Shown here: piece by piece, positions 1-64,000 of the stretch
Numbering within the stretch: position 1 is the first letter of the stretch
How the letters are laid out: each line of letters starts with the position of its first letter
Assembly: GCA_032622095.1 (NCBI GenBank)
Contig: CP136068.1
Coordinates: forward strand, 159,421,465-159,485,464
Direction of reading: 5' to 3'
Origin: Siphonodentalium dalli
Taxonomy: Eukaryota; Mollusca; Scaphopoda; Gadilida; Siphonodentaliidae
Length of the DNA stretch: 64,000 bases
Notes under the pieces: generated by a model
Database searches by the model: none
What the model was told of the DNA's origin: nothing
Seen by the model: only the letters and a program-made list of their open reading frames with translations
Position numbers and translations under genes: made by a program

Positions 1-449
1 TAAAGTGTTCCCACTTCTGTATGCATGCAATGGCAAGAGAAGGATACTATTGTCCATTCCATTTATAATATAAATGATAATTTGTTCATGCCTGCGAAAA
101 CAAAAAAAGTAACAAAGCACATTTATTTACCCGTCATTTGTGACGGGCAAGCCCCTAGTACATATATTAATACACACTACCTTATATGTCAGTCCCTGTT
201 ATCAGTCCGTTGTTTCCCACACTGCAGTGAAGCACAAAATATCAAAAAGGAGTGACCAGCCTGCCTGCTACCTCAGATAATCACCAATACACACACTCAC
301 CATGTTCAGTTGCAGTTGCATTAGCACATAAGTGCAACATGAGGAGACTTTTGAAGAAAGTTTAAAGAGGCTGAAAATGTTAATTCTCTATTTTAAGCCA
401 TTAAGCCTTCCATGATGGGAGCTTCCTGGTTTGTGCGCGAAAACCATGT

Positions 450-682
450 GCCAATGCATTCTCTTATACATGCGAGTCGACCATAGGTCGCTTCGCATAT
501 ATAAGAGAATGCATTGGCCTAAAAATTGTATATTATTTTTTATAATTATTAAAGAATATAAGAAAAACAATGATAATTTTGTTTCAAAGAATTTAAGAAA
601 TATTGATAAAAATTGTTAGGCCAATGCATTCTCGTATATATGCGAGGCGACCTATGGTCGACTCGGATGCATATGAGAATGC
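450..682. repeat. Inverted pair of 69-bp palindromes
   Basis: Two hairpins, 450-518 and 620-682, flank an AT-rich spacer. The first starts GCCAATGCATTCTCTTATAC and folds back on itself around a 3-nt loop. The second is the reverse complement of the family consensus and its right arm is degraded (GGATGCATATGAGAATGCG). Unlike later copies, no TTAA-bounded outer element is visible here, so this pair is either older or a free-standing form of the inner unit. Confidence 0.85.
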
Positions 683-781
683 GTTTTTTCAATGTATGCC
701 CTTGGAAAGCTGTTCCACTGAATAGTTCCATTACACATCCATGTTTTTTTGAGTATCGCCTTGATCTGTCAAAACTTTGGA

Positions 782-1010
782 CAGGGACGTATAGCGAGTG
801 ATGAGGGCGTTTTCACCCCAGAAACTTGGAAACTCCCCCCCCCCTCCCAAACTTTGGTAAAAATGTTCAACAGTGGGAAATTTCATGCCTGACAAGACTT
901 CGTTTGGAAATTATACACCACATGCAGGTTGAAATTGTTCTCATTGTCTGGTTTGTTGTTTTTAAACCAACAATGGCATATTTTACTTATTCATCGTCAT
1001 CATATTAAAT
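782..1010. repeat. Fragment of dispersed repeat, possible hAT-like remnant
   Basis: It begins CAGGGACGTATAGCGAG and contains a run of C followed by an AAATGTTCAACAGT-GGAAATTTCA motif. The same motif recurs at 2600-2660 and inside the transposon at 27934-29028. No right terminal repeat or target duplication was found, so this is a partial copy. Confidence 0.4.
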
Positions 1011-1753
1011 GCTCTCTACCAATTTATTGACAGATTTTAATAATTTGGATTGGGATCTATATGGATGTAATCATGTGTAGAATATAAACATTACTGTTGA
1101 TGATGACATATGGTAAAGTATTTTAATTTGCTAACGTATTGTATCAGCTCTCACTGTGTGGACCAACCAATACGGCATTCAGGTTGGGTATGGTTGAACA
1201 TAGTGAGTTTATAATAATAATTTATAAATTTTGTGCTACTCTGGTAGTTTTTTTTTTTCAATTCTGCCATCTCTTTTTTGAGAAAATTGTTCTCTTAATC
1301 TTGTCTTTGTTATAACTGGGCCCATGCATTCTAGCGTGCTATACTGTCTGATTTTCTCAATAAGCCCTAATAAAGAAGGTTGGGTCATTTCCAGTTTACA
1401 GGAATAAATATACCTCGTATACAAAAGTATACATATGCCTAGCGCATCTAATTGATCCCAATTTTTTATTCCCACTATGCCAGCCATAGGAGATATATCT
1501 AATATATGACGCTACATGGTAAATGAAGTGCGCCATGTTTCAAGTTAGTAGATCCGACCTCTACTTTGCCATATTGTCACAAGGCATAACACAAATGTTG
1601 CACAGGTCTTCGTGCAAAACGATATTTGCAGTCATGTTTTTGTTCTATGATTTTGAGTTATGTCTCTTGAATTGAATCCAACAAGCAGCGAATTCCATAT
1701 TGAACTATTATAGTTGAATATCAATTACTAATGTAATGCTGTGTATCTTGCAG

Positions 1754-1823
1754 CCGAAGAACACCGCATGTGGCAACGGTCAGATCAGCCTTCCCGGGAA
1801 AGAAGACACCACCACGTGTTTAG
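1754..1823 (+). CDS. Possible isolated exon of 70 nt
   Basis: This GC-richer segment is preceded by a good acceptor (TATCTTGCAG) and followed by a weak donor (TTAG/GTTTGT). The open frame reads PKNTACGNGQISLPGKED and continues with TTTCL. I do not recognise the domain. The call rests only on splice-site shape and composition, and no neighbouring exon supports it. Confidence 0.22.
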
Positions 1824-2030
1824 GTTTGTTTATTTATAATAGTGATCGTTATGTAAAAATTGAATCATGTTCATTTGCTGAATTCGGCTTGCATACATAT
1901 AGTGCCATGTAGTTAGAGCGGAGCACATCCGCATCGATTGCACTGCATTAATTTGCATATCAAGGGTTAAATGGATAATTGTGTGGTATACGACTGATGT
2001 CGAGTTAGCGGTGGTTTATTTGGGGTACCC

Positions 2031-2033
<3 letters not shown>

Positions 2034-2064
<31 letters not shown>
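2034..2064. repeat. (TA)n microsatellite
   Basis: About 15 uninterrupted TA units. Confidence 0.95.
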
Positions 2065-2065
<1 letters not shown>

Positions 2066-2283
2066 CTTTATTTCCTCCTCATGGGAGAACATCGATACAT
2101 ATACAATTAAATCACAGAAAGAACAGAGAAATCAACGAAAGAATGACAATATATACACAAATATGACATACCGTCATATATAATATATTTACAATGAAAT
2201 AATAAAAAATATAGCAATGCTGTATATCGAAACATTCTTACTTCAAGGCGTATTTGACATAGTCACACACGCACCCGTACACA

Positions 2284-2310
2284 CTCTCTCTCTCTATTTC
2301 TCTCTCCTTT

Positions 2311-2348
<38 letters not shown>
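2284..2348. repeat. (TC)n microsatellite
   Basis: A CT dinucleotide tract interrupted by TATTT and CTTTGTT. It produces long spurious Ser/Leu and Arg/Glu ORFs on the two strands. The flanking 2260-2480 remains C-rich and low in complexity. Confidence 0.95.
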
Positions 2349-2351
<3 letters not shown>

Positions 2352-2562
2352 CGCATACCATCGACACCACAAACATCCCCTCCCTTACACACGCAAAGCA
2401 CCCGTATACCCTCTCTTTATATTTTTCTCTCTCACCCTCGCCCCACAAACACACATAGCATCCCTATGTTTCACACACAAAGCTAGCGAACACTGATGCA
2501 CATCATGCACGGATACTACTCCCATCACGCACAATTTAGTCCAAGTTAGAGCCAATGTTATA

Positions 2563-2800
2563 CCATGCTGACACCTCCAACCGGAGTGCAAGCAAATATG
2601 TTCAACAGTTGGAAATGTTACGTCTGACACAACATTAGCCGGAATGTGTACACCGTATATCGGTTGGATAGTTATCATTGTGTAGTTTTCCAACCATTGA
2701 TTGGTGGGGCATCATTTGTGTTTATACCATTAGTAAGATATGTTTTTTTTTTTTAAATTTTAGTCTGAAGTGGCCATTAGTTAGACAGTGTCCAGCCTTA
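2563..2800. repeat. Dispersed repeat fragment with TTCAACAGTTGGAAAT motif
   Basis: Shares the TGTTCAACAGTTGGAAAT motif and a downstream CCAACC-type stretch with 840-985 and 28000-28640. Ends are not defined. The interval 2800-3465 shows no further feature I can support. Confidence 0.4.
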
Positions 2801-3468
2801 TGGGGTGTAAGGTTGTAAATGTCCTACATTTGTAACGCTTAATGAACCAGTTACCCTGGGAGTTTGAGCAAGAAATTGCAAGGTGTACACCCCGATGACA
2901 ACCCTCTGGCAACCGCGTATTTCGTTGGATGTACTACAGTAATAAACTTTAAATTCACTAACAGTATGGGAGGACAAGAACACATTTGTTTTGCCAAGAT
3001 AGATTATGAATGACAAAAATATTATAATAGTCGAACGCGCGTAGCAATAGTTCAATGAAAATTCACTGTTTGTTGCATAATCAAATAGCGCCCACCACCA
3101 AGCTCAATACTGATCAAACTCAAATCCTCATATATACACACGACCGAGATAGTATGCGACAATCCATGTGCGTACTATCAGTGACATAGAGAAGTATTGT
3201 ACACATAACGATTCCCACATCAAACAGTTGAATAAGGAATCAAACGAACTGATATCTTTACTATGTGTATTCCAAAGGACATAGCACTCGACCAACGTCG
3301 GTCATTATCCCCGGAGATGACACACAATGACCTACCGTCAAACTATGTTATCGATTCTATAATCATTAGAAGGGCATCGGAGGGCAACAGTAAAACAAAC
3401 AGTCAAGAGTAAATACATCTTAGATTCGTGCATTGCGACTGGACTACATACCTTACATACAATGACTA

Positions 3469-3931
3469 TTAACCCTTTACCCAACAAAACGGCCAAAAAC
3501 GCCCAAATAAAGCTTCAACAGCCTAAAATATATTCGCCTGTCCCAATAACACCATACACATATGTATATCATTGGAACCGGTTCATTGACCACATTGTGA
3601 TGGTTACAGTTATGCCCTGTGCCAATGCATTCTCTTATATATGCGAGTCGACCATAGGTCGCCTCGCATATATAAGAGAATGCATTGGCCTAAAAAAAAA
3701 TCTTTTTTAACACTTTTATCATTTTTTCTTACATTCTTTAACAATTTTATAATTTGTTCTTACATTTTTTAACAGTTTTTATAATATTTTTCTTCATTCT
3801 TTGACAATTTTATCATTTTTAATATGTGTTAAGCCAATGCATTCTCTTCTATATGCGAGGCGACCTATGGTCGACTCGCATATATAAGAGAATGCATTGG
3901 CACAGGGCCGTTCTGTTGGGTAAAGGGTTAA
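3469..3931. mobile_element. TTAA MITE, family 1, with two palindromes
   Basis: A 463-bp element bounded by TTAA on both sides. The terminal inverted repeats are CCCTTTACCCAACAAAACGG on the left and its near complement, CCGTTCTGTTGGGTAAAGGG, on the right. TTAA target choice with CCC/GGG termini is the established signature of the piggyBac superfamily. Inside are palindromes at 3621-3689 and 3833-3901 in inverted orientation, introduced by CCCTGT and closed by ACAGGG. The spacer between them is a T-rich tandem of ACATTCTTTAACAATTTTAT-like units. No transposase is present, so it is non-autonomous. Confidence 0.88.
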
Positions 3932-4370
3932 AGTTAACATGGCAATAGGAGACACCAGTGAGACAAACGTCGCCCTCTTCCTCCATCAATTAAATGGACA
4001 CCACACATCGTATCCAAATTTAGCATTGCACTAAATGTTAGCCGTCTCGCATGTGATCCGAAGTTGATACGCTGTTACAGACCACGAACGATAACGGAAA
4101 CTCGAACTATATTGCTGAACAATTTACTGACATCTTGCACAAAACAATTCATTTATGTGGATTACGCAATAACCGTCGTGCCTGGCGTAAAATTAACGTG
4201 TGAAAACTAAAAAGTGGTTCAGCGAGAATTGCAACCGCAAAATGATGGCCAAAGCCAGACCTGTCCTTCTAAATCTAGAACAAAATAATTCAGTTCAACG
4301 TTTCTACTCCGCCAAAAAGGAATATAAGTTTTCTCTCCAGAGAGCACATCGCCAATATCGGAATAACCTG

Positions 4371-4809
4371 TTAACCCTTTACCCAGCAGAACAGAACGGC
4401 CCTGTGCCAATGCATTCTCTTATATATGCGAGTCGACCATAGGTCGACTCGCATATATAAGAGAATGCATTGGCTTAACACATACTGAAAATGATAAAAT
4501 TGTCAAAGTATGTAGAAAAATATTATAAAAATTGTTAAAAAATGTAAGAAAAAAATATAAAATTGTTAAAGAATGTAAGAAAATATGGCCAATGCATTCT
4601 CTTATATATGCGAGGCGACCTATGGTCGACTCGCATATATAAGAGAATGCATTGGCACAGGGTATAACTGTAACCATCACAATGTGGTCAATGAACCGGT
4701 TCCAATGATATCCATATTTGTATGGTGTTATTGAGACAGACCGAAGATATTTTAGGCTGTTAAAGCTTTATTTGGGCGTTTTTGGCCGTTTTGTTGGGTA
4801 AAGGGTTAA
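4371..4809. mobile_element. TTAA MITE, family 1, inserted in an RT remnant
   Basis: TTAA at 4371-4374 and 4806-4809 bounds a 439-bp element with CCCTTTACCCAGCAGAACAG and CCGTTTTGTTGGGTAAAGGG ends. Palindromes lie at 4406-4474 (a perfect palindrome in this copy) and 4588-4656. The longer arm here is on the right, the mirror image of 3469-3931, so the two copies are in opposite orientation. The RT-remnant frame runs into the left TTAA and continues in frame immediately after the right TTAA, which confirms the boundaries and the 4-bp target duplication independently. Confidence 0.9.
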
Positions 4810-5370
4810 ACCAACTCAGTGACCTGGAAAAATCTAACATATTTTCCATCTGTAAAAGACTTGACGAAATTTCTTAACATAATAATATAAAAAAACACGA
4901 TATTTTACGAAATATTATCATCGATGAGAGGGTGTCCCACCTGAAAAATTGATGTGCGCTAATAATCCTATTCCCAATTACGTTGATATGACAACCACGC
5001 CTGAAATCAACAATGTGAGTATCATAACATCACAACTGAAGATATCGCTGCTAGCCATCTTAAAAGAGGCAAGGGACCAGGTTTAGATATGATATAAAAT
5101 GAAATGATCAAAGCCCCACTAAAACACATTCTATCGTCTTACACCAAACCTGTCAACGCAATACTTTTCAAATGTCAGTTTCCTGATATATGGAGACATC
5201 ACATTATGTCGTATATGCACACGGGTGGTATTGTCGATTCCCTTGCAATTTCACGTTGTTGTTGTTTGTTTTTTTTTGCAATGTTTTGGATAATCCCCTC
5301 GACACTTACTTACAAAAAACATCATATTATCACACCGTGCCAAATAGGGTTTCGGAAGTCAAGTCGCACC

Positions 5371-5847
5371 GGTGACTCAGTGCCAAGTCCGATTTGTGTA
5401 TCAACCAATATACCCTGTGCCAATGCATTCTCTTATATATGCGAGTCGACCATAGGTCGCCTCGCATATATAAGAGAATGCAATGGCCTAACAATTTTTC
5501 ATCATTTCTTATTATTTTTTACAATTATTTACAATTTTAATAATGTTTTCTTATATTCTTTAACATACTTATTTTGGGTTTAGTGCCAGGGAATCTTACA
5601 TTTTTCATGGGCATCAAAATTATTACTATGAATACGTGGTGATAGTTTTGAGTTATAACATACCCCTAAGGTTTTAACCAGTTTGCTTTTAAATTCGCTA
5701 TAGCATGCTTAAGCATACCCAAACAAAATTCAACCCAAAACAAACAAAAAATCGAAAATAATTTTTTATTTTTTTATTTTTTAGGGCCAATTTTACAGAC
5801 CGTAAATTAGGGCCGATGAGATCGGCCCCTGGCACTGAAAGGGTTAA
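5371..5847. mobile_element. TTAA MITE, family 2, left end decayed
   Basis: The right end is clear: CCTGGCACTGAAAGGGTTAA, ending at TTAA 5844-5847. The left part (GTGCCAAGTCCGATTTGTGT, then TATACCC) matches the reverse complement of the right end of 8274-8516, although the first bases are degraded. It holds one palindrome at 5419-5487, with one A/T change (GCAATGGCC) in the right arm. It sits inside the RT remnant, just after the RTGDSV segment. Confidence 0.7.
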
Positions 5848-6065
5848 CAACTTGATGATGTAGAACACGAGGCCGCGCGAATAATAAGTGGTTGTTCGAG
5901 ATCAGTATCCCACAAACGTCTATTAACCGAAATGGGTCGAGACACACTCTCAGGTGCATGGAAGGCAATTGAAGAGTTTTTCACTTTTCCATAACATTGT
6001 CAATCATAAATTGCCCATATATGTGACCCGCCATATCAAATCCAGTCGTAAGTCGGTATTTTTTT

Positions 6066-6290
6066 ACCCTGTGCCAATACATTCTCTTATATATGCGAGT
6101 CGGCCAAAGGTCGCCTCGCATATATAAGAGAAAGCATTGGCCTAACAATTTGTTACAATTTTAATATTGTTTTCTTGTATTCTTTAACAATTTTATAATT
6201 TCACCCATACAGAGCTCCAGACAAACATGAGCAGACGACACTCTTCTATATGCTTCTATAGATGTGTGGGGCTCCCTGCTTCGCGTGTCA
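6066..6290. mobile_element. Hybrid element: palindrome plus GGGGCTCCCTG end
   Basis: The left end is CCCTGTGCC followed by a palindrome at 6073-6141 with several substitutions. An AT-rich spacer follows, then a second, different module from TTTCACCCATACAGAGCTCC through the GAGCAGACGACACTC core to GTGGGGCTCCCTGC. The same second module occurs at 17564-17650 and 37870-37950, there in the opposite orientation at 37870. The CCCTG and CAGGG termini suggest one short element with two unlike imperfect hairpins. Confidence 0.65.
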
Positions 6291-8273
6291 GCATGTTTAG
6301 ACCATCTAGGAGGAGATAAACCGAAAATATATAAGTAATCCTCCACGTAATCATCATTGTCGTAATCTGAAATAAACATGTGCGTCTTTCAATGGCCGGC
6401 GTTCCAAATTGAGGGTAGTTGCTATCGTAATTATGCAAAGTGAAGTTCATTCGTAGCCGCGGTTTACATTTTATTCAGAACATAATTATAACATTATGAA
6501 CTGTCAAATATTTGTAATGGAGTGGTATAGTATACATCTCACTCGGATTGCGCACACATGCAGCGTCAATGGTTAATTTAAGTAAAATACCCACTCTAGA
6601 CAACAACAAACAGTCTTGACTTTTGAATACTTTCAGTTTGATGTTGGTGTTTTATATTCTATAATAATTTGTTCAAAAGGAATGGCTTTTAAAAGTTTTT
6701 TTATTTAGGTTTTAAGACTGAGTCGGTGAGTTCGTAGTCCGATTGCATTGTGAATTATATCTCACATGCCTTGATGTATGATATGATTGACCTAATTTAT
6801 TCACAAAATTGCTATAGTACCCACTCTATCGATGAACCCGTGTGCATGTGTGGAGGTTTATATATCATAATCACACCATAATATAAGGCCTAAGCTAATC
6901 TTATTTGATGCGAATACGCATCTATGAAGTTATTTTTTGGATTAAAAAGACACAGATATATCCTAGCTTATGCATGTGTGTTGACTGTGGTTCGTTCATT
7001 ACGCTAGCGTATGGCCATATTATTACTACGGCTGCCATATATAGACAATTGATCATTCACCTCTACATTATCGAGACACCATTCCGTTATGTAGGCGATG
7101 GTAATTATCAACCTACTGTTTGGCGGCTTCGTTGTAGATATGACGCTCCTGTGAACGGCTCGAATTGAACCAGTAAGGCGACCGATACTTCCTCTGCTAA
7201 TAAACACACTCTGACAATATAAATTTGACACAATAATACCCAGCCAAAGTGCGATTTGGCACATTTTGATATTCTAAAACGTTTGATTAAAACAAAATAT
7301 TTAAAACTGTGAATTTAAATTTTGGTTTTGTTTATTTTATATTAAATTGCTTGCTCTATGTATTTTCACAAATACATGTATTCAATATAATGACAGCAAG
7401 ATATGTTGGTATACACAAATGTATGCAGATAATGAGATCGACCCTATGCCCCTTTCACGGATTCTCAGATTCATACATACAATTTCGCGAATGATAAAGA
7501 TCGTTTCCATTTTCGGTATATATTTGATCTTTTAAAAATTTTGATCTAAAAACAAACAATTGAAAAACTTAAATTTAAGTTGTATGTTTGTCCTTATATT
7601 GAAATCTAGATCAAGGTAACAACAAATTAAAAGAACAGCATTGTTTTGAATCAAAGTATAAAGGAAAACGGTGTTATAACATCCGCTGGGATATCCCGAG
7701 TCCATTTGAAGCGTCAATAGCCTTCGCAGCGATCCGCCGCGATGAAAGTACCCATGGTTATACGATACTAACCATTTCCACTCAAACTCGCGGCAACGTC
7801 GCCGCGTATTGATGTCGGCAATTTGTGGTGATTTTGGGTGCTTAGTCTGTGGGTACTGTACCCTCCTCCCAAAAACAATCAGACATATGTGACCACGATA
7901 AGAGATTTACGTCAAACTTAATACATTTTAAACCCAAATATATCTCACCGTACTATGTTAATGTAGCAACTTACTATCATATCATGTCCTAAATCATATT
8001 GCAAATTCAAAAGACTGCACATGTGGACACGGAGTACATAATGCCTTTCATATATATAATCCCAATAATTCGCCTATTAAATAAATTACTTACTTACTAT
8101 ATTTACTCATTAATAATTTAGCTTTCTGGAGATCCTGCTCTACCTTGTTTTGACAACGTGAACATTTTCTTACCTGAACAGTCATTCATATGCGAGAAAA
8201 TCAGGATGCCCTTGACTAACTCTTGCAAATAAAGATACACATAAGCCAGCAGTCAAAACAAACAAACATGACT

Positions 8274-8516
8274 TTAACCCTTTGAGTGCCAGGGGCCGAT
8301 CTCATCGGCCCTAAACCTACAAATAAGTCTGTTAAAGAATATAAGAATAAATTATTAAAATTGTAAAAAATTGTAAAAAAAAAAATAAAATTCGTAGGCC
8401 AATGCATTCTCTTATATATGCGAGGCGACCTATGGTCGACTCGCATATATAAGAGAATGTATTGGCAGAGGGTATATGGGTTGATACAAAAATCGACCTG
8501 GCACTCAAAGGGTTAA
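8274..8516. mobile_element. TTAA MITE, family 2, single palindrome
   Basis: A 243-bp element with TTAA at both ends and termini CCCTTTGAGTGCCAGGGGCC and GACCTGGCACTCAAAGGG. One palindrome lies at 8398-8466. This family has a different terminal sequence from family 1 but hosts the same palindrome, so the palindrome is a module shared by at least two TTAA families. Confidence 0.88.
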
Positions 8517-8861
8517 ATAAATACATGTACAATCGTATGACTGACTCGGGGAGAGGGTGATCGGTGATATGTATATATGTTCAACTTGTTTGTTGTCAGT
8601 CACGTTGCTTTGCCATTACATTGTATGTGATATTCAGTGTAATAACATATGCGAGAGGGGGTACCCATAAGTGAGTCAGCACTTGTCCGCCAATCCAATT
8701 GTCATTAACAAAATGTGTGTGTGTTTTATATAATGTGTTATATAAATTAGACAACTAAATATGATTAGTATGCACTTTCTATAGAATTTCGTTAAACAAT
8801 AATGATAAACCCACACATGATTCCACCATACATGATTCCACCATAGCCATAGTCATATTCC

Positions 8862-9330
8862 TTGAACTATAACGCGGTCGATAAAATCGACCACAACATA
8901 CTGATATCAAAACACGATAACTAAGTTATTAGGGGTGTAGCAAAGTCATGGTTCCATAGTTATTTATATGAGAGGAGACACTGTGTTGAATATTGCGTGA
9001 GTACTTAAAACCTTAAGATTACCTCCTGTGGGTTCCCACAATGCTCTATTCTTGGGCCGATTATAGTTTTAATATTCGTCATGATATGGCATATTTTATA
9101 ACAATGGACGTTTTATCATACGCCGATAACACCACCCTTTTTTACAAGCGGTACACATTGCGAATTATTACAAAGTTATGTAAATAACGATTTAGCCAAT
9201 GTATTTTACTTGCGTTGCTGTAATAAACTTTCAATTAAAATTAATAACAGCAATTATGTGTTCATACACCCAAACAATAATGCCAAAAATAGAACACTTT
9301 GAAAATAAAGTTCAATAACAACGAATTGAA
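8862..9330 (+). pseudogene. Decayed reverse transcriptase palm fragment
   Basis: A readable RT core in broken frames: AVDKIDHNILISKHDN, then GVAKSWFHSYLYERRHCVEY, then CGFPQCSILGP (the family motif is GVPQGSILGP), then SYADNTTLFYK (the YADD box with the second Asp replaced by Asn), then a CCNKLSIN-like end. This order is that of CR1/L2-type LINE reverse transcriptases. Stops, the altered YADD box and frame changes make it a pseudogene. 9331-10125 shows nothing I can assign. Confidence 0.75.
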
Positions 9331-10125
9331 TCGAATACGGAGTCTTTGGCACGAATCCTCAACACAATGTAAGGTGTCCTTATTGATTAGAACTTGACCT
9401 TAAAAAAGCATAACGTTTCCACGAAGAGATAAAGTGCTTTAGTAATCACTCTTCTGAATTGGCTCACAACTATATCAAAAGATTTTGTTCTATATTTTTC
9501 TGTTTATATGTACGACTAGTAGGGCAACTCGGGGTTGCCTATGTTAAAGTTGTGTGAAACTCTCTGTTGTGCGTACTTTAAAAAAATAGTTGTATTGGTT
9601 TCAAAACGTGAACATAATAAACACATTAGTTCGCAAAAATAAAAGACGATTTTTGAGGACACAGTGGTTATCATATCTCCATGAAGATACAGATGTTTTA
9701 AAGAAATGTCCAGGGGTTCCTCTGTTCGTGGTGCTATACTGTCTAATTGTGCCCGGCACAGATGGATATTTTAAGTTGATTATATTGGGCTATGAGTTTG
9801 CTCTGACAAAAAATGAAAGCAATCCTCTGATCGGGAAGATGTAATATTGTCAGATGCCAGTAGAGGATGATCATTAAAAGTGATCTGCTTGTGATTTCTT
9901 TTGTCTCAGAAAAATACTATATGTGACTGCACACTATTTTTGAAAAGGTCTTCAACACATTTACATCTCTCTTGACAAATTGTATCTTTTTGTGAACACA
10001 TTTTGAATGAAACTTTATTGCGTTATACTACATGAGCCATTATAGCATACCGTCCATCTATTTTGTCGAGGCTGTGGAATTTGAACGCCAACAACACCTT
10101 AGAACGAGATTATGGAGATGACTAT

Positions 10126-10370
10126 AGGATTACATACCTGATGTTTACATACAGCATATGGATTGATTTAATTAGGATATAAAGGTATCAATAAATTATA
10201 GGACTACATACCTGATGTTTACATACAGCATATGGGTTGATTTAATTAGATAGAAATGTATCTATAAATTATAGGACTACATACCTGATGTTTGCATACA
10301 GTGTATGGGTTGATTTAATTAGGATAGAAAGGTATCTATGAATTATATGACTACATACATTGTCAGGTCA
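10126..10370. repeat. Tandem repeat, 73-74 bp unit, 3 copies plus a partial
   Basis: Units start at 10126, 10200 and 10273 with AGGA(T/C)TACATACCTGATGTTT and share CATATGG(A/G)TTGATTTAATTAG and GGTATC(A/T)AT. A broken fourth start lies at 10347. Confidence 0.9.
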
Positions 10371-10589
10371 TGTACCTTACCAACTGAGCACACAAGGCCA
10401 CATACATTGTCAAGCCATGTACCTTTTCAACTGAGCACCCAATGTCACATACATTCCTATTTTTTACAACATTTTCTCTTTGTCAAACCAATGTCAATCC
10501 CTTTTACATCCCAAACAAAAGAAATTTCACCAAAAAATAACAAATTTCGAAAATTCCTATTTTTTACAACATTTCTTGAAATAATATAT

Positions 10590-12700
10590 CGCTGGTAGTG
10601 TTCCTCCTCTCTCTATCTCTCCATCCCTGGCTCAAACTGACGTCTTCAGTTTAATCCATCGAACGGCACCACGTTTTACATATTTAAACCACGTCAATTA
10701 GGCTCCTGATATAATGGAGATGATTTGTATAAATTTGGTGGAAATGGGCGTTAAAATATTTGTTGTTATCAATTGTGGTTTCCCTCTCCTCCGTGATTCG
10801 AGCGGCGCCACATGATGGAGAGGATTATACAATGTATAAGTTTGGTGGAAATCGGAGACAAAATTACTTTTGTGCAGCCCTCCACCGCTTCTTCCCCTGT
10901 TGGACCCCTTTGAAGTTATTTAGAAGACAGAAGGCAGACATTCGCAAATAGAGGCACAACATTGATTCCTCGTATCATTCGAGAAGAACACATTTATCGA
11001 CAAATGTACTGGACATTGGCGCTAAACATATTTTTCTCAGTTCTGGTGACTTTCCCCTCCCTATCGCAGACTGATGTGGTGCCACTTTTTCCATCTTTAA
11101 CCCTTTACCCAACAGAACGGCCCTGTGCCAATGCATTCTCTTATATATGCGAGTCGACCATAGGTCGCCTCGCATATATAAGAGAATGCATTGGCTTAAC
11201 ACATATTAAAGAAAAAATGGTAAAAAGTGTTAAAAAAAAGTTTTTTTTAGGCCAATGCATTCTCTTATATATGCGAGGCGACCTATGGTCGACTCGCATA
11301 TATAAGAGAATGCATTGGCACAGGGCATAACTGTAACTATCACAATGTGCTCAATGAGCCGGTTCCAATGATACCCATATTTCCATGGTTTTATTGAGAC
11401 AGACCGAAGATAATTTAGGCTGTTAGGGCGTTTCTGGGCGTTCTGTTGGGTAAAGGGTTAAACTAGTCAATTAGATTAATTATGAAGATCATTATACATA
11501 GAATTGGTGGAAATCAGCGACTAAACAAATTCATGACACGTTTAGTGCCCCCAGTTCACCAAACGGCACCAAGTTGGCATATTTAAACACGCGATTAGAT
11601 TCCTCATATCACGGAGAAGAATATTTATAAATTTGTGGCAATAGGCGCTGATATATTTTTTAACAATTGTGGTGTCGCTCTCCCACTCCGCGCAACCATG
11701 ACGCGAACGGCCCCGCCTTTGGCAGCTTTGAACCACACGATTAGACTCCTGATATCATGGAGATAATTAGGTATAGGTTTGGTGGTAATCGACTACTGAA
11801 CAAATAATTGTCAAACTTATTACCACCTCCACGCACGGTTTTGCAACCTAACGGCACCAGTCTGTCGACTTTAAATCACTCGTTAGATTCCTTTTGTCAC
11901 GGACAATAATGTGTAACAGTTTGATGAAAATCGGCGCTAAAAATACTGTTATCGATTTTGATGCCCCTCTCCGCATCACGCTACCCCTGACTAGAATGGC
12001 GTCATGTTTGACGGCTGTATACGCACCATCATATATAGACTCCTGATATCATGGACATGATTTATGTGTATAAGTTTGGTAGTAATCGGCGACTAAACAA
12101 TTTTTTATACAATTTAGTACCAACCAGATCTTATCCAAACAGCACAAATTTGCCGTCAATTTGGTGGAAATGGACATTAAAACTATTGTATCAATTGTCC
12201 TGTCCCTCTCACTTTCCGTGCGTCACCTTTCACATCTTTAAATCACACCATTTGATGCATCATATGATGACATGTGTATGTATAAGTGTGGTGGAATCGG
12301 GGAATAAACAAATTCTTATACAATTTAGTACCAACCATCTCTCATCCAAACAGCACCAACTTGGCGTCTTTAAATCACACGATTAAATTCCTTATATCGT
12401 GGAGAAGAATCTATGTCAATTTGGTGTAAATCGACGTTAAAATTATGTTATCAATTGTTGTGTCCCTCTCCCCCTCCGTGCACCCCTGACTCACGAAAGG
12501 TGCCAACTTTAACATCTTAAATACATATCATTTGCTTCAACATATCATGCCATGATTAGGCATAATTTGGTAATAATCGGAGACAACAAATTTTGCTGCC
12601 TCGCCACCTGTTTGGCCCCTGACAACAACAGCGTCAATTTAGAAAATTACAACATGCACCATTATCGTCCTCGTAACAAGTAACCTGGTACATCCCTTCG
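10590..12700. repeat. Degenerate tandem repeat (ancient satellite-like array)
   Basis: Units of roughly 100-170 bp recur with the hallmark TTTGGTGGAAATCGGCG, seen near 10735, 10839, 11503, 11778, 11920, 12072, 12160, 12285, 12416 and 12563. Accompanying blocks resemble CTCCTGATATCATGGAGA, CCCCTCTCC and AACGGCACCA. Copies are strongly diverged. A MITE (11097-11461) is inserted in the array. No conserved reading frame runs through the units. Confidence 0.8.
11097..11461. mobile_element. TTAA MITE, family 1, with two palindromes
   Basis: A 365-bp element with TTAA at 11097-11100 and 11458-11461, and CCCTTTACCCAACAGAACGG termini. Palindromes at 11127-11195 and 11251-11319 are almost identical to the other copies, while the spacer is only about 55 bp. 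The left arm outside the palindrome is very short, as in 4371-4809, so the two share orientation. Confidence 0.9.
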
Positions 12701-13329
12701 GTGTCATCTAGATTGTTCCCGTGAAATTATATAGAATATAGAAAAAAATTAATTCATTCGTAAATATAGATAGATATAGATATTGTGATTGTAATTAGTT
12801 GGTGTTATAATAGTATAGCATACATCGGTTATAAAGGATCATAAATTGTTTCCTTCAAACTGATATGATGAAATTCACCCAGGAAATTGAACAAGACATT
12901 TTTTCGTTAAACCGTGTCAAGTATAAACAAGACGCGTACTTTGACTGCTGGTGTCAGCCTGTCCAAGCGCGTACATTGTATAACATGTTTGATGGCAAGC
13001 CAGAGTCATTCTTGGGTTGTCAACAGGAATTGTTGACGCCGTGGCTGTTTTCCTAAGTACCCGAGCTACTTGCTGTTGTTAGTTTTGTCGATTATACACA
13101 TAAGCTGTCGTCTTTATGCGTACCCTGTTGACATTTCCGGTACCTGCAATGCACAGTATCGTTAAGTTGGCCATCGATCTTGTTGGCTCATGTATAAAGG
13201 TCCCTCATTGTGCGAGAATATATGTATCTCTTAAATAGAATGATAAATATACGTTTAATACTTTATTCTGTGCATTTGTTCAAGTGACTTCCCTCGGTTA
13301 CAATTTGTCAAAGTGATGAAAGTTGAACG

Positions 13330-14300
13330 TCATCACTCGTTAGAACGAATAATGGAGATGACTAAATATAACTATGGTTGATATTGGCGACTGTTATCAA
13401 TGATAGTGCCCCTTCTCTCCAACACTGACCCAACGGCACCATCTGTGGCGTCCTTAACCCACATTCCAATTGGAGAACACATGTATGGATATGGGAAATT
13501 AGTGCTAAACATATTTGTATCAGCTTTGGTGTCCCTCCCCATTCATAACTCGAACTGTGCCAGTTTCGACATATCTAAGCCACGTCAAATAGACTCATTG
13601 TATAATTGAGATGATTTGTATCAATTGTGTGAACATCGGCGCTAAAAAAATATTTTATATTAACAATTCTGGTTCCCTTCTCAACTCTGTGGCTCGAGCT
13701 GCAACACATCATGGATATTATTATGCAAAGTTTGGTGGAATTCTGCAACAAAACCATTTCATCATTGTTGCAGCCCCTCCCCTTTTTGCCCTGCCATCAA
13801 CACAGTAATGTAGATAATTTTAAGCCGCATCATTACCTTCCTTGTAAAACGTTACCTATGTGACACCCCTTTGGTCCTTCGTGAAGTTATATAGAACATA
13901 TGCAGAAATACATTAGCAAATACAGGCACACGCGTCTTTAACCCACACAACTTGATTCCTCTTAGCATTGGAGACGAACGTGTATTTATGTATGTGATTG
14001 AAATTTACGCTAAACATATTTGTATCAGTTTTGGTCACACTCCCCTCCCTATCCCTGAATCAAGCTATGCCACTTTTGACATCTTTAACCCGCTGAATTA
14101 GAGTCACTATGAAGACGATTATATATAGACACGATGAAGTCATGAAGCGGCTAAACATGTCAATCACACGATTAGAGTCCTGGTATCATGGAGAAGAATA
14201 TGTATCACTTTGGTGGAAATCGGCGCTAAATAAGTATACCACAGTTTGATTCCTCAAATCATGGACATTAGTATTTCTAATGCACTTAGGCCAATATACC
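13330..14300. repeat. Second block of the degenerate tandem repeat
   Basis: The hallmark TTTGGTGGAAAT(T/C) recurs near 13723 and 14205, with TCCCCTCCC(T/C)ATCC, ACGGCACCA and CTTTAACCCACA blocks, in the same order as at 10.6-12.7 kb. A further unit lies at 15265-15440, just right of the hairpin at 15109. 12701-13329 shows nothing I can assign. Confidence 0.7.
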
Positions 14301-15108
14301 CCCGGAAACACCACATATTTGCGGGGGGTTATTCATCAATAACCTGTCGCAATGTATAGTCCGGTTCACCGCTTCAATGTTAGATATTCCTACGCGCCAT
14401 TATTGCCGTTAGCTGAATTCCTAATGTCGACCATGCCCAATCCAGCCCCGCTCACTGTTCCGTTTCTCTCCATGACGTCACCCATACGCAGTACATGCCG
14501 GCGACGTTACGGAGTACATTGTAGATGTATAGAGTTGGCACCTTTGCTACTGACTTCCGTTACTAGCTCGTTGCTATATAAACAAACCAGCGGCGTCGCT
14601 TTTATCGAACATTGAGTCAGTACATTCGCCCTGTATACATGTATTTTCAGAAAATACAAAACACCCCACCGTTATATCCCACCAATGTCAGTGTATCGAT
14701 ATCATTTAACCAAATTTCTTGACATGAAACCGCGACATACACGGCGTGGAATACATCGCATTGAGTAAACAATTTCCCATTGTTTCAAATCAACTTCAAG
14801 TTCGCGGTCACGGTAAAATCAAAACCGCAATTTGTGAGTGGTAAACATCTGAAAAAGACATCAGGTACACGCAGAAACTAATTGTTGTGCATATTTATTT
14901 CTATTTGAGATGGCAATTTTTCATGTTTATCAGCATTTTTAACGATAAAAACGATGCTAATTGAGGGACTACATTTTATCTAGCGCATTAAATTTAAAAT
15001 AAAAAATAGTGAATTGGCTGATTATTTTCTATGGCCGCACATGTCGTTGATAATTGCGAAGCATTTGTTTGTCTAAATAACATGCATAAGTTCGAAGAGC
15101 ATTAGAAT

Positions 15109-15266
15109 GGGGATAACAGTGTGGTGTTTTGTGATGTCGGAAACGTACATGGCGAATATACTGTGACAAACACCCGTCGCCGTCGCCGTCGCCCATTAAC
15201 TAAATTTGCCACAGTATATTCGCCATGTACCTTTCCAAAATCACAAGACACCACAGCGTTATCCCC
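15109..15266. repeat. Long hairpin with about 62-bp arms
   Basis: The left arm starts GGGGATAACAGTGTGGTGTT and ends ATATACTGTGACAAA. The right arm is its reverse complement with about six differences, ending AACACCACAGCGTTATCCCC-like. The loop holds CGTCGCCGTCGCCGTCGCCC. A short foldback MITE is possible, but no clear target duplication is visible. Confidence 0.85.
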
Positions 15267-16455
15267 TAAGTTTAAGTTTGGTGGAAATTCGCCACCAAAA
15301 ATGTTGCTGCCCCTCCCCTGTTCTGCCCATGATAACAACAGCGTCACTTCGGTAAATTCAAGCCCACACTATTGTCTTCCTCATAAAAAGTTACCCCGGC
15401 TACACCCCTTTGGTTCCATCTAGTTGGTCCCCGTAAATGTCGATAGAGCACAGGCAGACATAGAGACATACATTCGCAAATATAGATATATCATAGTCTG
15501 CATGTGTACGTGGATATGACTTTGAATATAGTCGATCACGCCGTCTGCTTAATTATTTATATAGTGATATTTGTTTTGGGGGAAGCAGGAAGACAGACCG
15601 ACAGAGCCATGTTACACCCAGGAATATACTGCTTTATGATGTTTATTATATGTTAATTACATTGTACTATTCATGTAAATTTAATGTAAATAAAATTATC
15701 CACTCATATCCTATCCTATCCAATGTACACGTTTTAATTGACTGCGATATTCCATTTAATATAAAAAGGGTTAATATTGTGAATAGTGCGAGCGTTGTCA
15801 ATAATTCGAGTTTCTGACAACGCAGGTAATCGACGAGTCAGTCGAGACCAAGTATTTTCACAGACATGTTCATAAATATTTCATATCGTCTGTCACTGCT
15901 TTAGTTGACATCCACATATATTTTCCCTCCCAACAAGAAAGGTCACTGCTATGACATGTTATAATGGTATATTTGTCCATTTTATGGTTCAAAGCATAAC
16001 AGTGGTCGATAATCCAATACAATGGTATAAGTACGATTTGGCTGCATATGAATATGAGATTGGAGTTACTACTAGAGTCAAATCGATTACCAACATTGTG
16101 AGAAGCCACGGGTATTGTACACGTTATTGCAGCAATGAAACTGGTTGAACGATACCTTTAAAACAAATCTACCATCCTTACCAATCTCTTATTGTCCTAG
16201 CATTCTAATTGGAATCTGGAATCAATGAATACGTATACATTAAATCATCGAGAGGCAGAACATTATCCATTTGTGGGTGGCACGGCTCTTGTGGGCAGAT
16301 TTGGTTATGTTGGCATCTGAGGTCGATTACACACCGCAATGGTAGGCAGTACAGGTGTACCATTCCAAAGAAAGGTAGGCCGGTAGCTACATGTCCATCG
16401 AAGTGTGGCATGTTACGCCGATGAAAATGATGAAGAAAACGGATCAAATAGTGCA

Positions 16456-16502
16456 TACTTTAATGTGTATACTTTAATGTGTATACTTTAATGTGTATAC
16501 TT
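16456..16502. repeat. Short tandem repeat, 15 bp x 3
   Basis: ACTTTAATGTGTAT is repeated three times. 15450-16455 holds no other feature I can support. Confidence 0.9.
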
Positions 16503-16609
16503 TTTGACAGGTGCTCATTTCCTGTATTGTATTATGCCGATCCCGATGGATACTTGTATGTCTATAATATAGTTTCATGAATTTGAATATGTAAATAATC
16601 TTTTATCGG

Positions 16610-16626
16610 GGGGGGGGGGGGGGGGT
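16610..16626. repeat. Poly-G tract
   Basis: A run of 17 or more G following TATCGG. Similar runs occur at 27951, 28085 and 41791, and two of those lie inside a hAT-like element. Confidence 0.9.
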
Positions 16627-17016
16627 AGTTTGTTTGCCCTTTGAATTAGGTATTATTTCGACCAATTGGAACGCCTTACACGTGAGAAATTTAATAATAT
16701 AAGACATGATATGTGAGTTATCGCTTGCGTGAACAACAATTGGCCGATGATGAATGAATCGACTCGTTTGAATTGTGAGTCATGTGCGTAAACATGTTCC
16801 GTTTTCGAGTTTACTTTAGTTTGGTGTGAACAATCGTTAGTAAGACTAGAGTTTGTGAAACGGAATCAAGCATTCCGGATTGTTTCGCATCCTTATTCTT
16901 TCTGATGTGTAACATTTAACATCTACGTAGCCTACAACAACCATTAAGCGTGTTTTGACGGAAAACAAAAGAATCAATCTGAATCAGTTGACTACTATTT
17001 AATTCAGTATACTAGA

Positions 17017-17418
17017 TTAACCCTTTACCCAACAAACCGGCCAAAACCGGCCAAATAAAGCTTCAACAGCCTAAAATATCTTGGGTCTGTCTCAATAAAA
17101 CCATACAAATATGGATATCATTGGAACCGGCTCATTGACCACATTGTGATGGTTACAGTTATGCCCTGTGCCAATGCATTCTCTTATATATGCGAGTCGA
17201 CCATAGGTCGCCTCGCATATATAAGAGAATGCATTGGCCTAAAAAAAAATCTTTTTTTTAACACTTTTTACCATTTTTTCTTACATTCTTTAACAATTTT
17301 ATAATTTGTAATGTGTTAAGCCAATGCATTCTCTTATATATGCGAGGCTACCTATGGTCGACTCGCATATATAAGAGAATGCATTGGCACAGGGCCCTTC
17401 TGTTGGGTAAAGGGTTAA
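17017..17418. mobile_element. TTAA MITE, family 1, with two palindromes
   Basis: A 402-bp element with TTAA at 17017-17020 and 17415-17418, and ends CCCTTTACCCAACAAACCGG and CTTCTGTTGGGTAAAGGG. Palindromes lie at 17170-17238 and 17320-17388. Its long left arm matches 3469-3931 closely, including CATTGGAACCGG, CATTGTGATGGTTACAG and a T-rich spacer. Confidence 0.9.
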
Positions 17419-17518
17419 TGCCGATTCTTGCATGCTGAGTATGTTTCCAATTTTCACAGTGTGATAATGTTGACAGATTGGCTTTATCCAGTGGTGAAAG
17501 TGGATCTCTGCAAATGGT

Positions 17519-17890
17519 TGTCAAATGTACACAGTCGTGATTTGTATTCTTTAACAATTTTATAATTTCACCCATACATATCCCGAGACAAACATGAGCA
17601 GACGACACTCTTCTATGTGCTTCTATATATGTGTGGGGCTCCCTGCAGGGTAATGGATGTTTTTTTTATTTTATGTCCTAAAAATTGTAAGAAACATTTA
17701 TTTAAAAAACATGATAAAAAATTGTTAAGCCAATGCATTCTCTTATATATGCGAGGCGACCTATGGTCGACTCGCATATATAAGAGAATGCATTGGCACA
17801 GGGCATAACTGTAACTATCACAATGTGGTCAAGGAGCCGGTTCCAATGATATCCAAATGGTGGTCAAATGTACACAGTCGTGATTTGAGT
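17519..17890. mobile_element. Truncated palindrome element between 25-bp direct repeats
   Basis: TCAAATGTACACAGTCGTGA followed by TTTG occurs both at about 17520 and at about 17866. Between the copies lie the GAGCAGACGACACTC module (17564-17650), CTGCAGGGTAATGG, an AT-rich spacer, one palindrome (17729-17797) and the right arm of a family-1 MITE (CATAACTGTAACTATCACAA to TTCCAATGATATCC), which stops before its TTAA end. The long direct repeat looks like a recombination or template-switch scar, not a normal 4-bp target duplication. Confidence 0.6.
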
Positions 17891-18014
17891 GACTGAGTTG
17901 AGTCAAGGTGGACAGTGAACTGACTGGATGTGCCGAATTGCTCTGGACCATGTAATTGCAATGGGAATGATTATTCTTGCATACTGCATTAATTAGAGTC
18001 GTGACATATGAAAT

Positions 18015-18390
18015 GGTTGCCGGAGGCGCGAATAGAGTGCACCGGTTGATTAATGACGTTGTAATGTTAGTTTGTGACATCGATCATGTTATATTCTCAC
18101 TAAACCCACCAACCTGGATAAGAAATGTACGCAGCCATGAACAACTTTACTCGCTTCCGCCGCGAATAGTAAAACAATTCAAGTGCGTGAGTCGATTCAT
18201 GGTTGATAATGAACTCAACACAATTATGTGCAACATTGCTGTGACTCATTCCAATGAAATGGACGTTGCTATCATATTGCATTTATTATCGTCATCGTCA
18301 TGAGATCGGGTCCGAAGATTGACCGAGGCACGAATCGAGTACACCCATTGACGTTAGTTTGCGACGTCAGTCAGTTATATTTCCACTTAT
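18015..18390. repeat. Diverged direct duplication, about 80 bp
   Basis: 18015-18105 and 18310-18390 share GAGGC(G/A)CGAAT(A/C)GAGT(G/A)CAC, TGACGTTAGTTTG(T/C)GAC and GTTATATT followed by CACT. I assign no function. Confidence 0.55.
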
Positions 18391-18527
18391 CGCAGCTGCT
18401 CTTATAAGACAGTTCTAAGAGTAAGACTGAATCCAGCACGCACACAATGCTGATGTAGCCTTACACATTGGTATATATATTGCGACTCTGAATCCGTGGT
18501 TGGATTTATGTAATGATTACAAACCGG

Positions 18528-18773
18528 CATCAGCGATGTATTAAAACTGACAACAATGGAAAACGACCCAGCTCATCAATGAAAGTAGTCCGTACCTCCC
18601 TACGGGGAGTATCAATATACGAGAGGGGTCGTGTTGTCCTCAGTACAACCCATCATCGACGTATTAAAACTGACAACGCTGGAATACGACCCAGCTCATC
18701 AATGAAAGTAGTCCGTACCTCCCTACGGGGAGTAGCAATATACGAAAGGGGTCGTGTTGTCCTGAGTACAGCC
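18528..18773 (+). repeat. Two direct copies of a 123-bp unit with an open frame
   Basis: Copies start at 18528 and 18651 and differ at about ten positions. As 123 is a multiple of three, both copies stay open in one plus-strand frame (18513-18914), each giving KTDN.G.RPSSSMKVVRTSLR then IYERGRVVLST. Each unit also contains a short inverted repeat, CCGTACCTCCCTACGG. The peptide matches no family I recognise, and the frame may be fortuitous. Confidence 0.8.
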
Positions 18774-19474
18774 CTCTTATTATTCTACAATTGCACGCGC
18801 CAACGCCCTATTGTGTGCAAACAATGTCGGTGTCAGGTGTGCTTATTCCTAGTGATGCATGCATGTCTACACACAATATTTACTTCAACAGTGATTATAC
18901 ATTGCCTTACATAAATGTGAATCCCGCTGCAGTTGTCACATTCATTCATCTCTTCAAAAGCATGTTTCGAATATTTTGAGATTGGTCAGTGCCGTTTCCG
19001 GCTATCCGCCCGCCCCTATTCCAGACTATGTCGTTGGCACGGTGAAATAATTGAACAAATCAATAACAGAAATCAAAACAAAATACGTTTATCGATCTCT
19101 GATTTTAGCTAAATTGTGCTCATCAGTCGCCCTCGCCGATCTGCTTTATTTGCACTGAAACTCGTGTTTTGGCGACGACGTCGTGTACACGGGCCAGTTC
19201 AAACGCGGGGTTGATTCGAACCGTTTGTTATTGAAAAACTCAACCAATGCTTATTTAACCCTTCCAATAAATGCCCAAAATAGTGTGCTTACGCTTACGC
19301 ATATCGTTGACGTAAAATGACGTACATGACGTTCGCCTCAACCATGAAACTGGAACTATTTAAATAAAAGAATCATCGTACATGACAAACACGCCCTGTA
19401 TGTGCCTAAATAAACCTTCTAATCCTATATTTTTAATGCACGGATTCTAGGACACGAATCGTGTAATAAACACG

Positions 19475-19615
19475 GAACGACACAATGTGTAAATGGGTTT
19501 GTCGATACGGCACTCGTGCTGTCGCGGAAGGATAGAACTCGAGGCGCCTCTCGTTCTATCCTTACGCGACATCACTCGTGCCGTATCGACAACTCATTTA
19601 CACATCGTGTCGTTC
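19475..19615. repeat. 141-bp hairpin with about 63-bp arms
   Basis: The left arm begins GAACGACACAATGTGTAAAT and reaches AAGGATAGAAC. The right arm is its reverse complement with about seven differences. The apex is GAGGCGCCTC, itself self-complementary. A related single-arm fragment (TTCGTGTCGTTCTATGTATA) lies at 26288. The structure is free-standing, with no gene on either side. Confidence 0.9.
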
Positions 19616-22419
19616 TTTGTATATATGTGCAAATATTCAGAATAGATATATTCAATTAAAAACAAATTAATTAATTTTCGCCCGCACGGCTATACCTCTG
19701 TTCCTTCCATTACCAGAACATCACTATTTGTTGTTATTCCTTGTTGTGGAGTCGCTACTCATGGATATAGTTAGGACTAATTTTAGCTATTCATAGTTGT
19801 AAATTCAAATGGAGCCAAAAACCTTACTTCGCAAATACAATGACGTCGACTATAATATTGTTGTAACGATACAGTTGGTCACAATGGGATACGAATCACT
19901 GTACATGGTCAACAATACGATACGATACGATATAATCAATTAGTGTTCTCAAATGATTTGTCACCTGCATTACCAGAATCAACATATTTATAAATGGCGA
20001 TAGATTTCATGTCTAGCTAAAATGCAGTTAAATTGTTAGATAAATGAGTCATATAAACATATTAGACATGTGCACTTGAGTGCACATTGCAGGTTGTGCT
20101 GTGCTATGTACATGGCTGCCTTTTACACGATACGCGATGCGGTGGAACGTGTATCGCGAAACGTTGACTATGCAGAATCGTGAATTTATCTGACCGTGAC
20201 CCATGTCTATTCATATGAAGCGTAATTCAGATTCAAATAACGCCAATATGGGCGTATTTGGGTTTTTGAAATGTTCAACATGAACCTGTTTGCTTGAGGA
20301 TATGTTGGCGAATCAGATGATATTGTCGTGCAAATGTGTACATACTGGAATTAGATATTCATATAGGTTCTGACATAATCCCACAGCAAACTTAAACCCG
20401 TCATTCAGTTGAATGGCGAGGGCCACAATTAAAACACATTACCATAGTCTAGTCGTAATTCTCAGAAAAGACTTTTCTAGAAGCATTTCCGCGGAAAAGT
20501 GTCAAACCAACTTTTTTTACCATAATTCGAAGGTGCCGAACACGAATAGACTGCCTGTCGCCCGATTGGATGAACATAGCGTTCAATAAAAGGCTTTTTA
20601 AATCTTCGTGTTTTCTTCGCTGGAGGGTTGTTGATACGGCACCGTACAACGTCATATGAAATCACGTAACTGGCCTTGGACATACTCAAACTTATATACT
20701 CCTCGCGGAACGTTCAAAGCCGCGTTGTATCACGATACTATCATCACAGTAATAATTCTGAAACATTAACATCATAGTAATCAGGTACCTACTGCAAGAC
20801 ATTGCTGTTTTGTATATTTATCGACGATTCACGTAAGAATTCTCTTATAGTCGGGGGGCCAATATGGGTATCCTTGCACCCGCCCCATGTAGTCCATGAG
20901 ATATTGGTCGACCTCTGCACCCCCCCCCCAGGACTTAACTTCACCCCACTAATTTTCTTCCTTAAGGTCTCCTCTAATTTTGTTCACTTGTTAACAAGAA
21001 AAAAAAGTGGCCGCAGAGACTCCAGACAAGATGGCGTCCATCATAGCGGCCATTTTTTTTAAATGCACCAGGTCTCTTTGATCGCCATTATAATAAAGAT
21101 GATAGCACATGCGGTCTTGTTTTCCGCTCGATTCGTTATGCTAGTATACAACCCTTACAAATTAGCCAAAAATCCGACACCAGAATCCAATATGGCGGCC
21201 AAGATGGCCGCCGAAATGTGAAAATATGCAATTTTTCTGACATGTTACCACCTTTCGTTTGTCTCTGTGGGAAAATGTTAGAATTTTTGCGTCATGTTAT
21301 ACATTTATGATATAGAAGAGTCATTGGCGAACACATGGGGACCATAATATGCATTCATTGCGGGATATTTTTGTCCGATATCACGTTTTCCCAAATGCCG
21401 GTATCATAGGTCAAAGCCTAATCTCCGTTAATAACGCGATGTTATGTTTCGAATCAATGAATGTTATTGCTATTATAACAACACCCATGCATACATATTT
21501 GCAGGATATACTCGAGCTAGGATTCCTCTTATACCTGAGTTGAGGAATATTTACCCAATTCCAAGATGCCGGCCAAAATGTCCACCAGAAATAAAAAATC
21601 GCCGAAAATCGCTGATTTTAACATCAGTGAGCATTATTGTCATGACAACTCCACACCTGCTTACTATTGTAAGTTGGGAACACTTAGCCGAAGAACTTTC
21701 CTTGTACCATATCCAAATAAAAGTTCCCCAAATCCAAAATGGCGCCCACAATGGCGGACAGATTTTGAATAATCACCGAAATTCCCTCATATTCACATCA
21801 TTGGGCATTATTGTCGAGACAACTCCACCCATGCTTACAATTGAGTTGGAAATACTGAGGTGAAGTAATTACATTATATCTCGCGCAAGAAATTGTTTTC
21901 CAAATCGAAGATGGCGGCCAAAGAGGCGACCGAAATTTGAAAACAAGTCTACATTCCTTTACTTTCTTACGATGGGCGTTATTGTTTCGCGATTTCTATC
22001 CATCATTACATGTTGATATGGAATAGTGACATGCATTATTCATTAGGGTTTGGCAATTGATACTCACAACCAAGATCGCTGCTAAATTGGCGGCTAGAAA
22101 TTGAAAAGAAATCGATATTTTCACATATTAATTTCAACTTTTTGTCATAATATCGGTATGTATGGACGAATTTGTACATAAACCATCTACTAGTTCAACT
22201 TAAAGGTATCAAAACGAATAACATAGCTCGTATCATTCTGGAAAGATGAAACACCACAATTAATATCGCGATGTGGCATTTCGAAATCCAGTCTCCACTT
22301 AGCGCCGATAATGGACGTAAGCGTAGGTGCGCCGAATAGTTATATCAGAACAATTACCTGATAACAGATTCTGATTTGCCACGTCACGTCCATAATTATC
22401 TGGACCAGCTTCCATTTCT

Positions 22420-23040
22420 TTGTCTGACAAATCTAGGTCGCTCACATCGACAAAGTATTCACCACTTCCTGGGAGTAGAGTCCCTCTAATCATAACGTTT
22501 CAAACAATTCATTTTCCGGTGTCTAGCTTACAGAAGGTTATCTCTATGTATGTGTCTCATACCCCATGGGATAACGACATGTACACCTGGCGAACCAGTT
22601 AGCTAGTCACTTCTCAATAGATGGTTCGTCAACTCACAAACTCAGCGAACGCACTGGCATATGTGGACAACTTCGACAGTGTTTCGAAGGTTGCTAGCTG
22701 TCTCATTCCCTTGGACAGATGTCTATCTGCTAAGGAGAAGACCTTAGTGTACATACTACCCACACGTCTTGACCATTATCCGAAGCAAACTGGGTGTGAC
22801 GCCCCGCAGTTGTCTCGTCGAATATATCCCAGCAGAGAAGAACAATGCTCGCGGTGCTAGTTTGTGGACATGCGCCATGATAGTGGGAATGAAATGGGCA
22901 ACTGTGTACACCACCCCTACACCTGGTGCATGTTTAAGATATCGAATGTCATGCGTGTCGGTTTTATTTGGTATGGTAAGATTGTATTTCCACATCCGTT
23001 TCGAAGCCTTTCTGATTCAACTACGTACACTTTTGTCTGG
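22420..23040 (+). pseudogene. Decayed coding remnant in left foldback arm
   Basis: Plus-strand frames give RVPLIITFQTIHFPVSS (22420-22602) and GASLWTCAMIVGMKWATVYT with MVRLYFHIRFEAFLIQL (22769-23047). The opposite arm gives the related SVPLIVMFQTIHMPVSS and GASLWVCVMIVEIKL. Conservation of peptide-like blocks between arms suggests an old coding region, now broken. I do not recognise the protein. Confidence 0.4.
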
Positions 23041-23559
23041 AGAATAATATGCTAGCCTCCCTCAAAACAGTCGGATGGACTAAAGGATAATGTCTTTATA
23101 GCATGAATGTATGCGTGTTTTGTTATCCTCTCTCGGGGTTAGTGTCAGTATGTGGGCGGTATTATTCAAGAAAATGTCAGGAACTGTGGTGCATTTTTTC
23201 ACTATGTATTTAAAGAACAATTTACAGTCTCGATGGCAATGGCTATGGCCATTGGGGAACGCTACCTTTATAATCATATAGCTTTATATATATAACTTTA
23301 GAATATAGTAGTTAATGTCTCATGCAGGAAAATGGTCGCATTGGTGATGTTACCAAGAAATCATCAACGTAACATTCCTCTGGATGTTCTTCGCGTTGAA
23401 CATTTCACCCTTTTGTTGATGGCATTTTGTACTTTCTTGAACCATACCACCCAGCGTGAGTATGACATATCAACCAACTATCAAAGGTGTCGCCTCTAAG
23501 ACTACACCCCAGTCTTGGTGGGGCTTATACAACAGTAGCCAATGGCATACTCCTGGTCC

Positions 23560-24323
23560 AGTTGTTTAAGAACGGCTTCCAAACGGTTGGGAACGTACAA
23601 TCTTAGCATACAAGGAAAGCCACACATGAGATCCTGTCTGAATCTAAAACATAACAAAATAAGGGGCGGTGCAGTCATGGTCCAATTTAATTTCCACTAT
23701 CATGACACATACCCACAAACTAGCACCGTGTGTATTGTTATCATCTGCTTGGATCTGTTCGGTGAGACGATTGCTGGACGCCAACAAGCTTGTTCTTATG
23801 ATCATGTTCAAGGAATTTGGGTATATTGTGCATTATGGTCTTCTACGCCTTTGCAGAAATGCATCCGTCAAATGTCGGGCTTTCAACATTCGAATCCATA
23901 TACAGAAGTTGTCCGGGTACGTCAGTGCATTAGTTGAGTATGTGAATTGATGAACCATATATTAAGAAGTGGTTGTTTGGGAAGATCACCAGGTGTTCAC
24001 GTTGTTATCCCCATTAGGTCACCAAAGCTGACAATACGCAGATAGATATGTCCTTCTGAAAGCTAGTATACGCAACGACCGAATACCTTTATAGTGTATC
24101 GCACAAGATGACGCATATACCCCATATGTAGCATCTGAATTATACCATAAGCTATACCACGAATGAAGCTCGCTAAGAAATCCAAGGTTTCGAAACCAAC
24201 ACGTGAGCTGGACACCGGCATATGTATTGTTTGAAACATTACGATTAGTGGCACACTCCTACAAAGTAGAGTAGTGAACTGACGAAGAGACGGAAACGAG
24301 TATAGATAATGCTGAATGTGCAA
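23560..24323 (-). pseudogene. Decayed coding remnant in right foldback arm
   Basis: Mirror of 22420-23040. The minus strand gives SVPLIVMFQTIHMPVSS near 24063-24323 and GASLWVCVMIVEIKLD and MLRLYVPNRLEAVLKQL near 23540-23740, with stops between. Both arms read toward the shared centre (23041-23539), where I see nothing recognisable. Confidence 0.4.
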
Positions 24324-25689
24324 TTCAGAAGAAGCTCAGGTACTGTTGTTTTGATTCTTGGAAGTCATAATATGACTATTATTCGGCGCACCTATATACG
24401 GTTACGGCCAATATGAGCCCTTAGTGGAGAATGGATTTTGAAATGCCACATTGCCATTGGGGGTTTTCATCCTTCCAAAAGGCTACGACTTACATTGGAA
24501 CTAATATATGGCTTATATTATGTACCGTTTCGTTTATACAAATCAATATTATGACAAAAAGTTGAAATTAGTATGTGATAATATCGGCTTATTTTCAATT
24601 TCTGCCCGCAGGTTTGGCCGCCATATTGACTGTGGGTATCACTTGCCAAACCCTAATGAATAATTCATACATATCAACATGTAACGGTGGGTAGAAATCG
24701 AGAAACAATAACGCCCATCCTAAGAAAGTAAAGGAATGTATGCGTGTTTTCAAATTTTGGTCGCCATTTTGGCCGCCATCTTCGATTTGGAAAACCATTT
24801 CTTGCATGAGATGTAAGGTAATTACTTCACCTCAGTATTTCCAACTCACATGTACGCATGGATGGAGTTGTCTCGACAATAATGCCCAATGATGTGATTA
24901 TGAGGAAATTTCGGTGATTTTTCAAAATCTGTCCGCCATTGTGGGCGCCATTTTGGATTTGGGGGACTTTTATTTTGATATGGTACAAGGAAATTTCTTC
25001 GCCTAAGTGTTCCCAACTTACAATAGTAAGCAGGTGTGGGGTTGTCATGACAATAATGCTCACTGATGTTAAAATCAGCGATTTTCGGCGATTGTTTATT
25101 TCTGGTGGACATTTTGGCCGCCATCTTAGATTTGAGTAAATATTCCTCAACTCAGGTATAAGAGGAATCCTAGCTCGATTATCTCCTGCAAATATATATG
25201 CATGGGTGTTGTTATAATAGCAATAACATTCATTGATTCGAAACATAACATCGCGTTATTAACGGAGATTAGGCTTTGACCTATGATACCGGCAATTGGG
25301 AAAACGTGATATCGGACAAAAATATCCCGCAATGAATGCATATTATGGTCCCCATGTGTTCGCCAATGACTCTTCTATATCATAAATGTATAACATGGCG
25401 GAAAAATTATAACATTGTCCCACAGAGACAAACGAAAGGTGGTAACATGTCAGAAAAATAGCATATTTTCACATTTCGGCGGCCATCTTGGCGGCCATAT
25501 TGGATTCTGGTGTCGGATTTTTGGCTAATTTGTAAGGGTTGTATATTAGCATAACGAATCGAGCGGAAAACAAGACCGCGTGTGCTATCAACTTTATTAT
25601 AATGGCGATCAAAGAGACCTGGTGCATTTTTTTTAAATGGGGGTGCAGAGGTCGACCAATATCTCCTGGACTAGATGTTTCCCCATGTT

Positions 25690-25925
25690 GAAACCATTGT
25701 TATGTAACAATACTACAGTGATTTGTCATTATAATCCAAACATTAACTTGCTAACCTGTAAATATAATTTCAGCGACACTGATTGGTCAGTTGCCCAAGT
25801 GAGAACATATGCAATGAGACCCACGTTGGGCACGGGTGTCACCCCTTAGCCCCATGAATCATGAATACCAGTTACGCAAGAAGGGTGAATCATGAATGTC
25901 AGTTAAGCAATAAGGGTGATACATG
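25690..25925. repeat. Copy of Y-module repeat, truncated
   Basis: GTGATTTGTCATTATAATC, GCGAC(A/G)CTGATTGGTCAGTTG and two AAGGGTGAATCATGAATACC-type units match 32960-33140 and 34670-34850 in the EGF-gene introns. This copy directly abuts the right end of the foldback element. Confidence 0.75.
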
Positions 25926-26079
25926 TGAAGCGGTCAAGACAATACCGAATGCAAGTCATGGTTATTTCAAAATAATAGATAATTTTCACACATTTGCTGA
26001 AGAAATGTCCATAACTGCAACACATCAAGATTTATGAGACTGACTTACACCATTGACGGTGTAAATTAAAGCTAATACA

Positions 26080-26960
26080 TAACCATACGGTAAGCGTTGG
26101 CGGTGGGTATTGCTGTCAAAATAGTAACATCCGTTAAAATTGCCGTCCCATGACGAATATTAAAATATAGGCATATTTTGTTCGTATACCAATCGTCGCG
26201 TAGATAGTATGATATTGTCAATTTCGCACGCTGTGCAATTTACAAAACTCACCCAGTTAATTAGGTTTGGAACTCACCAAAGGACAAATACATTCGTGTC
26301 GTTCTATGTATATATGAGATAACAGAAATGTAAATAAAACTGTATTTCTTCCACAACTAGTCAAGCCTGAGTTTAGTGTGCCTGCCATTTGCATAATGAG
26401 ATTCCCAGAGGGGGATTTAGTGACTCAGTGGGCTAGCATCACCAAATTCACCCTCTGTGGACCTAATTCGGCATGGCCTCATCTGCTATGGGAGACAGAG
26501 ACCCAGAGATGAAGTTTCCAAATGGTGAATATTGTGATGTGCAATTAAACAAAAGCCATGTTATGTTACAATAAAGTACGAAAATACTAAGCGGTAAGCA
26601 AAACGCCACAACACCAGGGATACCTCACTACTGGAACTTTGGTTAAAATTGCCACCAAGTTTTTTGGAAGATACTGGCATAGTGCTCGCTAATCCTCGCA
26701 ATCGAGATTTGAGTGTTGAATGGATCATCATGAATCACTCTCCTATATAATTCGTCACGGTGTTGGGTGTTTTTCTTGTCGCTCACTCTTTACGTGCTGT
26801 ATTTAAACAAACGCTCGGCTCCGACAAATTGTGTTTTGTGGAAATATCGCATTCTTACGACCATTATTATACTATAGTATTAATATATTGTTGGGGAAAG
26901 TTATTTCTAAATTATAACATATAACGAAAGCCATACATGCCTTCATGCATTGCCATACGG
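26080..26960. repeat. Dispersed repeat family, copy 1
   Basis: Shares ordered blocks with 49180-49850 and 50480-51480: GGTAAGCGTTGGCGGTGGGT, TTGCTGT.AAAATAGT.ACATC, CGCTCACT.TTTACGTGCTGT and TGTGTTTTGTGGA. The element type is unknown; no terminal repeats were identified. This copy is the most diverged. Confidence 0.7.
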
Positions 26961-27712
26961 ATCCCGAGTACCAGTTAACAAAGAGTTTGATTCTCGCGTA
27001 TCATAAAAGGAGGTGTCAACATATTAGTCAAGTGCAGCCACACGTATTTGTAACTTATACCATATGTTTATATGGTATTGCTATGGATATTCACTTGTCT
27101 GGAAAAGTCATGTGATGTTACGGCGCCAAAGGTAAATGTTTTGACATATCGCCCGACTTGTAGCAGCACATTTAATCAGCATGCGGTGGTAGAGACAAGC
27201 TGTCCGCAGTGAATCGCCGCTGACATGCTTCATTCAAAACAGTGTCTCCACACAGGCACATTGCAAGCCTGCTTAGCCGGCGTTGATCGCTATTTGTGAT
27301 ATCATCGCATCGGTGCTATAATGTTCTACATGTATGTCCATTTTTAGTTTTTAGTGGGGAAACTCGAATTGAACATTTTACAACCTGGATTTCGTATATG
27401 TTGTTTCATTTTATCATAGGAAACTAATCTATTTAAATTGTCTTGCTTTAAATGTCAGTATTAATTTTGCAATTCGTTGACATGTGTTTGGAGATAGAAA
27501 ACTCTGCTCAACAATTTAGCTCTTTTCGTGAGTGCTAAAGTGGTTTTGGGTTTTTTAAATCATTCCAATGTACAAAACTCGCACACTATGTCATTTGCTA
27601 TGCTATTTTAACCTACGAATTTAACTAGAATTAAGATTTTCACATATAAGAGTACGACGGTCACTAGTTCCCATTGCTTACCGTAGTCTGTTCGAGACAG
27701 AACATTACAGCA

Positions 27713-27720
27713 CTGATAAG
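27713..27720. other. Target site duplication, left (CTGATAAG)
   Basis: An identical CTGATAAG lies at 29270-29277, directly outside the other end of the 27721-29269 element. Confidence 0.9.
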
Positions 27721-29269
27721 AGGGTATCACCCCCCCTTTTCGGTACGCGGGATTCGGGGTGTTTTGAAGCCGTACGCGGGATTCATACCCCGAATTAACT
27801 GGTATTCGGGTTCAAGCAAAACATCTTGGACGCAGGTTTTGATGGCGCAAAATAATATTTTGTGCTAGTTATATGTATGAATGAGTGGGTAGAATAGCTT
27901 ATTGGGCATATTCGACCACCATGCCATCATAAACAGAGACGTGGCGACAGGGGGGGGGGGGGGGTGAGACCACCCCCCCCAACTTTGGTCAAAATTTTCA
28001 ACAGTTGGAAATTTCATACCTGCCAAAACATTAGTTTATAATAGGTTGAAATGTTCTTGTAGGTTGATTTTCAAACAATTTATTGGGGGGGGGGGGGGGG
28101 GTAATTGTTTTTGGACCAATATTTGCATATTTTCCTATTTTTTGTAAAAATTTTGGACTGAAATGGTCATCAGTTGGAAATTTCCAACCTCAGGAGGGTG
28201 ACAGTTGGAAATTTCCAACACTTGGAAATCTTGTGTCCTGATCCCTCCCCCGTGGCCAGTCAAAAAATGCTAGTTAATTTAAGAAAACAATATTCTCATA
28301 CATTTGGTCAACATTGGCATTGGAATTGTCATCAGTTGTAAATTTTCCAACCTAAGTGGTGTGTCAGGTTTGAAATTTCCAACTCTAAGAATGCTTGACG
28401 CTAGTCTAGATGCTAGGATTTTGCGATTTTCTTGTTCAGATTAAAAAAAATTCCCATACCGGGCCGAACCATGGTCGGCCCGGTGTGCCATTGTCCCTCC
28501 CCTGTGGCCAATACAAAAATGCTAATAATTTTAACAATATTTTACTACATTTTATCAAACTTGTGATCATCAGTTGGAGAATTTTCCAACCTGAGGCGGA
28601 GTATGAGGTTTGAAATTTCCAACACTATAGGAAAGCTTTAGTTGAGGCCAGTCTGGATGCTAGGATTTGTGATTTTCTTGTTCAAATTTCAAAATTTTCT
28701 CACACCGGCCGAACAACGATAGGCAGCTCGGTGTGTCGTGGTCTCTTGCCCGTAGCCGTGTGCATTTGTATGGAGTTAGACCACTAGATGTTAGGATTTA
28801 TGCAATGTTTCAGGTTAAAATATCTGAATGTTCTCATACCGGGAATATAGAACCATGGTTTATGAAGATATAGGATATTAGGCCTACACACTGAGGTGGA
28901 AGGGGGGTGTGCAAATGGAATTATGCAAAACTTGTGTTCGGTCTGATTCTGACTCAAGAGGGGGGGGGTGCAGTTGGAAATTCCAAAGGTGGACACCCCC
29001 CAACGGAAACCCTCTAGCCACATCCCTGATCATAAAGTATCATTAATGGTATCATAACGGCCTCATAACGCGACCGGCATCATAATGTGTCTATGTAACT
29101 TCTGCTTGTATCTGTCTGATATTAAAACAGTCAATTTGTATGTCATTTATCGCATATTATTTCTTAACATGTATTCAGGATTCACCCCCCAAAATTAACT
29201 CGTATTCAGGATTCACCCCCCAAAATTAACTCGTATTCGGGATTCAGGGGGGAGGGGGGGTGATACCCT
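27721..29269. mobile_element. DNA transposon with AGGGTATCACCCCCC ends and 8-bp TSD
   Basis: The left end AGGGTATCACCCCCC and right end GGGGGGTGATACCCT are perfect inverted repeats, flanked by the 8-bp direct duplication CTGATAAG. Subterminal regions carry short direct repeats around ATTAACT(G/C)GTATTCGGG and GATTCACCCCCC. A duplicated intron copy at 33720-33790 lacks the insertion and gives an empty-site comparison. 8-bp duplications are typical of hAT and P superfamilies. No transposase frame is present, and most of the interior is a second element (27934-29028). Confidence 0.88.
27934..29028. mobile_element. Nested hAT-like element with 8-bp TSD ATCATAAA
   Basis: Ends are CAGAGACGTGGCGACAGGGG on the left and CCTCTAGCCACATCCCTG on the right, so the termini are CAG(A/G)GA(C/T)GTGGC in inverted orientation. 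ATCATAAA occurs at 27926-27933 and again at 29029-29036. The interior repeats AACAGTTGGAAATTTC-like motifs five or more times and has poly-G runs at 27951 and 28085. It is non-autonomous. Related fragments lie at 782-1010 and 2563-2800. Confidence 0.85.
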
Positions 29270-29734
29270 CTGATAAGTATGCTATCACGAGGTACAAAAT
29301 AAATCAATTAATTGGACGACAGTTGAGAACACTACAGCACTGACATAAAAACTAATTATGGAGATGGAAGATAACTATTTGCATATCATCTCATTCATGT
29401 CTGGTATATGCTATACTCAATACCTTGTGTTTTTCGGACAGAAAATACCGCGCCGAATCAAACGGTATCGTTATCTCATTTTAGCGCCAAAATGGATATA
29501 GAGAATTTTAGCAACGATTGACGATATATGGATTTGTTTTCCTTTTTGCCACAAGTTTCTTAATTCTACACGTTTGACTGAAAATGGATTGGCCGTGGAC
29601 GAGTATAGGTACAATGGTCATGCGAGTCAGGTGACTGTGGCAGTCGTTGGCGATGACAACACACGTTACAAGTTACATGTACGCACATGTGGCTGAATCT
29701 GACTAGTATGTAACAGTTTACCATTTTCCTTGGT

Positions 29735-30058
29735 ATAGTTACCCATACACTCTATCAACTAATTATACGTATAGTACCATACGCTCTATCGATCGCTTAT
29801 ATGTATACTACCCATACACTATATCGACCGCCTGTATGTACACTACCCATACACTATATCAACAGCTTATATGGTATATATTACCGATACACTATATTGA
29901 CCGCTTATACGTATATTACCCATACACTCTATCGGTCGCTTATATGTATATTACCCGTACACTCTATCGATCGCTTATATGTATATTACCCATACACTCT
30001 ATCGACAGCTTATATGTATTATACCCATACACTCTATCGACCGCTTTTATGTATATTC
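29735..30058. repeat. Minisatellite running into an exon acceptor
   Basis: About ten units of about 33-36 bp, (C/A)CCATACACTCTATCGACCG followed by CTTATATGTATAtta. The last unit becomes the 3' splice site of the EGF exon at 30062 (TTTTATGTATATTCCAG). A one-to-two-unit version precedes the paralogous exon at 35866. Confidence 0.9.
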
Positions 30059-30061
30059 CAG

Positions 30062-30175
30062 ACACAGATGAATGTATGTCTAACCCGTGTCAAAATGGCG
30101 GATCTTGTATGGACGGAACGAATATGTACCAATGTGCATGTGTTCCAGGATTCAATGGAACAAACTGTGAAAATG
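30062..30175 (+). CDS. EGF-like exon 1 (calcium-binding type)
   Basis: A 114-nt exon between acceptor TATATTCCAG and donor GTAAGT-like GTAAGTACT, phase 1 on both sides, encoding one complete EGF module. It reads [15 protein letters not shown], a [10 protein letters not shown] stretch, then [11 protein letters not shown], with all six cysteines. The D.DE..N..Y pattern fits calcium-binding EGF. CQNGGSC fits the POFUT1 O-fucosylation consensus between cysteines 2 and 3, and NGT is an N-glycosylation sequon. Such modules act outside the cell in adhesion or matrix proteins. The upstream exon is not identified. It lies in block X1 with paralogue X2 (exon 35866). Confidence 0.92.
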
Positions 30176-30385
30176 GTAAGTACTGTATGTCGTTCCATAA
30201 CCACCACAGGATGATTCGTTTATAACTCCAGGATTCAACGGAACTATATATGAAAATGGCAAGTAAGTCGTTCCACAACCGCCACATGCGAATTCATTTT
30301 AACTCCCGGATTCAAAGGAATAATATGTCAAAATGGTATGCAACTCGTTGCATAATCATGACCGTTTCACTTTTGTATAGCTTCG
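30145..30385. repeat. Three tandem relics of the EGF exon 3' end and donor
   Basis: CC(A/C)GGATTCAA.GGAA..A, then TGAAAATGG(T/C)A and TCGTTCCA(T/C)AACC, repeat at 30145 (the real exon), 30228 and 30305, 77-83 bp apart. The second and third copies have lost cysteine codons and most of the donor. Block X2 has two such copies (35949, 36032). Confidence 0.8.
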
Positions 30386-31231
30386 CATATAATCGTTCAA
30401 GGGACGTATATGCAAGCGATTCTAGTTGGTAGGGATTGTAGCGTGCCGGGAGGGGTATCCAAAGAGTACACAACGATACAAGTCCACACGTTATACATGG
30501 AAGCGTGTTAAAAGGCTTCAACTATTGGCAGAGTGGATAAATAATTTGCTACATTGGTATTTACTGGTCAACTCGTTATGCTTGCTACGCATATCTCAAT
30601 TGCTAAGCCGATGGCTGTCTGATAATGGCGTTAAGTTTGTTGGTAATCGCGTGTCAGCATATTAAGGCCTTTGACATTGCCGATGGACCATGTGGGTGTC
30701 ATGAGTTCTAGCATGATATCATTACACTGACCTGCAAACTGCAAAATGCCTACAATTGGGAGTATATATTGTATGTGCAGGTGTGGGGTGGTGTGTCCCC
30801 GAAAATGCCAAATGCCAAAAAAATTAAACGGCATACCTTCCTGCAAATGTTTTGATACCCCCGATACAAGCGCATGTGTTATGTTAGGCCACTCCAATGC
30901 AAGGCCACTCCAATGCAAGCCTTCGTGTTATATTTTTCTAAATAAAACGTAAACCACAGCTACAAATCAACTTGTAATTCATTATGCATGATTCCGATAA
31001 CAATTCCCCTCATTTTGGAATACCGTCAATGGAAAGACATGCACACACAACTATTTTCGATTACGACGTTAATACTATAAGCCCATCGATCTACTGTGCA
31101 ATATAAGGGGTCTCCCCGCTTCAAAATATCAGTGTCGTATTGTCTAATAATTGCTGACGTTATAAAATCAGATATAGGCTATATATGACCCAAACGTTGG
31201 ATTGGTTAGTAATAACAACAAAGTATGCTGA

Positions 31232-31399
<168 letters not shown>

Positions 31400-31750
31400 T
31401 AGGTCGATCCAAAACCATGACTGCTACACTGATTGATAACTTTGCAGATAATCGTTCAATGGACTTAAGGCAGTCGCAGTAGTGGATATGAGAACATTTA
31501 AATAGATCTTACCAAGAAGAACATTTGAATATTAGTAAAATCTGTACACCGACTCGTTATTATATATTGAACATATGTAAATAATTCTAAAGAAACGATA
31601 TATCAAACACTGAAACCATTGTTATTTAGACTTTACTATTGGGTTATAGCGGTGTGTCAACAACAACGTTGATCAGTGCCGGTTTGAAATGATAATTTGT
31701 TTTAGTGTCTATGCTTTAGCATTGTTCAACATTTATCTTCACGTTTGTAT

Positions 31751-32767
31751 TTACGTGCGCTCGCGCAACATTATGGCGATCAGACAGATTCGTAGGTTGG
31801 TGTCACCCTACTCCGTTTCACTCCATGACGTCACCAAAAACGACGTAAAACATCGTGGCGTTCTGACATTTTTACTGTGCTGCGTTTTTGCTATGTTTAT
31901 TTTATGTGTTGTTTTCGATTATTTGTTTGTCGCCGATATCGCCATTTGTCGGGATTCCCTGTTCTATATTTAAAACTGGCATGCTCGTAGTGAGCCTCGA
32001 TTTCGATTTTTTCTCCCAGGTCAAAATACGTCAGAGTTATGACAAAAATAGATCGACCTACATTTTCTACATCAGAACTCTACATCAAAGAGTCTATAGA
32101 CTCCTTCGGGACCTACATAGACTCCTTCATTTGGGTATTTTTACTTATAATTGGGAAGTTTTATCATTTTTGGTTCGTGCGAATACCTCTTTTTATCGTG
32201 CGGCCGGGGAAAAGAGAGACATTCAAAACGCGATTTCGTAATTCTACACAATAGGCTGAATAGCCTAACCTTCAGCCGAGTTCCGGGTCAAATACGACGA
32301 ATGAGGTAACACAAAACGAAACGCATTTGTTGACACAAACACCGTTTGAAGAGTTTATTATTACATAAAATGAATGTTATTGATTAATTATTTATTAATT
32401 ATTGATATGTATTGTTGCATATTGGCTGCTATCAATATTTACACAAATACATGTAGTATTAATTATTTCTTATAATTGCTCCTTTTGGTCAACTTTGACT
32501 ATCGGAAAATGAAAATACGCCGCTGAAAAAAATGTAATCGATATTAAAATCTCATCCTTTCGGCAACATGGAATTGGTTTTAATTACTTAAATGATTAAT
32601 ATAGCAATTTGCCTTTTATCTGTGATGAAATGTGAAATGGTAATTGTCTTTTATTGCTAACATTAAATTAAATAAAATAAATTAAGTAAAATTCAGCGAA
32701 ATTATTTGTTAAATTAGTGTTTATTACATTTTTGCGCAGGTTGGCATCTCTCTGAGTGCATTCTAGT
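31751..32767. mobile_element. 1.0-kb segment present in Y1 but absent from Y2
   Basis: Y1 and Y2 align up to CACGTTTGTATTT (31750 and about 34477) and resume at GACTTTGGTATTCGATTATA (32768 and about 34478). The extra 1,017 bp starts ACGTGCGCTCGCG and ends GTGCATTCTAGTT. It holds a TGACGTCA CRE-like site near 31826 and a short plus ORF (31689-31973) with a hydrophobic tail, but no terminal inverted repeat I can see. It is either an insertion in Y1 or a deletion from Y2. Confidence 0.65.
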
Positions 32768-33103
32768 TGACTTTGGTATTCGATTATAATTATTTGGATT
32801 TAATCGGCAACGTAGTTATAACAGTAATGTTTACATAACTTTGGTTTTAATGCGCGATCGTCATCGAGAAAAAAATGGGGATATAGATAGCCTGACTCGT
32901 ATTGTTTATCAATAATTATCCAATAACGACATTTGCCCAGGATGAACCCATTTTTATGTAAACAGTGATTTGTCATTATAATCAACCGATTCAACCTCCT
33001 AACATGTAAATACAATTTCGGCGACGCTGATTGGTCAGTTGTCTAATTGCCATCAGACAAAGAGAGAGAGACCCACATTCTACAAGGGTGTCATCCCTTA
33101 ACC

Positions 33104-33590
33104 CATGAATCAATAAGGGTGAATCACGAATACCAAATAACCAAGAAGGGTGAATCACGACTGCCAGTTAACAAAGAAGAGTGAATCGTGAATACCAGTT
33201 TAACAAGAAGGGTGAACATGAATACCAGCTAAACAAGAAGGGTTAATTGTGAATGCCAGTTATTCAATAAGGGTGAATCATGAATGCCACCTTAACAAGA
33301 CTGGTGAATCGTGAATGCCAACTAAACAAGAAGGGTTGATCATGAATATAAGTTAAACAAGAAGGGTGAATCACGAATACCAGTTAGGAAATAAGGGTTG
33401 ATCGTGAATATCAGTTAAGCAATAAGGGTGAATCACGAATACCATTTAACAAAGAATGGTGAACCGTGAACACCAGTTAAACAATAAGGGCGAATCATGA
33501 ATACCAGTTAACCAAGAAGGGTGAATCACGAATACCAGTTAACAAAGAAGGGTGAATCACGAATACCAGTTAACCATTAAGGGTGATACT
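33104..33590. repeat. Intronic tandem repeat, about 31-bp unit
   Basis: About 15 units of the form GAATACCAGTTAACAAGAAG GGTGAATCACG, with frequent small changes. The counterpart in block Y2 is 34812-35180 with fewer units. A two-unit relic lies at 25860-25920. Confidence 0.92.
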
Positions 33591-34006
33591 TGCGCACCGG
33601 TCACATTATGTCATTTGCTGTGTTTATTAGAACCTAAGAATTTAACTAGAATTGAGATTTTCACATATGAAAGTACGCAATCACTATTTCCAGTCAGGCG
33701 TATTGACGACCAGTGTTTACAATTGCTTAAAATTGTCTGTTCGAGATAGAACATTATAGCCCCGAAAGTTATGCGATCACGTTGTACACACAAAATCAAT
33801 TAATTAGTCCACAGTGGAGATATAACACAACAACACTGACATGCAAACTAATTCGAGAGATGGAACATATTTGCATAGCCTCTCATTTACATCAGATATA
33901 GGCTATATATGACCCAAAGCGTTGGATTTGGTTCGTTATGACAACAACGTATAGTGACATACTAAAATAACTGACAGAATAATGAGCGCTGTCTCTAACA
34001 TTCCAG

Positions 34007-34120
34007 AAACAAATGAATGTCTGCCAGACCCTTGTCAAAATGGTGGGACGTGTACAGATGGAACAAACATGTACCTATGCGTATGCGCTCCCGGATTCAA
34101 TGGAACGAATTGTGAACAGG
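34007..34120 (+). CDS. EGF-like exon 3 (calcium-binding type)
   Basis: A 114-nt phase 1-1 exon between CTAACATTCCAG and GTAAGTAAGT. It encodes [26 protein letters not shown] and [11 protein letters not shown], with all six cysteines, the O-fucose consensus and an N-glycosylation sequon. It is the tandem copy of the exon at 31281, with only a handful of substitutions and most residues kept, so both copies look functional. Confidence 0.93.
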
Positions 34121-34811
34121 GTAAGTAAGTCGTTCCAAAACCATGTCTGCTACACTGATTTATAACTTTGCAAATAATCAGTCAAGGGACTTAAGGCATT
34201 CGCAGTAGTGGATATGAGAACATGTAAATTGATCTTCCCAAGAAGAACATTGGAATCTTATCAAAACGGTACATCGACTTCGTTATTATATATTGACCAT
34301 ATGTAAATAATTATAACGTAACGATATATCAAACATTGAGTCCATTGTTCTTTAGACTTTACTATTGGGTTATAGCGATGTGTCAACAATAACGTTGATC
34401 AGTGCCGGTTTGAAATGATAATTTTGTTAGTGTCTATGCTTTAGCGTTGTTCTATATTGATCTTCACGTTTGTATTTGACTTTGGTATTCGATTATAATT
34501 ATTTGGATTTAATCGGCAACGTAATTATAACAGTACTGTTTACATAACAATGGTTTTAATGCGCGATCGTCATCGAGAAGAAAATGGGGATATCGATAGC
34601 CTGACTCGTATTGTCTATAAATAATTATCCAATAACGACATTTGCCGATGATGAACCCATTTTTATGTAAACAGTGATTTGTCATTATAATCAACCGATT
34701 CAACCTCCTAACATGTAAATACAATTTCGGCGACGCTGATTGGTCAGTTGTCTAATTGCCATCAGACATAGAGAGAGAGACCCACATTCTACAAGGGTGT
34801 CATCCCTTAAC

Positions 34812-35180
34812 CCATCAATCAATAAGGGTGAATCACGAATACCATATAGCCAAGAAGGGTGAATCACGACTACCAGTTAACACACTTTAGGAAGGGTGAA
34901 TCGTTAATACCAGTTAAACAAGAAGGGTGAATCGTGAATACCAGTTAACCAAGAAGGGTGAAACATGAATACAAGCTAAACAAGAAGGGTGAATTGTGAT
35001 TGCAGTTATTCAATAATGGTGAATCATGAATGCCACCTTTACAAGAATGGTGAATCATGAATATCAGTTAAACAATAAGGGTCGATCATGAATATCAGTT
35101 AACAAAGAAGGGTGAACCACGAATGTCAATTAACAAAGAAGGGTGAATCAGGAATACCATTTACCAATAAGGGTGATACT
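34812..35180. repeat. Intronic tandem repeat of block Y2
   Basis: About 11 units of the GGTGAATCACGAATACCAGT type, homologous to 33104-33590. Unit number and order differ, so the array has changed since the block duplication. Confidence 0.9.
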
Positions 35181-35865
35181 TGCGCACCGGTCACATTATG
35201 TCATTTGCTGTGTTTATTATAACCTAAGAATTTAACTAGAATTGAGATTTTCGCATATGGAAGTACGCAAGCACTATTTCCAGTCAGGCGAATTGACGAC
35301 CAGTGTTTACAATTGCTTGCCATTGTCTGTTCGAGATGCAATGTAGAACATTATAGCCCCGAAAGTTATGCGATCACGTGGTACAAGATAAATCAATTAA
35401 TTAGTCCACAGTGGAGATATAACACAACAACACTGACATAAAAACTAATTCGAGAGATGGACATATTTGCAAAGTCTCTCATTTACATCTGGTATACGAT
35501 ATACTCAATATCTTGTGTTTTTCGAACAGAAAATACCGCGCTGAATCGATCGGTATCGTTATCTCATTTCCCCGCCAAAATGGATATAGAACATTCTAGA
35601 ACCGAGGCGACATTATATTGTCTGTTTTCCTTTCTGCCACAAGTTAATGTAATGCTACACCTTTGACAGAACACATCTAAACGGTTTGCCCCTGGACGTG
35701 TATAGGCACAATGGTCAGGTGACTGTGGCAGTCGTTGGCAATGACAACACACGTTACAAGTTACATGTACGTGTGGCTGAATCTGTCTAGTATAACAGTT
35801 TACCCTTTTATCCTTATATGTATACTACCCATACACTCTATCAACCGCTTATATGTATATTCCAG

Positions 35866-35979
35866 ACACAGATGAATGTCTGTCTAACCCGTGCCAAAAT
35901 GGCGGATCTTGTATAGATGCAACGAACATGTACCAATGCACATGTGTGCCAGGATTCAATGGAACACACTGTGAAAATG
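35866..35979 (+). CDS. EGF-like exon 4 (calcium-binding type)
   Basis: A 114-nt phase 1-1 exon, acceptor TATATTCCAG and donor GTAAGTACT. It encodes [26 protein letters not shown] and [11 protein letters not shown], with six cysteines. It is the paralogue of the exon at 30062: the same flanking minisatellite unit lies upstream and the same relic of the exon end lies 83 bp downstream of its CCAGG. The O-fucose consensus is kept. Confidence 0.93.
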
Positions 35980-36539
35980 GTAAGTACTGTAAGTCGTTCC
36001 ATAACCACCACAGGTACATTCAATTTTAACTCCCGGTTTCAATGGAATAATATTTGAAAATGATATGCAACTCGTTCCATAATCATGACCTATGTATAAC
36101 TTCACCAATAATCGTCCAAGGGACGTAAATGTAAGCGATTCCAGTTTGGTAGGAATTGTAACGTGCCGGGGAGGGGTATCCAAAGGATGTACTACTGGGC
36201 TGAGCGAAACCCTAAACGATAGAAGCCCAAACATACAACATGGAAGCGTTTTACAATTCTTAAACTATTGGTAGAGTGGACAAATAATTTGCTACATTGG
36301 TATTAACTGGTCAACTCGTTATGCTTGATACACGCATCTCAATTGCTAAGCCGATGCCTGTCTAATAATAGCTGTAAGTGTGTTGGTTATTGCGTGTCAG
36401 CATAGTACGGCCTTTGACATTGCCGATGGACCCTGTGGGTGTCATGGTTCTCCCGCCATGTCGTCAATACCTAAGGGACCAAATGACGACTTTGAGGTGA
36501 ATTACGGACTGTTATGAGGGATTGACTATTTCGAGTAAT

Positions 36540-36945
36540 AGGAACCACTTCCGAGTAACAGAATGACTATTTCGAGTAACAGTAATGAGGAAGAGGTGTA
36601 TACGGTCATATTTCTCGCGTTTTATGCTATGAAACAATCCAAATTATACATCGTTCGAATGAATAGCCTCTCCCCTTTTTTAATATTGCAACATGTAAAC
36701 ACAACTTTTGAGAACTAAGCGTATAATTGGCCAGGAACGTCGAGTGGTGAATCATAAATTAGCAAAAAAACGAAAAACATTTCCAGTAACAGAAATGAGG
36801 AACATATATATAGGCTCAATTTTCACGCATTTTACGCAATGAAACAATACATTTTATACATCATTCGAAAGCATAGCCCCTCTCTTCTTTAATATTGCAA
36901 CATTTGAACACCACTTTAAAAATTTAGTACGACGAAAATAAGAAA
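36540..36945. repeat. Two diverged copies of an approximately 200-bp unit
   Basis: 36565-36740 and 36780-36940 share CAGTAACAG.AATGAGGAA, TTTTA(T/C)GC.ATGAAACAAT and TTTAATATTGCAACAT. The unit type is unknown. 36946-37850 has no other feature I can support. Confidence 0.75.
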
Positions 36946-37849
36946 TTACGATGAATGTTTGTCAAGCCGACGGTCTCAGAACAAACTGAGGATGAAGATG
37001 GGTAACTCTAAAATCAAGTGGCTTTTTGTTGGGTGTTATATATTTGACAATCTCTCCAGATTTCGTTGAACTAACTGTTGATAAATAGACAATACCTACA
37101 CTCTTTGTTTGAGTACCGAAATGTCTCACGAGTGTCGGGAAAGAAATATCGAATTTTCACAAGTATTCAAACAAAAACCGTTGGTGTTATTTTTACTATA
37201 TGCGCCGTATTAAGTTGCTAAGCTATGCAATATTATTACTTTTAATAGTACAACAATTGGAACAATAATCTGGAAGAATACTTCCTACTAATCATAAGTG
37301 CACAATTACCGAGATAAAGCAACAAGACTCGCGCTAGACACTGAGTCGAACCTAACCAGCTTTAAGACTCGTATCACCACAGTCGCAATATATAAATCCC
37401 ACGTGCACGGGTCACAACCTCATGGTGCCTGGTAGTACCGGCAAGCCAATCAAAAACCCCGAATTGCTGAAGACACTTGGGTGTCAAGGGTGTCTCTTTA
37501 CAATTTACGCGCGTGAGAATATCTTCGGAAAGTTGTTCGCTTGTTTTACTTCTGCCTTCTACTTATGGTGGTTCTTCTGTGCAATGACGGATTTAATTAT
37601 AAGAAACAACTTTTGTTTCGAGTTAAGATGTGGGTTATTACCGATAAGTTTGCAGACAATTTACTATAACGCACGGTTGTAGAATTTGTCTCCAAATGTT
37701 TCGCTAGTGCATGTAAACCACCGGCAAGCTACAGTGAAATATAACGAAACCACCAACAGTGGAATAACGCAATCGTATGTCACTGCATGTGGCTTCTAAG
37801 AGATACATACGAAGATCTATATTTATTATATGCTTGCCTATAAAATAGC

Positions 37850-38100
37850 GGAAAAACATCCATTACCCTGCAGGGAGCCCCACACATATATAGAAGCATA
37901 TAGAAGAGTGTCGTCTGCTCATGTTTGTCTGGGGCTCTGTATGGGTGAAATTATAAAATTGTTAAAGAATACAAGAACAAATTATTAAAATTGTAAAAAA
38001 ATGTTAGGCCAATGCATTCTCTTATATATGCGAGGCGACCTATGGTCGACTCGCATATATAAGAGAATGCATTGGCACAGGGCCGTTTCGGTAGTTTCCC
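37850..38100. mobile_element. Hybrid element: CCCTGCAGGG module plus palindrome
   Basis: ACATCCATTACCCTGCAGGG starts a module ending TATGGGTGAAATTATAAAAT, the reverse of the one at 17564-17665 and 6195-6290. An AT-rich spacer and a palindrome (38008-38076, ending GGCACAGGG) follow. It sits in the intron between EGF exons 4 and 5, and is the only palindrome copy outside the first 18 kb. Confidence 0.7.
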
Positions 38101-38601
38101 GATATTTTATAGGCAAGCATGTAATGCATAACACGTTTTGTGCATTTTTATACTACAGTTGACTGTGGTTAGCATTATTTTTGGGCAATTAATCGATGTT
38201 GATAGCTGAAGCGGAATTTCAGAAATACTGTTGTTGTTGTTGTTGATGAAATCTGATGATATGGGACCATCGAATCTGATTGAGTACCTTTAAGACAATA
38301 CATAATACAAGTATTGGTTATTTCACATTAATTATATGATAATATTCACAAATGTGCTGTCGTAACAAGCCGTTTACAAATTGACCTAGCACAATTACCC
38401 ATACGGTCATCAACCACTTATATTGGTTTGCATACATCATCAAATGGTCGTAAACAAGTTTATCTTCAAGTTGTGCGACAACAGATTGTTTTACAGCATT
38501 CCATGAAATGACCTTTTACCAAACGACATGTATGCATATAACTACGTCATTATTTGGATCATTGTTATATTTATTGTACTGTTTGTACATGTCTATTTCA
38601 G

Positions 38602-38712
38602 AAATAAATGAATGTCTGTCAGACCCGTGCCAAAATGGCGGGGCGTGTACAGATGGAGCCGACATGTACCTGTGCGCATGCGTTCCCGGATTCAATGGAA
38701 CGAACTGTGAAA
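38602..38712 (+). CDS. EGF-like exon 5 (calcium-binding type)
   Basis: A 111-nt phase 1-1 exon, acceptor GTCTATTTCAG and donor GTAAGT. It encodes INECLSDPCQNGGAC, TDGADMYLCAC and [10 protein letters not shown], with six cysteines. It is one codon shorter at its 3' end than the others. Between cysteines 2 and 3 it has CQNGGAC, with Ala replacing the Ser/Thr needed for POFUT1 O-fucosylation, so this module is predicted not to be O-fucosylated. Its introns are unrelated to the X and Y blocks. Confidence 0.92.
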
Positions 38713-38816
38713 GTAAGTAGTTTCATAACAATGGTCGTGTAATACATTTTAATATAGTTTTGACTAATTCACGTTATGTTCATGCATGTGTTATGCCATA
38801 TTGGTGGTACAATAAC

Positions 38817-39057
38817 AGTGGCGGTTCCAGAAAATTTTAAAAGTGGGGGGCGCGCTATGTATTGTTGTATATATGATGCGTAGAATCATCCGAGCGGCGA
38901 AGCAGCGAGTGTTGGAGAACACGAGAGGGGGGATTAACCCCCATCTGGTAGGTGGGGGTCCGGGAAATGTTGCGTATACTACATTCAAAACGACGCGTGT
39001 TCCTGTGTTCTGGGCCCAGGTTATATTGCTTTATATTAGGTCTATATGGAACGAGTG
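38817..39057. mobile_element. Short hAT-like MITE with 8-bp TSD ACAATAAC
   Basis: ACAATAAC at 38809-38816 is repeated exactly at 39058-39065. The ends AGTGGCGGTTCC (CAGTGGCGGTTCC counting the shared C) and GGAACGAGTG are imperfect inverted repeats. The CAGTGGCGG start is common in hAT-type MITEs. It lies in the intron after EGF exon 5. Confidence 0.65.
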
Positions 39058-40079
39058 ACAATAACATTCAGTAAAATTACGGTATACTATGCATGAAGGC
39101 GCTGGACATGGCATGTAATAAGCCCCCGGAATCACCGGGTCGCCTATGGTTTGGGCTGGTGCATGGGAGAATATTTTGTAATTCATAATGAATAGTCGCA
39201 AAATCATGGCCTTCTAGACAGTACTAGTATATAGCTCTAGGTGTTTCGGCTGGCAATACAATGCATCTATATCCAACCACTTAATTCCTCCATTGCCCAT
39301 GCTGATGTTTTTCAGTTTTACTTCTAATAACCATCAGCTTCATGATACACCAGCAAAATAAGTCATAAATACAAGCAAAATGGGTGGTCCGATCACACTC
39401 CAATCATGTACTCGTTTTATTAGAATAAACACAGTTTTTCACCAAAAAAATATATGACACCGGACTGATTGACTAGTATTCCAATCCCCTATTCATCTAC
39501 ATTCTGGTTCATCCATAATGGTAATTAAAATATTGTATGTAGATTAATATATGTTGTGTAAATGTTTGGGTTATGCATACATATTTGTTCAGTCAATCAA
39601 CTGACTAATGACGATAACGACACATGAAAACCGATGTTTTGAAGGACTCGTGACTTTTTTTAATAAGCAATGGCAGATGCGTAGTCGTCGTGACCTAAAT
39701 ATGTCTTATTATCACACATTTGTTCCAATTAGGGTGGCACATGTGATGGAAGATATAACCAATTTTAAATGCCATGCATATATACCATTGGAAATGAACC
39801 ATCAATGTATTTCTATAATAATTTGAAAATATACTATGTATACGGTACATGTATACCATAGTAGAATGGCGTATGCGCCTTTAGATAACCTCTTTACGAC
39901 GATACTGCCGCCAGTGCGTTTTATAGTCCGAGCGTTGATCGAATACATTGTATAACCTAGAGTGCACTGTAGTCGACTCATGTTTATCATTCATTTGTTC
40001 TTTACATAAGATGGAATTGTCTACATTTTGAATCCGCTGTTAGAATTGCTATATTTATTGAAACTTTGTGATTAAACTT

Positions 40080-40215
40080 CGGGCGCCCAAAACTTGGCGC
40101 CGGGCGAGATATTTTCCGACACCCAGAAACAAAATCTCGCAGAAATTTGTTGCTCTGCATGGCGAAAAATAGGCCGGGGCCCACGTCTCGGGATGTTGGA
40201 TTCGCCCCTTGCATG
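40080..40215 (-). repeat. GC-rich short interspersed repeat, copy 1
   Basis: On the minus strand it starts CAAGGGGCGAATCCAACATC and ends TTGGGCGCCCGAAG. A sister copy lies at 40343-40449 in the same orientation. It is much GC-richer than its surroundings and has no ORF of note. Confidence 0.7.
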
Positions 40216-40342
40216 CATATCGCATGGAATACCAAATTGAAGTAATTTCAACCCACAGTTAAAATAACTATACGTTTGAGTAATGTAACACATGTAAACT
40301 GCTGTATTTGCATGCATGTTAGAAATATTCAGTGCGGAATCT

Positions 40343-40449
40343 TCGGGCGCCCGAGACAATTTAATGGCGCCAGGACACCTCGTAAAAATTCCTTGCTCTG
40401 GCGAAAATAGGGGCACGCGCCGGGGGCGCCCCCATTGGATCCGCCCTTG
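40343..40449 (-). repeat. GC-rich short interspersed repeat, copy 2
   Basis: Minus strand CAAGGGCGGATCCAATGGGG to CTCGGGCGCCCGAAG. It matches 40080-40215 in both terminal blocks and in TTTTCGCCA..GAGCAA. The CAAGGGCGGATCC start resembles hAT-type termini, but no target duplication was confirmed. Confidence 0.7.
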
Positions 40450-41155
40450 AATAAATGTATACATACATCCACCAATCGTAAACTAGTCTATAGTAGTTCA
40501 CCGCTTGAATACCTAGGCTCGGTCGTGCATTCACCGAAGACGAGAAAGCGCCCATATTAGATACTGCTGGACGTTATATGGATATTTTAGAGATCTACGA
40601 GCCCGGAATATTTAGACCCGCCCACCAAGTGGGTGATTTCCCCCCTGCGCTAAGCTCTTATATCACTACGCAAGCCGATAATACACGTGTGCCTTACTAA
40701 TAAATATGAGGCCGGGTTTATGTGATAAAATAATTTGCTAACTGGTACAAGCACTTCATTGTTCCCAACTGTTTGGGAATATACCAATCTGACATTCCCA
40801 TATCGCATATGTAATGGTTGGATATGTCCAACTGGTTTCTACTAAAATATATTAGGAGGGAGCTTAATAATGTTTGAGATACCATAATAACATCTGCATC
40901 AGGCTTGTGACACTTTCCATGATACAATGGGAAGGGAAATATAACATGAGGGAATAGTGTATGCAGAGAAATACAAATTATGACATCATGCACTCCTAGA
41001 AACCACAGTAACCAAACGAGTTTGCATGGGTTTTCATTGTGTACAATTATTATTTAAGAGGTATTAATTGTGAACCTGTATCATGCATGGGTATTTCATT
41101 GTGTGTATATATAGTGGGCACTCCATTGTGTGCATTCATGAGTTATGAACTGTTG

Positions 41156-41395
41156 TGTACATTTATTGTGCATGGGTTCTAAACTGTTTTTCATTTTTTT
41201 AGATTTATTATTAGTGAGTTATTCATTATTCTTCATTTTGAACATTTATTATCCATGGGTTCTTCATTGTGTAAATTCGTGAGCAGTTAAGTGTTATTTG
41301 TTTGTACATTTAATGTGCAAGGGTTCTACACTGCTTTTCATTTTGTAGGTTTATTATTAGTGAGTTATTCACTCTTCTTCATTGTGTACATTTCA
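41156..41395. repeat. Intronic direct duplication (147-bp period) ending at an acceptor
   Basis: TGTACATTTA(T/A)TGTGCA(T/A)GGGTTCTA, CTG.TTTTCATTTT and TTTATTATTAGTGAGTTATTCA occur at 41156 and 41303. The second copy ends CATTTCAG, the acceptor of the terminal exon, while the equivalent in the first copy (GAACATTTATT) has no AG. Confidence 0.8.
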
Positions 41396-41396
41396 G

Positions 41397-41725
41397 TTTA
41401 TTCTGCCCATGCATTACACTGGGAAGGGGAATACAGCGAGGACGGAACAATGCATCCAGAGACATGGGACATCCAATTCAACCCAAATGGAACAATTCAG
41501 GGAACAGGCGAGGACGTCGGTTATTGTAATTTTTTCGTCACTGGGTCCTGGATCCGAATCCCTGTGATCGAGGTCAACACAGTCTGCTATGGAACTCACG
41601 TCGGTGAAGAAACTCACGGCGAAATGACATTCGACAATACAATGATGACGATGACCGGATGGTGGTGCAACCCAGCCGATTGTTCGGTCCCAAAGCAGAA
41701 ATTACAAACAATGTCGCTTATGTAA
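41397..41725 (+). CDS. Terminal exon: small Trp/Gly-rich beta-type domain
   Basis: The acceptor GTGTACATTTCAG enters in phase 1, the phase needed after the EGF exons, and the frame runs 109 codons to TAA at 41723. Visible motifs are HWEGEYSEDGT, WDIQFNPNGTIQGTGEDVG, a YCNFFVTGSW strand, CYGTHVGEETHGEMTF and MTMTGWWCNPADC. Alternating polar and hydrophobic strands with conserved W and G suggest a calycin-like beta-barrel. Fibropellins combine EGF modules with a C-terminal avidin-like barrel, but I see no avidin signature, so this is a structural analogy only. Coding with a good codon pattern is likely. TTAT/GTAAGC near the stop could alternatively be a donor. Confidence 0.75.
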
Positions 41726-42605
41726 GCAACAGGTCTGTACTCATTTTGGTTGAAACGTAGCTATGTAGTAGTGAGTCTTGAGGTTTTTTGGGGGGGGGGG
41801 GTGGGTGGTGGTATTACCACAAGCACAATTACGTCAGTCTCACCCAATCGCAGCATCATCAGGAAAGCGATGTGTCCTACCAAACGATTGTTGGCATGCC
41901 TTTACGTGGTAGGTTCATCATATTGCTAAAATAGCGCTTAAACATTGTCTTTTATACTGTTATAATGCAAAAATTATGTTGGTCACACATAACTGACTCT
42001 TGCTGGTGGTAATATATATCCCCAAAATACGCCATTCTCACTACTGTATGGCTGTGGCATCTGTGTTTTAACCCGAACTGGTGTGCAACATGTGGGTAAT
42101 TCATTATAACAATTTAACTGTTCAAAAGTAATCAGCTTTATGCTCCCCTCTCCACCCTTCTCTATATAATCAGTATTAGTTTACAGCTCACTATTGCACT
42201 CATGTTAAAACCCATGGGCTCCACCCCTTTTACTACCTTATCAGGCATCATTATTTTGTCCAACACCTCATTAATACAATAACAGATCGGGGTTTGAATG
42301 ACATGATCACTCGATCTTACGACCATATTACGATCATCTTGGTCGCTTCGCGCCCAACTACGCAATTGATGTCGCTCGTTTAAGAAAGGATTCTTGAGAT
42401 GAACACGAAAGGTACCATTGTTTGTTGTACATTCGATTGAAGTTTTCATATCGACATAATTTTAGAACACATTTCATGCATTGTGTTGCACGGTGTACGA
42501 TAATATACGTCTTAGCTGTTTGTAAAACATTTATGTCACCAAACAGAATAAAAATAGCTGCCTGGACTAAAAATCGCGTTCAATAAATGTTGAATAAACT
42601 ATTTC

Positions 42606-42623
42606 TACTCAACGAGTTGAGTA
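42606..42623. repeat. Small perfect inverted repeat
   Basis: TACTCAAC, then GA, then GTTGAGTA. It stands within otherwise unremarkable DNA; 41726-43140 holds no gene I can support. Confidence 0.7.
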
Positions 42624-43200
42624 AACGTTTTACTTAACATTGGAAGTTAAACTGCTCCACAATAGACTGGTTTTGCTCAACAGTTTTGTGAATATTTAAC
42701 AACTTAACAAAATGTGCAAAATGTGGAGAAGTTAAGACAAAGAGTTGGCTCTAGAAATATTGGTATATAGTATTATCGAAACTGAACTGGATGTTGTATT
42801 CGAATCAGAATCTGAAACATCGGGGAATTCCCAACATAGTAAACAATAATGTATATGTGCATTTGTGTCCTAGTTAATATAACCCTAACAGTCTTGAACT
42901 GTTTGATAGAAATGCAGGGAATTTTCTCATATTTAATTTATATCATAATATTTTCCAATTTTAAATGTATGTAACAGAACAAACTATTTTGATAACTGCC
43001 ATGTAGTTCTACTATGGATATAAATGTGTAGCCTGTGAAATTGCGTTTGGAAATGTACACCCACAGTACAAATTTATACACAGAGCAGGGTGTAAAGAAG
43101 AATTTTACAATTTAGGTGTTATACAGAAAATATTATAGGCAATTATGGTATAAATACTGTGTATTACATAGTGTTTAATACATAGTGTTTAATACATAGT

Positions 43201-43503
43201 GTGTATTACTTTGTTCGCACCTTCATTCCGTGTTACTTTCTTATTGGTCAAGACAATGGCCAAATTGCATCGCAATTATATGGACAAAAGTTTACACCTT
43301 CAACTATTGCATGGGTCGTTCGTTGCATGGGCCTGTTGTGCATAACATTTTCAATGTGGAACATGATGTTTAGCAACCGCGGTGTCAAAGCCGTTCCCGG
43401 CGCAACTGAAACCACCACCCACCTGATTCAACACGCTTCACAGCAGAGAAAAATACAACCAAAGTATAATACAAACAAGATCGGAAAATTTAGATATACA
43501 TGA
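43201..43503 (+). CDS. Uncertain ORF with one membrane-like segment
   Basis: A 100-codon ORF whose middle reads GQDNGQIASQLYGQKFTPST, then IAWVVRCMGLLCITFSMW, which would be one transmembrane helix. The first codons overlap short CATAGTGTTTAATA direct repeats, so the start is doubtful; an acceptor at TTGGTCAAG (about 43252) is possible. Composition is more protein-like than its neighbours, but I do not recognise a family. It could be an exon or a decayed copy. Confidence 0.25.
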   Translation: MYYFVRTFIPCYFLIGQDNGQIASQLYGQKFTPSTIAWVVRCMGLLCITFSMWNMMFSNRGVKAVPGATETTTHLIQHASQQRKIQPKYNTNKIGKFRYT

Positions 43504-44592
43504 TGACGATTACGATTACTGATTACATTTTTTCAATGTAATCGATTACGATTACAATTACTTTAGTAAATCTGATTACAATTGTTAGTTTCCAACCATT
43601 TTGATAGCATAGGAATAAATAATGAAATAATTCAAATTAATATATCAAATTTGATTGAATAAAGAGACCACTGCATACCATGGAAACAAGAAACGACTGA
43701 AACAATAGAAAGATGCAAGCAATAACATATAACTTTTTTACATTTACATGTACTGGAAAGGTTTCAACATGAGGTTATGCACCAACTTATTGGGAATACA
43801 TTATGTTTTATGTGTGTTTATTTATGTTAATTTATTTTAATATATTTTTAACTTTCTTACACGCATTCAAACTAACGCATAATATTTATGAAAATATCAC
43901 CAGAAACAATTATAAATTATTTGCATGTTCTGTTAGATTCAATACCCAACACAATGAAGATAACACTAAGATTTATTTGATGATCATCCGTTGTTAATCC
44001 TGATGAGGATTAAATGAGGCTTAACTCCATGAGTGCAGTAAATGACAAACCAGCTAATTATGTCTAGCGATGTACATCACACCTGCTTTGTTCAGTTAAT
44101 TAGCCCTATTGTACAAGTGTGACTATACATCCATTGTCTGCAGCAGTCCCAACTATATTTAATCCTAATTGAAGTTGGCTAGTCTATTTATTCATATTAG
44201 AACATTTCATTGTCTGTATCACAAGTTTATTGCCATTCATGCTGTATTCAACAATTGTGTGTTGTTATCTGTGTCCATTGCCAGAATGTACATACACATT
44301 GTACCACTAACATAACACATGACATACTTGTACTAACTTTCTAATATGTTGTTTGTATCTTTGCACACCCCACAGTATGAGACTATGCGTATCCAATAGC
44401 CATCCATATGGATATTTTAGTAAAAGTAATCAAAAATAATCAAAATGTAATCATGATTACAGGTACATTTGAAAGTAATCGATTACGATTACGATTACTT
44501 GTAATCAAGAAATGCCATGATTACTGATTACAGACGATTACTTAAAATTTTGTAATCGATTACTTTGATTACGATTACTGATTACGATTACC
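43504..44592. mobile_element. Element bounded by GATTACGATTAC-rich ends
   Basis: Both ends are dense in GTAATCGATTAC and GATTACGATTACTGATTAC (43504-43590 and 44425-44592), while the 830 bp between are ordinary AT-rich DNA. Subterminal repeats of this kind are common in non-autonomous hAT-type elements. No target duplication was found, so class and exact ends are provisional. A short ORF at 43803-43997 is not convincing. Confidence 0.5.
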
Positions 44593-44984
44593 CCCATTCA
44601 ATTGATGGGATTCCCTCCTTTTCATTGGAGGGTGGTGAAGCACGCGCGTGATTTCATTTGTTTATGGCCTAACATATCACTTCACAGATCAAATTTCAAT
44701 GACGCGTTGACAAGTTTCCCACTCATTGTGAAACTCAGCTATTGTTGGAAAACTGAATACAGGCGATATACATGTATCCATAATTCATTTTGCTCATTGC
44801 AATCTTCGATTTTTTATTAGTCAACGATGCTCATGCCTGATTATTCTTTCGCATCTTCTTGTATTTATTACTATTTCTAAATACTACGATTATCACAAAC
44901 ATTTAGTCCGCCAGGAATGCACTTCATATTTGAAAACGGTTTATTACGTGAATTAGGAATGACGCGTCGTCGTCTTAAAAGGGC

Positions 44985-45946
44985 AATATAATGGACACAT
45001 CTAGAGACGTGCATCCGTTAGGATATAATGGACACATCTAGAGACGTGCATCCGTTATGATATAATGGACACATCTAGAGACGTGCATCTGTTAGAATAT
45101 AATGGACACATCTAGAGACGTGCATCCGTTAGGATATAATGGACACATCTAGAGACGTGCATCCGTTAGGATATAATGGACACATCTAGAGACGTGCATC
45201 CGTTATGATATAATGGACACATCTAGAGACGTACATCCGTTAGGATATAATGGACACATCTAGAGACGTGCATCCGTTAGGATATAATGGACACATCTAG
45301 AGACGTGCATCCGTTAGGATATAATGGACACATCTAGAGACGTGCATCCGTTAGGATATAATGGACACATCTAGAGACGTGCATCCGTTAGGATATAATG
45401 GACACATCTAGAGACGTGCATCCGTTAGGATATAATGGACACATCTAGAGACGTGCATCCGTTAGGATATAATGGACACATCTAGAGACGTGCATCCGTT
45501 AGGATATAATGGACACATCTAGAGACGTACATCCGTTAGGATATAATGGACACATCTAGAGACGTGCATCGTTAGGATATAATGGACACATCTAGAGACG
45601 TGCATCCGTTAGGATATAATAGACACATCTAGAGACGTGCATCCGTTAGGATATAATGGACACATCTAGAGACGTACATCCGTTAGGATATAATGGACAC
45701 ATCTAGAGACGTGCATCGTTAGGATATAATGGACACATCTAGAGACGTGCATCCGTTAGGATATAATGGACACATCTAGAGACGTGCATCCGTTAGGATA
45801 TAATGGACACATATAGAGACGTGCATCCGTTAGGATATAATGGACACATCTAGAGACGTGCATCGTTAGGATATAATGGACACATCTAGAGACGTGCATC
45901 CGTTAGGATATAATGGACACATCTAGAGACGTGCATCCGTTAGGAT
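44985..45946. repeat. 37-bp minisatellite, about 26 copies
   Basis: The unit is ATATAATGGACACATCTAGA followed by GACGTGCATCCGTTAGG. Most copies differ by at most one base. Recurrent variants are GTACATC, a one-base-shorter GCATCGTTAGG, and CATATAGAG. The unit contains TCTAGA, and no reading frame stays open through all units. Confidence 0.97.
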
Positions 45947-46893
45947 TATCGTCGGTTTTTCAAAGAGAATGATTGGAGCTATAGTTACACCGGAGTTGAT
46001 AAATTGTTGTGTCAACGGAATTTTCAGTGCACCATAAGCATTGTCACAGAAAGACTTACTCAGGCCGTAATATGTCGCCTGACAAGATTCAATGACCAAT
46101 GAATGTTCTTTAGAATGAAAAAAATAATGAGCGTCCTTTGTAATAATTGTTTTAATATGGAGGAAATAAAGAGTGTGTCTTCCTATACAACGCACTAAAT
46201 ACGGTGTTGTCAAAATGTGTCTCCTACGAGTTAAATCTCACCACCACGTTGGTCACTATTAATCCACCCACCATGTAGGTTGGTTTGACCTGCAGTTGTT
46301 AGTCACCGTAACATACACTGACTAATTTATTTCCATAGGTCATGTCCATATGAAAAACTCCATATTCTGAATTCGATGTCTGAAATATTTATTCAATTCC
46401 ACTCAATAATGTAACATGACGACACACATTCTCATATTCCAATATTGAACTGTTATGTCCAGTACAAATTTTATTATTTACAAAACGAGTCCAGTTAATT
46501 CGGTCTGGACCGAACCTTTGGAAGTTTTATTTCGCTCGGCCACACGCATGTGTGGAGAACTATAGGAGAAAATGTTAACAGAATTGAAAACAATATATCT
46601 TTGCAAGAAAAATTATATTATGTACACGTTTTATGGGTCGATTCAAATAAAAATTGGTGTGATTTGAATGTGATTGTTGATGGCGCCAATAATTTGATCT
46701 TCGCTTTCCACATGCAGCGCAACGGAACATATTCATTGGACGAGCAGGTAGTTGCGAGTGTTTGTCTATAAACACATGGTTCTGTTACATTTTGTATGCC
46801 TATTTACAAAACAAAGCGCACATACGCGACAATAATATACAGTGTACTCGGTATGTATGATTCGTATAAAGCAGCATCTGTCTATTATTTTAT

Positions 46894-47090
46894 ATTATTT
46901 CTGTTTATGGAGGTTTTAGTGGATGTCACTATTTTAACAGCTATACACACCGCTATGGCCGCCCGTATCTTTAACGACGATAAACCCGAGATTATTTCTG
47001 TTTATGGAGGTTTTAGTGGATGTGACTATTTTAACAGCTATACGTACCACCGCTATGGTCGTCCGTATCTTTAACGACGATAAACCCGAG
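46894..47090. repeat. Tandem duplication of about 97-100 bp
   Basis: ATTATTTCTGTTTATGGAGG starts copies at 46894 and 46991, each ending AACGACGATAAACCCGAG. They differ by a few substitutions and a 3-bp insertion in the second copy. Confidence 0.93.
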
Positions 47091-47383
47091 ATAAGCCATT
47101 ACCATTAACCATTCTCATAATCCCAAATATTCTGATCAATATACATAATTATTCTGAGCTGTATACTACTCTGCCATGTGCTGCGTCGTGAAGGGAAACA
47201 AGTGGGTAAATCATTGCTTGAATGTTCCGACCCACGTTTGCAATGCCTGGGTATAACAATTAATTGGGTTTAGTGCGCTTTTGTTTTGGGCTTGCAGTTC
47301 AAGCTACCTACTATGCATTTGAAACATCGACCTCAGCTGACAGTTAATCTGAAGAGTCATTATAGTGAGGAAATATCACGATC

Positions 47384-47843
47384 TATATGTTACAAACATC
47401 TAGTTATTTTCCATAGGCGACAGTGTTAACTAGAAGTCCCGCCGGCCATGGGCTAAGCCTATTTTAACTTCAAGTGGTCAATTTGCCCTTAGAACGTCAT
47501 CCTCTGCACCAGTATGTGACAACAAACGCGCCCTTTTCGGTATTTTTTTCAAACCTAATCTTGCATTTCCACAACTACCCCATTTATTGCACAAACATCA
47601 GCAGCATAAAAATACCCATACCCCTTCCATAACTTCGGGACGCCATCAGACTCTTCCTAGACATCTAAATATACATGATCGCCATTTTTACGTATGCTAT
47701 GATTTTCTGTTCCCGGTTAGGGAAATTTCCCTCAATCATTATCAACCAATCAGCAACCATATTTTGTTTTTATGCTGACTCGAGTTTCCCTACACAAATT
47801 CAAGAAGCGTAACTCTATATAATTAGTTGCCTGTAACCTATAA
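47384..47843. repeat. 450-bp dispersed repeat, copy 1
   Basis: Matches 62482-62930 in the same orientation at about 90% identity: TTATTTTCCATAGGCGACAG, TTAGAACGTCATCCTCTGCA, TACATGATCGCCATTTTTAC and CTCTATATAATTAGTTGC. Neither boundary shows inverted termini or a target duplication that I can see. The CTATATAATTAG near the end resembles a TATA element. Confidence 0.9.
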
Positions 47844-49179
47844 TTGTAAGGAAATTCGAACTTTGATCAAGTAAACTGCGCCAATTTTACAAAAAAAGCT
47901 TTACTATGCTACAATAGAAACACAGGAGTCATTGGACATCCTATTATCTCCCAGCGGTCCTTTAACCCACATACCCGGTTTTAAAATTAACCAATTTTTT
48001 GGGGTAAGAAATATCACCGATAATAGCATCCTGATAACTCTAGAAGGACAGTTTATCAGAAAAGATAATAATGCCTCGTGTCATGCATGCCACAGACATA
48101 AGTACTGCACAGTGTCGCATATCACATGTCCATCCACTCACTAATGGGAATAATATGATCGTACGTGGCACGTAATGGAGCAACCACAAATGTGATGTAT
48201 ATCAAGTTGACTAGTACAATAACTATTGGATGTTACGTACATGTACGACCTGTACTATATTATTCGGAGATATGTCTGTATCGTCACATTAAAATACCAC
48301 GTTAGAACGTGGTTTGATATAATCTAGTACTAGTACCTGACATTGCCCATCTTGTGAACTATTCAAACCCAGCATTAAATTGCTGAATACTTTTGCCCAC
48401 ACCCGAGCAAACTACTATCCCTGAGTTACAAATTATTTATAAATTTCAGACAAAATCATGGTGAAATTGTCCTGGTAGTTTGATATTCCACCAATATTTA
48501 TGGAGAAATGTGCTGTTTTGAGACCACAAATAGATATGGGATATACAGTGTATGTGGTTTTTGAGTAAATACCACAGTTATTTCGTGAGTGACTAGCAGT
48601 GGAAATATCTTTTTGCAATGAGCGGCCGCATGTCGCAAGTTGAAAATTGATAATTCCACTACTAGTGACGAATGAAATACTATGGGATTCACGTAAAACA
48701 CCATAGTATCTATTTTTATAGGGGCTGGTTGATCTTGGCGTAGTCTGCTATAGAATGATATATACATGGGGCTTTGATGTACGTGTATATAATAGCGTTA
48801 TGTTCAGTCCGAACAAATGACTCAAGTTCAAACATCAGAAAATAACAGCTGGGAACCTGGTATGAATCGAACTGTGGTGGGGTCTCAAGCATATCTACCC
48901 CTGTACGTCAGAATAAAATGCCATTAAATAGCATACACGTAAGTAGCTTGAGGATGGAAGTGAACCATCATACCACTGTGAATTCAACGAGGAATTCAAC
49001 GAGACCCTCAGGTCATCGATGTCTGAAATCATGCCACCACAATAACAGGTTTTTTCATGAATGTAGAAATAAAGTAGTAGGTACAGTATGTACATGTATA
49101 TATCAGCAAATGTTTAATTAAAATTTAAATTGGATGGAAATGGAATGTCACTTTAATATTTGAGTCGGACATGAATTGG

Positions 49180-49850
49180 CGATGACAGCGGTATGGGAAC
49201 GGTCACGGCGGTGGAGTTATGTTACCTACCATTCGGTTATGATACCGCTGTCTATTAGCGGGTTGTCACCAAAAGTTGAAGAAAATTATTCGTCCATGGG
49301 GATCTTGTTAAAGATCCAGTAAGCATTGGCAGTAGGTAATATTGCTGTTAAAATAGTCACATCCATTTAAACCGCTATAAACAGAAATAATACATTATAG
49401 ACAAACATTGTTCTTATACCAATCATAACTATCACGTAAATTGCAGCATGTTGTTGTCTTGTCAGTCCTCTGTGTTAAGTTGTAAACAAACGCCGTGTTA
49501 TCTAAAGAAACAGTACATGTATGTAAAGAGTATGCAATAAGCAAAACAATCAACACCGTGGAGACCCCCACTATTTGAACTTTTGTTAGAATTTCGGTGT
49601 TGAATGGGTCACCATTAATCACTCTCAACCTAATCAATCGCCACGGTGTTGATTGTTTTGCTTATCGCTCACTATTTACGTGCTGTATACTTGTATGAAC
49701 AAATGCTCGGCTCATACAAAGTGTGCTTTGTGGATAAAAATGCATTCATAATATGATAATTTTTCTATACTATTAGTATATTCTTGGGGAAATTTTCATA
49801 ATTTGATAACTGTTATTTCTAAATTATTACTTACTACATGTAGCTGATGT
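49180..49850. repeat. Dispersed repeat family, copy 2
   Basis: It starts GACAGCGGTATGGGAACGGT and aligns with 50480-51480 through GGTTATGATACC, GTCTATTAGCGGG and CGCTCACTATTTACGTGCTG. The 26080 copy is a more distant relative. No gene is evident. Confidence 0.85.
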
Positions 49851-49944
49851 GTCCGACCGTCCCGGCTATTTAGGAAACAACGTTGAAAAGTATTAGGGGA
49901 AAGAAAAAAACTATTTTTCGATCAGACTAGAAACATGCCAACAA

Positions 49945-50345
49945 GAGCATACATGAGCGAGGTCAAGTTCAAGGAAACGTGAAATTTGACCCGCTCATAT
50001 TGTTCCCGGGATCAAAGTACATGTAGACCAACATACCAAATTAGAGTTGGATCGGTCGAGGTCCAGGAACATGCCTATATGAGCATATATGAGCGAGGTC
50101 ATGGTCAAGGACATGGTCGCACATGAAATTGGACCCACCCATATTGTTCCCGGGATCAAAGTATGCCTACATACCAAATTTGAGTCGGATCGGTCGAGGT
50201 CCAGACACATGCATACATATATGAGCGTAAATGAGCGAGGTCAAGGACACGGTCACATGTGAAATTGGGCCTGCCCATATTGTTCCCGGGATCAAAGTAG
50301 GCCTACATACCAAAATTGTGTCAGGTCAGTTGAGCAGTTTTCGAG
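49945..50345. repeat. Tandem repeat of about 140 bp, 3 copies
   Basis: TGTTCCCGGGATCAAAGTA occurs at 50001, 50145 and 50281, each preceded by GAGCGAGGTCA and followed by CATACCAAA and GG(A/T)CGGTCGAGGTCCAG. The third copy runs into AGTTTTCGAGTCCACAAGAC. Confidence 0.92.
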
Positions 50346-50479
50346 TCCACAAGACACACTCAGACAGACAAAAGTTTCCAAAATATACATGTATACCACT
50401 ATAATCAAATTAATTGACAGGGTGATACCACGGTTTCCAAAATATATACCACTATAATCAAAGTAATTGATAGGGTGAT

Positions 50480-51480
50480 ACTCCGGTAATGACAACGGTA
50501 TTACCGGTAGTGAGCGGTATCAAAACGGTCACTGCGGTGGAGTTACAGTACTATCTGGTTATGATACCACAGTCTATTAGCGGGTCATCGTACCAAAAGT
50601 TGAAGAAAATAATACCTCCATGAGAATCTTGTTAAAGATATGGTAAGCGTTGGCGGTGGGTAATGCTGTTGAAATAGTCACATCCTTTAAAACCGTCACA
50701 AACAGAAATCATATTGTATTGTAGTCAAATCTTGTTATAATACCAATCATAACTATCGCGTAAATTGCAGCATGTTATTGTCATGTTAGTACTCTTTGTT
50801 ATGTAAACAAATGTCATGTTATGTACACAAACAGTACGTAAAGAGTATGCTATAAGAAAAACACTCAACACGGAGGCGACCGACCCCCACTAATTGAACT
50901 TGTGTTAGAAATGCTACAAAGTTGTTTACACCAAACCGGTATAGCTATCGCTAATCTTCACCTCTCAATATTTCAGTATTGAATGGGTCACTATGAATTA
51001 CTCTCCTAAACAATCGCCATGGTGTTGAGTGTTTTGCGTATCGCTCACTATTTACGTGCTGTATATAAGCAAACAGTTGGCTCACACAAAGTGTGTTTTG
51101 TGGATAACAACCAGGCCTGCAAATTTGAGGCGAACGACCGTCCAGTCCAGTTCACCTGGCGGTTATCTAAAATGAAAATGCCGCGAACCAAAAACAGGTG
51201 GTGTCAAAGTTTTATAAATGCAGGTCTCGCGATAACTAATTGTCACATTAATTTTTGCTCCAAAAAGTTCCAAAAATGAGACATTCAAATGTATTATGGA
51301 AGTTCAATGAGTTGCGGCTCGCCCATCTGTACATGTAGTTAATATTAGCAGTTTTAGTGATTATAACAGTTTGTGTAACTTTCTAAATTATAATGTTCCT
51401 ATAACAAAGGCCATACATGCCTTTAAGTTCCACATATATAAGGATAATCACTTCATTTTATTTTCATGCCTGAAAACCAG
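50480..51480. repeat. Dispersed repeat family, copy 3
   Basis: A longer version of 49180-49850, preceded by two short copies of TATACCACTATAATCAAA (50391, 50447). The spurious ORF at 51019-51279 lies within it. 51481-52016 shows only a weak match (51700-51890) to 7730-7850, around CAAATTCGCGGCGAC. Confidence 0.8.
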
Positions 51481-52016
51481 AACGCATGCATCGTCGTGCA
51501 ACCGTGGTACACACAGTATTGGAGCAGCAACTTAACCCGTGTTGGAGGTTACCGCTGTATAATGCGCATTATTACCGGGGTGACACCACGTTAGAGGTGG
51601 TCAATTACTTTAAGTATAGCTGTATGTGTAAATATGCCATACAACATATAAGTCCAACATGAGATAGTCTGTTTGTAGCGTTGGTAGCATTCACGGTGAA
51701 AGCTGGTGACTCGCGGAGTTTCGCTGCAACAAATGTATCGATGGTCATTGGATTATGAATCAGTTCAATTCAAATTCGCGGCGACATCGCGTTTAGATGT
51801 TGGCGATTTGCGGTGATCCGGTACAATTTTGAGTGGACAGATCGCAGCGATGAGCGGAATGAGGCTGCTTCATCTTGAGGATACTGTACATACAGAGAGC
51901 TGAAAGATTTCTTGGAAAAGCAACCACCTGCTTGAGTTTACTTCGCTATAGTGGAGCCACGCATTTGTAAATACGTCAATATTTAACACATTTACCTTGA
52001 TTTATTCGAAGACAAA

Positions 52017-52020
52017 TGTC
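52017..52020. other. 4-bp target duplication TGTC, left of LTR element
   Basis: TGTC directly precedes the left LTR and recurs directly after the right LTR at 59664-59667. Confidence 0.8.
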
Positions 52021-52234
52021 TGAAACCAAAACAGACCATTGTATTCAGTTTACACATGGTTTATTCTATATTAGATGTCATTATAAATGGTAAAGCAAGA
52101 TGTCAGCCAATACGTGTCTTGGTCGGTCGGTGGTCAGTTCTGTTCTGTCATTCTCGGTAGCTGGGAGTGACGTCACATCCTCGGGTGCACTCGGACCGGA
52201 TAACCGGTACTCTTCGGGACCTAATACCGCTACA
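52021..52234 (-). repeat. 3' LTR
   Basis: 214 bp, about 85% identical to 59451-59663. In the element's sense it starts TGTAGCGG and ends GGTTTCA, so it has TG...CA termini. It carries a TGACGTCA CRE-like palindrome (52168-52175) in the presumed U3 and AATAAA (52060-52065) toward the R end. Confidence 0.9.
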
Positions 52235-52713
52235 TTCCCCCAAGCTTTGAAAAGAGGACCCTGATGGAGGGGGTTGAAGAATTCGTCCATCCATCGTCAT
52301 TAGTCAGTCCAAGTTCCCACAAGACTTCTGTTACGTCATAGACCTCCGTGGGCTCGGTTTCAGAGTCTTGTAGTCGACGCATGGGATCCTGAACATCGGA
52401 TGACTGACGAACACTTGTAACTTGGTCGAGGAAGGCACCGTCATATGGATGGCTGGCAGAGTGGAATTTCTCAGCATCTCGTATCATCCAACTACCATTT
52501 TCTGTCATATCTGGTAATGTCTTCGCCATTGTATCGGTCAAATGATTGTCTGGCCAGCTTGTTTACACCGCCCAATGTCTTGGCTCCATTGGGTGACCAG
52601 TTAAGTTCTTGATCCGGAACGCATGTCGTAGTTACAGTGAGTTCCTTCTGTCGAACCGTATAGAGGTGGTCTGCACTATGTATAATCTGGCCATGGTGAA
52701 TAGCTGCTGACAT
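52230..52713 (-). pseudogene. 3'-most ORF remnants of the LTR element (ORF3)
   Basis: An ATG at 52713 opens a 73-codon frame (HHGQIIHSADHLYTVRQ, then ELNWSPNGAKTLGG) ending at 52492. It overlaps a second frame by about 50 nt, open from before 52541 to TAG at 52230-52232 (MAKTLPDMTENGSWMIRDAE, later EPTEVYDVTEVLWELGL). The second frame crosses the polypurine tract and stops at bases 3-5 of the 3' LTR. The overlap suggests one old frame broken by a shift. 52714-53110 between ORF3 and ORF2 has short open pieces in all frames with several stops. Confidence 0.5.
52235..52243 (-). other. Polypurine tract of the LTR element
   Basis: In element sense TTGGGGGAA directly precedes the 3' LTR (TGTAGCGG). 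It is short and partly pyrimidine upstream. Confidence 0.6.
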
Positions 52714-53110
52714 TCACTTCTTGGTCCACTCGACCGATAACCATTGACTGGGTTCTGCTTGTTATGATTCGTGGAATATGTACATCAATGCAGAGTGAAA
52801 GAGAAACCGGGGCCCGGCATTCTCAGTACAACATACAAATGGTGGTTCAATGTCGGTGTAGTATATCAGCAGGCCCGATATCCATTACCGACAACGCAAC
52901 CCCAATGTTGGATTCACTCATTGCTGCATTAACTGTGAACATCATTTAAACGTTGCGAACAAGCATATGATTACGTTCAGTGAGTCATGGAGGTACATTT
53001 CCATACTGGAACCCGCATCATTCTGGCGACAAGTAATGGTCTTAATAGTTTGACATGGGGTCTGATGATACTCTGACCATGGCTGTGGATCTCTTCATTG
53101 TAGATAGTAA

Positions 53111-55363
53111 TTATGATCCACGTCTGATTCGGAAGCCTTTGCCACCAGGATCCCAAGGCCATTGATCTGGAGAACCTGCTTTATTTCGGAGCCAGGTGTG
53201 ATCCATTGGATTCTGGCTTGGGTTCTCCCTGTATGTTTGGTCTGTTCTTATTACATGTATGTAACCTGTACTTAGTTTGGAGATACAGGTAGACCTTTCT
53301 GGACTGTCCTCAATTATCTGTGGTATTCTGTATACTCCATGTAGGTCAATCGGACAGCCGTATACATATTGTGACAATCTCTGGTCAAGATTAACAAAAT
53401 GCTGACCTGATGCTCCATTGTCAAATTGAGGCGGTTCTGTACCTACCACATCGCTGTCTTTGTGCTCATCAGGTGGTTTATTCTGGTACTGCTCCTCGTG
53501 TTGACCATGGGATATTGGCAGGGTACAGCGACTATCTTCTGGATTGCCATTTATTGTAAATATGTCCTTACATAATTTATAGTTCGGCTGGCCGCATACA
53601 TGTAGTATCTGTGACAACACATCATTCGTGGTTACGAGAGGCTTCATATATATTGAATATTGCTCTGGAGATTCATTGTCGAAGAAATGTGCCCTGTTCA
53701 TTTGACCCACAGTTTCATCAGAAGAGTCAAAGGAAACCGGACTTAGAACTGTTGGAACAGCATCTAAGACCTTAGCGGATGACTCCAGAACTGTTGGAGC
53801 AGCGACTGAGAGGTTAGTGGATGTTTCCAGGACCGCCGAATCAGCATCATAGAAGCCTGATGTGATCGAATATATGGTAGAGTCAAAGCCAATTTTCTCG
53901 AATTCAAGGAAAGATGTATCGCCATCGGATGTCAAAGAATCAAACTGTGTGAGAAGAGGGATCTGGGCGTCTCTCAGATCGCCTCTGTCTCCACCTGACC
54001 ATCCTTGCTGCTGAAGCAGAACTGCATCCTCTTCATAATCTATTGAATTCAGCTCCAGAGAAACGCCATCGTCCCATTCTAGATTGATATCATAGATCGG
54101 CGACTCTTCATCTTGTAAGAAGCCTGTGTTGGCATCGTGGTTGATATATGTCTCATCCGGTGATAGTGGTTTATTCTGAACTGCATTTCTTGAATAGAAT
54201 GCATACTCATCTGGTGTCAGAAGTTGCATGTCTTCTATTTCAGACTGTACGTTCAGCAGTTTGTCGGACAAGGTTGTCAGTTCCTGCACCAGTGTCCCTG
54301 GTTGTTCATCGTTGATAAATTGCCCAGACGCAGAATCATTTACCTCCAACACTAAAGCGGGTGTCGGCCTAATAGGAAGACTCGTGGTTGTTGGAGCTTC
54401 AGTCTTCAACTCAGAGCTGGGATACATCAGAGTTGGATCGAGAGACTAAGATCTGGATGTCAATGTTTCTGGCAATGGCGATATTGGGACATCATAATCT
54501 CGGAAATCGAGACGGGGAGGATCCATGTGCATTGAAGAAGACCCGGGAAACCATTCTTCTGAGGGTGGATCACTCTGCGCCGAAGAAGTTTGTCGAGAAT
54601 CTTTGCCGACCTGGAGCTTTGTGACTATATTATTGTCAGCTACTTCTTCCCCAACTAATTCAATTGGGCTGCCCTCTACTCTCTTATTTCCATGTGCCGA
54701 CGTGGTGGCTATTGTTGACGGCTAATTGTCCAGGACTGCCGTTTTGGATGCCATCTTTTCTGATAATCCGCCTTGTAGCAAGTTTTTGACAAGTAAGTGA
54801 GATTGTTTGGAGGTTGGCTGGTTGTAGGCCACTTGCCCTGCCATAGTGTCTTCTGGTGTGTTTACCGTTTGATTAGGATGGCAATATGCATGAACACTGT
54901 CGGTCTCTATGGAACTCGTCCATAATGGTTGGTCCTGTTCGGCCATTCTGGATGCCATCTGTATCGCAGACTTGGGAGACATTTCTTCTGAGGGCGATAC
55001 TGGAACATCATAATCTCGGAAATCGAGACGGGGATGATTTCTCTGTATCGAAGACTTGGGAGACATTTCTTCTGAGGGCGATACTGGAACATCATAATCT
55101 CGGAAATCGAGACGGGGATGATTTCTCTGTATCGAAGACTTGGGAGACATTTCTTCTGAGGGCGATACTGGAACCTCAAGGTCTCGGGAATCAAGACGGG
55201 GAGGATCACTCTGCGCCGAAGAAGTTTGCGAGGCTTTACTGTTGTCCGCCACCTCTTCCCTATCTAAATCAATTGGACTGCCCCTCGCTCTCTCATGGCC
55301 ATATGCCGAGTCCGTGGTTATCGTCCACTATTGGGTGTCCGTAGCGACCGGTTTGGATGCCAT
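53111..55363 (-). CDS. ORF2: acidic 750-codon frame with three in-frame TAG
   Basis: An ATG at 55363, 8 nt after the ORF1 stop, opens a frame that reaches TAA at 53111 with only three interruptions, all TAG (55328-55330, 54722-54724, 54446-54448). The longest uninterrupted part is 54427-53114 (438 codons). The N-terminal third carries three 28-residue repeats with DYDVPVSPSEEMSPK, and its opening segment (MASKPVATDTQ...) is duplicated further on (MASKTAVLDN...). The rest is rich in Asp, Glu, Ser and Thr (SPIYDINLEWDDGVSLELNS), with few cysteines and no membrane segment. I recognise no family. It is either a decayed gene or a frame read through UAG. Confidence 0.6.
54957..55208 (-). repeat. 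84-bp coding tandem repeat, 3 copies
   Basis: Each 84-bp unit encodes 28 residues around RLDFRDYDVPVSPSEEMSPK. The two downstream copies are nearly identical and the first (LDSRDLEVP) differs slightly. A fourth, diverged copy (RLDFRDYDVPISPLPET) lies at about 54460-54510 after the third TAG region. Confidence 0.93.
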
Positions 55364-55371
55364 CTTCTCTG

Positions 55372-56901
55372 TCAATTGATTTGAAGTTTCGAGTGGAGGC
55401 ATGTGAATTTGTGCCCCAGTGCATCTATGCTCTCCAAAGCTGGTTGGCGATGGGTGGATGTCCTCTTGGAGTTTCCATATTTGTCTTCAATATATGATGA
55501 GCGGTCTTGGACGGCCATTTTGGATGTCCTCCTGGAATTTGCATATTTGGATTCAATAGTGTCAAATTTCAGTTCACGTAAGGTGGACACTAAGCCATAC
55601 AGTCTTCGACTTCCCGAATAGCCCTTCTTAGCATAGTCTTCAATCAATGCTCGTACTTCGTTCGCAACCCTGACTGACTCTTGCAGCTCGACTCGGAAAT
55701 AACTTCTCCGCTTTTGGGGGATCCTTTTCTTCATGGTAGAATCATCATCTTCCCCCTTCGTAGAACTCCTGTATATACTCTGGAACTCCTCTTGGACTAG
55801 ACGGACCACGGAATGGGTCTGTCGCCATTCTTCTTGTGCATTATCTCCAAGTTTACGTATTCGCTCGAGCTCGATCTTAGCTTCTTGGAGTTTCATCGGC
55901 TGATCATATTCCCGCAGATCATCCGAGAGTTCCCACATCTCCCTATTAGTTCTGTAATATTTGCATAGAATATTTCCCTTCTCCGATTCTAGTTCTTGTA
56001 GAAAGCAAACTACATTGTATAGGACTGGACCGCCGATATTTTGGGTATGTTTATAATCATCCACAAAGTCGTGCACCTCCTTCTTAAGACCACGTGACTC
56101 TTGCTTCTCTTCTTGAAAACACGTTACGTGATCCCCAAACTGGATGTCCTCTATCTCTTGGACCATTTCATGTCTCCATTCCTCATTCTTTCGCTCCCGT
56201 CTTGGTTTATTGTTCGATTCTTTCTTGCCAATGGGTTTCAATGAGGGTGATTCGATGGGCTTATCACAATGCCCTACTGACGTGTAATGATTGACCCAAC
56301 TGGAAATCTTTTTATAGAACACCCGTATCTTGGAATTTATGCCCCTCCATTTTTTCTCTGTATTATTTCTCAATTGAATCCTTTGCATGACATCGTTCTT
56401 TTTGTTCTCGGCTTCCAGATTACCCATAGGTTGGTCAATTTTGCCTACAACATCACAGTAAATATCTGTAATGTCCCTGTCGGCTTCGTACAATTCATTC
56501 CGAGCTTTCAACCTATCAATATTTAGACCATGTATGGTGTATCCTACATTAATTTCACACAAGCCCCTATCAACATAGTCTGCAATTATGTTCCGCACTT
56601 TATTTGCAAGATCCTCTGACTCTAGTTCCTCTTCGCGAAATCGTTCTTTCTCATCTTGGGACCGGACGTTGATTATTTCGTCGATAATTTTGAGTTTCAA
56701 GTTCTGTGATTTTATCCGTATTTCAATGGCTATGTGTTTCAATTCCAAAACTGCCAGATGTAACTGTTCGTCTTTGCTTGGCCATGAGCTAGACACGTAC
56801 GATGGGTATGGATTCTGTCGATAACCAAAGCTCAGATCTGGGTTAACACCACACATATGTGCTTGACCCTGTGGGTTGTGACCTTGATTAGTACTGGACA
56901 T
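55372..56901 (-). CDS. ORF1: 509-aa charged helical protein with internal repeats
   Basis: The first ATG in frame is at 56901 (AAGATGT context); the stop is TGA at 55372-55374. The protein is rich in Lys, Arg and Glu. Three related segments are visible: FREEELESEDLANKVRNIIA (about 82), FQEEKQESRGLKKEVHDFVD (about 264) and FRVELQESVRVANEVRALIE (about 406). Each is followed by a DY...G..LY.(L/V) stretch; the first two continue into a DQPM.(N/K)L and KKW or EEW helical tail. This suggests triplication of an approximately 130-residue helical domain. There is no signal peptide, membrane helix, CCHC knuckle or enzyme motif. Its position after the leader is where gag normally lies, but I cannot show it is a Gag. 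The intact length argues that it was recently functional. Confidence 0.75.
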   Translation of the reverse strand: MSSTNQGHNPQGQAHMCGVNPDLSFGYRQNPYPSYVSSSWPSKDEQLHLAVLELKHIAIEIRIKSQNLKLKIIDEIINVRSQDEKERFREEELESEDLANKVRNIIADYVDRGLCEINVGYTIHGLNIDRLKARNELYEADRDITDIYCDVVGKIDQPMGNLEAENKKNDVMQRIQLRNNTEKKWRGINSKIRVFYKKISSWVNHYTSVGHCDKPIESPSLKPIGKKESNNKPRRERKNEEWRHEMVQEIEDIQFGDHVTCFQEEKQESRGLKKEVHDFVDDYKHTQNIGGPVLYNVVCFLQELESEKGNILCKYYRTNREMWELSDDLREYDQPMKLQEAKIELERIRKLGDNAQEEWRQTHSVVRLVQEEFQSIYRSSTKGEDDDSTMKKRIPQKRRSYFRVELQESVRVANEVRALIEDYAKKGYSGSRRLYGLVSTLRELKFDTIESKYANSRRTSKMAVQDRSSYIEDKYGNSKRTSTHRQPALESIDALGHKFTCLHSKLQIN

Positions 56902-59438
56902 CTTAATTGAACCCGAACCTAAATAAATCAGGCGTAACAGGCTTATCAATTATTATATTCAAGTCTGATCAACCAAGCGTCACGGTAAGCAAATACCTAA
57001 TTTCAAGCGTTTCAGAGTATGATTGGAATATCAATTGATTAGTGTACAAGTATTGAGTACTACAAGAGATTTTACCCTCTAAACTTCTGAAAACTCGGCA
57101 GGTACGTTTTAATTTATTAATTTCTATCAATTTAAATCAATACGCAAGAAAAAAAAACAATATTTGAATATTCCAACAAGAAATCTGAGCAGCTACTAGT
57201 ATCTTATGAATAATATAATGCAATTTCCATAGGAATGACAGAACACAAACCTAGGTTCCAAAAATCATTCCCAGCAAATCTGCATCAGGAAAATACACAA
57301 CAGGGCTCAGAAAACTTAAGCAATATTCCTAAGATAACAATAATAATGGAAATAAATATACCTAAGCTGATACATATAAGCCTTATTGCACAGAGAATAC
57401 ATAACTGATACTAATTATTACACTACAATTAAGTTAATACAGAGCAAACGTGTATCAGATATTCACCAAAATTAATACATATATATCAGTGTCTCAAAAG
57501 TACAAATAACTTGTTTTGAGAACCTGATCACAGTGACTAAAATATATGAAACAAAAACCCAATCAATACATTATCAGCACTAAAAGTAAACATAACTTAT
57601 ATTGGCAAGCTGATTGCGAAACTACTGGTAGATAAATTGAATTGATGTGTATCAATTTAACTACAACATATAGGCTTAATCCAGTCCGCTTTTTTATGAT
57701 AAGAGTAATCTCCCTGGAAGAACGGCAGGATTATGCAATAATTTCAGGTTATCTCCGCATCAATTTGACTACTGAGTGAATAAGAAATATAGGTACATGT
57801 ATAACTGACAAATGAACAACTATAGACACAACTATAAATTATTCTTGAAGGATTCTGTTAAGAACACAGTGAAATATTTATACAGTCAGCGAGTTATGGA
57901 AATATAGAACTTAACAGAAGAAGTTGTATATATGGGAACTGTGAACCAATTCAGAAATTTATGGAAAATGCCAACTCAAAATACTACGAAAATATAACTT
58001 TATCTGATAGGCTACACACAAATAATTAATTCATTTATCAAAAATAACCACATACAAAAATACTAATGAAAAAATATGCATATATCATAGATGTGTATAT
58101 AATTTATTGAAGAATAAATCAGGGTCTCATAAGTTAATAAACTTATGCAGAGAAACTGATCACATTGACATTAGAAATATAATAAATCAGTGTCTCACAA
58201 GTACATATACTCATACAGAGAAACTAATCACAATGACATGAAAATATATAAATAAATGCGAAACTACAATTACCCAAATTTGAATTAAACGAGAAAACTC
58301 GCCTTAATTTATCAAAATCTCTGATTAAAATGTCAAATGGAGTGGAACTCTTGTTGAGCTGACAGAGCTGTGTCTTATAATTGTGAAATGTCCATTATGA
58401 AATCTGACATTTGACATCAGATGGAACAAGTAGTTTCATACTGATTTTACAAGAATTTCCTTTCAGTTCAGTACTGGTTGAGCTGGTTTAATTAATATGT
58501 TTATACTGGAAACTGTTCAATTTAGTATATGAGCTGTTGAAGTTGATCAAATTACTGTCACATTTTAACTCTGGATATGTTGATATCTGCATAAGGATGA
58601 ACATGTAATTTTCAGGCTGCTTGGTTTAATAATCCATATTCAAATTAAACGAGTGGCTCGCGTTAATCTATTAAAAGTCAAGAGCATGACAATAATGTTG
58701 AGTCAACCTTGAGAATTGTTGATGTCCAATTTAAACTCAGATATTTTATATCAGATTGAACAATAAATTTCAGGCTGCTTTCAAAGTTTGTCAAGAATTT
58801 TATTTCAGTTGAATCGTGGTTGAGCTGGTATAATGAAAATACTTGAAAATTGTCCAATTTATTGAGAACTGGCAAATATGTTATTTTCACCACTGGTATT
58901 TCACTGGTATGACATCTCAATTGGTTTGATGGGTGGAACAGAACTAATCGTGTTGATAATTGATGAGCTGTGGTATGTTCAAATCATCTGGCAGATTGAA
59001 CTACATTGTGATTGACATGTTGTGTGAAAAATAGGAAAGTTTATCTGACCGTAATTCTGGAGTCACTGGGCAGCGAAGTTGTTCAAACACCTTCCTCTCT
59101 CCCCTGTCTTAAAAAATCGGCCGGATGAATGGTGAAACTGTATTTCGACGTCCGGAAACTGTATTTTACGTGAGGTCTATTTTTAGACCACCGCGGTGAT
59201 TTTGAAGCAAACGGCCGCAAAAATGGCGAATTTACACAGATAAACATATTGTCAGTAGAATTCATCGATCACAATATTAATTGCATAGATTTAGCAACAT
59301 TATACACCGTCGAACACTGAAAGTACAATCTTCAGCGTCGGCAAATGTGACGAAAATGGTCGGAAATTCATAAGTCATTTTGGAAAGTTTTTCACGTCAA
59401 AATTGCATCAAAATCATCCTCGCATAGATTCGAAGTGA
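56902..59438 (-). other. Long AT-rich leader of the LTR element
   Basis: About 2.5 kb between primer site and ORF1 with no convincing coding frame. It contains duplications: 58277-58600 against 58636-58880 (AATTAAACGAG, CTCG(C/G)(C/G)TTAAT, TGGTTGAGCTGGT) and 75-bp repeats at 58108-58255 with a relative at 57483-57545 (AATCAGTGTCTCA.AAGTACA, AACT(A/G)ATCACA.TGAC). Such a long leader could hold introns, packaging signals or decayed gag. Confidence 0.6.
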
Positions 59439-59449
59439 CCTCGTCGCCA
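59439..59449 (-). other. Primer binding site, tRNA-Ser type
   Basis: In element sense the LTR ends ...CA, then T, then TGGCGACGAGG. This is complementary to CCTCGTCG plus CCA, the 3' end of eukaryotic tRNA-Ser(GCU). The match is 11 nt and then breaks, though TTCGAA occurs shortly after, as in the T-arm. Confidence 0.78.
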
Positions 59450-59450
59450 A

Positions 59451-59663
59451 TGGAACCAGAACAGGACATTGTATTCAGTTTACATCATGGTTTATTCTAT
59501 ATATTAAGTCACAATACGGTAATTCAACATGTCTGCCAATATCGGTGTTGTCTTGTCGGTGTCCAGTTTTGTTCTGTCATTCTCGGTAGCTGGGAGTGAC
59601 GTCACATCCTCGGGTGCACTCGAACCGGATAACTGGTACTCTTCGGGACCTAATACCGCTACA
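59451..59663 (-). repeat. 5' LTR
   Basis: 213 bp, TG...CA in element sense (TGTAGCGG to GGTTCCA). It has AATAAA at 59491-59496 and TGACGTCA at 59597-59604. The U3-side 100 bp is nearly identical to the other LTR, and most differences are in the R/U5 side. TGTC follows at 59664-59667. Confidence 0.9.
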
Positions 59664-60109
59664 TGTCTTGATGAAACGCAATTAAATAGTGATTTATTTA
59701 CAACATCATTTTGAACGGAAAATTACATCAGGTCCGAATGGACAGTAGGAGTGGGAAAATAACATAATATTATTCAGACGTGAAAGCTAATGAAACAAAA
59801 TTAAAAGATACAAAGCAAAATAGACTAACGTATAAATTCAGCCTCATGGTTTATATACTTTTTCGGCATAGTGACTGGAAATTCAATGCGACTGCATTGA
59901 TTCCCAAGCCAGTGCATTTAATTTGAATGCGGTCCTTAACTGAGTTTCATTGGCGCTATGACCACATTGTAAATGGCCAAGGACTGCGTTGAAGGGAAAT
60001 TTTATTTTGAGAATATGTATTATGTACCCTGTATTGATTACACTTTACACGCACTGTACTATAATCTGATTTGTTAATATACCAATAACATTATTTGTTA
60101 GGGTGTTAT

Positions 60110-60206
60110 GGTTTATTAACGACCCAACAGGAATGACTAACAGCCCGAGGGCCTATTTAGAGGCACGAGACGGGGTTATTCATTCCTGGGGGTGCTAATA
60201 AACCAA
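60110..60206. repeat. Imperfect hairpin with GTTTATTA arms
   Basis: GTTTATTAACGACCCAACAG then GAATGA pairs imperfectly with TCATTCCTGGGGGTGCTAAT then AAAC. GCCCGAGGGC lies between. 59668-60109 and 60207-62481 contain no gene or repeat I can otherwise support. Confidence 0.55.
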
Positions 60207-62481
60207 GGTGTCCAACAAAATCATGTTATTACTATTATTACAACACCGTCCTCGTGTGATCACGTGATCGGCGACTTAACCGGAGAACAAAGCTTCATTA
60301 ACGCACGCCACCCGCTTCCGGTCAACTTCGTCTCAAAATTATGGAATCTTAACCAGTTAACGTGCGGGTAAAATACTGTTAATATACTAGAGAACGCCCT
60401 CTAAAGTGGTAAAAATATTAAGTACTAGCGCTAACGTTGGAATCAACAGAAAGATATCTGCAGGAATTTGAACTGGAGTGGAGTTTACTGGAAGAAGAAG
60501 TATACACATGTATGATTGATCTTTTGCAATTTGAAAACAGAAGCAAATCTTTTTCAGGCCTAAATCAAATAATGATTCAATTAATGATAAGCAAATACCT
60601 GTGCAACCTTTGATTAGTGAACAAATTCAGCAATGCCTCCAGGCTCCAGTCCAGAGTGCAATAACCTGGCATGTCACAAACACACATGATGTCATGGAAT
60701 TGAATACACTGAACATTGAATTGACTGGCCTTCAAGTAACTGTGTTACACAATAATCCATAAAATCCTCAAAAAAACGTTCCAATAACATTCATCAGAGC
60801 ACAATCCCATTGTTGCAATCGTTTCCTGATTTTTGGTAAAGTACACCAATTCCCAAGGCTGGCGAAGGAATCGTTCAATGATATCCCATTGTTAGTCACC
60901 CGCAACTCATAATAAACAAATCGCACGGGCGCTTCAAAGTGTGAACAGTCCGTATTGTTTCGGACATATCTATTCACATTCAGTTCATGTTAATCACGTT
61001 TTTGGGTGTGGCTAACCGGCTATTGTGTCCAATCGCGGCCAGCGTACGGCACATTTCCAGTTTATTGCATTATGTGTGATCAACTGTGCTCTAAGTCTGT
61101 CAGAGCACGCGATTTGTTCTTTACCAAACTACATCTCGTCTCAGACTCGATTGGTTCTGGTAAAGAACAATTATTGTGCTCTAACCATTACTTGTTGCGA
61201 ATTTCATGAAACGCAGATCAATCACTATTGGATTTCTCAGTTTCATGCCATGTCGACCTTGACCTTGTAGTGGATAAATCGTGGTACACACTATAAAGTG
61301 GTTGTCGAGGCCGATGCCGGCTCTAAATAAATAAAACGTGTAATGTCGCGTTTCTTCGTTGTTTTTCAATGGATGTGAATGCGATTTGGTATGTGTGTCC
61401 GGGTTGGGACATGTTATCAGATGAGAAAGGCTGTGATTAATCCTCGATTAATCTATTATTTGATTGTGTCTCTGAGTGAGATCAATTAAAAAGTGATTAT
61501 CGGCAATCGTTGGTGTATGTACATCTGTATGTAAATTCATCCGTTGTCTTCGGAGCACCCTGCTCTCACGACACATGTTGAGAAATCAGTAATATAGTTG
61601 ACACCGCGCACGCCTTTGACACATTAATACTAATGTGAATTGTCACTGTCACGAAGCCGAACGTCCTGTGTAGAATTTGAACACAGTCGATATATAATTA
61701 AGAACGAATTTACGGAAATAGTCTTTCCATATATCCGTATGTACAGTTATCTCCCTTCGCAAACAGACCGGAAATCACGTGTTAATTTCGCAAATAAACG
61801 TACACGCTTCCTGAATTTTGTCTCATGATATAGAAAATATAGGAAAAATTATATGATGTCATCATTCACATGCGCCTTAGGTATAAACACCCACTGGGGT
61901 CGTTGCTATTATGACCAAAAATGTGACCACACCCAAAATTCACGGTTTTTCATCATAATTTAATTTGTAAAATCCGACTCACGTGCATAATGCACACGAA
62001 AGGAAGGCATATATATCAGTTTTGAAAACTAGTTACGTATATCTACCATGCGCCTTAATGAATTTATCTCATTTTGAATAGTACCATATTTAATTGGATT
62101 TGAAATACACCCTCACCCCCTCAAAAATTCACCAACCGACGATGATTTGGTTCAATGATAGGCGGATGTCCCTTTAAATTTCAGTACTTTTTATGAGTTT
62201 GAGTCGAATTCCTATTAGAGAAACTTCTGTTACCGCGATCGTGCTATTTTGAACATTAAAGGTCCACCCATTATGCACAAAATTGATGATTTTCAGAAAT
62301 TTACGCCTCCGGAAAAAGTTGAAGTTCCGGCGACAGAGGGTTAATAATTGTCTCGCATAATCTGAAAATGTGTCGGTAGGGCGTAAAAATACAATAGCTC
62401 AACAAAACAACACAGTCTGTGTTTATCAGTGCTTTCAAATTCGCTGCCCTGAACGATATTTGAAAAATATGAATTTTCTGC

Positions 62482-62930
62482 CTATAGTTTACAAGCATCT
62501 AATTATTTTCCATAGGCGACAGTGTTAACTAGAAGTCCCGTCGGCCATGGGTTAAGCCTATTTGAACTTCAAGTGGTAAATTTTCTCTTAGAACGTCATC
62601 CTCTGCACCAGTATGTGACAACAAACGCGCCCTTTTCGGTATTTTTTTCAAACCACAATCTTGCATTTCCACAACTACCCCATTCATTTACTGCACAAAA
62701 ATCAGCAGCATAAAAATACCATACCCTTTCCATAACTTCGGAACCCCACCAGACTCTTCCTGGTCATCTAAATATACATGATCGCCATTTTTACGTAGGC
62801 TATGATTTTCTGTTACCGGTTAGGGAAATTTCTCTTAATCATTATCAACCAATCAGCACCCATATTTGTTTTTATGCTGACTCGAATTCAAGAAGCGTAA
62901 CTCTATATAATTAGTTGCTTGTAACCTATA
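62482..62930. repeat. 450-bp dispersed repeat, copy 2
   Basis: Same orientation as 47384-47843. Main differences are a 4-bp insertion (CATTCATTTACTG) and loss of about 15 bp near 62885. Flanks diverge immediately on both sides. Confidence 0.9.
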
Positions 62931-63693
62931 CTCACACTGTTGGTTATTACAGGAGACTGAATGTGGCGTATATCTCACGCACAATAGCTAACAAGAAATC
63001 CATAGTCAGAAATGGTAACGCCACCAATATTATATTATTACATATAAATAGAAATTATAAAAAATACATAAAATATTTTGATAACAATTGCGTTTAAACA
63101 AGTAATCCTTCAAATTATTACTAACAAAGCAAGTAAATGACTGTGGGGTCAGTCAATAGATTATAAAGACTTGGACTTATTATACTGTAAATACTGGGAC
63201 TGTATATTTTTAAATTTTAATCTAAAATTTAAATGAAATAATTAAAAGATAAAATTTAGCAAGTAGTAAAAGTTAATTTTCTTATTTAATTTTTTTTTTT
63301 TGGTTAAATAAAGCAATAATTTAAATGTAAAATTTAGTTTAAAAATAAAAATGATTGACCCTGGCTCTTCCAATGTTTGCGCGACTGACCTGGTCAATTG
63401 TTCTTAAGAAGTTATTTTGAGAATTACTATGGAGGGAAATAGTTATGGCTGTGGCTTCGCAAGTAATTGACTTGGTGACGTGATATTAACAAATCTGAAC
63501 TCCAGTAAACCAAGGACGCTTCATACCAAATATAAGGTCAATAAATCATTCTTTAGAAGTTGTTTTAAGATTTACTATGGAGGGAAAGGATTGTGGTGCT
63601 GGCTTCGCAACTATTTGACCTCATTGTAACAAATATAAATATTAGTCACTCAGGCAATATATGTATCTATTCTATGGAAAGCCGAAGGGGACA

Positions 63694-63730
63694 TGCTAGT
63701 TGCTAGTTGCTAATTGCTAGTTGCTAGTTA
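63694..63730. repeat. 7-bp tandem repeat (CTAGTTG)n
   Basis: Five units of CTAGTTG with one A variant, following GGGGACATG. Confidence 0.9.
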
Positions 63731-63840
63731 TACTATAACCAATCAAAATCAACGTTACGAGGCACCCCTTGAAGCGTTTTTTTTTCAAGGTGTTTCAAAG
63801 TTTTTCCTCTTGATTTTCAACAATTGAAGATGTCAGATGA

Positions 63841-63966
63841 TACGGGAGGCGTTACGACGAGCTACTACTTCAATATTTTAATAAAGGCTATACGAATAAA
63901 GACATAGCCATAACAATCGGGATACACCATGATATTTGGAAAAGGTATCCACAACTACTGAACTAG
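63841..63966 (+). pseudogene. Helix-turn-helix-like fragment, possible transposase N-terminus
   Basis: One frame reads YGRRYDELLLQYFNKGYTNK then DIAITIGIHHDIWKRYPQLL and stops at TAG. The YF..GYTN.DIA..(L/I)...H pattern resembles HTH domains at the start of integrase-like (IS3EU-type) transposases. It is cut by an upstream TGA and by a shortened loop after the HH, and the window ends 34 bases later. The following AGGCTATTCAGCCTAT occurs in inverse form near 32250. Confidence 0.4.
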
Positions 63967-64000
63967 GCTATTCAGCCTATAGTATTGGCCCAAACAAAAA

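Follow-up and report, generated by a model that had tools for sequence, protein, structure and literature searches.

How does a retrotransposon disperse when its interior appears to encode neither gag nor pol, and what is the large protein that it carries? The question is raised by an LTR element in minus sense at positions 52021-59663 of a 64,000-nucleotide stretch of the Siphonodentalium dalli genome (hereafter, the window; C8:159421465-159485464 in a 2.227-Gb assembly of 9 contigs), which an initial inspection of the sequence had taken for a retrotransposon shell with novel genes of its own. We examined the structure of this copy, its relatives across the genome, the ancestry of the encoded protein and the selection acting on its reading frame, and weighed the resulting explanations against each other and against known non-autonomous elements.

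Structure of the window copy and its reading frame

The element, with ends TGTAGCGG...GGTTYCA, has the features that define an LTR retrotransposon, namely, paired TG...CA LTRs with a target-site duplication, and a tRNA-type primer binding site (PBS) and a polypurine tract (PPT) in place. All of these had been predicted, with agreeing orientation, and were confirmed on the window sequence. The 5' LTR (TGTAGCGG...GGTTCCA; 59451-59663, minus strand) pairs with the 3' LTR (TGTAGCGG...GGTTTCA; 52021-52234, minus strand), and the 4-bp duplication TGTC lies at 52017-52020 on the left and 59664-59667 on the right; duplications of this length were present in all three copies examined (window, TGTC; L061, GAAA; L062, GGAT). 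The 11-nt PBS, TGGCGACGAGG (59439-59449, minus strand), is located one base after the 5' LTR, and the PPT, AAGCTTGGGGGA (52236-52247, minus strand), one base before the 3' LTR. The PBS is followed by an AT-rich leader of about 2.5 kb that lacks a long frame and is conserved among copies (56902-59438, minus strand), then by the coding part (56901-53111, minus strand) and by a 3' region of about 0.9 kb (52248-53110, minus strand). The 3' region is about 93% alike in L061, L062, L063 and L072, a figure that takes in neighbouring sequence, and a 99-aa frame found there (52230-52529) is present also in L072.

ORF1 and a long acidic frame had been regarded as two genes, a division that has to be given up: they are the two ends of one frame, which is broken in the window copy and runs uninterrupted through about 1,050-1,300 codons in other copies. 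In the stop-to-stop frames of L061 (1,258 codons) and L063 (1,300 codons), ORF1, the repeats and the acidic frame follow each other in this order up to the ending ...NHTWLRNKAGSPDQWPWDPGGK. The window copy has the same ORF in three pieces: ORF1 itself (55372-56901, minus strand), the N-terminal part, with two full helical units and a partial one; a middle part consisting of 28-aa tandem repeats (54722-55327, minus strand), with frame breaks on either side; and the acidic C-terminal part (the former 'ORF2'; 53111-54427, minus strand), which runs a few residues past ...DQWPWDPGGK. The window element is a decayed copy of the family.

The length of ORF1, 509 aa, and its internal repeats were as predicted, the latter confirmed by BLASTP between units (unit 1 versus unit 2, 4e-8; unit 2 versus unit 3, 2e-6; both E-values from two-sequence comparisons). 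In the family protein, a head rich in proline and tyrosine is followed by helical units (one to three) that bear basic patches, by S/P-rich repeats and by an acidic tail ending in WDPGGK. The number of helical units varies, with a single unit kept in the L074 subfamily and most units removed in L075 by a large deletion that preserves the frame, and the subfamilies read retain the ORF ending and the repeat units. The protein encoded by this ORF is very probably real.

A young and dispersed family

The same LTRs were found to bound further copies, and ORF1 is multi-copy and LTR-bounded at many loci. A search of the genome with ORF1 yielded at least 95 matches (84 of 157 candidates scored), which were grouped into at least 72 loci; the frame is open over 1,000 aa or more at 30 of these and over 800 aa or more at 42. 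The window LTR produced at least 41 matches (40 of 244 candidates scored), including about ten pairs 3.8-15 kb apart, and these counts exclude chance as the source of the LTR pairing. Matches to the L061 LTR (40 of 263 candidates scored) adjoin many of the intact ORF loci, including both ends of C3:56324435-56332199. A form of the family ORF is also carried by two loci that lack an ORF1 match, C2:86085500, recognized by its leader, and C6:14776615, recognized by its paired LTRs; besides the former, our own tally includes eight leader loci without an ORF1 match.

In the seven other copies for which both ends were retrieved, the LTRs of a pair differ at 0/213, 0/211, 0/208, 2/214, 2/214, 2/213 and 4/203 sites, with gap columns omitted and with two of the seven pairs belonging to one segmental duplication on C4 (flanks 97.7-99.8% alike). 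The family is young and recently dispersed, and this recent transposition took place without a reverse transcriptase (RT) of its own, none being detected in the element by Pfam. Between the two LTRs of the window copy there are 22 differences in 210 sites. Of these, 3 fall within the first 100 columns (99 sites) and 19 within the remaining 111 sites, an uneven divergence that simple ageing does not explain.

Ancestry of the protein and selection on its frame

The prediction that the interior ORFs are devoid of retroelement domains was borne out. Pfam returned no family past the cut-off in ORF1, in the acidic frame, in the three sense frames of the window element or in the L063 ORF, and the interior gag and pol of an autonomous Ty3/Gypsy element of mag/SURL type were thus not detected in either the window copy or the L063 ORF; inspection by eye of the ORF lists of L061, L062, L072 and L074 likewise revealed no gag or pol (RT, RNase H, integrase). 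Placement in the mag clade, which tRNA-Ser priming had suggested, would call for an RT, and the element has none. A sequence search of the PDB identified no significant relative of the family protein and, with the intact L063 ORF as the query against 5.8 billion proteins, no relative was found at E ≤ 0.001 among 4,467 candidates. The helical unit, modelled from an alignment of the three units in the window copy itself, consists of four helices of 29-49 residues (pLDDT 77.1, pTM 0.57). Foldseek listed 396 weak PDB matches to this model, none of them at E ≤ 0.001; the best 50 do not include a Gag capsid. Neither sequence nor fold searches gave a significant match to Gag or Pol, which would have spoken against a novel gene, and the recognizable Gag domain that characterizes TR-GAG elements did not surface in the Pfam, PDB or Foldseek searches. 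A single-sequence AlphaFold model of ORF1 reached a pLDDT of 47.8 and was set aside for the fold search. The fold of the modelled unit is generic.

A 15-kb LTR pair on C7 was considered as an autonomous partner and rejected, its extra length being a nested LTR element in the opposite sense. This second element (L073/L008; C7:1091360-1099539), inverted inside the family copy C7:1085273-1100332, resembles the window family in having a single giant ORF (1,626 aa), a length that leaves no room for pol, a common C-terminal block (GWxGGDRGDLRDAQIPLLTxFDSL) and WDPGG near the end of the protein, and differs in its 467-bp LTRs (466/467 identical), in its PBS and in the Gag-like character of its ORF. 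With numbering from the first ATG, residues 640-1000 of the 1,626-aa ORF match P0002 (E 1.5e-21, 28% identity), which bears Ty3_capsid and zf-CCHC, and a CCHC motif was seen by eye; in the ORF itself, Pfam called neither of these two domains, and a PDB search found no relative.

The common block was detected by BLASTP at 3e-8 in a two-sequence search with composition correction off, and in the DNA as 82 bp at 85% identity (E 2e-21). The evidence for it rests on these two matches because a C-terminal comparison from residue 1041, from which the first half of the block is excluded, scored 54, within the range of 200 shuffles (best, 59). The block is short. We read it as a module that would have been exchanged between co-replicating pol-less elements. 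The original notion of a novel gene needs qualification: the data support a non-autonomous LTR element that carries a gene of its own, as proposed, but this gene has a link to Gag in the C-terminal block that it has in common with a Gag-like ORF.

For the analysis of selection, 17 open frames were chosen from 34 ORF-bearing loci, among which L061 and L063 are each represented twice; the absence of stops is therefore in part a consequence of choosing only open frames. A neutral simulation of 12 overlapping pairs predicted 3.2 to 14.5 stops per pair, and the observed dN/dS deviated from its neutral value by -0.3 to +3.1 sd. Indels occurred in multiples of three in 37 of 50 cases in the ORF (best aligned stretch, 8 disjoint pairs) versus 37 of 152 in the leader (12 copies compared with L061). 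The frame is kept open in the family.

Low dN/dS had been proposed as a test of the ORFs; despite the preserved frame, the ratio of nonsynonymous (N) to synonymous (S) changes proved to be at or above neutral. Across 8 disjoint pairs (16 frames), 921 N and 245 S changes were counted, an N fraction of 0.790 versus 0.742 expected (z 3.9) under a null model that was built on the leader's own substitution spectrum and ignores neighbouring-base effects. The excess persisted under stricter alignment filters (z 4.0 and 3.0), and 7 of the 8 pairs lay above the pooled expectation under the loosest one; overall, amino-acid changes exceed the neutral simulation about 1.3-fold (z 3-4), with z values that are too optimistic owing to common ancestry, and potentially recombination, among the pairs. 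The leader, treated as a control in three reading frames, gave z of 0.11, 1.67 and -0.34 in 8 pairs that coincide in part with those above. When the protein is divided into 13 bins, four (residues 80-160, 400-480, 480-560 and 640-720, the last resting on 3 synonymous changes) have an N/S of 2.1 to 4.3 times the neutral value, and the nine others lie at 0.69-1.27 times neutral, with 0-80 (0.97), 800-880 (0.82) and 960-1100 (0.69) below it. The protein is perhaps under diversifying selection, a conclusion that these data support but do not prove.

Explanations, known systems and traces of reverse transcription

The explanation that we favour, and to which we assign a probability just short of even, is a satellite-like non-autonomous LTR retrotransposon that would bring its own protein for particle formation or packaging while borrowing RT and integrase from a helper. 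One of the genome's autonomous Gypsy-type elements would provide, in trans, for reverse transcription and integration of the element RNA; the protein would act as a stand-in for, or a partner of, Gag, putatively binding its own RNA; docking into particles might proceed via the C-terminal block common with the Gag-like ORF; and antagonism with the helper or host defence could account for the rapid evolution of parts of the helical region and of the middle. In favour of the satellite-like reading, we count the number of loci, the LTRs that adjoin many intact copies, the young LTR pairs, the preservation of the frame, the N/S excess, the charge layout of the protein, the block common with L073 and the abundance of Gypsy-type integrases, with at least 150 H2C2 matches in the genome (150 scored of 3,153 candidates). 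Against it, we count the shortness of the block, the generic fold and the search for a helper with the family's LTRs, in which none was found: of 88 LTR or leader sites of the family, 0 had one of the 150 scored H2C2 matches (a small sample of 3,153 candidates) at a distance of up to 15 kb. A more specific version is less likely than not. Here, a satellite element that lost gag-pol, or was always without it, would encode a hypervariable protein unrelated to Gag, made of repeated helical units and serving the particle or packaging, which would dock to the helper Gag via a module traded between pol-less families.

The same fast change would be expected of a protein that disarms host silencing or restriction, or a competing element, in a contest driving its divergence, with packaging performed wholly by the helper Gag. 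The concentration of the N/S excess in four bins and the variable number of helical units fit such counter-defence, but Pfam yielded no significant match to any known factor and the block in common with the Gag-like ORF points to a role in the particle, so that we consider it a rather unlikely, if serious, contender. N/S near or above neutral, which we also count against the satellite-like reading, is further expected if the openness of the frame alone mattered, for example, if a long translatable frame stabilized the genomic RNA against nonsense-mediated decay and the residues hardly mattered. There is a precedent in coronaviruses and certain plant RNA viruses, whose defective RNAs must have an open frame to accumulate; moreover, stops and frameshifts are avoided in the family even though nine bins evolve near neutrality, and both the in-frame deletion of L075 and the unit-number variants persist. 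Selection on the frame alone is nevertheless improbable, considering that the pooled N/S exceeds the neutral value instead of matching it and that the same ending and repeat units recur across the subfamilies read.

Still less likely is an ordinary Gag with its capsid diverged beyond recognition, which would render the element TR-GAG-like: the size and layout of the protein are akin to those of the L073 ORF, and the C-terminal block and near-end WDPGG are as in L073, but there is no capsid or zinc-knuckle match, and the modelled helices (pLDDT 77) are longer than those of capsids, with no Gag capsid in the best 50 of 396 PDB matches. A host gene that LTRs flank, or an element captured, merely by chance, a single-copy version of which had been named among the findings that would refute the original prediction, has nothing to recommend it beyond the missing retroelement domains and is very improbable, as the at least 72 ORF1 loci, many of them LTR-bounded and young, are not those of a domesticated single-copy gene and contradict the flanked-gene version.

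Satellite viruses encode their own coat and borrow a replicase; if the more specific version of the satellite-like reading is true, the family described here would be their counterpart among retrotransposons. The usual view of non-autonomous LTR elements is that of RNAs merely hitching a ride: LARD and TRIM elements are not known to have a maintained protein gene, and BARE-2 has a defective gag, in contrast to the window family, which maintains a long protein ORF. All three have LTR-type ends and are mobilized in trans, as the window family would be. They are named in passages of PMC10025401. The TR-GAG elements of plants, as outlined there after Chaparro et al. 2015, are also LTR-bounded and non-autonomous and keep one coding part; theirs is a recognizable Gag domain, whereas the searches of the window family turned up a short C-terminal block in common with a Gag-like ORF and neither capsid nor zinc knuckle. 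Element-borne proteins beyond the usual gag and pol are reported in the summaries of work on Retand (TRP28; PMC11963269, where some elements are described as non-autonomous), bdelloid rotifer elements (PMC5408684) and Cer1 (the CERV protein; PMC10309623), but, to the extent of these summaries, the extra ORFs accompany gag/pol-type elements, whereas that of the window family is the sole long ORF. Among titles and the openings of abstracts (a scope that included PMC6238403 and few subscription journals, which makes this weak evidence), no LTR family with a non-Gag protein as its sole gene was found.

A young family thus keeps one large protein of unfamiliar ancestry through copying, and that protein seemingly changes faster than neutral. 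Two questions become testable: what drives the contest behind the fast change, and whether, in the manner of satellite viruses, parasites of retrotransposons can evolve structural or defence genes of their own.

The copies also retain traces of the way they were made. The PBS TGGCGACGAGG matches over 11 nt what we take to be the 3' end of tRNA-Ser(GCU), with some subfamilies among the 20 PBS sites listed deviating near the end of this stretch. Leaders are shortened in L033, L041, L048 and L053; in the last two, the LTR is followed by the 18 nt TGGCGACGAGGATGGGAT, presumably the complement of the tRNA-Ser(GCU) 3' end, and then by a jump to internal sequence. Splicing was rejected as the cause of the short leader in these two copies on the strength of the 18 nt at the junctions. 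With this presumed identity, the 18 nt back priming by tRNA-Ser(GCU), and they fit a faulty plus-strand transfer in which the tRNA-templated stop landed in the wrong place.

Uneven LTRs and junction-bearing copies

In the window copy, the LTRs at 52021-52234 and 59451-59663 are unevenly alike, with 97% likeness over the first 100 alignment columns and only about 83% over the remainder, and the target duplication is still retained, a combination that hints at an exchange between subfamilies by recombination or gene conversion. Elsewhere in the genome, internal sequence directly abuts the LTR or the primer-binding site in five copies (L048, L053, L020, L033, and L041). Two of these, L048 and L053, carry 18 nt that match the complement of tRNA-Ser(GCU); a misplaced plus-strand transfer would be expected to leave such a complement.

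Genomic surroundings of related copies

A second young LTR element lacking pol was identified at C7:1091360-1099539 (L073:1861-9101 with L008:1-918), nested in the opposite sense within a copy of the window family. Its 467-bp LTRs are identical at 466 of 467 positions, its primer-binding site starts TGGCGCTGCGAG, and its 1,626-aa ORF matches a Ty3-capsid protein and contains a CCHC motif recognized by eye. On contig C4, the regions at 137.68M and 138.56M (stretches L002-L005 and L062) form a segmental duplication, both carrying the same element copy, with flanks 97.7-99.8% identical.

Other features of the window

An open frame at 29707-30225 contains an EGF-like stretch, the domain being recognized by eye, and is perhaps a host gene exon. 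Tandem arrays of a 31-bp unit occur at three places, 33111-33586, 34820-35176, and 25855-25919, with nearly identical units (CAAGAAGGGTGAATCATGAATACCAGTTAAA), and a tandem array of a 37-bp unit spans 44986-45946 (26 copies, 97% matches).
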